From Acidobacteriota bacterium (GTDB taxonomy: Bacteria; Acidobacteriota; Terriglobia; UBA7540), in the NCBI GenBank assembly GCA_021838785.1, contig JAKCCV010000023.1:1-55646 (forward strand): 55,646 nt of DNA, written 5' to 3'. Made by a program: the position numbers and the translations under genes. Under the pieces are notes generated by a model, which saw only the letters and a program-made list of their open reading frames with translations, was not told where the DNA came from and made no database searches. How positions within the stretch are numbered: the stretch's first letter is position 1; each line of letters starts with the position of its first letter. Below are positions 1 to 55,646 of the stretch, in pieces.

Positions 1-1381
1 GACGAAGGGACCGCAGCACTTGCAACATATTATTGAGAAGACCCGAGAGTATCAGGCGGCGCATCCACGAAAACCGAGGCGTCGCCATCGGAGAAAGAAT
101 AATATAAATCACTAACTGTACGATGTAGTAGTCCCAACCCTTCGGATAATGATAGAGCGAATGAAGAATCAGCCCTTGGTGCGCCGGGTGGGTCGAGAGG
201 TAAGGCTCGTCCAACAGCGTTCGAGTGATGACGAGCGCGGCCTGACGATAGCGCAGCGCCTGCTCCGGCAGCTTGGAAGATTGGGTCAGGTAGCGTGCGA
301 GTCGCCACAGTCCCTGGGCTGCGATGGCCGCCGCGGAGCTATCAACCGGCTCGTAGCTATTGAAGGGATCGCTGGGTTTTGACTGATAGTCGCCTAGGCG
401 GACGAGGCCGGGCGCGCCCGTGTCCCAGTAGGGAACGCCGTCCGTCGGGGTCTGCTCAAGGTAAAAGTCGCAAGTGGCTTGGGCCGCGCGCAGCAAGATT
501 TGCTCAATCGCAGCCTGTCCACCCAGCAGTTCCAGTTCGCCGGGCGGCAAGGTGGCGAGAAATTCCAGTTGCTCCGCAAAGCCCAGCATGGCCCAGGCCA
601 ACCCGCGCGTCCAAGTCGTAAAGGGCGAATAACCCTGCTGCGTGGAAGGGCAGCAGTAGCTGCCTGTCTGTGGGTTGAATAAGGATTCGTGCGCCACGCG
701 CCCCCGCACGTCGAATCGGTCGCGGCCTTCTCCGTAAAAAACCGCAAATTCTGCGGTTACCGAGGCGTGGTGAAGGAGCCGCTGCAGCAAGGAAATCTTC
801 TCGTCCGCCTCACCCCTCAGAACGTGCCCCAGGCGGTGCGCGGCAGCCAGCGAGCGCAGCGTCCGCAGCGTGTCCACAAAAAGCGAGTGCGGCCCTTGGA
901 AGGAGTGGATGTAGCCGCGTCCGTCCTCAAGTTGTGTCCAGCGCGCGGCCTGCACGGCGCCGCTCACCTTAAGAGCCAAAATGTAGTGCTGCTGTTCGGC
1001 CTCCTCCACCGACGCCTTTCCTTCCCGCGCCAGGCGCAGCAGGTTTCCATAAGTGCTGATGTTGTTGAACCCATGATCGTGGCCGCCGACATTCGAGACG
1101 TGGCTGGCCATGTGACGGAGGGTGTGGGCGCGCCCGTAGTCGAAGAACCAGGACTCGCCCGTGGCGTCAAACTGCAAAAGCGCCGAGCCAAATTGGAATC
1201 CCAGCGTCCAATCCGTCCAGCGACGGGCCGTGTAAAGGCCCATAACCGTCACCACGGGCGCGCCGGGGGCGGCGGCCCAGCTTTTTTCCAGGCTGCGGAT
1301 CTTGCCTGCGGCGAGCTCGAACAACCGCTCGAGCCGGGGCTTTAAGGATTGAGGGGCCAATTCGGCATCGAGGCGGATCAT
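1..1381 (-). CDS. GH88-type unsaturated glycuronyl hydrolase, partial (runs off left edge)
   Basis: The frame opens at an ATG (1379-1381) preceded by AGGA and stays open to base 1, so the C-terminus is missing. Family GH88 enzymes hydrate the unsaturated uronic acid left on oligosaccharides by polysaccharide lyases. Matching motifs are GHDHGF at residues 100-105, FVDTLRTL around 168-175, TTWTRGLAWA at 255-264, VPYWDTGAP near 317 and DSSAAAIAAQGLWRLARYL near 348. D102 and D170 are the likely catalytic pair by analogy with the family. No signal peptide is visible, so it is probably cytoplasmic. The match ends at GWDYY (about residue 419, base 125). The remaining in-frame residues are hydrophobic and unlike GH88, so bases 1-124 may be divergent, frameshifted or an assembly-edge artefact. 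Confidence 0.75.
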   Translation of the reverse strand, partial: MIRLDAELAPQSLKPRLERLFELAAGKIRSLEKSWAAAPGAPVVTVMGLYTARRWTDWTLGFQFGSALLQFDATGESWFFDYGRAHTLRHMASHVSNVGGHDHGFNNISTYGNLLRLAREGKASVEEAEQQHYILALKVSGAVQAARWTQLEDGRGYIHSFQGPHSLFVDTLRTLRSLAAAHRLGHVLRGEADEKISLLQRLLHHASVTAEFAVFYGEGRDRFDVRGRVAHESLFNPQTGSYCCPSTQQGYSPFTTWTRGLAWAMLGFAEQLEFLATLPPGELELLGGQAAIEQILLRAAQATCDFYLEQTPTDGVPYWDTGAPGLVRLGDYQSKPSDPFNSYEPVDSSAAAIAAQGLWRLARYLTQSSKLPEQALRYRQAALVITRTLLDEPYLSTHPAHQGLILHSLYHYPKGWDYYIVQLVIYIILSPMATPRFSWMRRLILSGLLNNMLQVLRSLR

Positions 1382-1557
1382 GGTCCTGCGTCCGTCGCTG
1401 GAGCTTGTGGGGATTGGTGTTGCGGGTTGAAACGTGCCCGCCGCTTTTCGAAAAGCGCTTGGATACGCTCCGGAACCTTCCGCCGCCGGCCCGTGCCGTC
1501 AGGCGGAAATTCGCTTCGGTCCGAGTCCAACGAGAACGCTTTCTCCGCCAAAACAAT

Positions 1558-1634
1558 TGGGGTGAGCGACGGGATTCGAACCCGCGACGTCCAGATCCAC
1601 AGTCTGGCGCTCTACCAGCTGAGCTACGCTCACC
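1558..1634 (-). tRNA. tRNA-His (anticodon GTG)
   Basis: On the minus strand the sequence folds as a full cloverleaf. The acceptor arm GTGAGCG pairs with CGCTCAC, with an extra G at position -1 (base 1634) and C as discriminator (base 1561), both diagnostic of tRNA-His. The D arm has AGCTCAGCTGGTAGAGC, the anticodon loop is CTGTGGA giving GTG, and the T loop has GGTTCGAATCC. The bases after the discriminator (1560-1558) read CCA, so the tail appears to be encoded. Confidence 0.96.
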
Positions 1635-1738
1635 ACCGCCAAGGCCGGCAACTCACTCAAGCTTTTGTAGCATTCGGCGTCGAAAGCTGTCAATGACCCG
1701 AAAGCCAAGAGCGAGCCGAGCAAACCAGCGGGCCCAAA

Positions 1739-2056
1739 CTATTCCGGCAATCCGAGCGATTGCCAGGCACCGTAGCGCGTCAATTTGCCTTCGGCGATGT
1801 TGGCAAAATACCGACCACGGCAACTGAACTGGAGAATCCGTTGACCTGACCGCGCCAGCTCAGCCCAGCGAGACGCCGTCCTCGGATTCTGCTCGATGGC
1901 CGTGAGGCGCGTGTCGCCGTAAAGGAACTCAACTAGGCGCAGACCCTGAGCGCGGGTCTTCTGAACGCGGTAGCGGCGACCTTCAATCTCGACCTCTGGC
2001 CGTGAGTCCACCATCACCTGTTGCCACACCGAGTGGAGCGTTTCTGAGAGCGTCAT
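1739..2056 (-). CDS. Small conserved-looking hypothetical protein
   Basis: This encodes 105 residues starting at ATG. I do not recognise the family. The protein is soluble, without signal peptide, membrane segment or cysteine cluster. It has a charged N-terminal half (VEIEGRRYRVQKT) followed by FLYGDTRLTAIEQNP and ends with a segment containing GRYFANIAEGKLTRYG. Codon use looks like the neighbouring genes, which supports a real gene. No clear Shine-Dalgarno sequence precedes the start. It lies alone between tRNA-His and the exported-protein trio. Confidence 0.5.
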   Translation of the reverse strand: MTLSETLHSVWQQVMVDSRPEVEIEGRRYRVQKTRAQGLRLVEFLYGDTRLTAIEQNPRTASRWAELARSGQRILQFSCRGRYFANIAEGKLTRYGAWQSLGLPE

Positions 2057-2208
2057 TGTCGGTGATTCTATGACCGCAGTGAGCTTTGGTCAATCCGACA
2101 ACGTGGCGCGAGCCCCAACCTGTCGGGGGGAACGCTCGTTCAACGCCGGGGCATCGCATGGCTGGACGGTCAACTTTCCCGTCCTCGCTCGCAGAGCGGC
2201 GAAGCTGC

Positions 2209-2778
2209 TCAATGGGTGATAATGACGCCTTTGGGGTCAGGACCGCCCGGCACTCCGACCGGAATCTCCTGAAGTTCCGTCGGATGTTGGCAACAAACGC
2301 AGCGGCCGGGCCCCAGCGCGGCGATGTTGCACGTCTCGCAGTAATAACGGACCCAATACCGCCGGCCGTGATGAAGGGTGTAGAGACGATCAACTTGGAA
2401 GAACCCGTTTGGGAGTTCGTGGCCGTGCAGTTCTACCTGGTCATTGGCGAGGCGCTTGTCTTGCAGGATTTGAAAAATAAAATGGTTCATCCCTGCCAAC
2501 ATCACCTGCTTGCCAGCCGTCAGCAGCGCCGGTTCTGCTCCTCGAATCTGCACGAGCTTGCCGCGTAGCACTCGGGCGGTGGGCTGAGTTGCCGCTCCCG
2601 GCTTGGCCGCGCGCAACGCGGGCGGCAGGTTCACTCCCCAAAGGCAAACCGCGACCGCCGCGGCTTTGGCTGCCCTCCAACGTCGGCTGAATGTTGTCTG
2701 CGCGCCCTTCGCACGCCTACGCCGGGCGCGCAACACCTTCTCCACAGAAATGCTCCTCGTCGGCGAACCCTGGGGCAT
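2209..2778 (-). CDS. Exported cysteine-containing protein of unknown function
   Basis: This encodes 189 residues from the upstream ATG. A long basic N-terminus (RARRRRAKG, then SRRWRAAK) precedes a hydrophobic stretch (AAAVAVCLWGVNLPPAL) that looks like a signal peptide. The true start may therefore be an internal GTG around residue 12-16. The Arg-Arg motif is only a poor match to a Tat signal. The C-terminal part has CETCNIAALGPGRCVCCQHP, a C-x2-C-x9-C-x-CC arrangement suitable for metal or disulfide binding. The stop is only 7 bp from the stop of nothing else on this strand, while its start lies 7 bp downstream of the preceding gene (2786-3457), so the two are probably co-transcribed. Function unknown. 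Confidence 0.6.
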   Translation of the reverse strand: MPQGSPTRSISVEKVLRARRRRAKGAQTTFSRRWRAAKAAAVAVCLWGVNLPPALRAAKPGAATQPTARVLRGKLVQIRGAEPALLTAGKQVMLAGMNHFIFQILQDKRLANDQVELHGHELPNGFFQVDRLYTLHHGRRYWVRYYCETCNIAALGPGRCVCCQHPTELQEIPVGVPGGPDPKGVIITH

Positions 2779-2785
2779 TCACCGA

Positions 2786-3457
2786 TTATCCTCCCTGGTA
2801 TTGCCCCACGAGCACGAAGGCCAGCGGCGTCGTTTTACCGCCGATGCTGGCGTCAGCCTGAATCGCCCAGTTCTGCGAACCATCCTGAAAAGCGGCGGGC
2901 AAAGACTTCAAAGAGTTCCTGGCGCGGTCCATCATAAGCACTCCCGGGTGACCGGTGCCGGTTGTGAGGCGACTGAGCCTGACCGTCTCCTTGAAGGGCA
3001 TCACCTGGCTTGGGTTGGTGTCCTTGGTGGCCGGCAATAACAGTAGAAAATCGCGATACTGGCTCACGCCCATATGATTGCCGTCTTCAGGGATCCACTC
3101 ATAGCGCAACGTATAATACCCTGCCTTGATGGATTGTCCGCGGTAGTCCGAGCCTTGGGCTGGAAACTCCAGAACGCCGACAAAAGTGCCGGGCGCCAAA
3201 CTGCCATAGAGGATGTCCGGCGAACTGGAGGGATTTGAGGCGACGGGCAGAGTTTTAGCCAGCCAGATTTCCGCCACGACGTGCCCCTGACCATCTTCAA
3301 ACTTCATGCCCTGCGGATTGAGCGCCGAAGCGACCGCAGCCGGAACCTTGCCGCTCGGCGCTCCTGCGGAACTCACGACCTTGTAGGATTGCGCATAGCT
3401 AAGAGCCGGGAAAAGCAAAAAGACCACAACCCACAGCAACAAGCGCCTCGGTTGCAT
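2786..3457 (-). CDS. Exported protein of unknown function
   Basis: I chose the ATG at 3455-3457 because AAGGGGGG lies just upstream and a clear signal peptide follows (MQPRRLLLWVVVFLLFPALS, cleavage near AYAQ-SY). The frame is open further upstream, but that part looks non-coding. The mature protein is about 200 residues. It contains IKAGYYTLRYEWIPEDG near the middle, reminiscent of periplasmic beta-sandwich proteins, and ends with a strand-rich segment (TTPLAFVLVGQYQGG). I do not recognise a named family. It is 7 bp from the next gene leftward and follows the DUF1326-like gene, so the three probably form one transcription unit. Confidence 0.65.
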   Translation of the reverse strand: MQPRRLLLWVVVFLLFPALSYAQSYKVVSSAGAPSGKVPAAVASALNPQGMKFEDGQGHVVAEIWLAKTLPVASNPSSSPDILYGSLAPGTFVGVLEFPAQGSDYRGQSIKAGYYTLRYEWIPEDGNHMGVSQYRDFLLLLPATKDTNPSQVMPFKETVRLSRLTTGTGHPGVLMMDRARNSLKSLPAAFQDGSQNWAIQADASIGGKTTPLAFVLVGQYQGG

Positions 3458-3632
3458 TGCACCCCCCTTGTTCGTAATCTTCAAAATGGCTTTCGTCCGC
3501 GCAGCGAGTGATGAAACTGGCCACCCTGCAGCCGAGGCCCTCCCTGGGCGAACGGCGACCTCACCGACGCGACTTGACCCCCTGCCACGCTGCTCTTGAG
3601 GTCGCCACAGGTCGCGCGGCTTTCGGGCTTCT

Positions 3633-4283
3633 TTATCGGTCAAAAGTCCCGACAAAGGCGCTGCGGCGGTCAATACGATTCCACACCACGCCCAGTCCGC
3701 GTCCATTGAAGGCTTCCTCTTCGGTGTAGGCGGGCATGGCGTGGGCGTCATGGATGAGCGGCGGGTAGTAGGTAATCTCATTGCCGCAAATCATGTCCCC
3801 TGAGCAAAGGGCCCGGGTTCGAATCATCGCCAGCTTGCCGGCCTTGAGCGCGACGGAGTCATGGGCCAGGCGCTTGAAGGTAATGGGCGCCGCCTCCACC
3901 AGCACCACGTGGTCCAGCAGACGGCCCGCTTGCGCGTGGGCGAAACTCTCGAGCGCGGCGCGCTGCGCTTCATTAGCGCTCTGATCCACGATGAGCACGG
4001 ACTCTGCCGGGTAAGGATCGTGGTAACGGTCTCCCAAGGTCGCTTTAGCCTTGAGCACGGCGACCACGCTCAAACCCTTCAAGTCCACGCCTTTCCATGT
4101 GCCGTGCGTGACCTTCCAGCCCATGATCGCCTCGTTGCCCTGCAAATCCACTTGTGAGTTGGCAAAGCACGGTCCCGTCCATACGTCTGCGCTCCGGACC
4201 TCAACGTAGCGCCCGCGAATGGCCGCCTGCCCTGTAACCGTTGCCAAAAGCAACACGATTGGTGCCCAAAGAATTCTTTTCAT
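3633..4283 (-). CDS. Exported DUF1326-like protein
   Basis: This encodes 216 residues with a typical signal peptide (MKRILWAPIVLLLATVTGQA, cleaved before AIRGRYVEV). The pattern GRYVEVRSADVWTGPCFANS followed by MGWKVTHGTWKGVDLKGLSVVAV resembles DUF1326 proteins, which open with a Cys-containing strand and a G-x-W-x-G-V-x-L-x-G-L segment. Two further cysteines occur in ALCSGDMICGNEITYY. DUF1326 has no established biochemical role. It is the first gene of the leftward trio, and a promoter with an overlapping palindrome lies 47-81 bp upstream. Confidence 0.65.
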   Translation of the reverse strand: MKRILWAPIVLLLATVTGQAAIRGRYVEVRSADVWTGPCFANSQVDLQGNEAIMGWKVTHGTWKGVDLKGLSVVAVLKAKATLGDRYHDPYPAESVLIVDQSANEAQRAALESFAHAQAGRLLDHVVLVEAAPITFKRLAHDSVALKAGKLAMIRTRALCSGDMICGNEITYYPPLIHDAHAMPAYTEEEAFNGRGLGVVWNRIDRRSAFVGTFDR

Positions 4284-4329
4284 GGTGTGCCTCCCTGCCA
4301 GATATTCCCCTACCCTTGCTTAGATACTC

Positions 4330-4364
4330 ATTCTAACGCGCCGGTTACACAATTTTCAATTGTG
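4330..4364 (-). promoter_or_regulatory. Sigma70-type promoter with palindromic operator candidate
   Basis: Reading leftward, TTGAAA (4359-4354) and TAGAAT (4335-4330) are separated by 18 bp, upstream of the DUF1326-like gene. A perfect 7-bp inverted repeat, CACAATT-TTC-AATTGTG at 4348-4364, covers the -35 box, a position where a dimeric repressor would block RNA polymerase. The promoter elements and palindrome are visible; regulation is inferred. Confidence 0.45.
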
Positions 4365-4509
4365 ACCCCACGGGACACTTTTCTGCGGCTGAAGATTCTC
4401 TCAGAATTGGCGCACGACAGGTCTGAATGAAGTGAAGGGGCCGTCGGGAGCAAGCGGAAATAGGGAGTTCCAACCGCCCAAGCTTGGTCGTCTTGAAGGG
4501 TGGGCAGAA

Positions 4510-5394
4510 CTATCCTGGCAGGAAGCGGACTGGGTTCACGGGAGTATCATGGATGCGAACCTCGTAATGGAGGTGCGGCCCTGTGGCTCTACCGGTCATT
4601 CCGACCGCCCCGATGACTTCCCCGCGTTTGACCTGCTCGCCCACGACGACGAGGATTTTGCTGAGATGAGCGTAGCGTGTGGTAATGCCGTCTCCGTGGT
4701 CTATTAAAATGCAATTCCCGTACCCAGACTCCCAGCCTGCCTCGACCACCAGGCCATCTCCGGCCGCTTCCACCGGGGTGCCGGAGGGGGCAGCAATGTC
4801 TATTCCGGGATGGAACGCCTCCTCGCCACTAAAGGGGTCGGTGCCGTCGCCGAAGCCGTCGGTAATCTCACCTTTCACCGGCCAAATGGAGGGCAGAGCG
4901 TCGGGAGACACGGTGGAAAACAACCGGAAGCCCATCGCCGTAGCGCCCATTCCAGAGTCGGCTGCCGCAGCCTTCATGGCATCAAACGTGTACAACGCAG
5001 CCTGATAACTGGCGTCCAGGGTTGAGTTGCTCTGAGCGGCCAGGTTCAGAGCCGCCAATGGAAAACGCAGCCTGCGTTGGCTGCCAAATCCGTAGCTCAG
5101 GGCCACCTCTTTCGCCAAGGACTGCAAAGAATCAAGCTTGGCACTGGTGACGGTTGCCTTGTTTTCAAGCTTACGATACTGGGTTTTGAGCGCAGCGCTT
5201 TGGCTCCGCAGGTTGTTGTAATTCGCCACCTTCCACAACATGCGAGCGTAACTGGCCGCGACACTGACCGCCGCAATGAGCCCCAGCAAACCGACCACCA
5301 CCACGAGATGGCCGACGTAATACGGAATTTGGACTTTGCGAAGCTTCCCATGGACGCCCGGAAAAATTAAGATTGTGTATGAGTTCTTCTCCAT
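4510..5394 (-). CDS. M23-family peptidoglycan endopeptidase, membrane-anchored
   Basis: This encodes 294 residues. One transmembrane helix at about 27-49 is followed by a heptad-like helical region (about 57-100, LRSQSAALKTQYRKLENK) predicted to be coiled coil, then a C-terminal M23 LytM domain (about 170-294). Zinc ligands are H195 and D199 in HPGIDIAAP and H276 in GPHLHYE, with H243 and H274 also conserved, so the site looks catalytically complete. Such proteins sit in the inner membrane facing the periplasm and cut peptide cross-links, or act with division and cell-shape machinery. This one is monocistronic, with its own promoter at 5497-5526. Confidence 0.92.
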   Translation of the reverse strand: MEKNSYTILIFPGVHGKLRKVQIPYYVGHLVVVVGLLGLIAAVSVAASYARMLWKVANYNNLRSQSAALKTQYRKLENKATVTSAKLDSLQSLAKEVALSYGFGSQRRLRFPLAALNLAAQSNSTLDASYQAALYTFDAMKAAAADSGMGATAMGFRLFSTVSPDALPSIWPVKGEITDGFGDGTDPFSGEEAFHPGIDIAAPSGTPVEAAGDGLVVEAGWESGYGNCILIDHGDGITTRYAHLSKILVVVGEQVKRGEVIGAVGMTGRATGPHLHYEVRIHDTPVNPVRFLPG

Positions 5395-5496
5395 TCCTTA
5401 ACTGCCTCCGGTTTTGATTGCTCTTAGCGGCCCGTCTTGCTGGGCATTGGGATACGGCAAATGGCCCCGGCCGCAACGTTCACGGAAAGAATTCTT

Positions 5497-5526
5497 ATGC
5501 TAGTAGGGCGGATTCACGCCTGTCAA
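5497..5526 (-). promoter_or_regulatory. Promoter of the M23 peptidase gene
   Basis: Leftward consensus TTGACA (5526-5521), 18-bp spacer, TAGCAT (5502-5497). Predicted transcription begins near 5490, about 95 bp upstream of the start codon at 5394. Confidence 0.55.
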
Positions 5527-5585
5527 GAAAAAATAAATGCATTCAAAGCGGCTTGGGACAGCGAAAGCCGGGGCTGAAAATCTCC

Positions 5586-5894
5586 TCAGTCGAGATCAAT
5601 GTCACGAAGGGGGGCTGTGGGCGGCTCATCCTTGGAGCGCTTCAATACTTCCTTAAACTTGCGGTCGAGTAGTTGGGACTTGGCTTTTTCGGCTTCGGCA
5701 CTTTGCTTAAAGAGGTCTTCGCGGCGCTGGGCCTCGGCCTCAAGCAACTGATGGGCGTCATGGAGGTCACGGTTCTTTGCCGAGGGGAGCGCGGGTTCAT
5801 GCGAGATGACTTGCCCAAGGGCCGCGTCAATGGTTAGACGGCTGCCGCAGTGAGGACAGGTGAGCCGAATGGGTTCTTGAGCCGGGCGCCGCAT
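5586..5894 (-). CDS. Small zinc-ribbon / coiled-coil protein
   Basis: This encodes 102 residues with no signal peptide. The N-terminus has CPHCGSRLTID, one CxxC knuckle, followed by a charged helical segment (HDAHQLLEAEAQRRED to KFKEVLKRSKDE) likely to form a coiled coil. Only one CxxC is present, so a complete zinc site would need a dimer or the nearby His residues. Function unknown. The M23 promoter lies just downstream of its stop codon. Confidence 0.6.
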   Translation of the reverse strand: MRRPAQEPIRLTCPHCGSRLTIDAALGQVISHEPALPSAKNRDLHDAHQLLEAEAQRREDLFKQSAEAEKAKSQLLDRKFKEVLKRSKDEPPTAPLRDIDLD

Positions 5895-5934
5895 AAGTTA
5901 AGGCTACGCCGGTGGGTGGTCACTGTCAAACTGC

Positions 5935-6058
5935 TGTCCTGAGTCAGAAGTTCGATGAACAACTCAAAGCCGGTTTCACGCCAAGGCGCAAAGGCCGCCA
6001 AGGACTTGCGGGAGGCCGGACGGCCCGGAATTATTCATCCTTGTTACGACTCGGGACA
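5935..6058 (+). repeat. MITE-like 124-bp dispersed repeat, copy 1
   Basis: This non-coding element of 124 bp recurs as the reverse complement at 34917-35040 with the same length and about 108 of 124 positions identical, without gaps. Its ends are an 11-bp inverted repeat with one mismatch, TGTCCTGAGTC at 5935-5945 and GACTCGGGACA at 6048-6058. Internal landmarks are GTTTCACGCCAAGGCGCAAA near 5973 and CTTGCGGGAGGCC near 6005. No target-site duplication is obvious. It sits between a zinc-ribbon gene and a DUF4097 gene. Confidence 0.8.
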
Positions 6059-6115
6059 GTATAATGAACCCGAGCGATACTCCGTCCATAGTTCCCACGG
6101 CTCATCCGCGCTCCG

Positions 6116-7123
6116 TCATCGGATATGGATATCGCCGCGGAGCGTTGTGAGTTCGAGGCGAAGGGTTCCATCACCCGCCCCACTCAGGTGTGCTTGGTTG
6201 GCCGCTATGGAATTCAATGGCCGCAGGGCTTTGATGGTTCCTGCGAGGGTGCGAGCGTGGAGTTCCACGCCGGTGGCTGGCGGCAGGCCTACGGTTAGAT
6301 CGCCACATGAACTGGTAAGCGTCCAGCGACCCTTGCCGCCTTTGCCCTCTACGGCAATCGCTCCGCTGAAGGATGTCGCCCGGATTTTCCCGCTGACGTC
6401 GCGAAGATCAATCTGACCGGAGCCTGCGGTTGCGACAAGATCGTCGGAGGTGACATGCTCCATGCTGATGAGGCCGCTCCCTGTTGCGGCGTGTAAAGGG
6501 CCAGCAACATCTCGGGCAAAGATGGACCCGCTCGCGGTCGAAATCGTCACACGCCCTCGGACGGATTGAACCTCCACCTCCCCGTCGGTTGCCAACGCAA
6601 CCACGTCTCCGCGAGCGCCGCGCACGGTAATCGCTCCGCAAGAGGTTGAGGCGTCGAGCGACTCCGCCGGCCCCTCGACCGTAATGCTGCCCGAACTGGC
6701 TCGGCAGACGATGCGGCTGAAGAAAGGAACGATAAGATCGTAATTGATGAAGAGATGCCTTTCCCTTTCCATCCCCAGGACACGGCCGATTTTGATGATG
6801 CTTCCTCGCTGCTCGATGGGCGGATTTTGCTGTAAAGAACGGAGGCGCCCTTCGAGCTCACCCGGCGCCACGATGCCCGCGCGGGCTCGAGCCAAGGCGC
6901 GAACTTGAATTTCCTCAAGGTCGGAAGCGGTGACATGGATGTGGCCGCAGAGGACTTCAACGAAAACTTCCGCTCTTCCCTTGACCGGATGGGTCTGCGC
7001 GAACCGCCCCTCCACGCTCATGGAAGGGAAACCGCGAGCTGAGACGAGTTTTTGGGGCGCCACGGTCACCATTCTCGCATTGCGCCCCTCCCAAGCGCTA
7101 TTTTCGCCTGGAAACCTATCCAC
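6116..7123 (-). CDS. DUF4097-type beta-strand repeat protein
   Basis: The open frame has 335 residues from a GTG. An ATG at 7072 (MVTVAPQKL) is an equally plausible or better start, since the first 17 residues look non-coding. From about residue 140 the protein is built of short degenerate repeats of the type SGSITVEGPAES, CGAITVRGARGD, SGSIFARDVAGP and SGQIDLRDVSGK, the signature of DUF4097/DUF4098 right-handed beta-solenoid proteins. These usually carry a signal or membrane segment; none is visible here. Function unknown; bactofilin-like assembly or polysaccharide contact are possible but unproven. Confidence 0.7.
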   Translation of the reverse strand: MDRFPGENSAWEGRNARMVTVAPQKLVSARGFPSMSVEGRFAQTHPVKGRAEVFVEVLCGHIHVTASDLEEIQVRALARARAGIVAPGELEGRLRSLQQNPPIEQRGSIIKIGRVLGMERERHLFINYDLIVPFFSRIVCRASSGSITVEGPAESLDASTSCGAITVRGARGDVVALATDGEVEVQSVRGRVTISTASGSIFARDVAGPLHAATGSGLISMEHVTSDDLVATAGSGQIDLRDVSGKIRATSFSGAIAVEGKGGKGRWTLTSSCGDLTVGLPPATGVELHARTLAGTIKALRPLNSIAANQAHLSGAGDGTLRLELTTLRGDIHIR

Positions 7124-7391
7124 TCCAAATAAAAATCGCCGAACCTGTTTCGCGCCTCATGCTATGCCTTAAAGGATGACCCCGATATTGAGGCCTGCGG
7201 CTTGAGCAAAAGCTATCCCTCCAAGACGGGTTTGCGCCACCGGCCTCCGATTGGCGTAGAATCAAGGGTTCGGTTCATCGTCGGCGGAGCGATGCGGGCG
7301 GAGAATCTGTAAACCCGGTTCATCGCGCGGCGTTGCAGCCGGTCGTCAAAAACCGCAGAGGTGTTATCCAAGTGACGGAGGAGGGACAGCG

Positions 7392-10052
7392 ATGAAGAGT
7401 ATCTCCCTTCGGGGTTGGGTCGTCCTCATTTGTTTGGCCAGCAGCGCGCCCCTTTGGGCAGGAAGCCAACCGGCCACGCCGGGCGGGCGCCTCAGCTTGC
7501 AGCAGGGGTGGATGATCCAGTCTTCAGCGAAGGTGCGTGCGTCGGGTCGCACAATCTCGGAACCGGGTTTTAGGCCGGAAGGATGGTATCCCACCAGCAT
7601 TCCCTCAACGGTTTTTGCAGCCTTGGTTAAAAACCATGTTTATCCAAACCCTGATTTTGGGATGAACTTGCGAAACGTTCCGGGGTTGAGCTACCCGATT
7701 GGCGCGAATTTTGCCGACCTCCCCATGCCAGCTAATAGCCCCTATAGTGTGCCGTGGTGGTACCGCACGGAGTTCAAGTTGCCGGCAAGGTTGAAAGGGC
7801 AGCACCTGTGGCTGGACTTCCACGGCATCAACTACAAAGCGAACATTTGGATGAACGGACATCAAGTTGCCGACACCGGCCAAGTGGAAGGCATGTGGCG
7901 TGAATATGAATTCGACGTGACCGATGCGGCGCGGCCGGGAAAGATGAACGGGCTAGCACTGGAAATCTTCGCGCCCAAGCCGGATGATCTCTCCATCACC
8001 TTTGTAGATTGGAATCCGATGCCGCCCGACAAAGACATGGGGATTTATCGTGGAGTGTTCCTTCGATGGAGCGGGCCCGTGACGGTGCGGCATCCGCAAA
8101 TCGTCACCCGATTTAATTTGCCGTCGCTGGCGGTGGCTCACTTGACCCTGAGCGCGGATGTGCGGAACGTCACCTCCCATCCCGTCGCGGGGATACTGAG
8201 GGCGCGCATCGAAAGCCTGGGCGTCGCGGTTTCCGAGCCGGTCAAGCTGAAGGCGCACGAAACCACGCGCGTGATGCTGACGCCGGGAGAATTCTCCGAG
8301 CTCAATATCCATCACCCGCCGCTCTGGTGGCCTTATCCGCTCGGCCCGCAGAACCTGGAGCGCCTGGACGTTGAATTTGAAACCGAGGGGAAGATTTCCG
8401 ACCGCCAGTCGGTGGAGTTTGGCATCCGTGAAGTTACCTCCACGCTAGATGCGCAAAAGCATCGGCTGTTCAGGATCAACGGGCGAAGGATTCTGATTCG
8501 CGGCGGAGGCTGGTCGCCGGACATGATGCTGCGTCCGCGTCCGAAATATCTCGATGCGGAGATTCGTTACGTTCGTGACATGCACCTGAATGCGCTCCGG
8601 TTGGAAGGCAAGCTGATGGGAGAGCACTTCTTCAATCTTTGCGATCGCTACGGCATTTTGGTGCTGGCGGGCTGGTGCTGCTGCGATCATTGGGAGCGTT
8701 GGAGCACCTGGAGGCCGGTGGATTACGAAGTGGCCGCGGATTCGCTGGAAAGCCAACTGCGGAGGCTGCGCGACCATGCTTGCATCTTGGTGTGGCTGTA
8801 CGGGAGCGATAATCCACCTCCGCCCAAAGTCGAGAAAATGTATCTAAAAATTCTGCACCGAACGAGATGGCCGAATCCCTACCTGTCGTCCGCCTCGGCA
8901 AAGCCGACGACGGTCACCGGCATCTCCGGCGTCAAGATGACGGGCCCTTATCAGTATGTCGCGCCGTCCTACTGGCTGCTGGACCACCAGCGTGGAGGAG
9001 CTTTCGGGTTTAACACGGAGACCAGCCCCGGGCCGGCGATACCGGTGATGGCGAGCTTGCGCGAGATGCTGCCCTCGGACCGTCTCTGGCCGATTAACGA
9101 ATTCTGGGATTACCACGCCGGCGGCGGGGCGTTCAGAAACCTCGATGTGTTCACCCAGGCGCTCAATGCCCGCTACGGGACGGCCACGAGCCTCCGGGAT
9201 TATGTTGAGAAGGCACAATTGATGGCTTACGAAGGTGAACGCGCCATGTTTGAAGCGTATGGGCGCAACAAGTTCACTTCAACGGGGGTCATCCAGTGGA
9301 TGCTCAACAACGCTTGGCCTTCGATGATCTGGCATTTGTTCGATTATTATCTGCGGCCGGGCGGAGGGTACTTCGGGGCCAAGGAAGCCTGCCAGCCCTT
9401 GCACGTGCAATATTCCTATGACGACGGCTCCATCGTGGTGGTCAACTCGTACTATCGCGCCTTTTCCAATTATCGAGTGACCGCCCAGGTCTATAATCTC
9501 GATTTAACTGAGAAATTCTCCAAGCAACAGCAGCTCAACATCCCGGCGAATAGCAGCACGCGGGTGTTCGTTTTGCCCAAGCTCGAAGGCTTGAGCACCA
9601 CTTATTTCGTCCGGCTTCGCCTCGCTGACGCCGCCGGAAAGACCGTGAGCTCGAACTTCTATTGGCTTTCCACCAAGCCTGATGTTTTTGATTGGGACGA
9701 CAGCACGTGGTATTACACTCCCTTGTCCAGTTACGCCGATTTTACCGAACTCCAGCAACTCCCCCAGGTTAAACTGGGTCTGCGGGTGCGATCCGCGCAC
9801 GAGGGAGCATGGGAGCTTCAGGACATTACGCTGAACAACCCAACGGATCACCTGGCTTTCTTCGTTCACTTGAGGATTCTGCGCAAGAGCGACGGAGAAG
9901 AGATTGCGCCCGTGCTGTGGAAGAACAACTACTTTGAGTTGATGCCGGGCGCAACCAAGACCGTGACGGCTCGCTACCGCCCGACGGAGCTGCGTGGCGC
10001 TCAACCCGTCGTGGCCGTGGACGGGTGGAATGTGGCGCCTGTGGAAAAATGA
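7392..10052 (+). CDS. Secreted GH2 exo-beta-D-glucosaminidase-like glycoside hydrolase
   Basis: This encodes 886 residues, with a signal peptide (about 1-23, cleavage after LWA) and a Shine-Dalgarno GGAGGAGGGA. The N-terminal jelly roll contains GWYPTSIPSTVFAALVKN and YPNPDFGMNL, typical of exo-glucosaminidases/mannosidases of GH2. An Ig-like domain follows, then the TIM barrel with INGRRILIRGGGWSPD. At the acid/base position the barrel has GSD (D473) instead of the Asn-Glu of beta-galactosidases, and the nucleophile is E543 in FGFNTETSPGP. GSD plus this Glu is the pattern known from exo-chitosanase CsxA (D469/E541). It likely removes non-reducing glucosamine (or a related sugar) in the periplasm or outside. 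It is monocistronic. Confidence 0.88.
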   Translation: MKSISLRGWVVLICLASSAPLWAGSQPATPGGRLSLQQGWMIQSSAKVRASGRTISEPGFRPEGWYPTSIPSTVFAALVKNHVYPNPDFGMNLRNVPGLSYPIGANFADLPMPANSPYSVPWWYRTEFKLPARLKGQHLWLDFHGINYKANIWMNGHQVADTGQVEGMWREYEFDVTDAARPGKMNGLALEIFAPKPDDLSITFVDWNPMPPDKDMGIYRGVFLRWSGPVTVRHPQIVTRFNLPSLAVAHLTLSADVRNVTSHPVAGILRARIESLGVAVSEPVKLKAHETTRVMLTPGEFSELNIHHPPLWWPYPLGPQNLERLDVEFETEGKISDRQSVEFGIREVTSTLDAQKHRLFRINGRRILIRGGGWSPDMMLRPRPKYLDAEIRYVRDMHLNALRLEGKLMGEHFFNLCDRYGILVLAGWCCCDHWERWSTWRPVDYEVAADSLESQLRRLRDHACILVWLYGSDNPPPPKVEKMYLKILHRTRWPNPYLSSASAKPTTVTGISGVKMTGPYQYVAPSYWLLDHQRGGAFGFNTETSPGPAIPVMASLREMLPSDRLWPINEFWDYHAGGGAFRNLDVFTQALNARYGTATSLRDYVEKAQLMAYEGERAMFEAYGRNKFTSTGVIQWMLNNAWPSMIWHLFDYYLRPGGGYFGAKEACQPLHVQYSYDDGSIVVVNSYYRAFSNYRVTAQVYNLDLTEKFSKQQQLNIPANSSTRVFVLPKLEGLSTTYFVRLRLADAAGKTVSSNFYWLSTKPDVFDWDDSTWYYTPLSSYADFTELQQLPQVKLGLRVRSAHEGAWELQDITLNNPTDHLAFFVHLRILRKSDGEEIAPVLWKNNYFELMPGATKTVTARYRPTELRGAQPVVAVDGWNVAPVEK

Positions 10053-10167
10053 TGGTGGGGGGGTTAAATTCCAGGCCGATTTTCAAAGATGATTGACCGA
10101 TCCCTTATAATGCAGGTGAAAAGTAGAAGCGTGGGCCGGAGGTTTATCGTGGCGGGGGAAAATTAAC

Positions 10168-10497
10168 GTGCGCCTTGGCGATCTCATTGACGACTATTGC
10201 CCTCGCTGCAAGCTTCTGCTGAATCACGATGTCGCCAGCTTTCAGGATGACCAAGTCGCCAAGGTTATCTGCAGAACCTGCTTCACCGAACATCCTTATC
10301 TTCACGGCAAGGCAGCTCCCAAAAAGCCCAAGAGCCCTCCGTCCGCCTTCGAGCAGGTATTGGCAAAGGCAAGCCCTTCCCCATCTGCCGCGGCGAGTCT
10401 CGCTCCGCCAAAGAAACGAGCTTCTGCTCCTGCGCGCTATATTTCTCGCCATTCGCAGCACCGCCCCCGAGAGAAAGGGAAGCGACGCTCGGATTGA
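10168..10497 (+). CDS. Small zinc-ribbon protein with basic disordered tail
   Basis: This encodes 109 residues from a GTG start. The N-terminus carries YCPRCKLLLNHDV and VICRTCFTEHPY, two CxxC pairs about 24 residues apart that can form one zinc ribbon. The C-terminal 60 residues are Pro/Ala/Ser/Lys/Arg-rich and probably disordered, which suggests nucleic-acid binding. A possible weak promoter (TTCAAA at 10082, TATAAT at 10106, spacer 18) lies upstream. No family name is certain. Confidence 0.6.
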   Translation: MRLGDLIDDYCPRCKLLLNHDVASFQDDQVAKVICRTCFTEHPYLHGKAAPKKPKSPPSAFEQVLAKASPSPSAAASLAPPKKRASAPARYISRHSQHRPREKGKRRSD

Positions 10498-10650
10498 GCA
10501 CGTCGCCCGCCCCTCGACGACTTCGCCGAGTGAACGAAGGTTTGGAGAATCGTGGGAGGCTTTGCTTTCCACACGGCTTCGTCCCTCGCCTCGGATGAAA
10601 CTTGACGATTGCCGAGCGCGCTCCGCGGCGCGCCGGGCGAAGCGCTTTTC

Positions 10651-10679
10651 TTGACAAGTTGTCGGGCTCTCCGCACAAT
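10651..10679 (+). promoter_or_regulatory. Promoter candidate for proS
   Basis: A perfect -35 TTGACA (10651-10656) is followed by a 17-bp spacer and CACAAT (10674-10679, four of six consensus bases), about 60 bp upstream of the proS start. Confidence 0.45.
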
Positions 10680-10739
10680 GGCCTATTACCTTTTGCAGGG
10701 TGAGCGAGAAAGCGCTCCGCTGCGCGATAAGGACCCGGA

Positions 10740-12434
10740 ATGCGTTGGAGTCAATCGTTCATTCCAACTTTGCGCGAGGTTCCGAGTGAGGCTGAGGCCG
10801 CCAGCCATGGACTTCTGCTGCGCGCCGGCTACGTGCGTCAGGTGACGGCGGGAGTTTACGCCTATCTTTATCTCGCCCAGCGATCGCTGCAGAAAATCGC
10901 GCGCATCGTGCGGGAGGAAATGAACCGCATCGGCGCGCAAGAATTCTACCTCCCAGCTCTCAACCCCGCCGAATTATGGCAGGCGACGGGGCGTTGGGAT
11001 TTGGATGTCGTTTTCAAGCTGAAGGATCGCAACCAGCGCGACCTTTGCCTCGGCATCACGCACGAAGAGGAGATGACACGCCTGGCGTGTGGGGAATTGC
11101 GAAGCTATAAGCAGTTACCCCAAATCTGGTATCAGATCCAAGAGAAATTCCGCGACGAGCCGCGGCCGAAGGGCGGGTTGTTGCGGCTCCGGCAGTTCAT
11201 GATGAAAGATTCTTATTCCTTCGATCTGGACGAACAAGGGCTCGACGCGAGCTACCGGAAGCACATTGAGGCCTACAAGCGCATCTTTGAGCGGGCCAGC
11301 GTGCGGTGCCTTTTTGTCGAGGCCTACTCCGGCGTGATGGGCGGCAGTGTTTCCGGAGAATTTGCGGCTCCCGCTGACGCGGGAGAGGACCTCATTGCGG
11401 TGTGCTCGTGCGGCTACGCCGCCAATCTGGAAAAGGCAACCGCGAAGGCAACCCCCATAGAGGATTTGCCCGGCGACCATCTCCCCGAGCCCTTCTCGAC
11501 GCCCGGTCAAAAGACGATTGAGGATTTGGTCCGCTTCACCAACCAAAGCCCGGCCCGCATGATGAAGACACTGGTTTATGTGGTGGAAAGCAAGCCGCTG
11601 GTCATCCTTTTGCGGGGCGATCACAGTTTGAGCGAAACCAAGCTGGCCACCGTCCTGGGCACGGACGTCTTTCGTCCCGCCACGCCGGAAGAAGCGCTCG
11701 CGTTGCATGGCGCTCACCTTGGCTCGCTCGGTCCGGTGGGCCTCCGTCCCGGCGTTCGCATCCTGGCCGATCGAGCGCTGGAAGGGCGGAAAAATATGCT
11801 GGCGGGAGCGAACCGCGACGATGAGCACTTACGAAACGTTACCCCGGGGCGCGATTTCCAGGCGGAGTTCGCCGATTTGAGAGTGGTGGAAGCCGGCGAT
11901 CTCTGCCTGCGGTGCGGAAAGCCGGTCGAAGTCCAACGAACCATCGAGCTGGGACACGTCTTCAAGTTAGGCCGAAAATATGCTGAGGCGCTGGGAGCGC
12001 GCGTTCTGGACGCCCAAGGCCAAGAAACAACGCTCGTCATGGGTTCTTACGGGATCGGATTGGAGCGAATTCTGGCGGCGGCGGTGGAACAGAATCATGA
12101 TGAGGACGGCATATTCCTGCCGCGCTCGATAGCCCCCTTTGACGTCGTGTTGACCATTGCCAATATGGACATCGAGCCGCTCCGCGCGGCCGGCGAAAAG
12201 CTCTATGCGGAACTCCGCGTTCGGTCGCTCGACGTGCTGTTCGACGACCGCGAGGAACGGCCGGGCGTCAAGTTTAAGGATGCGGACCTGATCGGTGTTC
12301 CCTACCGCGTCACGCTCGGCAAGCGCAAGTTTGAGCAGGGGCTGGCAGAAGTTTTTGAGCGCTCGACAAAGAAAACGATGGATGTTAAGCTAGACGAATT
12401 GATCGAAGCGCTGGAGGCAAAAATCGCTCACTAA
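10740..12434 (+). CDS. proS: Prolyl-tRNA synthetase, bacterial type
   Basis: This encodes 564 residues, the usual length of bacterial-type ProRS. Class II synthetase motifs are present: motif 2 region FRDEPRPKGGLLRLRQFMMK near residue 137 and motif 3 GSYGIGLERILAAA near 435. Between them (about 225-395) lies the INS editing domain, which clears mischarged Ala-tRNA(Pro), with KTLVYVVESKPLVILLRGD. The C-terminal anticodon-binding domain contains VLFDDREERPGVKFKDADLIG. It charges tRNA-Pro in the cytoplasm. It is the first gene of a rightward run with the DUF4845-like and PBP genes. Confidence 0.97.
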   Translation: MRWSQSFIPTLREVPSEAEAASHGLLLRAGYVRQVTAGVYAYLYLAQRSLQKIARIVREEMNRIGAQEFYLPALNPAELWQATGRWDLDVVFKLKDRNQRDLCLGITHEEEMTRLACGELRSYKQLPQIWYQIQEKFRDEPRPKGGLLRLRQFMMKDSYSFDLDEQGLDASYRKHIEAYKRIFERASVRCLFVEAYSGVMGGSVSGEFAAPADAGEDLIAVCSCGYAANLEKATAKATPIEDLPGDHLPEPFSTPGQKTIEDLVRFTNQSPARMMKTLVYVVESKPLVILLRGDHSLSETKLATVLGTDVFRPATPEEALALHGAHLGSLGPVGLRPGVRILADRALEGRKNMLAGANRDDEHLRNVTPGRDFQAEFADLRVVEAGDLCLRCGKPVEVQRTIELGHVFKLGRKYAEALGARVLDAQGQETTLVMGSYGIGLERILAAAVEQNHDEDGIFLPRSIAPFDVVLTIANMDIEPLRAAGEKLYAELRVRSLDVLFDDREERPGVKFKDADLIGVPYRVTLGKRKFEQGLAEVFERSTKKTMDVKLDELIEALEAKIAH

Positions 12435-12465
12435 GGGAAGCCCTTGCGCTCAGACGGAGGAGACG

Positions 12466-12834
12466 ATGCAGCTTCAGGACCATGGAGCTGGCCGACTCAA
12501 GGCTGTGATTGCCCTGCTGTTTATAGCGCTGGTCATCTACGTCGGAGTGAAAGTGATTCCTGTGTACGTTCAGAATTATGAGCTCGCGGACTATGTTCGC
12601 AATCTGGCCGTGGACGCTACCGTTCAGTATCCTCCTGCCACCGCCGACGGGGTGACGGACCGAATCCTGCACAAAGCGCGCGACCTCGGTCTGCCGATTA
12701 CGCGAGACGAGATTCAGGTGACCATGGGTCGCACAGTCACGATCAGCGTGGACTACCGTGTTCCCATTGATCTGGCGTTTTACAAGTTCACGCTGCACTT
12801 CACACCGTCGGCCAGGAACACGAACCTCACGTGA
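12466..12834 (+). CDS. Single-pass membrane protein, DUF4845-like
   Basis: This encodes 122 residues. A short basic N-terminus precedes one transmembrane helix (about residues 13-33, IALLFIALVIYVGVKVIPVY), followed by a periplasmic alpha/beta domain with YVRNLAVDA and the strand VTISVDYRVPIDLAFYKFTLHF. This layout resembles DUF4845 proteins, which have no known activity. It starts 31 bp after proS with a GGAGGAG ribosome site and ends 3 bp before the penicillin-binding protein gene, so it is probably co-expressed with both. Confidence 0.65.
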   Translation: MQLQDHGAGRLKAVIALLFIALVIYVGVKVIPVYVQNYELADYVRNLAVDATVQYPPATADGVTDRILHKARDLGLPITRDEIQVTMGRTVTISVDYRVPIDLAFYKFTLHFTPSARNTNLT

Positions 12835-12837
12835 CCT

Positions 12838-15486
12838 GTGCCTAGAGAACCTTCATCGTCAAGCCGGCAGGCGTCCCGTTCCGGGAAGAGAACTCGGCCT
12901 CGCGGCCGGGTGAGGTTGACGCCGGCCCGCAAGTTTCTTTTGGCAGCGGGCTTGGTGTGCCTGACGGCCGGCGGCCTTGTCTTCGCGTATTTCTACGTTC
13001 ATTTCTCGCGGCTGATTGACGCCCGTCTCAGCGGCAACCTTTTCCATAATTCTTCCCTTGTTTACACGGCGCCCACGCCGCTGGAAGTGGGGGAACCAGC
13101 CCAGGCGGCAGATTTGGCCGCCAGGCTCCGGCGGGCCGGCTATGTTGAAGGTAACCACCCGGTCGGGGTTGGAAGCTACACCTTGACCGGCGCAAGCCTG
13201 CGAATCTATCCGGGGCCCACTTCCTTCTTTCACGGTGCCGTGGTTCAGGAGGGCCCGGCCGCGCTCGACGTGAGCCAAGGGCGAATTGCCGCCATTACTT
13301 CCCTGGGTCCCCACGCCACGGAACTTGAAAATTACTGGCTCGAGCCTCAATTGATTACGCCCTTGTTCGGACGCAATCGCGTGAAAAGGCGCGTGGTGAG
13401 CTATGCAGAACTTCCCAAGGTTCTTATTCAGGCGGTCGTGGCAGCGGAAGATCATACCTTTTTCACCAATCCGGGCATCAATTTCTACCGCATCCTGGGC
13501 GCGGCAGTGGCGGATATCCGAGCCGGCCGTAAAGCCCAAGGCGCCAGCACCATCACCATGCAAGTGGCGCGAAATATCGTCTTGGAAAATACGCAGCGGA
13601 CCTGGCGAAGGAAATTCGAGGAGACCTTTGTGGCGCTCCTGCTGGTGCAGCGCTTGAGCAAAGAGCAAATCTTCGATCTTTACGCCAATGATGTTTACCT
13701 TGGGCAACGGGGAAGTTTTTCAATTTACGGATTTGGCGAGGCCGCGAACGCTTACTTCAACAAGGACGTTTCGCATCTTGACCTGCCGGAAGCCGCACTC
13801 TTGGCAGGCTTGATTCGAGGGCCCAATCTCTATTCTCCTTACAGCCATCCGACGCGCGCGCTTTCGCGCCGAAATTATGTAATCCGGCAAATGCTGGCGA
13901 TGGGAGACATTACCGCAAGCGAAGCTGCGCTCGCGTCCGCGGCGCCTCTAGGAATAACGCCGGGAAGCATTGAAGCCAGCCAGGCGCCCTATTTTGTTGA
14001 TATGGTCCGAGAGCAGTTGCTATCTCGATTCTCGCAAAGAGACCTCATGTCGCAAGGCTATCGGATTTATACGACCCTGGATCCGGACTTGCAGAAGATA
14101 GCCTCGGCAGCGGTTCGGGAAGGCATGGCTGAAGTGGATCGAGAGGTTAAGCAGCAGCATCGCCGGCCCCCCCCGGGGCGCGATGAACCCCAGGTGGCTC
14201 TCGTAGCGGTTGATCCGAAAACCGGAGGGATTAGCGCGCTGGTGGGAGGCCGCGACTACACTTGGAGTCAATTCAACCACGCCCTGGCCATGCGGCAGCC
14301 GGGCTCGTCTTTCAAGCCGTTTGTCTATGCCGCGGCGTTAAGTTCTGGGGTGGATGGGTCGCAGCCCCTTATCACGCCCGCGACAACGTTGATGGATGAA
14401 CCCACAACGTTTCAATTCGATGGTCAGACGTATGCGCCCCAGGATTATAAGCAGGAATATCATGGGTTGGTGACGGTGCGTGAGGCGATTACTTTTTCAC
14501 TCAATGTCGCCACCGTGAGCCTGGCTCAGATGACCGGCTATGAGAAGATTCGCGATCTGGCCATTGAGGCAGGGATCAATAAGGGCTTGCAAGCGACCCC
14601 GGCGATGGCGTTAGGCGCCTACGTGGCCACGCCGGTTGAGATTGCCGGCGGCTATACCATCTTCGACGACAACGGCACCTTTCATGCCCCCCATGCGATT
14701 TTAGAGGTCACCGACTCCAAAGGGAGAGTCCTTTACCAGCCGCCGCAGGTTTCTCGACAAGTCCTTGACCCGCGGGTTGCCTTCCTGGTGGATAGCCTGA
14801 TGGAAAGTGTGATTGACCACGGCACGGGCGAAGGGGCTCGGGCGCGCGGATTCACGTTGCCGGCGGCCGGCAAGACGGGAACCTCTCACGATGGGTGGTT
14901 TTCCGGCTTCACATCGAATTTGATCTGCACGGTGTGGGTTGGTTACGACGATAATCGCCAGTTGGACCTTTCCGGGGCTCGGTCGGCTCTGCCGGTGTGG
15001 ACGGATTTCATGAAGCAGGCCACCAAACTCCCCGGTTATCAGAATGTCCAGCCATTTACCCCGCCCGCTGGGGTTGTCAGCGAGGTCGTAGATCAGCAAG
15101 GCAAGCCGGTGAGTGCCAGCGAGTTGGTTTCAATGGATCCTGCGGATTCGTCGGCGGATGACGACCCCACGACGGATCACTTGGAATATTTTATTGACGG
15201 AACGCAGCCCCGCCTTCAAAACCCCATTCAGAAGCTTGGAGGAATCCTAAAGAGATTGTTTACAGGCGCTGCGCCGTCGGCTGCGCCGGCTCCCGGGCCG
15301 TCACTGCCGACGAAGGTTCCTCCGCCGCCGGCGGAAGCATCTTCCGCGCCATCCTCTCCAGCGCCCCCATCTTCGCCACCGGCAGCTCAGCGAAAGAAGC
15401 CCGGGTTTTTTAAGCGATTTCTGTCCATCTTCAAAAGCAGCCATTCCACGTCCAAGGCCGGGGATTCTTCGAGCAACCGGAATTAA
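12838..15486 (+). CDS. Class A penicillin-binding protein (PBP1B-like)
   Basis: This encodes 882 residues from GTG. A basic cytoplasmic tail and one transmembrane helix (about 33-52) are followed by a UB2H-like region (LRRAGYVEGNHPVGVGSYTL, 97-116). Next comes a GT51 glycosyltransferase domain with catalytic E204 in AAEDHTFF and the GASTITMQVARN motif at 235-246. The transpeptidase domain has S490-x-x-K493 (PGSSFKPF), S554-L-N556 and K679-T-G-T. It therefore polymerises glycan strands and cross-links their peptides in the periplasm. The last 80 residues are Pro/Ala/Ser-rich and end in a basic segment, an unusual disordered tail. Confidence 0.95.
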   Translation: MPREPSSSSRQASRSGKRTRPRGRVRLTPARKFLLAAGLVCLTAGGLVFAYFYVHFSRLIDARLSGNLFHNSSLVYTAPTPLEVGEPAQAADLAARLRRAGYVEGNHPVGVGSYTLTGASLRIYPGPTSFFHGAVVQEGPAALDVSQGRIAAITSLGPHATELENYWLEPQLITPLFGRNRVKRRVVSYAELPKVLIQAVVAAEDHTFFTNPGINFYRILGAAVADIRAGRKAQGASTITMQVARNIVLENTQRTWRRKFEETFVALLLVQRLSKEQIFDLYANDVYLGQRGSFSIYGFGEAANAYFNKDVSHLDLPEAALLAGLIRGPNLYSPYSHPTRALSRRNYVIRQMLAMGDITASEAALASAAPLGITPGSIEASQAPYFVDMVREQLLSRFSQRDLMSQGYRIYTTLDPDLQKIASAAVREGMAEVDREVKQQHRRPPPGRDEPQVALVAVDPKTGGISALVGGRDYTWSQFNHALAMRQPGSSFKPFVYAAALSSGVDGSQPLITPATTLMDEPTTFQFDGQTYAPQDYKQEYHGLVTVREAITFSLNVATVSLAQMTGYEKIRDLAIEAGINKGLQATPAMALGAYVATPVEIAGGYTIFDDNGTFHAPHAILEVTDSKGRVLYQPPQVSRQVLDPRVAFLVDSLMESVIDHGTGEGARARGFTLPAAGKTGTSHDGWFSGFTSNLICTVWVGYDDNRQLDLSGARSALPVWTDFMKQATKLPGYQNVQPFTPPAGVVSEVVDQQGKPVSASELVSMDPADSSADDDPTTDHLEYFIDGTQPRLQNPIQKLGGILKRLFTGAAPSAAPAPGPSLPTKVPPPPAEASSAPSSPAPPSSPPAAQRKKPGFFKRFLSIFKSSHSTSKAGDSSSNRN

Positions 15487-15627
15487 GGGGCGCATTCGAC
15501 CGCTTCGGTGCAAGATGAGCGGTCGCCCAGAATTTCTTATGGCGATGGAGAGCGAGACTCAGCCTTTGCCCGCTGTGGGTTAATTCACTCGGACGGCTCG
15601 GGGTCAAATGCTATAATACAGCCCGAT

Positions 15628-17160
15628 ATGAAGACGAAATACACCGCTCTCCTCATGATGGGCATGCTGGGTGCAGGGGTCAGGGCCGAGGGGGCCGCGG
15701 TGCGCCGATTGGTTTTGGTTTTTCCGTTCGAAAACTTAAGTTCCAACGCCAACGTGGGCTGGCTCTCGGAGGGAATAGCGAATTTGATCGGCCAGCGCCT
15801 CCGCTCGCCCTCAAATTACGTTCTTAGCCGGACGGAGCGGAATAAGGCTTTCGAGCAACTGGGGTTCCCACCGGACACGCCGCTGACACTCGCCAGCGAG
15901 TATAAGATTGCTGAAACGATGGGCGTCCAGGAGGCGGTCATCGGAACTTTCAAGATCACCGGCCAGCAGCTCACCACGCAAGTGCAAGTGCTCAATGTGG
16001 AGAAACTTCGACTCTCGCCGCCCATGATTGAAACCGGAAGCCTCTTGAGCCTCGTCCATCAGGAGACCGAGCTGGCGTGGCGAATTCGAGCCTTTTACGA
16101 TCCCGGGGCGACGACCGAAAGCGAAGCCACGTTTGCCAAACAATTTCCTCCCGTCAAGCTGGATGCGTTTGAAAATTACACGCGCGGGATTATCGCCCAA
16201 GACTCTGAAACCCGGCTCCATTATCTTAAGGAAGCCAACTTGCTTGACCCGTCGGATCACCGGGCGGCCTTTGAGGTGGGACGCGAGTATTTTATGGAGA
16301 AGAATTACGCCGCCTCGGCTCGCTGGCTGCAAAAGCTGGTTCCTTCGGATGCCTCCTATTCGGAGTCGCGGTTTCTTCTGGGCGTGGATGATTTCTTTCT
16401 GGGCCATTACGCAGAGGCTGAATCTCAGTTTGAATGGCTGGCCCAGCGGATTCCGCTGGACGCTGTTTTTAATAATCTCGGAGTCTTAGAGGCCAGGCAG
16501 AAGCACTACGCCAAAGCCTTGGCCGACTTTGAACGAGCGCACCGAGGCAATCCTGCCGATCCGGATTTCAGCTTTAACATGGCCGTCTCCGCGTGGTACT
16601 TGAAGAAATACGGTTTGGCGGCGCGGTGCTTGGAAGCGGACTTGAAGACTGATAAGAACGATAGCGATGCCCACAGCCTTCTGGCGGCGGTCCTGGGGGA
16701 AATCGGAGATCAGAAGGATCGAAGCCGACAACTCGACTGGCTGGCCGCGCACGGTGAAAATCCGCAAGCCGAGGCGACCGCCGACTTTCTGCCACTTTCT
16801 CGTATCAAAAAAACCTATGAGGGGCACGCCTTTCGCTTGCTGAAGCGCGCCATCCAAGCTGCCAAGCAGAGGAAGCTGACGCGCCTGTCGCAACACTCAC
16901 AGCGGACGGCAGCCGGCAGGAACGGAGAAGCCTATCTTCACAGCGATGAGTCCATCGTTGTACACGGCTGGATGGCATCGGTCAAGCCTTTGCGGTATGA
17001 AACGCGATCCTGCGCGGCGACAACGGGCGATCGAACGAATCCAGTTCGGCTGATCTCATTCTCCCCGCGACCGAGCCTAATAGGACAAGGTGAGAAGGTT
17101 CATGCTGGGGCGATGGCACTCAACTCGCAGCCGACGCTTCCCGTTGAAGCATGGAGCTAA
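15628..17160 (+). CDS. Exported TolB/FlgO-like N-domain protein with TPR repeats
   Basis: I chose the ATG at 15628, 510 codons, because it opens a signal-peptide-like stretch (MKTKYTALLMMGMLGAGVRA); the open frame extends 120 bp further upstream. TATAAT occurs at 15612-15617, so that start needs checking against the transcription start. The N-terminal domain (VLVFPFENLSSNANVGWLSE) resembles TolB/FlgO-type domains found before TPRs. TPR-like helices run from about residue 190 to 400 (e.g. FNNLGVLEARQKHYAKALAD). The last 70-80 residues lose helical character and read like non-coding DNA, so the natural stop may have been lost or the tail is degenerate. Confidence 0.7.
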   Translation: MKTKYTALLMMGMLGAGVRAEGAAVRRLVLVFPFENLSSNANVGWLSEGIANLIGQRLRSPSNYVLSRTERNKAFEQLGFPPDTPLTLASEYKIAETMGVQEAVIGTFKITGQQLTTQVQVLNVEKLRLSPPMIETGSLLSLVHQETELAWRIRAFYDPGATTESEATFAKQFPPVKLDAFENYTRGIIAQDSETRLHYLKEANLLDPSDHRAAFEVGREYFMEKNYAASARWLQKLVPSDASYSESRFLLGVDDFFLGHYAEAESQFEWLAQRIPLDAVFNNLGVLEARQKHYAKALADFERAHRGNPADPDFSFNMAVSAWYLKKYGLAARCLEADLKTDKNDSDAHSLLAAVLGEIGDQKDRSRQLDWLAAHGENPQAEATADFLPLSRIKKTYEGHAFRLLKRAIQAAKQRKLTRLSQHSQRTAAGRNGEAYLHSDESIVVHGWMASVKPLRYETRSCAATTGDRTNPVRLISFSPRPSLIGQGEKVHAGAMALNSQPTLPVEAWS

Positions 17161-17161
17161 T

Positions 17162-18658
17162 GTGGCGCGTCTAACACTCCCTTACCCGGTTCCGTGGGGC
17201 GCGGGCGTCCCGCCCGGGCAAAAACACGGCCAAGATGGCCGTGCCCCAAGCTCTGCGCCTGTAAACCTATTTGCGTCGCACCATGCGCGACTCAAGCGGA
17301 GTCTCAACAAGCCTTCTGGTGCATGGGGTGGACAAAGGTCCTCGGTTCGGAGGATTGCCGTCCGAGCGTTGATCTGCGCATTCGGGTTGGGATTTCTGGG
17401 GATCCTCCCATGCTCTGGGGCAACTTCTCCTCGGCCGCTCGTGGTGGAGGTGGACCTTGACGGCGCGATCCAATCCATCACGGCTCGGTATGTCGCCAAT
17501 GGAATTCATTATGCGAACGAACTCCACGCCAATGCGGTGCTGCTGGAGTTGAATACCCCCGGCGGTTTGGAAGACTCGATGCGGCAAATCATCGAGGCCA
17601 TCGTGGCTTCGCGCGCCCCGGTCATTACCTACGTCTCCCCGAGCGGGGCGCGGGCGGCCTCGGCGGGTTTCTTCATTCTGATGGCCGGCGACGTGGCGGT
17701 GATGGCGCCCGGCACCAACGCCGGCGCGGCCCATCCGGTGGTGATTGGGGGCATCCACGTGGGTAAGACCATGGAGAAGAAGATTGAGAACGACGCCGCG
17801 GCCTACATGCGCGCCATCGCCCAGAAGCGCGGCCGCAACGTTCAGTTGGCGCAGGCGGCGGTGCTCCAAAGCGCTTCCTATACCTACCAGGAGGCTTTGG
17901 ATGACCATCTGATTGATGCGGTAGCCAGCTCGCCCGAGCAAATCTTCCAGGAGTTTAACGGGAAAACGATTCAACGCTTTAACGGCACGACGACGGTGCT
18001 CCACCTTGAAGGCGCGCGGATTCAACGCTATTCGATGTCCGGCTTTAGCCGGTTTCTTTCATGGCTGGCCGATCCCAACATTGCCTTCATCTTGGGCGCC
18101 TTGGGCGTGCTGGGCCTTTATGTCGAGTTCACGCATCCCGGTTTCGTGTTGCCCGGGGTGGCCGGCGCGATCGCGGTGGTTCTGGCGTTATTCGGCTTCC
18201 ATCTGCTCCCCATTAACTATGCGGGCGTGATTTTGATTTTGCTCGCCTTGGCGATGTTTGTGATGGAAGCGAACTTTACGACCCACGGCATTCTGGCGCT
18301 CGGCGGAATTGCGGCGATGGTGGTGGGTTCCATGATTCTGATCAACTCGCCTTGGCCCGGGACGCATATCCATCTGAGTACCTCTCTGAGTGTGACGCTC
18401 CCTCTGGCCATCATTACCATTTTTCTCATGCGCCTGGCGTGGGCCGCAAAACTTCAAAAATCCATCACAGGCGTGGATGGCCTGACCGGAGCGGTGGGCG
18501 TAGCTCGGACCGATCTCACCCCCATGGGGCAGGTCTTGGTCCAGGGCGAGCTGTGGCGGGCGCGCGGGCTGGGAAATATCCCGAGCGGAACCCGCGTTCG
18601 TGTCCGAGAAGTAGAGGGCCTCACGCTCATCGTTGAGCCGATCGAGAATACTCGATAG
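17162..18658 (+). CDS. NfeD-family membrane-bound serine protease (ClpP-class)
   Basis: The start at GTG 17162 has GGAG five bases upstream and gives 498 residues, but the first 60 residues translate a palindromic repeat and look unnatural; the functional protein probably begins near the hydrophobic signal segment ALICAFGLGFLGILPC. The ClpP-like protease domain follows (VVEVDLDGAIQSI; LELNTPGGLEDS; SPSGARAASAGFFI carrying the nucleophile Ser; a Lys in EKKIENDAAAY as partner). Then come four or five transmembrane helices and a C-terminal OB-fold NfeD domain (LTGAVGVARTDL to VEGLTLIVEP). NfeD proteases of this type cleave stomatin-like proteins, and the next gene encodes one. Confidence 0.9.
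   Translation: MARLTLPYPVPWGAGVPPGQKHGQDGRAPSSAPVNLFASHHARLKRSLNKPSGAWGGQRSSVRRIAVRALICAFGLGFLGILPCSGATSPRPLVVEVDLDGAIQSITARYVANGIHYANELHANAVLLELNTPGGLEDSMRQIIEAIVASRAPVITYVSPSGARAASAGFFILMAGDVAVMAPGTNAGAAHPVVIGGIHVGKTMEKKIENDAAAYMRAIAQKRGRNVQLAQAAVLQSASYTYQEALDDHLIDAVASSPEQIFQEFNGKTIQRFNGTTTVLHLEGARIQRYSMSGFSRFLSWLADPNIAFILGALGVLGLYVEFTHPGFVLPGVAGAIAVVLALFGFHLLPINYAGVILILLALAMFVMEANFTTHGILALGGIAAMVVGSMILINSPWPGTHIHLSTSLSVTLPLAIITIFLMRLAWAAKLQKSITGVDGLTGAVGVARTDLTPMGQVLVQGELWRARGLGNIPSGTRVRVREVEGLTLIVEPIENTR
17195..17248 (+). repeat. Nested palindromic intergenic repeat
   Basis: Outer arms TGGGGC (17195-17200) and GCCCCA (17243-17248) enclose two hairpins: CGGGCG-TCC-x-CGCCCG at 17202-17216, and a perfect 8-bp stem CACGGCCA-AGA-TGGCCGTG at 17225-17243. 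The translation through it (GVPPGQKHGQDGRAP) is the kind of sequence that appears in mis-called proteins when such repeats are translated. Probably non-coding DNA or RNA structure rather than protein sequence. Confidence 0.65.
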
Positions 18659-18780
18659 ACGGGGACGGCCCTCCCGGTCGCCCATCGGCCCGCGGCCGAG
18701 AAGCGGGGCTCCGGCAATGAGTCCTATAGAAAGGATGCGATCCTGCGACCCGCCCTTCGAGGGCAGAAAAGGAGTGAACG

Positions 18781-19602
18781 ATGGCCGTTCTAGTGGTGCT
18801 GGTGATTCTGTTTTTCTACGCGATGGCCTGCCTGCACGTGTTGCGAGAGTACGAGCGCGCGGTGGTGTTCCGCCTAGGGCGGGTACAAACGCCCGACAAA
18901 GGGCCCGGCTTGATCTGGATTTGGTGGCCCATTGATAAAATGGTGAGAGTATCCCTGCAAATTGACACGTGGGATGTTCCCCCCCAAGATATCATTACCC
19001 GCGACAACATCTCCGTTAAAGTCAATGCTGTGCTGCTCTACCGGGTGCTGAGCGCGCAGAAGGCCGTGGTGGAGCTTAGAAATTATCGCTTTGCCATTGA
19101 GCAGGTCTCGGCCACCACCTTGCGGTCGGTGTTGGGCGAAGTGGAGTTGGATGACTTGCTCGCGCAACGCGAAAAGCTCAATGCCCGCTTGCAGACGATC
19201 ATTGATGAACAGACGGAACCGTGGGGCATCAAGGTCAGTCAAGTTCAAGTCAAACAGGTGGATCTCCCGCAAGACATGCAGCGGGTCATCGCGCGCCAGG
19301 CCGAAGCGGAGCGGGAGCGACGCGCAAAAATCATCAACGCGGACGGCGAATTTCAGGCTTCCGCGCGGCTGGCCGAAGCGGCCCGCATCCTTGCTCAAGA
19401 GCCAATTACCATTACGTTGCGCTATCTCCAAACCTTGTCGGAACTGGGGCTGGAGAAAAACACGACCATTATCTTTCCGATCCCCATCGAGCTGCTCACC
19501 ATCCTGGCGAGGGCGGCGGAGGATTCGACGACGCGATCTGCCAATGCGCCGCCGACCACCCCGACCTCCGCGACTCCAACGCCGCCCGCTCCTAAAACGT
19601 AA
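18781..19602 (+). CDS. Slipin / stomatin-like SPFH-domain protein
   Basis: This encodes 273 residues. An N-terminal hydrophobic hairpin (about 1-19, VLVVLVILFFYAMACL) is followed at once by the SPFH/band-7 domain (REYERAVVFRLGRV, GPGLIWIWWPIDKM, TRDNISVKVNAVLLYRV). A charged helical region (ARQAEAERERRAKIINADGE) drives oligomer formation, and the tail is Pro/Thr-rich. Slipins scaffold membrane microdomains. The gene begins 122 bp after an NfeD protease gene, the classic NfeD-slipin pair in which the protease acts on the slipin C-terminus. Confidence 0.93.
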   Translation: MAVLVVLVILFFYAMACLHVLREYERAVVFRLGRVQTPDKGPGLIWIWWPIDKMVRVSLQIDTWDVPPQDIITRDNISVKVNAVLLYRVLSAQKAVVELRNYRFAIEQVSATTLRSVLGEVELDDLLAQREKLNARLQTIIDEQTEPWGIKVSQVQVKQVDLPQDMQRVIARQAEAERERRAKIINADGEFQASARLAEAARILAQEPITITLRYLQTLSELGLEKNTTIIFPIPIELLTILARAAEDSTTRSANAPPTTPTSATPTPPAPKT

Positions 19603-19648
19603 CGGTGGGGTGGAGCAAAATCTTTAACCTGGGCTCAGGAGAAGCAAA

Positions 19649-20314
19649 ATGTTCGACTCGACGGAAGCAACCCGGTCAGAGCGGGGAACGTCAGCCCGGC
19701 ACTTGGTGTTGGTTTTTTTGGCGTGCGTGGCCGTCTGCGCCGTTTTTTTCTCACTCGGCTATTTGGTCGGATACAACGAGCGGGCGTCCAGAACGTTGGT
19801 CACTACGGAGAACGTTGCGACTCCAGCCGTCGTGCCTCCGGTGGTGAATCCGCCCGTTCAGGCCGGGGCTTCTATGCCGGCGGCAAACTCCGAACCTTCA
19901 GGGACGACCAACGTTCCAGCATCCAATCCGCTATCTGCGGCGCCGGAAAAACCCGAGCCCTTATCTTCCTCGAGCTCGTCCGTGCGTGAGCCGGCCAAAG
20001 CCTTCGAGACGCACAAGCCGGCAAAACGGACCGCGACGGCCCGCAGAAGCGCGGTGAAGGCAACCGCTCCGGCCTATGCCGGGGCTGGATTTTCCGTCCA
20101 GGTTATGGCCTCACGGACCAGAACGGATGCTGATTCGTTGGCCCATCTCCTCCGAGGGAAAGGATATCCGGCTTTCGTCCTTTCGGCTCAAGCTCTTCAC
20201 GTGAAAGACCACCTTTTCCGGGTGTTGGTGGGTCCCTACGCGACGAGAGGCCAGGCGGAAGCGACCTTAAAGAAGCTTGAGAAGGAGGGGTTCCAACCCT
20301 TCATTAAACACTAA
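19649..20314 (+). CDS. SPOR-domain membrane protein
   Basis: This encodes 221 residues. There is a short cytoplasmic N-terminus, one transmembrane helix (about 18-41, LVLVFLACVAVCAVFFSLGYLVGY), a long Pro/Ser/Ala-rich linker (50-140) and a C-terminal SPOR domain (about 147-221, FSVQVMASRTRTDAD to LKKLEKEGFQPFIKH). SPOR domains bind glycan strands lacking stem peptides, which accumulate at the division septum. The protein probably acts in septal peptidoglycan remodelling in the periplasm. It lies 46 bp downstream of the slipin gene. Confidence 0.88.
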   Translation: MFDSTEATRSERGTSARHLVLVFLACVAVCAVFFSLGYLVGYNERASRTLVTTENVATPAVVPPVVNPPVQAGASMPAANSEPSGTTNVPASNPLSAAPEKPEPLSSSSSSVREPAKAFETHKPAKRTATARRSAVKATAPAYAGAGFSVQVMASRTRTDADSLAHLLRGKGYPAFVLSAQALHVKDHLFRVLVGPYATRGQAEATLKKLEKEGFQPFIKH

Positions 20315-20446
20315 TGGTGCTGCTAGGCCGGCCGGGCGCCTCGGCGAATCATCCCAGCCATCCAAGTGAAGTTTTGCCGCCATCGTCACAACCCTTCGCC
20401 CCGCGTGGGTTGAGCGGCGCCTCGACTCCTCCTGGGAGTCTTCCAG

Positions 20447-22030
20447 TTGAGAGCTAAGACGCATTCCCTTGTCACCGGCGGGCTGCCCTATTTTGCCGCG
20501 CTCGCGTCGGGATTTTTACTCTTCGCCGCCTTCCCTCTATGGCGCTGGAGCTTTCTGGTGTGGGTGGCATTGCTTCCGCTCATCGCCGCATTGATCCGTG
20601 AGAACCGAATGAGTCGCGGTTTTTTTCTGGGATATATCACCGGAATGGTTTTCTTTGCGAGCAATTGCTATTGGATTGTGGGAGTCATGAAGCGCTACGG
20701 TGGGTTGAGCACGGCGCTTTCTTTTGGAATTCTTCTCTTGTTCGCCGGGCTTTTCTCCCTCATTCCCGGTGCCTTCGGACTGGCTGAGGTTATCGTTGCT
20801 CGACGGTCACGGATTTGGGGTCTTTGTCTTTCCCCGTGCTTATGGGTGGGGAGCGAATGGGCGCGCACGTATCTGTTTACCGGTTTCCCCTGGGATCTTC
20901 TAGGGTATGCGGTTAGGGCAGAAGGCTTGCAGCAGATGGCTTCGACGACCGGCGTTTACGGACTTTCGTTTCTTGCAGCGGCAACCAGTGCCGTCATCCT
21001 TGCGGCCATCATCTATCCTCGGCGGAAATGGCTATGGGTGTTCCTGGCGGGTTGGGTGGTGGGATTGGTGCTGACCAACCGAGGGTTGCGACCGCCCCGG
21101 CTAGCACCGGGCCGTGCTGACGCCATTCTGGTCCAACCCAACGTGCCATTGGCCGGAGCAGCCGCTGATGAATGGGCGCCTTGGATTCACCCGCAGCCGC
21201 TCGACCATCTGGTGGAGGAGAGCATCCGCGCGGCGCAGCGGCTTCACGCGAAGCAACCCCCTCTGTTGGTCTGGCCGGAGGACTCGGCGCCGTTCTATTT
21301 CGACCGCGACCCCGTCTTCCGTGCCGCGCTTGAAACGATGGCCAAGGATTCAGGAGCTTATGTGATTGCCGGGACGGTGACCTTCAAAAATGGCTCGCTT
21401 TCCATGCCTCAGAATTCAGCCGTGGTTTTGAATCCCGAAGGCCAGCTCTTGCTTCGCTATGATAAAATACACTTGGTGCCGTTTGGCGAGTACGTTCCGT
21501 GGTGGGCATTCCCTGGGAAAACAGGGAAAATCACGGCTCAGGTGGGCGATTTTGTGCCCGGCACCCACGTGCGCGTGGCCAAAACGGCCGAGGGGACGGT
21601 CGGGGTTTTTATTTGTTATGAAGCTATCTTCCCGCAACTGATCACCCGGTTCGTTCGCGCCGGGGCGCAGGTATTGGTCAACATCTCTGATGACGGCTGG
21701 TACGGCAACTCTTCGGCGGGGGAAGAGCACTTTTGGATGGCTCGTTTTCGTGCCATTGAGAATCACCGCTATCTGTTACGGGATACGAACAATGGCATCA
21801 CCGCCATTGTGGATCCCTACGGACGTGTCGTTCAAAGGATCCGGCGCAACCGCTTCGGAATCTTGGTGGGCGGATTTCAGTACCTGACCGGAGAGACATT
21901 CTACACAAAACATGGTGACGTTTTTGCCGGGGTGGTAACGGCTTTGGGCTTACTGGGGGTGGCGAGCTCGGCGGTGAACGGGCGGCGCAGGCGAAAAGCG
22001 CCAGTTAGGAAATCTGAGGTGACCTCGTGA
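20447..22030 (+). CDS. lnt: Apolipoprotein N-acyltransferase
   Basis: This encodes 527 residues from TTG (20447), preceded by GGGAG. Six or more N-terminal transmembrane helices (to about residue 210) carry a nitrilase-like periplasmic domain. The catalytic triad is complete: E278 (LVWPEDSAPF), K340 (RYDKIHLVPFGEYVPW) and C390 (GVFICYEAIFP). Lnt transfers the third acyl chain to the N-terminal Cys of lipoproteins, a hallmark of cells with an outer membrane. Its TGA stop overlaps the GTG start of prfB by two bases, so the two are translationally coupled. Confidence 0.96.
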   Translation: MRAKTHSLVTGGLPYFAALASGFLLFAAFPLWRWSFLVWVALLPLIAALIRENRMSRGFFLGYITGMVFFASNCYWIVGVMKRYGGLSTALSFGILLLFAGLFSLIPGAFGLAEVIVARRSRIWGLCLSPCLWVGSEWARTYLFTGFPWDLLGYAVRAEGLQQMASTTGVYGLSFLAAATSAVILAAIIYPRRKWLWVFLAGWVVGLVLTNRGLRPPRLAPGRADAILVQPNVPLAGAAADEWAPWIHPQPLDHLVEESIRAAQRLHAKQPPLLVWPEDSAPFYFDRDPVFRAALETMAKDSGAYVIAGTVTFKNGSLSMPQNSAVVLNPEGQLLLRYDKIHLVPFGEYVPWWAFPGKTGKITAQVGDFVPGTHVRVAKTAEGTVGVFICYEAIFPQLITRFVRAGAQVLVNISDDGWYGNSSAGEEHFWMARFRAIENHRYLLRDTNNGITAIVDPYGRVVQRIRRNRFGILVGGFQYLTGETFYTKHGDVFAGVVTALGLLGVASSAVNGRRRRKAPVRKSEVTS

Positions 22031-23131
22031 TAGAAGAGTTGGAAAGAGAATTTGATGACCTGAAACGGCGAGCCGAAGAGTTGCGGAGCTTTCTTTGACG
22101 TCGCCGCGGTTCGCCAGCGGCTCGCCGAAATTGAGAAGCAGATCGGCCGCCCTGATTTCTGGCAAGACCCACAAACATCCCAGCAAATTCTTAGTCAACG
22201 CAAGCGGTTGGAGTCCTCCCTCGAGAGCGATCGCCAATTGGCGCAGAGGATTGAAGACCTGGGCGCCTATTTGGAGCTGGCGCGCGAAGGAGAAAACGTA
22301 TCCAACGAGGTTCGAGCCGAGCTCAACGCTCTGCGACATGATCTTGAGCAGATAGAAATTGCCTCACTTTTGCCGAGTGAAAATGACCGCCTCAACGCCA
22401 TTGTCGCCTTGCACCCCGGTGCCGGAGGCACAGAATCGCAAGATTGGGCGGAGATGCTCTTGCGGATGTACCGCCGGTGGGCGGAGCGTCGCGGATTTAA
22501 GTTCACCCTCAATGACCTTCAGGTCGGCGAAGAAGCCGGCATTAAATCCGCAACCTTCACCATCGCGGGGGAATTTGCCTATGGATTGCTGAGCGGAGAA
22601 ACCGGCGTCCACCGACTGGTGCGCATCTCGCCGTTTGACGCTGCGGCGCGCCGGCATACCTCCTTTGCCTCCGTCTTCGTCAGCCCGGAAATTGACGATA
22701 CCATTCAAATCGAGATCAAACCCGAAGACCTGAGAATTGAGACGTATCGTTCGGCGGGGAAGGGCGGGCAGCACGTCAACACCACCGATTCTGCCGTCCG
22801 CATTACGCACCTCCCCACCGGGGTGGTCGCGCAGTGCCAAAACGAGCGTTCGCAACATCGCAATCGCGAAATGGCCATGAAATTCCTTCGCTCACGTCTC
22901 TATGAGCTCGAATTACGCCGACGGCGAGAAGCGGCGCAAAAAGTGGAGGAATCGAAGGGCGATATTGCCTTTGGCAATCAGATTCGGTCCTATGTGTTGC
23001 ATCCCTACCGGATGGTGAAGGATCATCGAACCAAGCTTGAAGTCGGCGATGCCGGCCGTGTTCTCGACGGGGATCTGGATCCTTTTATCAGGGCGTACTT
23101 GATATCCAAGCGGACTCCGGTGGGAGCTTAG
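22027..23131 (+). CDS. prfB: Peptide chain release factor 2, with programmed +1 frameshift
   Basis: Translation starts at GTG 22027, reads 23 codons to CTT (22093-22095), meets TGA (22096-22098), and continues in the +1 frame from GAC at 22097; the product is join(22027..22095,22097..23131), 367 residues. Release factor 2 recognises UGA/UAA and triggers peptide release. The recognition motif SPF (RISPFDAAARRH) and the catalytic GGQ (AGKGGQHVNTTDS) are present. The frameshift is the well-known autoregulation: low RF2 lets the ribosome pause at UGA and slip. It overlaps lnt and precedes the trp cluster. Confidence 0.97.
22084..22099 (+). promoter_or_regulatory. RF2 autoregulatory recoding site
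   Basis: The sequence CGG-AGC-TTT-CTT-TGA-C contains the slippery CTT followed by the TGA stop and C, as in other prfB genes. The upstream stimulator is a minimal GGAG rather than the usual AGGGGG, with TTT in place of TAT before CTT. The residue run before the slip is LRSFL. Confidence 0.9.
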
Positions 23132-23187
23132 CCGGGGGTTGGCGCGCGAACCCCGGGCCGGCGACGCGCCAAGAAACGGGGCGTCGC
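23132..23187 (+). promoter_or_regulatory. Tandem hairpins between prfB and trpC
   Basis: Hairpin 1 pairs CCGGGGGTT (23132-23140, one bulged G) with AACCCCGG (23149-23156) around an 8-base loop. Hairpin 2 pairs GCGACGC (23161-23167) with GCGTCGC (23181-23187). No U-run follows and no Trp-rich leader peptide is visible, so a classical intrinsic terminator or ribosome-mediated attenuator is not supported. They may be a processing or protein-binding site. Confidence 0.45.
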
Positions 23188-23227
23188 GCGCGACGGTTGC
23201 TCCCGTAGCCGAAAGGATGGAGAAAAG

Positions 23228-24034
23228 TTGAGCGCGGAAACTCATCTGACGCGAATCGTCGAGGCCAGATTGCGTCAACTGGAGGCGCAAAAGGCTGCGG
23301 TGAGTTCTGTCCGCTTGCGCGCGGCGGCGGAAGCACGAACGGAGCGGCGCGACTTTGCCGCGGCCCTTTCGCGGGAGGGCTTGGCGGTGATCGCCGAGCT
23401 GAAGCGCGCCTCGCCTTCGCGCGGCGTGATTCGTCAGGATTACCGTCCGGCGGAGATAGCGCGCGGCTATCAATGGGCCGGGGCGAAGGCGCTGTCGGTT
23501 CTTACTGAGGAAGAGTTTTTTCACGGTTCCCTCGACGATTTGAAGACAGCCCGCCAGGCTACCGACCTGCCAGTCTTGCGAAAGGATTTTATTGTCAGTG
23601 AATATCAGGTGTATGAATCTGTGGCTGCCGGCGCCGATGCCCTGTTGCTTATTGTCGCCGCTCTGGCGGATGGCGAACTGCGAGAATTACTAAATCTTTC
23701 TGAGCGGCTTAAAATCGCGGCGCTGGTGGAGGTGCATACGGAAGACGAGCTTGAGCGGGCCGTCGCCTCCGGCGCAAAAATCATTGGCGTCAATAACCGA
23801 GACTTGAAGACGCTTGAAGTGAATGTAGAAACCTCGTACCGCCTTCGCCCACGGATTCCGCGCGAATGTCTCGCCGTGAGTGAAAGCGGAATTCGCTCGG
23901 CCGAAGATTTGTTGCGCCTGGCGGGCGCCGGTTTCCATGCGGTCTTGATCGGCGAACATCTGCTTCTCCAAGACGACCCGGGCAAAGCGCTGGCCAGGCT
24001 TCTCGCGGGCACGCTCGCTCCGAGGACCCAGTGA
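23228..24034 (+). CDS. trpC: Indole-3-glycerol-phosphate synthase
   Basis: This encodes 268 residues from TTG with GGATGGAG upstream. It closes the indole ring from carboxyphenylamino-deoxyribulose phosphate. Beta/alpha-barrel motifs are in order: VIAELKRASPSRGVI (catalytic Lys), LSVLTEEEFFHGSLDDL, LRKDFIVSEYQVYE (second Lys), LLIVAALAD, INNRDLKTLEV and SESGIRSAED. It is the first of four trp genes and overlaps trpF by 4 bp. trpE, trpG and trpD are not in the window. Confidence 0.97.
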   Translation: MSAETHLTRIVEARLRQLEAQKAAVSSVRLRAAAEARTERRDFAAALSREGLAVIAELKRASPSRGVIRQDYRPAEIARGYQWAGAKALSVLTEEEFFHGSLDDLKTARQATDLPVLRKDFIVSEYQVYESVAAGADALLLIVAALADGELRELLNLSERLKIAALVEVHTEDELERAVASGAKIIGVNNRDLKTLEVNVETSYRLRPRIPRECLAVSESGIRSAEDLLRLAGAGFHAVLIGEHLLLQDDPGKALARLLAGTLAPRTQ

Positions 24035-24720
24035 AACCGACCATGCGCACGCGGGTCAAAATCTGCGGCATCACCCGCCTGGAGGACGCGAAGCTGGCCG
24101 AGGAGCTCGGCGCGGATGCCTTGGGGTTCAACTTTTACCGACCCTCTCCGCGCTACATTGCGCCGGCCTCGGCGCGGGAGATTATCTTTCATCTTGCACC
24201 GTTCGTTATCCCGGTCGGCGTGTTCGCGGACGAAACCGACACGGAACGCATTGCCTCGATCGCCCAAGAAGCGGGAGTTCAGGTCATCCAACTGCACGGC
24301 GCTCCATTGGAAACCGTGGGTTCATTCCCTCTAATCCGGGCCGTTGCCGTGGGAGAAGACGGCAACGAAAACCAGATGGCGGAATTTATTGAGAGCGCCA
24401 CGAAGGGACAATCCGTTACAGAACCGAGCCGGCCGATGGCGATGCACCCGCGCGCGATCCTTCTGGATACGCAGCATCCAGAGCTCCGTGGAGGAACCGG
24501 CCGAACGTTCGACTGGAAAAAGGCCAAGGACCTCGCTAGGCTGGGGCCTGTGATCCTGGCGGGCGGACTAACACCGGACAATGTGTTCAGAGCGATTCAA
24601 GCCGTGCGCCCTTACGCGGTGGATGTAGCTTCCGGCGTGGAGGGTGCGCCGGGAATTAAAGATCCCGCGAAACTTCGGGCCTTTTTTGCGGCGGTTCGAG
24701 AGGCGGACCAAACTTTCTGA
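24031..24720 (+). CDS. trpF: Phosphoribosylanthranilate isomerase
   Basis: This encodes 229 residues from a GTG that overlaps the trpC stop (GTGA); an ATG at 24043 is an alternative start. It isomerises phosphoribosylanthranilate in Trp synthesis. Motifs are [12 protein letters not shown] with the catalytic Cys, [24 protein letters not shown] and the phosphate-binding [10 protein letters not shown] followed by [15 protein letters not shown], where the first Asp is the catalytic acid. A 20-residue insertion with [13 protein letters not shown] before LLDTQ is longer than usual. Confidence 0.96.
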
Positions 24721-24736
24721 AAGCGGACGAAGTGGC

Positions 24737-25963
24737 ATGAACAGCAGAACCGACACAGCGGAGGCGCGCGGCGTGTCCCAGCCATGGCCGGATGCTGCCG
24801 GCCGCTTTGGGGAATTCGGCGGCCGCTTTGTGCCGGAAACGTTAATGAGCCCGATCGAAGAGCTCCAGCGGGCTTACCTCGAAGCGCAGGCCGACACAGC
24901 TTTTCAGCGTGAATTCAAGCGCCTCCTGAAGGACTTCGCGGGGCGTCCCACGCCTCTTTATCATGCCCGACGCCTAAGCGACCGCCTGGGAGGAGCGCAG
25001 ATTTTTCTCAAGCGGGAGGATTTGCTTCATACCGGGGCGCATAAAATCAACAATTGCCTGGGACAAGGTCTGTTGGCTCGACGCATGGGCAAAACGCGCC
25101 TCATCGCCGAAACCGGGGCCGGCCAACACGGGGTGGCCACCGCAACCGTGGCCGCGATGTTCGGCCTTGAGTGCTGCGTCTATATGGGGGAAGAGGATAT
25201 GGCCCGGCAGGCGCCCAATGTTTTCCGGATGCGGCTGCTCGGCGCTCAGGTAGTTCCCGTAGGCTCGGGTTCAAAGACCTTAAAGGATGCCATCAATGAG
25301 GCCATGCGAGATTGGGTCACGAACGTCAGCAACACCCACTATCTGATGGGCTCGGTTCTAGGGCCTCATCCTTACCCCGTCATGGTTCGGGAGTTTCAAC
25401 GGGTCATCGGACAGGAAGCCCGCCGGCAGATTATGGATACGGTGGGACGGCTGCCGGATGTCTTGCTGGCCTGCGTCGGCGGTGGAAGCAACTCCATTGG
25501 TCTCTTTTACGATTTCATTCCAGACGCCGAGGTCCAAATGGTGGGCATTGAGGCGGGCGGACGCTCGCTTCAGCTTGGCGACCACGCAGCACGTTTTGCA
25601 GGAGGGAAACCCGGGGTGTTGCACGGAACGTACACCTACGTTTTGCAAAATGAGGACGGCCTCATTGCTCCGACCCACTCGATTTCAGCGGGCCTCGATT
25701 ATCCCGCCATTGGGCCGGAACATGCGGCTCTTTTCCGCTCGGGAAGGGTACAATACACGCAAGTCGGCGATGAAGCGGCTTTGGAGGCGGCACGAGAGCT
25801 TTCACGGACGGAGGGAATCATTCCGGCGCTCGAGTCGGCTCACGCCGTGGCTGAAGCCATGCGCCGGGCTCCGCGAATGGGGCGCGAGACGATTTTGCTC
25901 GTTAATCTCTCCGGGCGCGGCGACAAAGACCTCGGCATCTTTCAATCGGCGGGTATCTTGTAG
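24737..25963 (+). CDS. trpB: Tryptophan synthase beta chain
   Basis: This encodes 408 residues from ATG 24737; the open frame continues upstream inside trpF, but the family starts here ([15 protein letters not shown]). The PLP lysine is K103 in HTGAHKINN, with E125 in AETGAGQHG and the phosphate loop [10 protein letters not shown]. It condenses indole, channelled from TrpA, with serine. Sixteen bases separate it from trpF. Confidence 0.98.
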
Positions 25964-26017
25964 TCGTGTGCCCGACATGACCTGCGACGCCCGAGGGATT
26001 TCTAGAGGCTACGAAAC

Positions 26018-26836
26018 ATGACGGTCGCTTCTTCATCGCGGCTTTCCATCCGGTTCGGCGAATTAACTCAGCGGGGCGAGAAGGGGCTGGTCGTCTATCT
26101 CACGGCGGGCGACCCATCGCTGGATGCCACGGGCGAAATTCTGCAAGCGATTGACCAGGCGGGGGCGGACGTCATTGAGTTGGGCATTCCTTTTTCCGAC
26201 CCGTTGGCCGACGGCCCCGTCATTCAGCGAGCCTCCGAGCGGGCGCTGAAAGCCGGAACGACGCTTCGGAACGTATTGGCTTCGCTTAAGGATTGGCGGA
26301 AAGCCATCCAAGCACCCGTGGTGCTTTTCAGCTATTACAATCCGATCCTGCAATATGGCTTGACGGCTTTCGCCCGTCAGGCGCACGCAGCCGGCGCCGA
26401 CGGCGTTTTGGTGGTGGACCTGACGCCCGAGGAAGCAGATCCGTACCTCAAGGCGGTCCGGCAGGAAGGGCTGGACACCATTTTCCTGGCCTCGCCGACT
26501 TCCTCGGCAGAGCGCCTCCAGCGAGCTGCGGCAACCTCGTCGGGTTTTCTCTACCTCGTGTCCCGCACCGGCGTGACCGGCGAGCAGAAGGAATTAGCCG
26601 CGACTTTGGTCCCGCTCATCCAACGCGCGCGTGCGGTGACTCCATTGCCTATCGCGGTGGGGTTTGGGATATCCAATCCCCAACAGGTCCGCCGTGTTCA
26701 ACAATTCGCCGAGGCGGCGGTGGTGGGCAGTGCCGTTGTTCACGCGATCGAGGAACGCTTTTCAACCGGCGGAGCGCGGGCCATAGGTGATTTTGTTCGA
26801 TGGCTTAAACACGGCACAGAGAGCGAGGCGGCATGA
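26018..26836 (+). CDS. trpA: Tryptophan synthase alpha chain
   Basis: This encodes 272 residues. Catalytic acids are E54 (IELGIPFSDP) and D65 (DPLADGPVIQ), equivalent to the E49/D60 pair of the enteric enzyme. Later motifs are VLFSYYNPIL, VVDLTPEEA, YLVSRTGVTGEQ, VGFGISNP and GSAVV. It cleaves indole-glycerol phosphate and passes indole to TrpB. Its stop overlaps the ATG of the chorismate mutase gene (ATGA). Confidence 0.97.
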   Translation: MTVASSSRLSIRFGELTQRGEKGLVVYLTAGDPSLDATGEILQAIDQAGADVIELGIPFSDPLADGPVIQRASERALKAGTTLRNVLASLKDWRKAIQAPVVLFSYYNPILQYGLTAFARQAHAAGADGVLVVDLTPEEADPYLKAVRQEGLDTIFLASPTSSAERLQRAAATSSGFLYLVSRTGVTGEQKELAATLVPLIQRARAVTPLPIAVGFGISNPQQVRRVQQFAEAAVVGSAVVHAIEERFSTGGARAIGDFVRWLKHGTESEAA

Positions 26837-27132
26837 GCGATCTCGAGTGGTGGCGACAGCGCATTGACGAAGTGGACCGGAAATTGGTGGAGTTGTTGAA
26901 TGAGCGGTCGCGCTGCGCGCTCGAAATCGGCCACATCAAGAAGCGGCTCGGATTGCCGGCCTGGCAGCCGGAACGAGAAGCTCAGATTTTACGCAACGTG
27001 GTGCAGTCGAACGGCGGACCACTGGACGATGCTGCCATCCGGCGATTGTTTGAGCGCATTATTGATGAGGCCCGTGCCCTGGAGCGCCATGTCATGGAGG
27101 GCGGTGCGTATAAGGGTCAAGGGAAGGAGTAG
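26833..27132 (+). CDS. Chorismate mutase, AroQ class
   Basis: This is a stand-alone domain of 99 residues. The AroQ helical-bundle pattern is clear: WWRQRIDEVDRKLVELLNER, CALEIGHIKKRLG (Lys of the active site), PEREAQILRNV and IRRLFERIIDEARALE. It converts chorismate to prephenate, the branch to Phe and Tyr. It is coupled to trpA by a 4-bp overlap and lies 6 bp before the DAHP synthase gene. The mutase and DAHP synthase are fused in some bacteria and may associate here. Confidence 0.93.
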   Translation: MSDLEWWRQRIDEVDRKLVELLNERSRCALEIGHIKKRLGLPAWQPEREAQILRNVVQSNGGPLDDAAIRRLFERIIDEARALERHVMEGGAYKGQGKE

Positions 27133-27138
27133 CGAGTT

Positions 27139-28188
27139 ATGGTCGTCGTCATGCAAGAGGCCGCTACCGAGGAACAGATTCAGGCCGTCATCAGCAAACT
27201 CATGCGCATGGGCTTTGATATTCATCGCTCAACCGGCGTGCGACAGACCGTTTTGGGCGCCGTGGGAGCCAAAATTGACTTTGATACGAGGGATATCGAA
27301 CTGTTGGACGGCGTGGCCGAGGTGGTTCGCATTTCCTCTCCCTACAAATTGGTGAGCCGGCACTTTCGCCCGGAGGGGTCGGTGATCCATCTCGGGCGCG
27401 GAGTGAACGTGGGAGCCGAGGAAGTGGTGGTGATGGCGGGACCGTGCAGCGTGGAAAGCCAGGATCAAATCGAAACCATCGCTGCCTTGGTGGCCGCAGC
27501 AGCTTCCAAGGTCCTGCGGGGCGGAGCTTTTAAGCCGCGAACTTCGCCGTACAGCTTCCAAGGAGTGGGCGCCAAGGGGCTTGAGTGGATGCGTGGCGCG
27601 GCGGATCGCCATGGATTGCTGGTCGTTTCCGAAGTGATGGATCAAACCCAGATTCCCATGATGCTGGAGTTTGTAGATGTTCTGCAGGTGGGGGCTCGCA
27701 ACATGCAAAATTATAACCTGCTCAAGGAGCTGGGCAAGGTTGCGAAGCCCGTGTTGTTGAAGCGCGGTATCTCCGCCACCATCGAGGAGTTGCTGCTCTC
27801 GGCGGAGTACATCATGTCGGGCGGAAACTACAATGTGGTCCTGTGCGAGCGGGGTATCCGAACCTTTGAAAATTACACGCGCAACACGCTGGATCTATCG
27901 GCCATCCCCGTCATCAAGAAGCTCTCTCACTTGCCCATTGTCGTGGACCCCTCGCATGGCACCGGCCGGCGGGACAAGGTTCCGCCGATGGCGCGGGCGG
28001 CGGTGGCGGCCGGAGCCGATGGGCTGTTAATCGAAGTTCACCATGACCCTGAGAAGGCTTTAAGTGACGGCGCGCAATCGCTCTACCCTGACCAGCTAAC
28101 GCAGTTGATGAAGGAGCTCCGGATGATTGTGCCGGCCGTGGGCCGAACGCTTGCGGAGGCTCCTCCGTCGGCTGAAGGAACCCGTTGA
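27139..28188 (+). CDS. aroF: 3-deoxy-7-phosphoheptulonate (DAHP) synthase, AroF-type
   Basis: This encodes 349 residues. An N-terminal ferredoxin-like domain (about 1-75, with [14 protein letters not shown]) precedes the type I-beta DAHP synthase barrel: [13 protein letters not shown] (metal-binding Cys), [82 protein letters not shown] and [12 protein letters not shown]. It joins PEP and erythrose 4-phosphate at the head of the shikimate pathway. In Thermotoga-type enzymes the N-terminal domain binds aromatic amino acids for feedback control; the same is likely here. Confidence 0.96.
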
Positions 28189-28189
28189 C

Positions 28190-29071
28190 GTGTCTGCCGA
28201 ACCCGTCCATTTTCGCCGCATTGCCATTGTGGGGCTTGGCTTGATCGGAGGCTCGTGGGCGTTGGCGCTCGAAAGAGCGAGAATTCACGCGGAGCGCGTG
28301 GGATGTGACCAACGCTCCGTGTTGCGTCGCGCCCTGGCGTGCGGGGCCATCGAGCGCGGCTCAACGAGCCTAACCCATGCCACCCAAGACGCTGACCTCA
28401 TTATCGTTGCCACCCCGATCGGGACCATCTTGAAACAATTGCGGACGCTCAGCCAGTGTGCTTCGCCAGGAGCTTTGATCACCGATGTCGGCAGCACCAA
28501 ACAGAGCATTTGTGAGCGTGCCCGCCAGTTATTCAAAAATGGGGCGCTCTTTCTCGGAGGCCACCCTTTAGCGGGCCGGGAGCGCTCCGGCTTTGGGAGC
28601 GCCGGCGCAGAGCTGCTGCGAGGCGCGACGTACCTGCTTTCGCCTGTTGCCGCTTCGGACCTTGGGGATCCGCGGGTGCAAGCCTTTGAGCGCCTGGTGC
28701 GCCGTATCGGCGCACGGCCCCATATCGCTGATGCGGCAGTGCATGACCGCCAAGTCGCGTATCTTTCCCATCTGCCTCAATTGGTCTCGACAGCTCTAGC
28801 AAGCCTGATGGTGGACAACACCGGACCGAAGGCGCTGTCGCTTGAGTGGGCGGCATCCGGCTTTCGGGATATGACCCGATTGGCTGAAAGCCCATATCAC
28901 GTGTGGCGAGACATTTGTCAAACCAATAGTCGAAATATCGAAAAGGCGCTCGACGAGCTGACAAGGAAACTGCAAATGATTCGGCGGCATCTTAAGACGC
29001 CTCGCCTCGAAGCGGAATTCCAGCAGGCATTGAAATTGCGGCGAGAGTTAAGAAAGGTAGTGAGCTCGTGA
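28190..29071 (+). CDS. tyrA: Prephenate dehydrogenase
   Basis: This encodes 293 residues from the GTG at 28190, which directly follows the aroF stop; the frame is open further upstream inside aroF. A Rossmann nucleotide-binding motif sits at the start (IAIVGLGLIGGSWA). Then come LIIVATPIG, DVGSTKQSI and GGHPLAGRERSGFG, the prephenate-binding segment, followed by VHDRQVAYLSHLPQLVSTAL. It oxidatively decarboxylates prephenate to hydroxyphenylpyruvate for tyrosine. No ACT domain is attached, so feedback would have to act elsewhere. Confidence 0.95.
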   Translation: MSAEPVHFRRIAIVGLGLIGGSWALALERARIHAERVGCDQRSVLRRALACGAIERGSTSLTHATQDADLIIVATPIGTILKQLRTLSQCASPGALITDVGSTKQSICERARQLFKNGALFLGGHPLAGRERSGFGSAGAELLRGATYLLSPVAASDLGDPRVQAFERLVRRIGARPHIADAAVHDRQVAYLSHLPQLVSTALASLMVDNTGPKALSLEWAASGFRDMTRLAESPYHVWRDICQTNSRNIEKALDELTRKLQMIRRHLKTPRLEAEFQQALKLRRELRKVVSS

Positions 29072-29154
29072 ACCGTAGGGGCTGTTGGCCTGCCATCGCG
29101 CTCGCCTCATGCCGGCGTGGGTTGTCCGTGAGGCCGTGACTGCAGAGGGCGGAG

Positions 29155-29853
29155 ATGAACAAGATATTTGCCGATGCGGAAGCTGCCATCGCTGACCTTC
29201 CCGATGGCGCCGCCCTTATGGTGGGTGGCTTTGGCCTGTGCGGAATTCCGGAAAACTTGATCGCGGCCGTACGCCGCAAAGGAATTAAACATTTGACGGT
29301 CATCAGCAACAATGCCGGCGTGGACGATTTCGGCTTGGGTCTTTTGCTCCAAACGGGTCAAATTCGGAAAGTCATCGGGACCTACGTGGGAGAGAACAAG
29401 TTGTTGGAAAGTCTGGCCATCTCGGGCCAAATCGAATTGGAGCTGATGCCCCAAGGAACCTTTGCCGAACGAATCCGGGCCGGCGGTGCCGGCATTCCGG
29501 CATTTTATACTCCCACGGGAGTCGGCACCGTGGTTGCCGAGGGCAAGGAGATACGCTCTTTTGACGGCCGCGAGTATTTGTTGGAGCGAGCCTTGCGCGC
29601 CGATTATGCTTTTGTTAAGGCGTGGAAAGGGGATCGGTGGGGTAATCTAGTTTATCGGAAAACGGCGCGGAACTTTAATCCGATGATGGCCACCGCCGCG
29701 GACGTGACGGTGGCAGAGGTTGAAGAATTGGTTGAGCTGGGCGAACTGGATCCGAACTGCATTGTGACTCCCGGTATTTACGTGGACCGGATCTTTCAAG
29801 CCGCCCGTCTGGAAAAACGCATTGAGAAACGAACGGTCCGCCGACGAGGCTGA
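29155..29853 (+). CDS. scoA: 3-oxoacid CoA-transferase subunit A
   Basis: This encodes 232 residues with GGGCGGAG before ATG. Family I CoA-transferase subunit A signatures are [15 protein letters not shown] near residue 22, [16 protein letters not shown], the oxyanion region [22 protein letters not shown] and [18 protein letters not shown]. With the next gene it transfers CoA between succinate and acetoacetate (SCOT activity) for ketone-body, butyrate or polyhydroxyalkanoate metabolism; the substrate is not provable from sequence. The stop and the scoB start overlap by one base. Confidence 0.95.
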
Positions 29854-30509
29854 TGGATAAAAGAGAAATCATTGCCCGGCGTGTCGCGCAGGAACTCCGA
29901 GACGGGTATTACGTCAACCTGGGCATTGGTATTCCGACGCTGGTCTCCAACTATGTTCCGGCGGGCATGGAAGTTATCCTGCAATCAGAAAATGGCATGC
30001 TCGGCGTTGGGCCTTATCCCTGGGAAGGAGAGCAGGATCCCGACCTTATCAATGCCGGCAAAGAGACCGTGACCGAGCTGCCGGGAACCGCTTATTTTTC
30101 AAGCGCCGATTCTTTCGCCATGATTCGCGGCGGTCACATTGATTTGACGGTGCTAGGAGCCCTCGAGGTGGACCAGGAAGGCAATCTGGCCAGTTGGATG
30201 ATTCCTGGCAAGATGGTCAAGGGCATGGGCGGGAGCATGGATCTGGTTGCCGGGGCCCGACGCGTCATCGTCGCGATGGAGCACACCACCAAGGATGGCA
30301 AGCCCAAAATCCTAAAGCGATGCACGCTGCCGCTGACCGGGAAGAAGGTGGTGAATGCCATCGTGACGGAACTTGCCTTTATGGACGTTACTCCGACGGG
30401 TCTTTTGGTGAGAGAATTGGCTCCCGGCGTGACGCCGGATGAGGTTATGAGCGTAACCGAGGCCCCGCTTGTCGTCGCCAAGAACGTCGGAACCTTCCGC
30501 TTTACATAA
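29853..30509 (+). CDS. scoB: 3-oxoacid CoA-transferase subunit B
   Basis: This encodes 218 residues. The catalytic glutamate is E46 in [14 protein letters not shown], which forms the glutamyl-CoA thioester. Other family motifs are [43 protein letters not shown] and [10 protein letters not shown]. It forms a heterotetramer with subunit A. The start codon overlaps the last base of scoA (TGATGG). Confidence 0.95.
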
Positions 30510-30716
30510 GGGCGCGCGGCCAGGAAGTGGGCAATCGAGCGTTCTCGGAGTTGGCGATAGGTTGCGGCCTCAAAGTTGACGAGGGCCACCCAATCGCCTT
30601 GCCCTGCGTAGCGAGCAATCAAAGGGAGGAAGGGAAGCGGGGCTCATGGATAGTTGAGGGCTCGTAGGTTCAGGGTTGGAAGTTTATATGATGAACAGCC
30701 AAGCATAGGAATAACC

Positions 30717-31034
30717 ATGGAAATCAACTCGATTGTCATTTTAAGTCTCACGGGTCCCAAGGAAAAAATTTGGGGTCAACTGATTGGGCTCACAACGGCA
30801 GGGGTCACGATCCGCGGCATCGAACTGGAATCTTTTGATGATTTATTGCGACAGATTATGGGACAGGAAGAAGCGACGGTGGGCCTGGCAACCGTCTTTT
30901 ACCCCATCCATCGTGTGGAGCGCATTGCGCTCGATGAGCCGAGCGGTTCGCTTCCCTCCTTGGCGGACCGCTTCCGAGGCAAGGTTGGAATCAGCATCCA
31001 GGAGTATCTTGGGCTTGAAACGCCACGAGTCTAA
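30717..31034 (+). CDS. Conserved-looking protein of unknown function upstream of pgsA
   Basis: This encodes 105 residues. I chose ATG 30717 (AGGA seven bases upstream) over an upstream in-frame start. Alternating strands at the N-terminus (INSIVILSLTGPKEKIWGQL, TAGVTIRGIELESFDDLL) suggest a small beta-barrel such as an Sm-like fold, and FYPIHRVERIALDEPSG is a striking central segment. There are no membrane segments or cysteines. Its TAA stop directly abuts the ATG of pgsA, so co-expression is very likely. Function unknown. Confidence 0.65.
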   Translation: MEINSIVILSLTGPKEKIWGQLIGLTTAGVTIRGIELESFDDLLRQIMGQEEATVGLATVFYPIHRVERIALDEPSGSLPSLADRFRGKVGISIQEYLGLETPRV

Positions 31035-31622
31035 ATGCCCATGACGCGCCGCGTGCTCTCTCCCGCAAATCAAATCACCATTTTGCGCTTGGTATTTGTG
31101 CCGGTATTTGTGATGTTGGTGCTGGGCGGGAAATTTAGGCTGGCCTTTGGGGTGATCGTGGTTGCCGCTCTTTCGGACGCTCTGGATGGCACGGTGGCTC
31201 GCCTCACGGGAAACGTCACGCCGGTGGGCGTAGCGCTCGACCCCATCGCGGACAAAATCCTGATGAGCGCTGCCTTCATCATCCTGGCTTACCGGAATGC
31301 CTTGCCGTGGTGGTTGACGATCATGGTGCTGACCCGCGATGGAGGGATTCTACTGACCGCTTTGCTAATCAGCCTTGTGGCCGGATACCGGCCGTTTCAT
31401 CCGACGTTGCTGGGGAAGGCTTCAACCGCCGTTCAAATCACGACCGTCATCGTGGCGATGGCGCGGTTGGGATGGCCAGCCTGGGTTGCAGAAAAATGGC
31501 TGGAGGCGCTGGTGGATTTGGCCGCCTTGTTCACCGTTGCCTCGGCGGCACATTACCTCTGGGTCGTGCGACGACGCTACGCCGAACACGCGGCGAGTGC
31601 CAGTGAAAAGTTGAGCGTCTAG
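31035..31622 (+). CDS. pgsA: CDP-alcohol phosphatidyltransferase (phosphatidylglycerophosphate synthase-like)
   Basis: This encodes 195 residues with four to six transmembrane helices. The signature D-x2-D-G-x2-A-R-x8-G-x3-D-x3-D is visible as SDALDGTVARLTGNVTPVG then ALDPIADK, with all catalytic Asp residues in place. It exchanges the CMP of CDP-diacylglycerol for glycerol-3-phosphate (or another alcohol) in the inner membrane. PgsA is the best guess from N-terminal similarity (NQITILRLVFVPVFV) and size. Confidence 0.88.
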   Translation: MPMTRRVLSPANQITILRLVFVPVFVMLVLGGKFRLAFGVIVVAALSDALDGTVARLTGNVTPVGVALDPIADKILMSAAFIILAYRNALPWWLTIMVLTRDGGILLTALLISLVAGYRPFHPTLLGKASTAVQITTVIVAMARLGWPAWVAEKWLEALVDLAALFTVASAAHYLWVVRRRYAEHAASASEKLSV

Positions 31623-31705
31623 CCGTCGTGGGCCTTTCACGCTGCCGGGAGGTTGAGCGGCAACCGCCACCGGCAGGCGCGGTCGGCGCCGACCGAGTTC
31701 AAGAC

Positions 31706-31735
31706 TTGCAAGGATTACGCGGAGAACGCTAGAAT
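31706..31735 (+). promoter_or_regulatory. Promoter candidate for the MetX-like gene
   Basis: TTGCAA (31706-31711), 18-bp spacer, TAGAAT (31730-31735), about 95 bp upstream of ATG 31832. Confidence 0.45.
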
Positions 31736-31831
31736 CCAGCCCAAGATCATTCAGGCGGAGAGCGTATCGCTGCCTGACCCATGAGCCGGCCCAGGCCAAA
31801 GAGTTGTTCTGGGCAGCCGGGAGGAGGTTTT

Positions 31832-32887
31832 ATGTTGGTTAAAAGACTTATTTTTGTCATCAGTGCCATCAGTTTAGTGGGAGGGCTCGCGGGGGCGGCG
31901 CCGCTTGGGGCTCAGGGTCAGCTACGGATGGCATCGCTCGGCAATTTCCATCTTGAAAACGGCGAAGTGATCCGTGATTTCCAGATCGGCTATCGGACTT
32001 TTGGAACCCTCAGCGCCGCTAAATCCAACGCGGTCCTGATGCCGACGTGGTTTACGGGAACGTCAAAGGAACTGGAGGGAGCGGTCGGGCCTGGGCGCCT
32101 CATTGACCCGTCGAAGTACTTTGTCATTCTGGTGGATGCCATTGGCGATGGGGTCACGTCGTCTCCCTCGAACAGCAAGCTCCAGCCGCGGATGAGTTTT
32201 CCTCGGTTCACGATTCTGGATATGGTGCGCGCCGAGCATGAGCTGGCAACGCGGGTGCTGAAGCTCCGTCATCTTCACGCGGTAATGGGAATTTCGATGG
32301 GCGGCATGCAGACCTTTCAATGGATGGTCGCCTACCCGCATTTCATGGACGAGGCGATTCCCATCGTCGGCTCGCCCAAACTCACTTCTTACGACTTGTT
32401 ACTCTGGAAGGCCGAGGAGCACGCGATCGAAGCCGATTGCAAATGGAATCATGGAAACTACACTTCCATGCCGGTGGCCGGCATGAGAGCCGCGGCGGAT
32501 ATTCACACGCTCAATTTGACGACTCCGACTTATCGGGTGGAGCACACAACACCTCAAGCTTTCCCTCAGTTTCTCAGTTCAACCGAGTTGCAGATTATGC
32601 GAAGCTTTGACGCGAATGATTGGATTCGCCAACTTCAAGCGATGATGGCGGACGACGTTTCCAAGCCCTTCGGCGGCTCGATGCGGAAGGCGGCGGCTGT
32701 GGTTCGCGCGCGAGTGCTGGTGGTTCCGGCGCAGCAGGATCATATGGTCAACCCCGCTCCCGCCATTGCATTCGCCAAGCTGATTCACGCTAAGATGCTG
32801 CTGCTGACCTCGGATTGCGGCCATCTGAGCCCCGGCTGTGAGGCAGGACTGCTTGACCGCACGGTCGCTCAATTTCTTGCCCAGTGA
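31832..32887 (+). CDS. Exported alpha/beta hydrolase of the MetX (homoserine acetyltransferase) family
   Basis: The ATG at 31832 has GGAGGAGG upstream and opens a signal peptide (LIFVISAISLVGGLAGAAPL, cleavage near AQG), giving 351 residues. The fold matches MetX: QIGYRTFGTL, LMPTWFTGTSKE, VDAIGDGVTSSPSN, nucleophile S155 in GISMGGMQ, then the Asp in VPAQQDHMVNP and His in SDCGHLSPGCE. MetX itself is cytoplasmic and acts in methionine synthesis. A secreted form more likely acts as an esterase or acyl-transferase on an unknown substrate, so I do not assign metX. Confidence 0.85.
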   Translation: MLVKRLIFVISAISLVGGLAGAAPLGAQGQLRMASLGNFHLENGEVIRDFQIGYRTFGTLSAAKSNAVLMPTWFTGTSKELEGAVGPGRLIDPSKYFVILVDAIGDGVTSSPSNSKLQPRMSFPRFTILDMVRAEHELATRVLKLRHLHAVMGISMGGMQTFQWMVAYPHFMDEAIPIVGSPKLTSYDLLLWKAEEHAIEADCKWNHGNYTSMPVAGMRAAADIHTLNLTTPTYRVEHTTPQAFPQFLSSTELQIMRSFDANDWIRQLQAMMADDVSKPFGGSMRKAAAVVRARVLVVPAQQDHMVNPAPAIAFAKLIHAKMLLLTSDCGHLSPGCEAGLLDRTVAQFLAQ

Positions 32888-33117
32888 AATGCGGCGACCC
32901 GTGGATGAGTCGCGCATGAATCTCATCCTGATGGGTGGGCGTTGCGGGGCTGCTATAATGGCAAGCCGAAGGGGACGGAACGCGAAGGCGTGCCGGCAGG
33001 GAGGCAGGCTGCGCCACGAAGAGGCTCCGCCCAGCGGACTCGCGCTTTGTTTGAACGGCGCCTCCACCGAGCGGACCTCAAAATCCCTCAGTGGGCCGGC
33101 GACGGACCCGCCGTCAG

Positions 33118-34029
33118 ATGGACAAGCTCATCGAACGCTACGTGAATTACCTTCGCGTGGAGAGGAATGCCTCTCCGCACACGCTTCGGAATTATCGCAG
33201 CGACCTGCTTCAGTTTCGCAACTTTTTGATTCAACATGATGCCGAGCCGGCGATTGACGTCAACAAAATCACCCCTCTCAAAATCCGCGCTTTTCTGGCA
33301 TTCCTCTTTGAACGCGAGAAGAAAAAAACCTCCATTGCGCGCAAGCTTGCCGCCCTCCGAGCCTTTTTTAAGTTCCTGACCCGCGAGAAGTTGCTTCACC
33401 AGGACCCGGCGGCTGCGGTTTCGACTCCCAAACTGGACAAAAGTTTGCCACGCATTATGACAGAAGAAGAAGCGAACGATTTCCTTGACCGCCTCGGCGC
33501 CCTGGCCAAGGTTGGCGATTGGAAGGTGCTGCGCGACCGGGCCATCCTCGAGCTTCTGTATGCCTCCGGTCTGCGCGTCAGTGAGCTAACGGGCCTTGAC
33601 CTCGGCGGCGTGAATTTGGGAGAAAATTTTGTACTCGTTCGGGGCAAAGGGGACCGCGAACGCATCGTTCCCTTTGGGTCTAAGGCCAAGGTGGCCCTGG
33701 AAGCCTATCTGCCGGTTCGAGAGCGTATTCTGCGTGACACCCGGACAGGTTGTGGGGGGCTTTTCCTGAATGCGCGCGGAAGGCGATTGACCCCGCGGTC
33801 GGTGGATCGCCTTCTCAAACGATACGTCAAGCAATTCGCTCCCCACCTCCGCGCCAGCCCCCATTCCCTGCGCCATGCCTTCGCTTCCCACTTGCTGGCG
33901 GAGGGTGCCGATCTGCGCGCCATTCAGGAAATGCTGGGGCACAAAAGCCTTGCCACGACGCAAAAATATACGCAAGTTTCCATTCAGCACCTCATTGACG
34001 TGTACGATAAAACCCACCCCAAGGCATAG
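33118..34029 (+). CDS. Tyrosine site-specific recombinase, XerC/XerD type
   Basis: This encodes 303 residues from ATG 33118; a GTG 27 bp upstream is in frame. The N-terminal SAM-like core-binding domain (about 1-90, VNYLRVERNASPHTLRNYRS) precedes the catalytic domain. The catalytic set is complete: R153 (GLRVSELTGLD), K177 (RGKGDRER), H249 and R252 (HSLRHAFASHLL), H275 (LGHKSLATTQ) and Y284 (KYTQVS). Length and motifs fit the chromosome-dimer resolvases rather than phage integrases. Sequence alone does not decide between XerC and XerD. Confidence 0.92.
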   Translation: MDKLIERYVNYLRVERNASPHTLRNYRSDLLQFRNFLIQHDAEPAIDVNKITPLKIRAFLAFLFEREKKKTSIARKLAALRAFFKFLTREKLLHQDPAAAVSTPKLDKSLPRIMTEEEANDFLDRLGALAKVGDWKVLRDRAILELLYASGLRVSELTGLDLGGVNLGENFVLVRGKGDRERIVPFGSKAKVALEAYLPVRERILRDTRTGCGGLFLNARGRRLTPRSVDRLLKRYVKQFAPHLRASPHSLRHAFASHLLAEGADLRAIQEMLGHKSLATTQKYTQVSIQHLIDVYDKTHPKA

Positions 34030-34121
34030 CCGAAAGCACCTAAAAAGTGCCGATGCCTGTTTGCGGCTGGTGACGGAAGCGGGGCGACTGCGGTAAAATA
34101 CAGGCTTCGGTTTGACTTTCC

Positions 34122-34916
34122 ATGAGTTCACTGTCTCGCGTCTCTGTCGTTCAGTACTTGAACACTGTTCCCCTGGTGTGGGGAATGCTCAAGGGTGAGC
34201 AACAGGGGAAATACGCTCTCTCCTTCACGACGCCCGCCCTTTGTGCGGATGCCGTGCACTCCGGGCAAGCGGACATTGGAATTATTCCGTCCATTGAGTA
34301 TCAGCGCCTGGAGCGCGCGCAAATCTTGTCCGGCCTCGCCATTGCCTCCAAGGGCGAAGTCAAGAGTGTGCTTCTTCTGAGCAAAGTTCCCATCGAGCAA
34401 GTCAAAACGGTGGCGCTCGACAATTCTTCCCGCACTTCGGCGGCTCTTCTGCGCATTCTTCTGCGCAAATTTTACTCTCGCTTCGTCACGATGATCCCCG
34501 CCGCCCCAAACCCGGAGGAGATGCTTCGGCGCGCCGACGCAGCGCTCGTAATCGGAGATCCTGCGTTGACCTATGAAGGACCGGTCGCGGAAGTTTACGA
34601 CCTGGCGGCCGAGTGGAAAAGGTTTACAAATCTTCCTTTTGTGTTCGCGCTTTGGGTGGGACACGAGCGGGCAGGGATCGGCCGCCTGCGCGAAGATTTT
34701 TCGGCCTCGCGCGACTTTGGCCTGCAGCATATTGACGACATTGCCGCTGAATACGCGCCTCGCTTGAAGATGCGGCCGGAAGGCATCAAGATTTACTTGA
34801 CTCAGAATATTGATTATTCTTTGGACGAGGAGAACCGAAAGGGGCTGCGCCTTTTCTTTAAGCTGGCCCGCGAAGCGGGCATCGTCCCCGTGGAAAAGGA
34901 GCCCAATTTCGCCTAG
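34122..34916 (+). CDS. mqnA: Chorismate dehydratase of the futalosine menaquinone pathway
   Basis: This encodes 264 residues. Family motifs are VSVVQYLNTVPLVWGM, FTTPALCADAVHSGQADIGIIPSIEY, KSVLLLSKVP, LDNSSRTSAALLRILL, ALVIGDPAL and the C-terminal YLTQNIDYSLDEENRKGL. MqnA removes water from chorismate to give 3-enolpyruvylbenzoate, the first step of the alternative menaquinone route. The TAG stop (34914-34916) is directly followed by the second copy of the 124-bp repeat, which separates it from mqnC. Confidence 0.95.
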   Translation: MSSLSRVSVVQYLNTVPLVWGMLKGEQQGKYALSFTTPALCADAVHSGQADIGIIPSIEYQRLERAQILSGLAIASKGEVKSVLLLSKVPIEQVKTVALDNSSRTSAALLRILLRKFYSRFVTMIPAAPNPEEMLRRADAALVIGDPALTYEGPVAEVYDLAAEWKRFTNLPFVFALWVGHERAGIGRLREDFSASRDFGLQHIDDIAAEYAPRLKMRPEGIKIYLTQNIDYSLDEENRKGLRLFFKLAREAGIVPVEKEPNFA

Positions 34917-35040
34917 TATCCTGGGTCGTAAGAAGGATGAGTAATTCCGGGCCGTTAGGCCTCCCGCAAGTCCTTGGCGAGCTTTGCGCCTTGGCGTGAA
35001 ACAGGCATTTAGTTGTTTGTCGAACTTCTGACTTAGGGCA
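34917..35040 (-). repeat. MITE-like 124-bp dispersed repeat, copy 2 (inverted)
   Basis: Read on the minus strand this matches 5935-6058 over the full 124 bp, with about 16 substitutions and no indels. The terminal repeats are more decayed than in copy 1 (TGCCCTAAGTC against TATCCTGGGTC, 7 of 11 positions). It starts at the base after the mqnA stop and ends about 70 bp before mqnC. Confidence 0.8.
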
Positions 35041-35109
35041 CTGGCTCCGTTCAACCGCTCTGAGCTGACACGCAGGGGAACCGCCGAGGTTCTGACGAAC
35101 GATCACGCG

Positions 35110-36150
35110 ATGGTGCGGATGAGCAACAGCACGGCACTCGACATGCTCCGTTCCCCCGATCTCATCGGTGTCGGGATGGAGGCCGATAGCGTCCGGCGCC
35201 GCCTTCATCCCGGCAACGTTGTGACGTATCAGATTGACCGCAACATCAACTACACGAACATCTGCACGGAATATTGTTCCTTTTGTGCCTTTTATCGCCC
35301 GGTCGGCTCGCCGGAAGGCTACGTCCAACCTATTGAAACGATCTTCCAGAAGATTGAAGAGACTATCGCCCTGGGCGGCACGGGTGCACTGATGCAAGGC
35401 GGACTGCACCCTGAGCTCACCATGGACTATTACGAGAATCTTTTGCAAAGCATCAAGCGCCGCTTTCCCTCCTTCCACATTCATGGATTTTCGGCCCCAG
35501 AGATTCTGAATATCGCGGACATCGCGGGGCTTAGCGTGCGGGACACGATCGCTCGTCTGCGCGACGCGGGTCTCGACTCAATTCCCGGCGCGGGCGCTGA
35601 AATTTTGGATGACGAAGTGCGCCATCGCATTGCTCGGCTCAAATGCAGCACGGAGGAATGGCTGATGGTTCACCGGACGGCGCACCAACTCGGGCTGCGC
35701 ACCACGGCCACCATGATGTTTGGCTGCGGCGAAACGCTGGAGCATCGGGTGAAGCATCTGGAACGGCTCCGAAATCTGCAAGACGAGACCCGGGGCTTCA
35801 CGGCTTTTATTCCCTGGTTCTTCCAACGCGAGAACACCTCGCTGGGCCGATTTATTAAGCAGGAAGTCACGGCGGTGGATTACCTTAAAACCTTGGCGAC
35901 GAGCCGCGTTTATCTTGACAACATCTTGAATGTTCAGGCTTCCTGGCTCACGCCCGGGCATAAAATATGTCAAATCGCTCTGCGGTTTGGCGGGAACGAT
36001 GTGGGCAGCATCCTGATTGAAGAAAATGTCGTTTCTGCCGCGGGCTGCACGCGCACCAGCTCTGAGCAACAACTTCGCCAGTTAATCGAAGACGCCGGCT
36101 TTCGCCCTATCAAGCGCGATACTCTCTATCGAAACTACTTCTTTAACTAG
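35110..36150 (+). CDS. mqnC: Cyclic dehypoxanthine futalosine synthase (radical SAM)
   Basis: This encodes 346 residues; the ATG at 35125 is an alternative start. The radical SAM cluster is C52-x3-C56-x2-C59 (ICTEYCSFCAFYR). MqnC motifs are NVVTYQIDRNINYTNIC, LMQGGLHPEL, HGFSAPEI, DSIPGAGAEIL, TATMMFGCGET and FIPWFFQRENT. The end has GGNDVGSILIEENVVSAAG, a C-terminal signature of the MqnC/CofH group. It cyclises dehypoxanthine futalosine on the way to menaquinone. mqnB and mqnD are not in the window. Confidence 0.96.
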   Translation: MVRMSNSTALDMLRSPDLIGVGMEADSVRRRLHPGNVVTYQIDRNINYTNICTEYCSFCAFYRPVGSPEGYVQPIETIFQKIEETIALGGTGALMQGGLHPELTMDYYENLLQSIKRRFPSFHIHGFSAPEILNIADIAGLSVRDTIARLRDAGLDSIPGAGAEILDDEVRHRIARLKCSTEEWLMVHRTAHQLGLRTTATMMFGCGETLEHRVKHLERLRNLQDETRGFTAFIPWFFQRENTSLGRFIKQEVTAVDYLKTLATSRVYLDNILNVQASWLTPGHKICQIALRFGGNDVGSILIEENVVSAAGCTRTSSEQQLRQLIEDAGFRPIKRDTLYRNYFFN

Positions 36151-36350
36151 CCCGAGTCGCACGGAGCTCGACGCGGCGTGGCCTTCCCGTTGCGAGGCCC
36201 GGCGGGGACACCGCAACGCACTATACTTTTCCGTCTCCTTGCGGTTAAAATCGGCATTTCGTTATTGCCCGAAATGTACGAGCCAACATATCTTTTTACC
36301 GATCTGCGTGGGGTCGAGGCAAGATCGGGCAAGTCAATGTCCGCGCCACG

Positions 36351-37325
36351 ATGACCGAACTTCGATGGAATCCGACGGCTCGCGAATGGGTGTCCACGGC
36401 TTCTCATCGTCAAGGCCGTCCGCTGATGCCCACGGACTGGTGTCCGTTTTGTCCCGGTTCCGGGCGAGTCCCGGAGCACTATGACGTCCTCATCTATCCC
36501 AATGATTTCCCGGCCTTCACCGTCCCGGCAGCCGAGCCCACGGTCGTCGGAGACGATTTCTATAAGGTTCGGCCCTCCTACGGGAAGTGCGACGTTGTTC
36601 TTTACCACCCCCACCATCACACCTCTTTGCCTCAACTTACGGTCTCTCACATCACCTTGCTGGTGCAGCTTTGGCGAAGGCGTTTCCAGGAGCTTGCCAG
36701 CATTCGCGGAATTCGGTACGTGCTGATTTTTGAAAACAAGGGTGCCGTGATCGGTGTGACCATGCCCCACCCTCACGGCCAGATCTACGCCCTCCCACTG
36801 ATTCCGCCGCGAGTGGCTCAGGAGATGGCCGCGGCTCGGACGTACAGGCGGCGGCATCGGCGTTGCGTCTTTTGCGATGTTCTGCGCCGCGAGCGGAAGG
36901 AAGCGCGCCGGGTCGTTGCCGAGAATGATCATTTTACCGCCTTTGTTCCTTTTTATGCGCGCTGGCCTTATGAGGTGCACATTTACTCTCGACGGCACCT
37001 GGGGACGCTCGCGGAATTTCGTGCGGCGGAAGAAAACTCGTTGGCGGAAATGCTGAAGTGGATCGCCATGAAATACGACAATTTGTTTCAGATGTCATTC
37101 CCTTACATGATGTTGTTGCATCAAGCTTCCGTCGGGGCACAGCGTCCGGAGTTTCATTTCCACATTGAGTTCTATCCACCTCATCGCAGCAAAGACAAGT
37201 TAAAATACCTCGCCAGCGTGGAAACGGGTGGAGGACTCTTCCTGAATGACTCCTTAGCAGAAGACAAGGCGGAGGAACTCCGCAAGGTGCCGCCCCAGCG
37301 GCGGGAAGAAGTGGGAAAAGCTTAA
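36351..37325 (+). CDS. galT: Galactose-1-phosphate uridylyltransferase
   Basis: This encodes 324 residues. The HIT-superfamily active site is HPHGQIYA (H140-P-H142-G-Q), where H142 would carry the UMP. One zinc ligand pair is C31-x2-C34 (WCPFCPG), and a further CxxC occurs at C172/C175 (CVFCDV). ENKGAVIGVTMPHPHG and FHFHIEFYPPHRS are typical. It swaps UMP between UDP-glucose and galactose-1-phosphate (Leloir pathway). It lies 16 bp upstream of galK. Confidence 0.95.
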   Translation: MTELRWNPTAREWVSTASHRQGRPLMPTDWCPFCPGSGRVPEHYDVLIYPNDFPAFTVPAAEPTVVGDDFYKVRPSYGKCDVVLYHPHHHTSLPQLTVSHITLLVQLWRRRFQELASIRGIRYVLIFENKGAVIGVTMPHPHGQIYALPLIPPRVAQEMAAARTYRRRHRRCVFCDVLRRERKEARRVVAENDHFTAFVPFYARWPYEVHIYSRRHLGTLAEFRAAEENSLAEMLKWIAMKYDNLFQMSFPYMMLLHQASVGAQRPEFHFHIEFYPPHRSKDKLKYLASVETGGGLFLNDSLAEDKAEELRKVPPQRREEVGKA

Positions 37326-37341
37326 TCGGCAGGAAGACATT

Positions 37342-38484
37342 GTGATTCACCAAACCTTCAAAGAGCTATTCGGCGCCGAACCCGAGGCTGTCAGCCGCGC
37401 TCCGGGCCGAGTGAACCTGATTGGCGAGCATACCGATTACAACGACGGCTTTGTCTTGCCAACGGCGATTGACCGCGCCACCGAATTTGCGGGCCGACGC
37501 CGTTCTGACCGCACCGTCGTCCTCTATTCGGTGGATTTCGAAGCCCGAGTTGAATTCAGTTTGGATTCGATCCCGTTCGACCGGGAGCACACCTGGAGCA
37601 ACTACTTTCGTGGCGTCTGCAAGTATCTGGAAGAGGAAGGGCATCGCTTGTGCGGGGCGGAGGTGGTGTTTGGAGGGAACGTTCCCCGCGAGTCCGGCCT
37701 GAGTTCATCCGCATCAGTGGAGGTTGGGGCCGTCGCCTTTTGGCGCACTTTGCTGGGGTTCCCTTTGGCCCCGCGCGACGGCATTCGCCTGGCTCGCCGC
37801 GCGGAAAACCAGTTCGTGGGCGTTCCCTCGGGCATCATGGACCAGTTTGCGTCGGCGTTGAGCCGGAGGAACCATGCCTTGTTTCTCGATTGCCGCGACC
37901 TCAGTTACCGTCACGTTCCGTTAAGCCAGGGGGTTCGGATGGTCGTGTTCAACTCCGGCGTCAAGCGGGCGCTGGCGCAGTCGGAATACGAAGTTCGCGT
38001 CCGGCAGTGCCAGCAGGCCGTCGCGCAGCTTCAAAGCGAGAGATTGGCCATTCATTCCCTGCGTGACGTGGAGCCTGTCGCGTTAGAGGCGCGGGCTGGC
38101 AGACTGGATGACGTTTCACTTCGCCGGGCGCGGCACGTGGTGAGCGAAAATCAGCGTGTGCTCGAGGCCGTCCAGGCGCTCGAACAGGGCGAACTGGCTC
38201 GCTTTGGCGCCCTGATGAATGCATCCCATGAGAGTTTGCGGAAGGATTACGAAGTCAGTTCGCCGGAGCTTGATACGCTGGTCGAGTTGGCGCGGAACCA
38301 ACCGGGCGTGCTCGGCGCGCGCATGACCGGAGCGGGATTTGGCGGCTGCACCGTCAATTTGGTTCATGCGGAGGCGGCTGAGGCTGTCTATAAAAACGTC
38401 CAAGACGAATATGCCCGGAAGCGTGGCTATCGGCCGGAAGCCTACATTTTTCAGGCTTCCGATGGCGCTTGGGCAGGTGAATGA
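37342..38484 (+). CDS. galK: Galactokinase
   Basis: This encodes 380 residues from GTG with GGCAGGAAG upstream. GHMP-kinase motifs are complete: the galactokinase signature PGRVNLIGEHTDYNDGFVLP near 21-40, the ATP loop ESGLSSSASVEVGA, GVPSGIMDQFASALS and the C-terminal GARMTGAGFGGCTVNLV. It phosphorylates galactose at C1. With galT it forms a two-gene operon; galE is not nearby. Confidence 0.96.
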   Translation: MIHQTFKELFGAEPEAVSRAPGRVNLIGEHTDYNDGFVLPTAIDRATEFAGRRRSDRTVVLYSVDFEARVEFSLDSIPFDREHTWSNYFRGVCKYLEEEGHRLCGAEVVFGGNVPRESGLSSSASVEVGAVAFWRTLLGFPLAPRDGIRLARRAENQFVGVPSGIMDQFASALSRRNHALFLDCRDLSYRHVPLSQGVRMVVFNSGVKRALAQSEYEVRVRQCQQAVAQLQSERLAIHSLRDVEPVALEARAGRLDDVSLRRARHVVSENQRVLEAVQALEQGELARFGALMNASHESLRKDYEVSSPELDTLVELARNQPGVLGARMTGAGFGGCTVNLVHAEAAEAVYKNVQDEYARKRGYRPEAYIFQASDGAWAGE

Positions 38485-38523
38485 AAAGCCGGGACGTGCG
38501 CCCACGCGAGACGGCGGGCGCTC

Positions 38524-39123
38524 TCAGACGATGTGGTGGCCCCTGAACAGGGCGAACAGAGCGGCAATAAGGAAAATCGCCGCCAGAATAAAAAGAAAGG
38601 CGCGTGCTGCGGGGCTGGCTTCCGCCTCGATGAAAGGACAGGAAGCCGAGGGCGTTCGCCGGCGCGACAGGTACCAGGGGAAGATCACAATCCAGAGCAG
38701 AAGCGAGCCAATCGCCCAGCGGAATGGTTTCGGGAGCGATTTTTTTTGAGCGTCGTAAAAGACCCAGATCGAAGAAAGAAGAATAAGCCCTTCGAGCACC
38801 ATCTGAGCCGTCGCGTATTTCAGAAACTGCACGCTGAGGATGGTCAAGGCAAACCATATCAAGAGCACTCGAAAGAAGATCGGCCAAGAGAACCGGGCGC
38901 GCTGGACCGGCAAGGGGGGAGCGATGGGCGGATTCATTTCGGGCAATGCGACGCTCGGCGCGGGGACGGGAGTCGGGCGGACGATTTGATGAGGCTCGAT
39001 AGGTTGTTTGCAGGCGACGCACACCCGCACCGACGGGGCCAGCATCTGCCCGCAGTGCGGGCACGGAAAGGGTTCGTCTGGAAATTCCGAGGCATCCGAG
39101 GACGGCTTGGCCCAGTCAGCCAT
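38524..39123 (-). CDS. Zinc-ribbon membrane protein of unknown function
   Basis: This encodes 199 residues. The N-terminus has a zinc ribbon, CPHCGQMLAPSVRVCVACKQP (CxxC-x11-CxxC), followed by a Pro-rich linker. Three to four transmembrane helices come next (FFRVLLIWFALTILSVQFL, MVLEGLILLSSIWVFY, WAIGSLLLWIVIFPWYL and AFLFILAAIFLIAALFALF). It starts 8 bp after the PIG-L gene stop, so it is the last gene of a leftward operon. It converges on galK with a 39-bp gap. Function unknown. Confidence 0.7.
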   Translation of the reverse strand: MADWAKPSSDASEFPDEPFPCPHCGQMLAPSVRVCVACKQPIEPHQIVRPTPVPAPSVALPEMNPPIAPPLPVQRARFSWPIFFRVLLIWFALTILSVQFLKYATAQMVLEGLILLSSIWVFYDAQKKSLPKPFRWAIGSLLLWIVIFPWYLSRRRTPSASCPFIEAEASPAARAFLFILAAIFLIAALFALFRGHHIV

Positions 39124-39131
39124 TCAGTGTC

Positions 39132-41216
39132 TCACCTTTCGTTCGCGCTCATCCGTTTTTCGTTCCATCCGTCGTGGTCCATCCAATCCAGCACTTGGCG
39201 ATAGGAAACCTTGCTGGGCAGGTCTCGGTAGCTGCGAATCCTGCCCAGCGCGTGATTACTCCCCTGAGATTCATAATACCATTCGGCCTCCTGCGCCAGC
39301 ATCATCACTTGACCTGAAACGTAAAAAACATGATTCGCATACCGATAGGGCGTGTAGGGAACCGTCTTCGGGTTATAGACTCGATCCACCAGCACCTCGA
39401 CGCTGCGGGGAGATAGTTCTCCTTTCTTCAGCAGCTCGTCGAGCGCCTGAATGACCAGATACCCCGTCACAATATGGTCAATGTGACCTTGGCTCGGGGG
39501 GTGCGACGTGACGATAACGGCAGGGCGATACTTGAGGATGAGATGGCGAATGACCTTGAGGACAGCGTCGCGCGCGTACGGCAAATTCGGTTCGACCAGC
39601 CCGTCGTAGGGCGCATGATCGCAGGCCAGGAGCACGGCCAGGTAGGGATTGGCCGCCGAGGGGTGATGATACCAGATTTCACCCGATCCACCGTCAGGCA
39701 ATCCTAAGAATTCGATATCTTTGCGCGGCACCCCCAAGTGGCCAAGCGCAGCGCGGCTTTCCGCCATGCGGATATAACCGAAATTGAGTGCCGTCGCCGG
39801 GCCGCACGAACGCTCGTAGTACATGTCGCAGGAGCCGGCGTCGCCACTCGTCAGATAGATGACGTGGAGGGGAATATGGTTTTCGACGGCAGCGCGAATC
39901 AACCCCATCCACGCTCCTTCGTCGTCTTCATGAGCGCAAAATATCAAGACGGATTTGGGCAAGCGATTCACCGCCAGCCCGATTTCGTTGGACGCCAAAA
40001 TATTGCCCATCGAATCTGCAACGGTGACGAAAACACGATAAAGCCCGGCCGCCGCAGGCAGTTTGAACCGAAGGGTTTGGCTCACCGGTGCTTGGCCTGG
40101 AGCGAGGCGCGCGTACCGTTGGGTGGTTGGGAGGGCCATGGCGTGGCCTCGGCGAGCCAGCAAGCGGGCCGTCACGGAAACGTCGCGCCAGGGTTTTGAA
40201 GTGGGGTTGCGGACCGAAAGCGTGACATCCGCCTCCGCGCCCAGGGAATACATGGTGCGGCTCGTTTTGAAGCGGATAGCCGCCCGATCAAACTGGGACG
40301 GATAAAAGCGGCGGTAGGCCGTGAAGTTAAGGTCTCGAAGTTCCGGATAGACGTATTGCGGCGGGTAGGGGATGGGCGCATCGCTGCCGGGCGGCCGGAC
40401 GATGACGAGAGGACTGAAAGCAATTGCCAAGGCGTTTTGTCGGCCATGGTCCCACACCACCACACCATACTGATGGAAGGTGGGCTTGGAGACTTTCGGG
40501 GCTACGGCCACATGAGAGGCCCGAATCACACGCTCTTCATCAGGAGCCAGGTTCAAGGCGGTGGCAATAGGAACAATGCTGGCCGCCGCCCGTGCCGCCG
40601 GCCCGGCAATCCACGGCCAATAACGATTGGAAAATTCCACCCGCAATCCCTTAAGCGTCCGGTCCGTAAGGTTCCTGAGCGTCACTTGACAATTTACCGA
40701 ATCGCCCGATGTGTAGAACGTCCGCCCGAGACGAATCCGAACGATTTTCACGCGTAGGCGATGAACCACAAACGCCCCCGCATCCGGCAGTTGGGCCAGC
40801 CTGCGACCCGAGGTCGGATCCCGCGCCGTAAGGTCAATCTCATATCGGCCGGTCAGGGCGTTTGAAGGGATACTCCAGAGCGTGACATAGGGTGTTGAAG
40901 AAGTTTTTGCCGAGGGGATGAAGCTTGAAAGGATAGAATGTAAGGGAACGATAGGGGTGCGCTCACCGGCGTAGCGAACGGCGGCGAGGAATTGGACCGG
41001 TCGCGAGGGGAACGACGGCGGACCAAATACCACGCGCGCTCGCACGATCGTTCCCGCGTTGTAAGTCGTATGGTCGGTAACAACCTGCAATCGAAACTGG
41101 CCACGGGCCGCAACCGGCAAACCCAACCAACAGACAAAGAAGGTGACGAGTTGAATCTTTCCATTAAGCGCCTTTTTGATGAGTGGGCGAATCCGAGCCG
41201 GCAATTTATTGTTCAC
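39132..41216 (-). CDS. Exported PIG-L family deacetylase with large N-terminal beta-rich region
   Basis: I prefer the GTG at 41216 (GGAGAGACGAAG upstream, 694 residues). An ATG at 41243 is in frame, but its bases overlap a TATAAT box that would lie at the promoter. A hydrophobic signal (IQLVTFFVCWLGLPVAARG) leads to about 390 residues of beta-sandwich modules with repeated VTLSVRNPTSKPW/CQVTLRNLTDRT phrases, CARDB-like. The C-terminal PIG-L domain (about 420-694) has the zinc motif AHEDDE and GHIDHIVTG. PIG-L enzymes remove N-acetyl groups from sugars. It likely acts on envelope or extracellular glycans; the substrate is unknown. Confidence 0.85.
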   Translation of the reverse strand: MNNKLPARIRPLIKKALNGKIQLVTFFVCWLGLPVAARGQFRLQVVTDHTTYNAGTIVRARVVFGPPSFPSRPVQFLAAVRYAGERTPIVPLHSILSSFIPSAKTSSTPYVTLWSIPSNALTGRYEIDLTARDPTSGRRLAQLPDAGAFVVHRLRVKIVRIRLGRTFYTSGDSVNCQVTLRNLTDRTLKGLRVEFSNRYWPWIAGPAARAAASIVPIATALNLAPDEERVIRASHVAVAPKVSKPTFHQYGVVVWDHGRQNALAIAFSPLVIVRPPGSDAPIPYPPQYVYPELRDLNFTAYRRFYPSQFDRAAIRFKTSRTMYSLGAEADVTLSVRNPTSKPWRDVSVTARLLARRGHAMALPTTQRYARLAPGQAPVSQTLRFKLPAAAGLYRVFVTVADSMGNILASNEIGLAVNRLPKSVLIFCAHEDDEGAWMGLIRAAVENHIPLHVIYLTSGDAGSCDMYYERSCGPATALNFGYIRMAESRAALGHLGVPRKDIEFLGLPDGGSGEIWYHHPSAANPYLAVLLACDHAPYDGLVEPNLPYARDAVLKVIRHLILKYRPAVIVTSHPPSQGHIDHIVTGYLVIQALDELLKKGELSPRSVEVLVDRVYNPKTVPYTPYRYANHVFYVSGQVMMLAQEAEWYYESQGSNHALGRIRSYRDLPSKVSYRQVLDWMDHDGWNEKRMSANER

Positions 41217-41264
41217 CTTCGTCTCTCCGCGTAAAAAGGACATTATACGGCCTGGCAGGAGCGT

Positions 41265-41312
41265 CGGTCGGCGGTTTTCCTAAAAATTTCCCCCACAACC
41301 CACAGCCGACCG
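41265..41312. repeat. Inverted repeat between mscL and the PIG-L gene
   Basis: Perfect 8-bp arms CGGTCGGC (41265-41272) and GCCGACCG (41305-41312) are separated by 32 bases that are AT/C-rich. No U-run follows on either strand. It lies just upstream of the PIG-L promoter region and could be an operator or a weak terminator of mscL. Confidence 0.35.
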
Positions 41313-41343
41313 CGGCCCGTTGGTCCTCCAGGTCACCCAAGGC

Positions 41344-41793
41344 TTAGCCGGCCGGCACGACCGACGTGCATTGAGGGCACCGTGTGGCTTTGGCGGAAAT
41401 GGTGGAGAAGCAATAGGGACATTCTTTGGTGGGGGTTGGAGCGGCGGCGGGAAGAGCTTCCGACCTTTCCTTAAGCCGGTTAATCTGCCGCACCAACAAA
41501 AACACCGCGAAGGCGACGATAACGAAGCTAATCACCGAATTCAAAAAGCTACCGTAAGCAATGACGGCCGCGCCGGCTTTGCGTGCCGCCGCCAGCGAGG
41601 CATAATGATGCTCGGAGAGGTCCACAAACAGGTTGGAGAAATCCACCTTGCCGAGCAGCAGCCCGACGGGCGGCATCAAGATATCGTTGACCAGCGAGGT
41701 GACGATTTTCCCGAATGCGGCGCCCAGAATGATTCCCACGGCCATATCCACCACGCTCCCGCGCATGGCAAATTCTTTGAATTCCTTCAACAT
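41344..41793 (-). CDS. mscL: Large-conductance mechanosensitive channel with C-terminal zinc ribbon
   Basis: This encodes 149 residues from ATG 41793; GGGGGG lies nine bases upstream. The N-terminal signature [27 protein letters not shown] and the second helix [19 protein letters not shown] make a complete MscL pore subunit, opened by membrane tension on osmotic downshock. Instead of ending soon after the cytoplasmic helix, the protein adds CPYC-x10-CPQC (C125, C128, C139, C142), a zinc ribbon. The family is usually 130-150 residues, so the ribbon replaces the normal helical tail. The gene is 32 bp downstream of an NCS1 permease gene. Confidence 0.95.
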
Positions 41794-41825
41794 GGGTTGA
41801 TTCCCCCCTATCGCGGTACTACCTT

Positions 41826-43157
41826 CTATTTCGCGTTGCCAACAGCCTCCATCGGGACCACCGGCGGCCGCATGCCCAGCGCGGAGAGAAGGTAATAGAT
41901 CAGAAATCCCAGCAGGAAAGAGAAGAGCACTTCGGGCCGGTCGGCTCGAACCCAGGCTGCGGGCACGCCGGGAATTTTGTCCAAAATCCCAACCACAAAT
42001 CCCACCGCCCACGCGATGTATCCCGCCCAGTTGATGCCTTGGCGCGGCCCTGACCATTTTTTGCCCGCGAGAAGGTAATCCGCAGCCATGGCTCCGCAAA
42101 TGGGGCCAAAGGAGGCGCCCACAAGCGTGAAAAAGCCGACCAAATTCTGAGCGACGCCCGTGACGGCCAGAAGGGCGCCAATGCTGACTCCCACCAACGT
42201 CGAAAGGCTGCGAGGAATCCTGGGCAGCATGGTCCCAAAGCTGTTGGCCGCAATGAAGGTGCAGAAACAGGTCGGAACCATGGAGGCGGCGGCAAAAAGG
42301 AAGAACATGATCGGCGCCAGGGTTCCCACGCTCTTGATGGCGGCAGCGTAGTCGTAATTAGGAGTGCCGGCTGTCCGAGCAATGTGCCCGGCGACCGATA
42401 AAATCGGCAATCCACCCGCCACGAGAATGGCCAAGGTGATTCCTGTCAGCCCACCGAGAGCAATATCGCGGCGGTTGCGATTGCTCATTCCAAAATCGGC
42501 CCCGGCTGCGCCCGCCGTGGCAAAAAATCCCAATACCAAGCCCAACATGGCCAAAAAGCCGCCCCAATTGTCAGGATGAGGAGGGCGGTACTGCGCGATT
42601 CCCTTTCGATTGGTCCAGAAAACAGCCAGAATCATGATGAGGGGGACCCAGTTCAAGAACTGCGCCACGCGGGCCACATAGGCGATGCCCTTGATGGCCA
42701 CCCACGCCAGGCCGTAGGCCCAAATGACCGCAATCACCACAAACAGCGTCCGCGATTGTTTGCCGAGGCCCTGCATGATGTAATCCGTGGCGTAATAGGT
42801 GGCCACGGCAAACCATCCGAGCTGAAGAAGCCCCATGAGCAACCCGGGCATCAGGTACCCGCCCGCCGTTCCGAAGGTTGACGCGCCGACCACGTAGAGC
42901 GGTCTCCCCGTCTGCATGCCTAACATGGCGGGCGCGTAATAATAAAGCGCAAAGCACAGCAGCCCGCCGACCAACAATCCCAACAAACAGACGCCGAGGC
43001 TTGCCTGGCTGATGGTGGGCGCGGCGAGCGGGATATAAAACGCGTACCACAAGAAAATTCCCGCATACGAGGGCGCCGTGTTCTTGTACCAAGGAGCCCG
43101 ATTCGATGCCGGGTTGGGAACCGAGGACTTCAGGTAATCGGGAAGTGTGGCGGCCAT
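41826..43157 (-). CDS. NCS1-family nucleobase permease (cytosine/purine type)
   Basis: This encodes 443 residues with AGGAGG before ATG. About 12 transmembrane helices are visible. The N-terminal region [19 protein letters not shown] and the central [23 protein letters not shown] match the NCS1 pattern, in which the second segment is the conserved helix-6 region. NCS1 carriers import nucleobases or related compounds with Na+ or H+. The substrate cannot be read from sequence. It is the first gene of a leftward unit with mscL. Confidence 0.85.
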
Positions 43158-43199
43158 GCATCCTCCTGAATCTCAAGCTGCCTGTTCAACTGGCGGCCC

Positions 43200-43228
43200 A
43201 GCATAATCGTGAACCGCTCCAGATGCAA
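43200..43228 (-). promoter_or_regulatory. Promoter of the NCS1 permease gene
   Basis: Leftward TTGCAT (43228-43223), 17-bp spacer, TATGCT (43205-43200), about 43 bp upstream of the start codon. Confidence 0.5.
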
Positions 43229-43358
43229 GGGGTCATCTCAACACGATCATGCTGGCGCGGACCATCGTGCCGGCAAACAGGTTTCGATCCCGTGCCCGGC
43301 CTGCCCTGTGATATTCTGGCAGTGCTGGGGCAGGGAAGCGAGGGATTTCAAGGACGCC

Positions 43359-44918
43359 ATGCCAAGGGTCATTCTAGTGAATCCATCCGGTTCCACGCTG
43401 GGCTTCAGCTTTATTACACCGCGCTGGATGTTTGTGATCGCGCAAGCCACGCCGAGTGAACGAATCGGTGACCCGATTCTGGTGGACGAGACCGTCGAAA
43501 AATTCAATCCTCAGATTGTCCGTCCAGGCGACATCGTGGGGATCGGCATCAGCAGTGGTAATTGCCGTGAGGGTTATCGCGTCTTGGCAGCCGCCAAGCG
43601 CCAAGGCGCCACCGTCGTGATGGGCGGCATCCACGCGACCATTTTTCCCGAGGAGCCGCTCGAAATGGGAGCGGACGCTGTTGTCGTCGGCAATGGCGAC
43701 GCCATTTGGCGCCAAGTGATCGAGGACGCGCTCGTCGGGCGCTTGCAACGCCGCTACGCAGGCGGGCGACTTCCGGGCGATCAATTACTCAAAGCACGCT
43801 GGGGCCTTCTCAATCCTTCGCAGTACGTTTTCCCCTCCATCCAGACCGTTGCCGGCTGCCCGGAAAATTGCAGCTTCTGCTCGGTTTGGGTGACGGAGGG
43901 GCGGCAGCCACGGCAGCGCCTCAGCGAGAAGATTATTCAAGAAGTGAACGAGCTCTACGCCCTGGGATACCGGTGCATCATTTTTGCGGACGACAACTTC
44001 AATCCCGCGACGTTAGGCCGCATAGCCCGCGAGACGAGCCCCCAAAAAAGGCGCGAGCTGGAACGCATCCGAGAAGAGCGCTTGAAACTTTTTGATGAGT
44101 ACGACCGCTCCGTTCCTCCCAATATCTATGCTTTTACTCAGATGACGACCGAAGTCGTGTCCGATGAGGAATATCTCGATGCCATGGTCCGCAAGATGCG
44201 CATTCGGGGGGCCCTCATTGGCGTCGAATCCTTTTCGGAAGAAGGTCTGCGGAGCGCCAACAAAACCTGGAATCCCGTTGGCCGGCGGATGACCCAGGCC
44301 ATCCGCACCATTCAAGATCACGGCATTTGGGTGCTCAGCTCCATCATCTGCGGCCTGGAGACCGACACGCTCGAGACGATCCGCACCATGCGACGGTTCG
44401 CCCTCGAATCGGGTGCCGTGTTGACCCAATTCACGCTCTATGGCCCTTACCCCGGCACCAAAGACTTTCACGAAATGATGCGTGACCGGGAGAATCTAGG
44501 GAAACCCGGCTACACGCCCAAGCACAAAACGCAAATTTTGCACGACAAGTTTTGGTTAAAGGATCTCGGCCCCGTGGATATCACGCGCCACGCCAACATT
44601 CCAAGAGACGATCTCCTGGCGGCGAATCAGCAATGTTGGGATGCTTATTACTCGCTCCGAGAAGGCTGGAAACGTGTGCGGCATGGTGCTCCGAGCGCCT
44701 GGCCTTGGGCCGGTCGCCTCAGCTACCTGCTGGGCTGCGTGGCGTTCAAAAACATTTACTCTGGCCAAGGCATCGCCGCCGATAGCGTTCGTCGAAAGAC
44801 CATGGGGACCCTTCCCAAACTCTTTGTGAAAACGGCCATCAAAACCTATACCCATTTCTATCGCCGGAAGCGGGCGGCATTGCCTGCGGCGCTGTCCCCT
44901 GCCGCAACACCCAACTAA
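43359..44918 (+). CDS. B12-binding-domain radical SAM protein of unknown substrate
   Basis: I chose ATG 43359 (MPRVILVNPSGST), giving 519 residues; an open frame continues upstream. The N-terminal half (about 1-130) is a Rossmann-like cobalamin-binding-type domain (GDIVGIGISSG, GATVVMGGIHATIFPEE, GADAVVVGNGD). The radical SAM domain has C167-x3-C171-x2-C174 (GCPENCSFCSVW), then FADDNFNP and RGALIGVESFSEEGL. The C-terminal region ends in a basic tail with SYLLGCVAF. Such enzymes methylate or couple unactivated carbons, often in lipids or secondary metabolites. An extended -10 (TGATATTCT, 43309-43317) lies upstream. Confidence 0.85.
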   Translation: MPRVILVNPSGSTLGFSFITPRWMFVIAQATPSERIGDPILVDETVEKFNPQIVRPGDIVGIGISSGNCREGYRVLAAAKRQGATVVMGGIHATIFPEEPLEMGADAVVVGNGDAIWRQVIEDALVGRLQRRYAGGRLPGDQLLKARWGLLNPSQYVFPSIQTVAGCPENCSFCSVWVTEGRQPRQRLSEKIIQEVNELYALGYRCIIFADDNFNPATLGRIARETSPQKRRELERIREERLKLFDEYDRSVPPNIYAFTQMTTEVVSDEEYLDAMVRKMRIRGALIGVESFSEEGLRSANKTWNPVGRRMTQAIRTIQDHGIWVLSSIICGLETDTLETIRTMRRFALESGAVLTQFTLYGPYPGTKDFHEMMRDRENLGKPGYTPKHKTQILHDKFWLKDLGPVDITRHANIPRDDLLAANQQCWDAYYSLREGWKRVRHGAPSAWPWAGRLSYLLGCVAFKNIYSGQGIAADSVRRKTMGTLPKLFVKTAIKTYTHFYRRKRAALPAALSPAATPN

Positions 44919-45090
44919 CGCGGCGACCGCCAAGGTTATGCTTCGGAGTTGGCCGGAGCGCGTCGGCCGACGACGAGCGCAGCACTTGTCGTAATCCGTG
45001 GTCGGCTCTGGACAAAGCGGGCACGGGGGGGCGCATCGTTCACGAGCTGAAATGATCTGACCCACCGGGCCCGCCAAACGGCAAGAGGGG

Positions 45091-46632
45091 TTAGAAGGTT
45101 TCCAGCGTGGGTTGCGGGGTCACTTCTGCGTCTTCGAAGCAGGTTTGGGATCCGCTTTCTACCGCGGCGGCGCCGGTCAATTTGAAAAAGTGATGCCCCA
45201 TGACTGCCAGGGTGATGGCCTTGTCGAGGCTTTGGCGATGATGGCGCACGGCTTCCGCCAAGAATTTCCAGTAGTCCTTGCGATAGTCACTCAGAAAACC
45301 TTGCCTCCAGAGCGATCGAAAGCCCGCGAGCAAGTCCGACAGCAGTAGCGGCGTTCGAGCCGTCGTCCCCACGCGGGAAAGGTAGGCCAGAACGCGGTTG
45401 AAATACTCTTGTGGACGATAGATGGTTTCCAGGATTCGACGATATCCGTCAAGCAGTTCCTGGGTATCCATTCGCGGAATAAAGTTCATGTCCAGAAGAG
45501 TATTATTGCCTAGGCTTTCCCTCAAAAGGCGGCCTTCGGCTTTTAATCGTCGCCAAAGCTGCGTATTGGGTAGCGCGCTGAGCAGTCCCACCATGGAAAT
45601 GGGAATCGCCGCGTCCCGGATAAACTGAATCTGCCGGTCGAAAACATCCGGGGGATCATGGTCAAAGCCGACAATAAAACCTGCCATGACCTCAATGCCG
45701 TAGGATTGCACCAATTTCACGCTTTCCAGGAGGTCTTTCCGTAGGTTTTGAAACTTTGTGGTTTCCTTGAGGCTTTCCGCGACCGGGGTTTCGATGCCCA
45801 TGAACACACTGTCGAAATTGGCGTCGTGCAGAAGTTGGAGCAGTTCACGGTCTTCTGCCAAGTTTAAGGATGCTTCCGTGAGAAACCAGAAGGGAGACTG
45901 ATGGTTGTGGTTCCAGCGGATGAGTTCCGGCAGCAGCTTTTTAACATTCTTCTTGTTGCCGATGAAATTGTCATCTACCAAAAATACCCGGCCGCGCCAT
46001 CCCAAACGGTAGATTTGCGAGAGTTCTTCACAAACTTGCTCGGGCGTTTTGGTGCGTGGCCGACGGCCGTAAATCTCGATAATGTCGCAAAACTCGCAAG
46101 TAAAGGGGCACCCGCGCGAGAACTGCACGGGCATGGCGCTATATTTTCGGATATCCGCCAACTGAAGCAAGGGAGGAGGAACCTGAGTCAAATCGGGCAA
46201 CGCCGCCGCTTTGTAATGCGGCCGACCACTGCCCGATTCCAAATCCTTGGCGAGAACGGACATCAGCTCTTCCGCTTCCCCCTCCACCACGTGATCGGCC
46301 TCGGCAATGTGGGGATCGGTCGTGCTGGCGATGGGCCCTCCGACCACCGTGCGGAGCCCGCGCGCCTTCGCGCGTTGAATCACCCGGCGCATCGAGGGGC
46401 CTTGCACCATCATGCCGCTGGCAAATACAACGTCAGCCCAATCGAGGTCACGGTCTTTCAGCGGGCGGACGTTCATATCCACCACGCGCTTCTCCCAGGC
46501 CGGCGGCAGCAGTGCCGCTACCGTCAGTAGTCCCAGCGGCGGATAGGCCGAGCGTTTTCCTTGAAACGGCAAGGCGTGTTTGAAGCTCCAGAACGTGTCT
46601 GGAAACTCCGGGTAAACCATTAAGACTTTCAT
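45091..46632 (-). CDS. B12-binding radical SAM protein, HpnP/DUF4070-like
   Basis: This encodes 513 residues. The cobalamin-binding-type domain begins with VLMVYPEFPDTFWSFKHAL and includes VDMNVRPLKDRDLDWADVV and VVGGPIAS; the radical SAM cluster is C175-x3-C179-x2-C182 (RGCPFTCEFCDIIEIYGR). The C-terminal region (PRMDTQELLDGYRRILETIY, then PQEYFNRVLAYL) resembles DUF4070. That combination and length are typical of hopanoid C-2 methylase HpnP and its relatives. HpnP proper needs hopanoid genes, none of which is here, so the substrate remains open (lipid methylation or alkyl coupling). It is convergent with the other radical SAM gene. Confidence 0.85.
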   Translation of the reverse strand: MKVLMVYPEFPDTFWSFKHALPFQGKRSAYPPLGLLTVAALLPPAWEKRVVDMNVRPLKDRDLDWADVVFASGMMVQGPSMRRVIQRAKARGLRTVVGGPIASTTDPHIAEADHVVEGEAEELMSVLAKDLESGSGRPHYKAAALPDLTQVPPPLLQLADIRKYSAMPVQFSRGCPFTCEFCDIIEIYGRRPRTKTPEQVCEELSQIYRLGWRGRVFLVDDNFIGNKKNVKKLLPELIRWNHNHQSPFWFLTEASLNLAEDRELLQLLHDANFDSVFMGIETPVAESLKETTKFQNLRKDLLESVKLVQSYGIEVMAGFIVGFDHDPPDVFDRQIQFIRDAAIPISMVGLLSALPNTQLWRRLKAEGRLLRESLGNNTLLDMNFIPRMDTQELLDGYRRILETIYRPQEYFNRVLAYLSRVGTTARTPLLLSDLLAGFRSLWRQGFLSDYRKDYWKFLAEAVRHHRQSLDKAITLAVMGHHFFKLTGAAAVESGSQTCFEDAEVTPQPTLETF

Positions 46633-46684
46633 GCGGCGGGCTCGTTTCTTGAAGGAATTTGGCGCCTCTTCTCCGAACCGCCTC

Positions 46685-46711
46685 AGTCTATCACAAAACG
46701 GCGGCGATCAA
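46685..46711 (-). promoter_or_regulatory. Promoter candidate for the HpnP-like gene
   Basis: Leftward TTGATC (46711-46706), 15-bp spacer, and extended -10 TGA-TAGACT with TAGACT at 46690-46685, about 55 bp upstream of the start. Confidence 0.4.
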
Positions 46712-46897
46712 GGTTTTTTCTCCGCGGTGTAAAGGGTTTAACCTTTGCCCGCCCGTTCTGGGGTCGGCGGCTTCAGGGTGCTCGCTATTTGCAGCCGCGG
46801 CATTTGCTCCGACGGGGATACTTACGTTGGCAACTCCGGAACACCCCGTTCGTCTTTTCGATTCCGGCCAGGAGTACCCTCTCTGAGGGAGTAAGTA

Positions 46898-47644
46898 TTA
46901 GACGTACTTTTCCAATTCTTCCGAAAAGACCTGGCAGCCGGGGTTGGGAGGGAATAATTCGGCCATCAAGGTCATTCGTTGTCGCAGTGCGGCAACCGGA
47001 AGGTGATTCGGCCCAACCCGAATCTGGACGTCGTGCCACAGGCCGTGGAGGTATTCCGCCAGGGTGCTCGTGAAGGCCACATCTCGATAGCTCTCAAATA
47101 GATTCGTTGGTCGGCTGGAGCGGCGACGCTCCCGCAGGGACTGCTTGGCTTCGCGGGCCTCTTCATCAATTTCCCCTTGGATATTTTGTTCGAGTTCTTG
47201 CTCCAGCAGGCGAGTAAAGCGACCAAGCTCCTCCGAGGTCAGCCTTGCTCGGGTCAGCTCGGCGAGGGTTGCCAGCAGTTCGAACCCGGTGTCGTGAGCA
47301 TCAAGGTCACGGCACGAGAGGAGGAGGTCAATTTGCCCTTGACGTTCGAGCCAGACCGAGGAGTGCTTCTCGCCCTGCGGTTTTTCAAACGCCACTTCAT
47401 CGCCCGATTCGTGGCAGGCAAGGTACGGCACCACCAAGATGCGCACCTTGCCCAAACGCTCCACCAGCCGGCTTGGTACCGCTTGCACGGGCTCCCGGAG
47501 CATCGCCCGCTCCTCCGCCGGTGACAGCAACACCGCCGAGTGCATCTCCCACCCGGTAGAAAGATGTGACAGGGGAACGAACGTCTGGTTGACATATTCG
47601 GTAACGGGAATGCTTGGGCTTCGTGACATGCGGGAAACGTTCAA
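46898..47644 (-). CDS. Hypothetical protein
   Basis: This encodes 248 residues, soluble, with no signal peptide. I do not recognise it. The first part is mixed alpha/beta (RILVVPYLACHESGDEV, QIDLLLSCRDLDAHDTG). The middle is a long charged helix (LTSEELGRFTRLLEQELEQNI to AREAKQSLRERRRSS), likely coiled coil. The end contains FESYRDVAFTSTLAEYLHGLWHDVQIR. Codon use matches its neighbours. It starts 17 bp after the mtaB stop on the same strand, so it is probably translated from the same transcript. Confidence 0.6.
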   Translation of the reverse strand: MNVSRMSRSPSIPVTEYVNQTFVPLSHLSTGWEMHSAVLLSPAEERAMLREPVQAVPSRLVERLGKVRILVVPYLACHESGDEVAFEKPQGEKHSSVWLERQGQIDLLLSCRDLDAHDTGFELLATLAELTRARLTSEELGRFTRLLEQELEQNIQGEIDEEAREAKQSLRERRRSSRPTNLFESYRDVAFTSTLAEYLHGLWHDVQIRVGPNHLPVAALRQRMTLMAELFPPNPGCQVFSEELEKYV

Positions 47645-47661
47645 GACTCACCTTCAAAACG

Positions 47662-49143
47662 TCAAGGTTGGCATCGGCCCAGCCTCGCAGGGGCTTGGGG
47701 CGCGCTCGTTACGACCATCGGCGGATGGCCGGCTTCAATCCGGCCGCGAAGAAAACCTTCCTCGATACCTTCAATGCGGACCTGCGAAATGACGTTGGCC
47801 GGGAGGGCGCGGTCCGTCAGGACAACTTTCAGGTAATTGCTACTGAGGCCAAGACGCTCTCCCTGGCGCGTTTCGTGCAAGGTGAGCACTGAGAGCGTCC
47901 TGCCAACGTGCGCGTGGGCGAAATCGTGCTGCTTGGCGCGGCCGATGGCTTGGATCTCTCGACAGCGCTCGTGGGCGCGGCGTCCGTCCACAGGATTCGG
48001 CAGCCTCGGGGCCAGTGTGCCCGGCCGAGCCGAATAGGGAAAAACGTGCAAGTAAGTGAACGGCAGCGATTCGATAAAGCGCACACTCTCCTTGTGGTCC
48101 TCGTGGGTTTCGCCCGGAAAGCCCGCCATCACGTCGGCGCCAATGGCGGCCTCGGGCAGACGCTCGCGGATGGCCATGATTTTTTCTGCGTACTGCTCTG
48201 TCCAATAGCGGCGGCTCATCAACCGCAAGATGCGATTGCAACCGCTTTGCAGAGGCACATGAAAGTGCTGAGCCACGCGGGGCTCGCGGGCGACGAGCTC
48301 GATCAATTCGCCGCTCACGTCCATCGGTTCGATGGAGCTGATGCGCACACGCTCGATGGGTGTTTCCTGAAGCATCCGCTCCAGTAAACTCAGGAAGTTT
48401 ATTTTCGGCATCAGGTCGCGGCCATAGCTGCCCAGGTTGATGCCAGACAGAACAACCTCGCGGTAGCCTTGCGCAGCGAGCGCCCGCACCTGGCTGATGG
48501 CCAACTCCGGCTCTAAGCTGCGGCTTCTTCCTCGCACGTGAGGAATCACACAAAACGAGCAGCGGGCGTTGCAGCCATCCTGAACCTTGAGCGTCGGGCG
48601 CGTGCGGTCATCTGCAAACACGGGGCTAAAATGAAATTCACCCCCTATTTCGCCTGCCCAAATTTGAGCTTGATTCTTATCCCGCTGCGGGCGAGGGGTT
48701 TGCTGTAACGTTGCCGGCGGCTCGGAAACAGCCAACCCTTGAAGCGTTGGCCGTGCGGCGCTCAGCGCTCCACATTCACAGGGAGAATGCCTGGCCGCTT
48801 GAGGGAATTCGTTGCGGACGATTTCGGAGATGCGGTGTCGGTGGGAATGGCCTACCACCCATGTCACGCCGGGAAGTTCTGCCACTTCCTCCGGCGCCCG
48901 CTGGGCATAGCATCCCGTGACCAGAATCTTGCAATTCGGCTGGCTCCGCTGCACGCGCCGAATGACTTGACGCGCCTCGGCATCGGCCGTTGCTGTCACC
49001 GTGCAGGTTTGGATGATTACCAGTTCACTGGCTTCGACGCTCTGGTTTGCCTGATGGCCGGCCTCGAGCAGTTGACGTTTGATGGCGGCGCCATCCGCTT
49101 GACTGGCCCGGCAGCCGAAACTGAGCACGCAAAAACGCGCCAT
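47662..49143 (-). CDS. mtaB: tRNA t6A37 C2-methylthiotransferase
   Basis: This encodes 493 residues. The UPF0004 domain carries one cluster's cysteines C11 (FGCRASQADG), C47 (QTCTVTATAD) and C78 (VTGCYAQ). The radical SAM cluster is C191-x3-C195-x2-C198 (CNARCSFCVIPHVRGRSRS). A C-terminal TRAM-like domain (LSVLTLHETRQGERLGLSSN) completes the layout. FGCRASQ and the order of motifs point to MtaB, which makes ms2t6A at A37 of ANN-reading tRNAs, rather than MiaB or RimO. Residues about 115-165 form an unusually long insertion between the first two domains. Confidence 0.92.
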   Translation of the reverse strand: MARFCVLSFGCRASQADGAAIKRQLLEAGHQANQSVEASELVIIQTCTVTATADAEARQVIRRVQRSQPNCKILVTGCYAQRAPEEVAELPGVTWVVGHSHRHRISEIVRNEFPQAARHSPCECGALSAARPTLQGLAVSEPPATLQQTPRPQRDKNQAQIWAGEIGGEFHFSPVFADDRTRPTLKVQDGCNARCSFCVIPHVRGRSRSLEPELAISQVRALAAQGYREVVLSGINLGSYGRDLMPKINFLSLLERMLQETPIERVRISSIEPMDVSGELIELVAREPRVAQHFHVPLQSGCNRILRLMSRRYWTEQYAEKIMAIRERLPEAAIGADVMAGFPGETHEDHKESVRFIESLPFTYLHVFPYSARPGTLAPRLPNPVDGRRAHERCREIQAIGRAKQHDFAHAHVGRTLSVLTLHETRQGERLGLSSNYLKVVLTDRALPANVISQVRIEGIEEGFLRGRIEAGHPPMVVTSAPQAPARLGRCQP

Positions 49144-49352
49144 ACCTATTTAGTGTCGCACAGATTGGACAGATTCGTCAGGAGAGTCGCGTGAAGATTA
49201 TCTGCGGCGCATCGCCCCTTCGCAGAATACGGCGCCCGATCCGATAAAGATGGGCGCCACCAAGAGCACCCTCCAGTTTCGGTGAGGCGGTCGCCCCCGC
49301 CCATCGCTTCAGCCCGCAGACGCCCTCTCGGCGTCGTGAGCCGGCTTTTGGG

Positions 49353-49652
49353 TCAGGCCCCCGGAGAGGCTGCGCGGCGCTGCTGGAAGCATTCGCGGCA
49401 ATAAACGGGACGCCCTTGGCTGGGCTTGAAGGGGACGGTGGTTTCCTTGCCACACTGCGAACAAACGGCGCTTGTCTCGACGCGATGATATCCTTGCCCG
49501 CTCAGGGATTGGTTTCGCTTAGACTTGCACGGTTTGCACCGTTTGGGCTCGTTCTTGAAGCCTTTGTCAGCGAAAAAGAGCTGCTCCCCCGCCGTAAAAA
49601 CGAATTCTGCCCCGCAGTCAACACACTTCAGCACGCGGTCGCGGTATTCCAT
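49353..49652 (-). CDS. Double zinc-ribbon protein (CxxC-x17-CxxC type)
   Basis: This encodes 99 residues. Two zinc ribbons are seen: KCVDCGAEFVFTAGEQ with KRCKPCK (CxxC pairs about 30 residues apart), and VCSQCGKETTVPFKPSQG with VYCRECFQQRR, which is the CxxC-x17-CxxC motif found in many small bacterial proteins. The region between contains FFADKGFKNEPKRC, typical of the 'probable zinc-ribbon' family. Likely nucleic-acid or protein binding in the cytoplasm. It lies 57 bp downstream of rpsU on the same strand. Confidence 0.8.
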   Translation of the reverse strand: MEYRDRVLKCVDCGAEFVFTAGEQLFFADKGFKNEPKRCKPCKSKRNQSLSGQGYHRVETSAVCSQCGKETTVPFKPSQGRPVYCRECFQQRRAASPGA

Positions 49653-49709
49653 GTTTTTTCCCTTTTGCGCGAACAGACTCCTTTACCCTGACCCCATCCG
49701 TTACAGCGT

Positions 49710-49907
49710 TTAGTCCTGCTCGTGCCTGGCTTTTTTGCGGGCCCGTTTTCTGGCCAAGGCTGCCTTCACCCGTTTCCTTTCTCCGGGCTTGAGATAAAAG
49801 GAATGTTTTTTTATCTCCTTGATGATGTCTTCTTGTTGAACCTTGCGCTTAAATCGGCGCAGCGCGTTTTCGAGAGATTCTCCTTCCTGAAGCCTGACTT
49901 CAGCCAA
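49710..49907 (-). CDS. rpsU: 30S ribosomal protein S21
   Basis: This encodes 65 residues, the usual length. The start is TTG with GGAAGGA five to eleven bases upstream; no in-frame ATG is available. VRLQEGESLENALRRFKRKVQQEDIIKE and the basic tail KRVKAALARKRARKKARHE are typical of S21, which sits at the anti-Shine-Dalgarno region of 16S rRNA. The gene has its own promoter (49977-50004) and about 60 bp of leader. It is followed by a zinc-ribbon gene. Confidence 0.95.
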   Translation of the reverse strand: MAEVRLQEGESLENALRRFKRKVQQEDIIKEIKKHSFYLKPGERKRVKAALARKRARKKARHEQD

Positions 49908-49976
49908 AATCCTTCCACCCCCATTCCTTCAATCAATGATGATCAGTAAGAATCCTTATTAAGCATTGTTGCCACC

Positions 49977-50004
49977 ATCTTACAATCTCCACGGCGCAAG
50001 TCAA
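49977..50004 (-). promoter_or_regulatory. rpsU promoter
   Basis: Leftward TTGACT (50004-49999), 16-bp spacer, TAAGAT (49982-49977). It diverges from the protease promoter about 120 bp away. Confidence 0.55.
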
Positions 50005-50121
50005 GTGCTAATTCGACAGGCGGCGAGCCATGGAATTGGGTCGAGAGCAGGAGCGCGGCAAGCGGGAACTTGACGGTGGCGGCTCGGGGAAGAGATTCGG
50101 ACCATCTCGGTGACCCTGGGC

Positions 50122-50149
50122 TTGTTGCTGCGGCGGAAAGTGGTATAAT
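50122..50149 (+). promoter_or_regulatory. Promoter of the protease-TPR gene
   Basis: TTGTTG (50122-50127), 16-bp spacer, TATAAT (50144-50149, perfect). Transcription would start near 50156, 26 bp before the start codon, leaving a short leader with GGAGGGGAAG. Confidence 0.55.
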
Positions 50150-50181
50150 CCGCCTCAAGTGGCGAGTCACGGAGGGGAAGT

Positions 50182-51954
50182 ATGGCGAGTCACAGAAACC
50201 TTCGATGGGGGCCGATAGCTCTGCTTCTTTGCGCCGCTGCCGGGGCGAGCCAGGCTCCGAAGGGCGGGCGGCCGGCGGACGTGAGCTCCCGGCCAACGCT
50301 ATCCGCCGAGCAAATCTTCAAGCGCGCTTCGCCCTCGGTCATGGTCGTGGAATCGCTCGATGCGAGCGGCAAGGTCACGGCCTTTGGCAGCGGGGTGGTC
50401 ATTGCGCCCGACCGCGTCATCACCAACCGGCACGTCATTAAGGATGGCGTGAGCTTCCGCGTGGCGCACGACTCCAAGAAATGGCCCGCCAAGCTGATAA
50501 AGGTTGACCCTGACCACGACCTCGCTGAATTGTCGGTCGCCGGACTCAACGCGCCCGCCGTCACTGTCCTCGACTCGTCAAGACTCGCGGTGGGCGAAAC
50601 GGTCTATGCCATTGGCGCGCCCGAAGGATTGGAACTGACGATTTCCGAAGGCTTGATTTCCGGCCTGCGCGATTTCGGAGGCGGACAGGTGATTCAGACT
50701 TCCGCCGCCATCTCGCCCGGCTCAAGCGGCGGCGGGCTGTTCGATGCCCAAGGGCACCTGGTAGGCATCACCACGTTTTACCTGAAGGGCGGGCAAAACC
50801 TCAACTTTGCCCTGCCCGCCGAGTGGACCGTCGCCTTAAACCGCCAGCCCGCCAGCGCCGCGCCCGCCGCCAACGAAAACAGTCCCGCTTTCCAGGCGCT
50901 TGTGTGGATCGAGGCCGGCTACCAGGCCGACAAGGCAGGAAAATACCCAGAGGCTATCGCCGCCTACGAGGAGGCCATCCGCCTGAAACCCGATGCCGCG
51001 GGCGGGTGGGGCCTGCTGGGTGTTGCCTACCGCCACCTTGGACAATACGTCAAGGAGGTCAGCGCCTTCCAGCAAGCCGTTCGCCTCAAGCCGGACGAGG
51101 AGCTCGCGTGGGTCAGCCTGGGCTCGGCCTACTACGACCTCGGGCAAGACGACAAGGCGGTCAGCGCCTTCCAGCAAGCCGTTCGGCTGAAACCGGATGA
51201 TCCAGGCGCATGGCTGAGCCTGGGCGTTGCCTACGACAAGCTCGGCCAACACGACAAGGCGGTCAGCGCCGAGCAGGAAGCCATTCGCCTCAAGCCGGGC
51301 GAGGAGCTGGCGTGGCGCGACCTGGGTCTCGCCTACGGCGAGCTCGGGCAATACGACCAAGAGGTCAGCGCCGAGCAACGGGCGCTTCGGATCAAGCCGC
51401 ACGACGAGCCGGCATGGGGCGTGCTCGGCCTAGCCTACGACCAGCTTGGGCAACACGACAAGGCGGTCAGCGCCGAGCAGGAAGCCATTCGCCTCAAGCC
51501 GGGCGACGACCACGCGTGGGTGCTGCTGGGCTTCGCCTACTACGACCTTGGGCAATTCCACAAGGCGGTCAGCGCCTATCTCGAAGCCCTTCGCCTGAAG
51601 CCGGATGACGAGCTGGCATGGCGCTACCTGGGCATCGCCTACGACGACCTTGGGCAATACGGCAAGGCGGCCAGCGCCGAGCAGGAAGCCCTTCGCCTGA
51701 AGCCGGATGACGAGGACGCGTGGCTCAACCTGGGCGTCGCCTACGGCGGGCTTGGGCAGGACGACAAGGAGGCCAGCGCCGAGCAGCAAGCGATTCGCCT
51801 CAAGCCGGACGACGCAAGCGCCTGGTTCGATTTGGGGCTGACCTTCAAGGCCGAGGGGCGGGAGTCAGAGGTCATCAAGGTTTACGAAAAGCTGAAGGCC
51901 CTCAACCCCAAGCTGGCGGACAAATTCTTTAACGAGGAAATCCTGCCCCACTAG
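50182..51954 (+). CDS. Exported trypsin-like serine protease fused to tandem TPR repeats
   Basis: This encodes 590 residues. A short signal peptide (GPIALLLCAAAGASQA) precedes an S1C-type protease domain (about 40-230) with an intact triad: H84 (ITNRHVIKDG), D113 (DHDLAEL) and S182 (SPGSSGGGLFD). The protease is followed by nine 34-residue TPR units (about 255-560) and a degenerate tenth. DegP-like enzymes carry PDZ domains; here TPRs take that place and probably select partners or substrates. It likely acts in the periplasm in protein quality control or signalling. The repeats are strikingly similar to each other in DNA. Confidence 0.92.
   Translation: MASHRNLRWGPIALLLCAAAGASQAPKGGRPADVSSRPTLSAEQIFKRASPSVMVVESLDASGKVTAFGSGVVIAPDRVITNRHVIKDGVSFRVAHDSKKWPAKLIKVDPDHDLAELSVAGLNAPAVTVLDSSRLAVGETVYAIGAPEGLELTISEGLISGLRDFGGGQVIQTSAAISPGSSGGGLFDAQGHLVGITTFYLKGGQNLNFALPAEWTVALNRQPASAAPAANENSPAFQALVWIEAGYQADKAGKYPEAIAAYEEAIRLKPDAAGGWGLLGVAYRHLGQYVKEVSAFQQAVRLKPDEELAWVSLGSAYYDLGQDDKAVSAFQQAVRLKPDDPGAWLSLGVAYDKLGQHDKAVSAEQEAIRLKPGEELAWRDLGLAYGELGQYDQEVSAEQRALRIKPHDEPAWGVLGLAYDQLGQHDKAVSAEQEAIRLKPGDDHAWVLLGFAYYDLGQFHKAVSAYLEALRLKPDDELAWRYLGIAYDDLGQYGKAASAEQEALRLKPDDEDAWLNLGVAYGGLGQDDKEASAEQQAIRLKPDDASAWFDLGLTFKAEGRESEVIKVYEKLKALNPKLADKFFNEEILPH
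50944..51861 (+). repeat. Nine tandem 102-bp units encoding TPRs
   Basis: Units begin at 50944 and repeat every 102 bp (34 codons) to 51861. The core of each unit is GAxQ-AxRLKPDD-x2-AW-x2-LGxAY-x2-LGQ at the protein level, and several units share long runs at the DNA level, for example in the segments encoding KAVSAEQEAIRLKPG in units 4 and 6. This suggests recent duplication or gene conversion. Confidence 0.85.
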
Positions 51955-52009
51955 CCTGCGGCGTGGCGTGGCCAGGATAAAAGCCCCTTGAAGAGAGGCG
52001 GGGGTTCCA

Positions 52010-52339
52010 ATGCTTGACCGTATAGAAGAGAAGCTAGACGAACTGAAAGCCTACTTTGAACGGGAGATGCCCGGGTATTGCGCCAAGTCGGAACAGACCG
52101 ATAACGACTTCAATAGAGGGGTGTGGTCGTTCTTCTTCATTCCCAGAGGGAAGATGGTGGACTGGGACTGGTGCATCAAGATTTCGAGGGAGCTTCTGGA
52201 AGATTACGGTTTGCCCCGAGCTACAGAGGTGCTGGAATCGTACCAATGGAAGGCGCGGCTGCAAGCGGCGCCGCATGGGAGCTTTTTCGATCTTGATCGC
52301 CGCGGCTCCCGAGGGCCGTCGCTGGTCGTCCCGTCCTAA
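52010..52339 (+). CDS. Hypothetical protein
   Basis: This encodes 109 residues starting ATG with GAGGCGGGGG upstream. I do not recognise it. It is acidic at the N-terminus (MLDRIEEKLDELKAYFEREM), aromatic-rich in the middle (WSFFFIPRGKMVDWDWCIKI) and ends in a polar tail. It has no signal or membrane segment. It is 55 bp after the protease gene and may share its transcript. The last 25 residues run through lower-quality coding sequence, so the true end is uncertain. Confidence 0.5.
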   Translation: MLDRIEEKLDELKAYFEREMPGYCAKSEQTDNDFNRGVWSFFFIPRGKMVDWDWCIKISRELLEDYGLPRATEVLESYQWKARLQAAPHGSFFDLDRRGSRGPSLVVPS

Positions 52340-52402
52340 TGGCCCACGGAGCCGGCAGCGCAGAGGTTGCGCTGTGCTACCTGCTCCATCGCTCATTTAC
52401 CA

Positions 52403-53302
52403 TCAGGTGGTTGGCTGCTTGCACGCGTCCAACGCCAGCTTGGCAGCTCCCAGCAGCGCGGCCCGCGGACCTAAGCGGCTCCGCGCCACGCGCACTTGCT
52501 TCACCGCCAGCGGCTGCGCCCATCGGCGCATCGTCTCTCGCGCCGGCTTGAGCACCCACTCGCCGGCCTCCGCCACGCCGCCGCCGACGACAATCATGGC
52601 AGGATTCAAAACATCCACCAGATTCGCCATGGCAAGCCCCAGCGCTTCGCCTGCTCGGCGAAGAATGGCCTGAGCGCGGCGGTCGCCTTGGCGGGCCCTT
52701 CGCACCAGGTCCGCAGCGGAAAGCTTTTGACCGAAACTCTTCGCCGCCACAGACTCGATTCCTCGCCCGCTCGCCAGCGTCTCCAGGCATCCCACGCGGC
52801 CGTACTCGGGCAGGAATTTCTCTCGCACGGCCATCCAGCCCACCGCGCCCGCCAGTTCCCCGTGCCCACGTATCAGGTGACCGCCCGACAAAATTCCCGC
52901 GCCAATCCCCGTTCCCACCGCCAAGAAAACCACGTCGCGCACGCCCCGCGCCACGCCTCGCCATGCTTCGCCCACGACAAAAGCATTGCGGTCACTCTCA
53001 ACCACCACGGGCACGCGAAAACGACGATAGAGCTCGCGGCCAAGCGGCATGTCCTCCCAGCCTGGAAGATTCGGCGCCCAGACTCGACCGCCCGGACGTG
53101 CGAGGCCGGGAACGTCCACCCCGATGGCGGTAAACGGGCCGCGCTCGGCCAACCGCTCAACGAGGGTGACCACGGCCTCCACCACCGCACGACCACCCCA
53201 GGGTGGCGTTGGCCTTTCCAAACGGCCGAAAAGCTGCCCCGCTCGGCTCACTCGCGCGGCAGCAATTTTTGTCCCACCAAGATCAACTGCCAGGATCATC
53301 AT
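52403..53302 (-). CDS. ROK-family sugar kinase (glucokinase-like) lacking the zinc motif
   Basis: The ATG at 53302 gives 299 residues. The ATP-binding loop is VDLGGTKIAAA at 6-16, the catalytic Asp is D104 (ESDRNAFV), and a second glycine-rich loop VGTGIGAGIL lies at 129-138. The usual ROK zinc site (His in GELGH and CxCGxxGC) is missing: the His position is W156 and only C172 of the Cys motif remains. Zinc-free ROK kinases exist, but the loss should affect folding or regulation. It probably phosphorylates glucose or an amino sugar. A strong candidate partner would be the sugars released by the GH2 enzyme, but that link is speculative. Confidence 0.88.
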   Translation of the reverse strand: MMILAVDLGGTKIAAARVSRAGQLFGRLERPTPPWGGRAVVEAVVTLVERLAERGPFTAIGVDVPGLARPGGRVWAPNLPGWEDMPLGRELYRRFRVPVVVESDRNAFVVGEAWRGVARGVRDVVFLAVGTGIGAGILSGGHLIRGHGELAGAVGWMAVREKFLPEYGRVGCLETLASGRGIESVAAKSFGQKLSAADLVRRARQGDRRAQAILRRAGEALGLAMANLVDVLNPAMIVVGGGVAEAGEWVLKPARETMRRWAQPLAVKQVRVARSRLGPRAALLGAAKLALDACKQPTT

Positions 53303-53508
53303 CTGTTGGTCGCTGCGACTGAGACCATCATGGTGAAGGTGCGCTGAACTCAAGGTGCCCCAACCCAGCCGGGACGTCAAGCCGGATGCAAAAGCTGCCT
53401 TTCGGGCGCTCCGCTGGAGCAATTGTCGTGCAGAGAATATCGGACTCTCCACGGGGCCTTGTTATTTCACTGCGGCGATGCGCTCGATGCCCGGGGATCT
53501 CTCCACGG

Positions 53509-54579
53509 CTACGGCGGGGAAAGTGGTGGAGATTGGCTCTCGGCGGAAGGTTGATGCAGGACCCCTGCCGCTCTCATTTGTTTCATCACCCGCTTGACGC
53601 CGTTCGCAAAGGGTCCGTGCGGCGCTACCGCCAAATAAGAGGCAAACTCGTGGTAGGCACGGTCGTAGGACGCCAACTTGACGTAGGCGTCGGCGAGCTT
53701 GAGATGCACTTGAGGAGGTGGGGGCGGCGTCATCCCTTCCGCTTTCTTAAACTGCCGGACCGCAGCTTGGTATTTGTCTTCACCGAGCTCCGCCTCGCCC
53801 AGCTCGTAATAAAATTGCCATGATCCCGGAGAAAGCCGCAAACCGCTTTCGAGGATTTTTTCACTGTCGGGATACCGTTCCTCGGCATTCAGGAGTCGGC
53901 CCAAAACGATATAGGACTCGAGATAGCCGGGGTCGCACTGGACAGCTTTGCGCAAGGCTTGCTCGGCCGGCTTGTAGTGGTGAAGCGTGCTCAGCGTGAG
54001 CCCAAGGTCTGTTTGCGCGCGAGCGTAGCAGGGGAAGATGCTCACGGCCTTTTGCAAAAAACGCTCCGCCTTTCGAGCCTGCCTCCTGTTGAGAGCCTCT
54101 TGCCCTCTCTTCAATTCTTTGCGGGCCGCCCTGGGAGCTTCCTTATCCGTGAGTGCCGGAGGGGTGCGATGCACCACCGTGACTTTGGGCGAGATTTGAA
54201 TTTCCAAGAAATATTCGCCGACCCCATAAGAAAGATTAACCTGCCGTTCGTAAGGGCGAAAGCCTTTCACATTGACACTCACATCGCAAACGACTTTCGG
54301 CACGTCCTCGATCTGAAACCCTCCGGTCGCGTCCACGGGCTGCTGTGCTATGATTTCGCCGCCCAGGGTTCGCAAAACCACCATCGTGCCGGGAGGGGCG
54401 GGAGTACCTTGGTCAGTGCGAACATGTCCTTCCACGGTTATAGGCGTCTCGAAACGTTGCGATCCCATGCTTCCGACCCCCTGCGCCTCTAACCTCGGGA
54501 GGCTCAGATCGAGGGCGAGAAACAATATGAGAAGAGTAAGGCCGTTGTAACTGAGCGGTGTGTCGGCGCGGAGGCCCAT
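53509..54579 (-). CDS. Exported TPR protein with N-terminal carboxypeptidase-regulatory-like domain
   Basis: I prefer ATG 54579 (GGAGGGAAGG just upstream) over the in-frame GTG at 54594; this gives 356 residues. The signal peptide is GLTLLILFLALDLSLPRLEA. A beta-sandwich of about 95 residues (ITVEGHVRTDQGTPAPPGTMV, GGFQIEDVPKVVCDVSVNVKG) resembles CarboxypepD_reg-like domains. Four to five TPRs follow (about 150-330: ALNRRQARKAERFLQKAVSIFP, AEQALRKAVQCDPGYLESYIVLG and others). The tail is Ser/Pro-rich. Likely periplasmic scaffold; partner unknown. Confidence 0.8.
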   Translation of the reverse strand: MGLRADTPLSYNGLTLLILFLALDLSLPRLEAQGVGSMGSQRFETPITVEGHVRTDQGTPAPPGTMVVLRTLGGEIIAQQPVDATGGFQIEDVPKVVCDVSVNVKGFRPYERQVNLSYGVGEYFLEIQISPKVTVVHRTPPALTDKEAPRAARKELKRGQEALNRRQARKAERFLQKAVSIFPCYARAQTDLGLTLSTLHHYKPAEQALRKAVQCDPGYLESYIVLGRLLNAEERYPDSEKILESGLRLSPGSWQFYYELGEAELGEDKYQAAVRQFKKAEGMTPPPPPQVHLKLADAYVKLASYDRAYHEFASYLAVAPHGPFANGVKRVMKQMRAAGVLHQPSAESQSPPLSPP

Positions 54580-54636
54580 GAACCTTCCCTCCACCCTACC
54601 TTTGCGGGTTGCGTTCCCTCGTCAAAACCTGAGCGC

Positions 54637-54665
54637 ACTCTACCACTCTATCGCTACCAAGGCAA
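54637..54665 (-). promoter_or_regulatory. Promoter of the TPR gene
   Basis: Leftward TTGCCT (54665-54660), 17-bp spacer, extended -10 TGG-TAGAGT with TAGAGT at 54642-54637, about 58 bp upstream of ATG 54579. Confidence 0.45.
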
Positions 54666-54748
54666 TCAACTTTTTCAGCCTCAAAAGCGCGGGCACTCAG
54701 AAAGGCAAATTATCCTCAAGATCTCGCCGAAGCCGCCGAAATGACACA

Positions 54749-54777
54749 TTGAAAGGTGAGCGAGCGCGTGGTACGCT
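54749..54777 (+). promoter_or_regulatory. Promoter candidate for the small Cys-rich gene
   Basis: TTGAAA (54749-54754), 17-bp spacer, extended -10 TGG-TACGCT with TACGCT at 54772-54777. It would give a leader of about 110 bp before ATG 54896. Confidence 0.4.
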
Positions 54778-54895
54778 CTCCGCGCAACCTGTCAACGGTG
54801 ACGGCTCCGGAACGCCAGGCATGTTTCCCTACTCCACGGGCTGGGGCCTAAGCAGTGGGCGCGATTACTTTGAAGGCTTGCTCTCAGGTCTAGCC

Positions 54896-55153
54896 ATGAC
54901 TCGCTACGAGAACAGGACATTTGAAAATCAACATGTCATCCTGGATGACGGAGTGTTTGTGAATTGTGTTTTCAAGAATTGTAGCCTCGAATATGCGGGA
55001 GGCGATGTGTACGTTCAGAACTGCCAGGGGGAGAATTGCCAACTGGTGTGGCGAGGCCCTGCCCAGCGCACGGTTTTTCTCCTGCAAGGATTGGGCTTGC
55101 TAGCTCCCGCTACGTCGCTTCCAACAACTGATCCATCCACCCGTGTGCAATAA
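54896..55153 (+). CDS. Small cysteine-rich protein with pentapeptide-like beta-helix character
   Basis: ATG 54896 gives 85 residues; the open frame extends 336 bp further upstream but that part looks non-coding. The segment TFENQHVILDDGVFVNCVFKNC followed by SLEYAGGDVYVQNCQGENC alternates hydrophobic and Asn/Cys positions, as in pentapeptide-repeat or beta-helix rungs. Four cysteines all sit in this part. No signal peptide. Probably a small solenoid or binding protein; function unknown. Confidence 0.5.
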   Translation: MTRYENRTFENQHVILDDGVFVNCVFKNCSLEYAGGDVYVQNCQGENCQLVWRGPAQRTVFLLQGLGLLAPATSLPTTDPSTRVQ

Positions 55154-55336
55154 CTCAGAGAAACTTTCCGACCACACGCGGGGACTTGGTTCCTCGGTGC
55201 GCCAGGCTCACAGCAGATGGTCGGTGCCGCTTTCGATGGGCATAATTGTGACACGGAGCGCCAGGCCTTTTTTTACGCGTCTAAAATGAGTTTATGCAAG
55301 CAGCTCACATGCTCCCAAAGAAACTTAAAAAAAGTC

Positions 55337-55365
55337 TTGACAAGGCATTGACGGTCGGGTATAAC
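55337..55365 (+). promoter_or_regulatory. Near-consensus sigma70 promoter
   Basis: TTGACA (55337-55342, perfect), 17-bp spacer, TATAAC (55360-55365, five of six). An A-rich tract (AAACTTAAAAAAAG, 55321-55334) just upstream may act as an UP element. Transcription would begin near 55372, about 93 bp before the start codon. Confidence 0.7.
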
Positions 55366-55386
55366 TCTAACGACGTAAGGTACGAA

Positions 55387-55442
55387 TTGGACTTGTTCAG
55401 GTGGGCGCACGTTGCCGGCTTCTGAGTCGGCGAGGCGTCCAA
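55387..55442 (+). promoter_or_regulatory. Structured 5' leader
   Basis: In the leader RNA, TTGGAC (55387-55392) can pair with GTCCAA (55437-55442), and inside that TTGCCG (55412-55417) pairs with CGGCGA (55428-55433) around a 10-base loop. The fold ends about 10 bases before the Shine-Dalgarno GAGGAGGA. No known riboswitch class is recognised. It may protect the mRNA or tune translation. Confidence 0.4.
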
Positions 55443-55464
55443 AAACACGATGAGGAGGAATTCC

Positions 55465-55646
55465 ATGTCCGCGAGACGGATGATGCAGGTGATGGTGGTA
55501 GCAGGGGCGATGATGCTGACAGCATGGATCCCGGCGATGGCGGGGTCGGCAGCCATCGGGTCCCTGGCAGGTAGCCGTAATGCAACGCTGGGAGGTCAGG
55601 CAGCGATTGCCAACACGACGGTGTTCAGCGGGGACAGCCTGCACGT
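55465..55646 (+). CDS. Exported protein, N-terminal part (possibly FecR-domain type), runs off right edge
   Basis: ATG 55465 has a strong GAGGAGGA ribosome site. The first residues form a signal peptide (RRMMQVMVVAGAMMLTAWIPAMA). The mature start, SAAIGSLAGSRNATLGGQ followed by TTVFSGDSLHV, resembles the opening of FecR-type domains, where a G-D-x-L step follows the first strands. Only about 60 residues are present, so the family is tentative. The strong promoter and leader suggest high expression. Confidence 0.65.
   Translation, partial: MSARRMMQVMVVAGAMMLTAWIPAMAGSAAIGSLAGSRNATLGGQAAIANTTVFSGDSLH

Follow-up and report, generated by a model that had tools for sequence, protein, structure and literature searches.

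The window analysed here, a stretch of 55,646 nucleotides, corresponds to contig C13 of a genome (referred to as G000) with a size of 3.42 Mb and a completeness of 98.45%. Its nearest named relatives, judged by mqnC, are Terriglobia/Acidobacteriota metagenome assemblies with 81–82% amino-acid identity. Two copies of a short repeat were identified in the window, and we refer to them as copy A and copy B. Copy A (126 bp; 5934..6059, plus strand) lies 58 bp from the 3′ end of a DUF4097 (toastrack) gene (6116..7123, minus strand), and on its opposite side there is a small ORF of 102 aa (5586..5894, minus strand) with no Pfam match. Copy B (126 bp; 34916..35041, minus strand) lies within the CTAG that holds the stop codon of an mqnA-like gene (34122..34916, plus strand; Pfam VitK2_biosynth) and is followed by an mqnC-like gene (35110..36150, plus strand) with a Radical SAM domain and a CofH/MqnC C-terminal region. 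The mqnA-like gene has retained its TAG stop despite the insertion, its last letter being position 34916, which is also the outermost base of copy B.

The initial annotation had described a 124-bp repeat occurring twice on opposite strands without gaps, and this was borne out, as 5935–6058 (+) and 34917–35040 (−) gave a gapless alignment with about 88% identity (E = 3.7e-38 in a DNA search of genomes), a match that exceeds chance by far. The length of 124 bp holds for the aligned core, whereas the true unit is 126 bp, with one more base at each end, as defined by the CTAG/TA boundaries and by the empty sites described below. The mobile unit reads C-TA-[GTGTCCTGAGTC...GACTCAGGACAC]-TA-G, with the TA duplicated inside a CTAG target. 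Likewise, the 11-bp inverted repeat described earlier is present in copy A, which has the ends CTGTCCTGAGTC and GACTCGGGACAG, but the terminal inverted repeat of the family consensus is about 30 bp long and imperfect (23/30), with its first 12 positions perfect. The CTAG/TA has decayed on both flanks of copy A. In case of copy B, the ends are mutated (TGCCCTAAGTC); the CTAG on the low-coordinate side (34913..34916) is kept, with TA at 34914–34915 as one duplicate, while the other side (35041..35044) now reads CTGG, at which the second TA duplicate has become TG. The element encodes no protein, and the sole listed ORF that starts in copy A (5955–6416) extends past its boundary and is not a built-in feature of the family. 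A+T richness, which is typical of most miniature inverted-repeat elements (MITEs) without being strictly defining (PMC2229807), was absent, the consensus being about half G+C.

Searching with a model built from 27 copies, and counting a copy present on both strands once, we found the repeat at 17 distinct places in G000, with 13 full-length copies aligned end to end at more than 100 bits. Many copies with the same boundaries, which the initial annotation had named as a check, are present in the own genome, beyond the two that it had described, and more distant genera do not keep them in the same positions. The same model search gave about 13 copies in G003, 9 in G002, 15 in G007 and 4 in G001, numbers that are minimum values where a genome is incomplete. 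When 61 genomes were searched at the DNA level, the repeat was present in the own genome, in three genomes of the same genus (G001–G003) and, clearly, in two further genera of the same family (G007 and G015); matches in more distant genomes were confined to an internal block or to the outer 20–32 bases. In a set of 28 independent copies, the 124-bp core was bordered by CTAG on the right side in 16, on the left side in 10 and on both sides in 8, and the flanks past the CTAG had no common sequence and a near-random composition. The internal block TTTCACGCCAAGGCGCAAAGG (5973–6005 in the window) was also considered as a possible separate repeat; most of its close matches in G000 lie inside MITE copies. 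A few lie outside the recognised copies (G000:C17:62355, C25:35814 and C27:34939), and the block was also found in other bacterial families.

Empty sites in relatives, which the initial annotation had named as a check, were found at three places between the two closest genomes, G000 and G002. At the site of copy B, the mqnA–mqnC junction of G002 (contig C200) carries no insert (TTCGCCTAG|CGCCGTTC) and reads ...AATTTCGCCTAG-CGCCGTTC..., with 99% and 84% identity on its two sides; thus, the event was CTAG -> C-TA-[126 bp]-TA-G. The nearest named relatives also lack a copy at this junction. The copy at G000:C24:92726 is matched in G002:C54 by an empty site with CACTAGC, so that a single CTAG is seen at two of the three empty sites. 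The third concerns a copy present only in G002 (C149:5733), for which the site in G000:C27 is empty and the target now reads CTCA. These empty sites settle the boundary of the element, and the comparison of the genomes points to transposition as the source of the copies. On the other hand, copy A has an ortholog in the corresponding position of G002 (C68:2018-2142) and is therefore an old insertion that predates the split of the two genomes.

The outer 32 bases of the MITE led to an intact 1158-bp IS630-family element in G020 (C43:98-1255), a genome from another genus of the same bacterial family. It reads C-TA-[GTGTCCTGAGTCAGAAGTTCG...CGAACTTCTGACTCAGGAGAC]-TA-G and has one transposase ORF, which scored 268.8 bits against NCBIfam IS630 NF033545 (cut-off 100) and carries Pfam DDE_3 (PF13358) and HTH domains. 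The left 30 bases of this element match the MITE consensus at 28/30, with the same CTAG/TA target; the right end matches at 18/30 only, but at 11 of the 12 outer bases, so the right end of the MITE would either have diverged from that of the IS or be of another source. Judged by these ends, the G020 element is the likely partner of the MITE. The transposase gene with the same terminal repeats that the initial annotation had called for was thus identified in the same bacterial family, but not in the window's own genome: no IS630 transposase scored over the cut-off in G000, and the weak IS630-like scraps there showed no relationship to the transposase of G020 at E 1e-3. For an IS630-derived MITE, a partner within the same genome is the usual case, though not a requirement. 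Transposase relics were detected within the same genus in G003 (two short ones, 65–71%), and a search of viral contigs for the cognate transposase gave one relative, 53% identical. Decayed relatives with CTAG-TGTCCTGAGTC-type ends were present in G017, G033 and G050, and related ends (CTAG-TCTCCTGTCCCAG...) were also seen in IS630 elements of the family that are more distant. Two internally deleted IS630 forms, in which scraps of the transposase lie between the two ends, were identified in G033 (716 bp; L276:10-725) and G011 (424 bp; L287:381-804), and they are likely steps between the full element and the MITE. Longer elements of about 173–265 bp with the same TGTCCTGAGTCAGAAGTTCG ends were seen in other genera at L280–L286 and L288 (G005, G021, G031, G035 and G036), where they appear to form a second class of MITE within this IS630 group.

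Taken together, the copies with common sharp ends, the empty sites and an IS630 element that shares these ends uphold the MITE interpretation proposed initially, and the 126-bp repeat is very probably a non-autonomous miniature element of the IS630 (Tc1/mariner-type) kind, mobilised by an IS630 transposase that recognises the same ends. IS630 elements are excised and integrate at TA dinucleotides, which are thereby duplicated, and their own transposase suffices for this (PMC2170065); a preference for TA within CTAG is indicated by the title of Tenzen & Ohtsubo 1991, as cited there. The MITE would have kept the transposon ends only, with about 70 bp of non-coding filler between them. An IS630-family transposase supplied by a full-length element that has these ends would bind the imperfect terminal repeats, excise the MITE and insert it at the TA within CTAG, with the TA duplicated. 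By analogy with IS630, the movement was presumably cut-and-paste, and the MITE may have been moved in trans by the G020 transposase or by a closely related enzyme that G000 has since lost; this reading is based on the anatomy of the element and on the established behaviour of IS630 (PMC2170065). Since no intact IS630 transposase was present in the 98%-complete assembly, the copies in G000 are probably stranded and immobile now.

As a rival explanation, the repeat could be a conserved regulatory RNA, or another functional intergenic element such as a terminator or an mRNA stability element, that selection maintains wherever it occurs. Five of the six strands tested folded better than shuffled sequence (z down to −5.1) and many copies lie at gene 3′ ends; however, the end repeats by themselves account for the folding, the consensus fold is weak (−7.7 kcal/mol) with an unfavourable covariation term (+0.28), and the Rfam scan returned a tRNA-His only, with no match to the element. 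Furthermore, the places differ between relatives, the copy between mqnA and mqnC being one example, and the empty sites largely refute this reading, which we regard as very improbable; the data give no support to a conserved RNA. A palindromic repeat of the REP/BIME type, with a Y1 (RAYT/IS200-like) transposase as its mover, would also be short, intergenic, palindromic and multi-copy. IS200/IS605-type elements are not known to make a target duplication, and the duplicated TA in CTAG and the DDE-type IS630 ends are unlike REP/BIME. The G020 element, which shares the ends of the MITE, encodes an IS630 DDE transposase, and this refutes the explanation; in addition, 126 bp exceeds the 20–40 bp given for a REP unit in PMC3733652; its probability is close to nil. 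Co-option of the IS630 MITE at some of its sites is also unlikely; between mqnA and mqnC, for instance, it would serve to attenuate transcription or as a site of RNA processing. Copy B lies between two same-strand genes of one pathway and would be co-transcribed as a hairpin, and such effects are exerted by ERIC and Correia repeats (PMC2229807), but the ends of copy B have decayed and G002 manages without it.

Returning to the IS630-derived MITE, we examined 14 copies in G000, and six adjoin a predicted TAG stop exactly. The genes with a copy at their stop include mqnA and those for a PALP/CBS-domain enzyme, thymidylate kinase and the ATP synthase epsilon subunit. As the first base of the element is G, TA followed by this G restores a TAG stop, a simple route by which an insertion could be harmless; the copy at L106 parts two convergent ORFs, both of which end in its flanking CTAG. 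Compared with 7 of 72 copy-free CTAG sites, the stop overlap of 6 in 14 copies (Fisher one-sided p = 0.006), which relies on a simple ORF caller, is suggestive of enrichment, and it is as well explained by the loss of harmful insertions. Insertion in a CTAG that two convergent genes share would rebuild both stops. That targeting, beyond later selection, steers the MITE to gene ends at stop codons is unlikely. CTAG itself is strongly depleted in the window (31 sites vs about 204 expected from base composition).

The family adds a new and well-supported member to a known kind, the IS630-derived MITEs, its end sequence having been compared with the literature only, where a search with TGTCCTGAGTCAG returned no relevant paper, only unrelated ones on human cells. 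By analogy, the closest in way of life is RUP, the repeat unit of pneumococcus, for which mobilisation by IS630-Spn1 was proposed. RUP, about 107 bp long, is like the MITE family non-coding and intergenic in many copies, with IS630-like ends and a TA target (PMC2229807, PMC3049150), and it is enriched between convergent genes (PMC3049150). The likeness drawn here is one of organisation, and RUP reaches 108 copies vs 17 for the MITE. In addition, the IS of RUP is in the same species, whereas the intact IS matched to the MITE came only from another genus, the host genome having none. The IS630/Tc1-mariner elements themselves (IS630 of Shigella and ISY100) share with the MITE the duplicated TA, the preferred CTAG (by the title cited in PMC2170065) and the inverted ends; they encode a single DDE transposase, as does the MITE's likely partner, while the window element has no transposase. 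Correia/NEMIS of Neisseria are similarly small, with terminal inverted repeats, terminal TA and a long hairpin, but fall in size classes of about 107 and 155 bp, and ERIC of enterobacteria (127 bp) has nearly the same length, TA termini and a hairpin-forming sequence, but a shorter contiguous end repeat (7 bp); PMC2229807 names no partner IS for either (PMC2229807 for both).

The literature search returned no IS630 MITE named for Acidobacteriota. For a bacterial MITE the chain assembled here is unusually complete, comprising a full-length IS, internal-deletion derivatives, the MITE, its target and empty sites. The window also holds another dispersed repeat (17189–17289), about 100 bp long and composed of two palindromic blocks (GGGGCACGGGCG..CGCCCGTGCC and ACGGCCAAGATGGCCGTGCC). 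More than 20 places in the genome carry it, as do all genomes of the same genus, and at loci L110, L104 and L107 it adjoins MITE copies.
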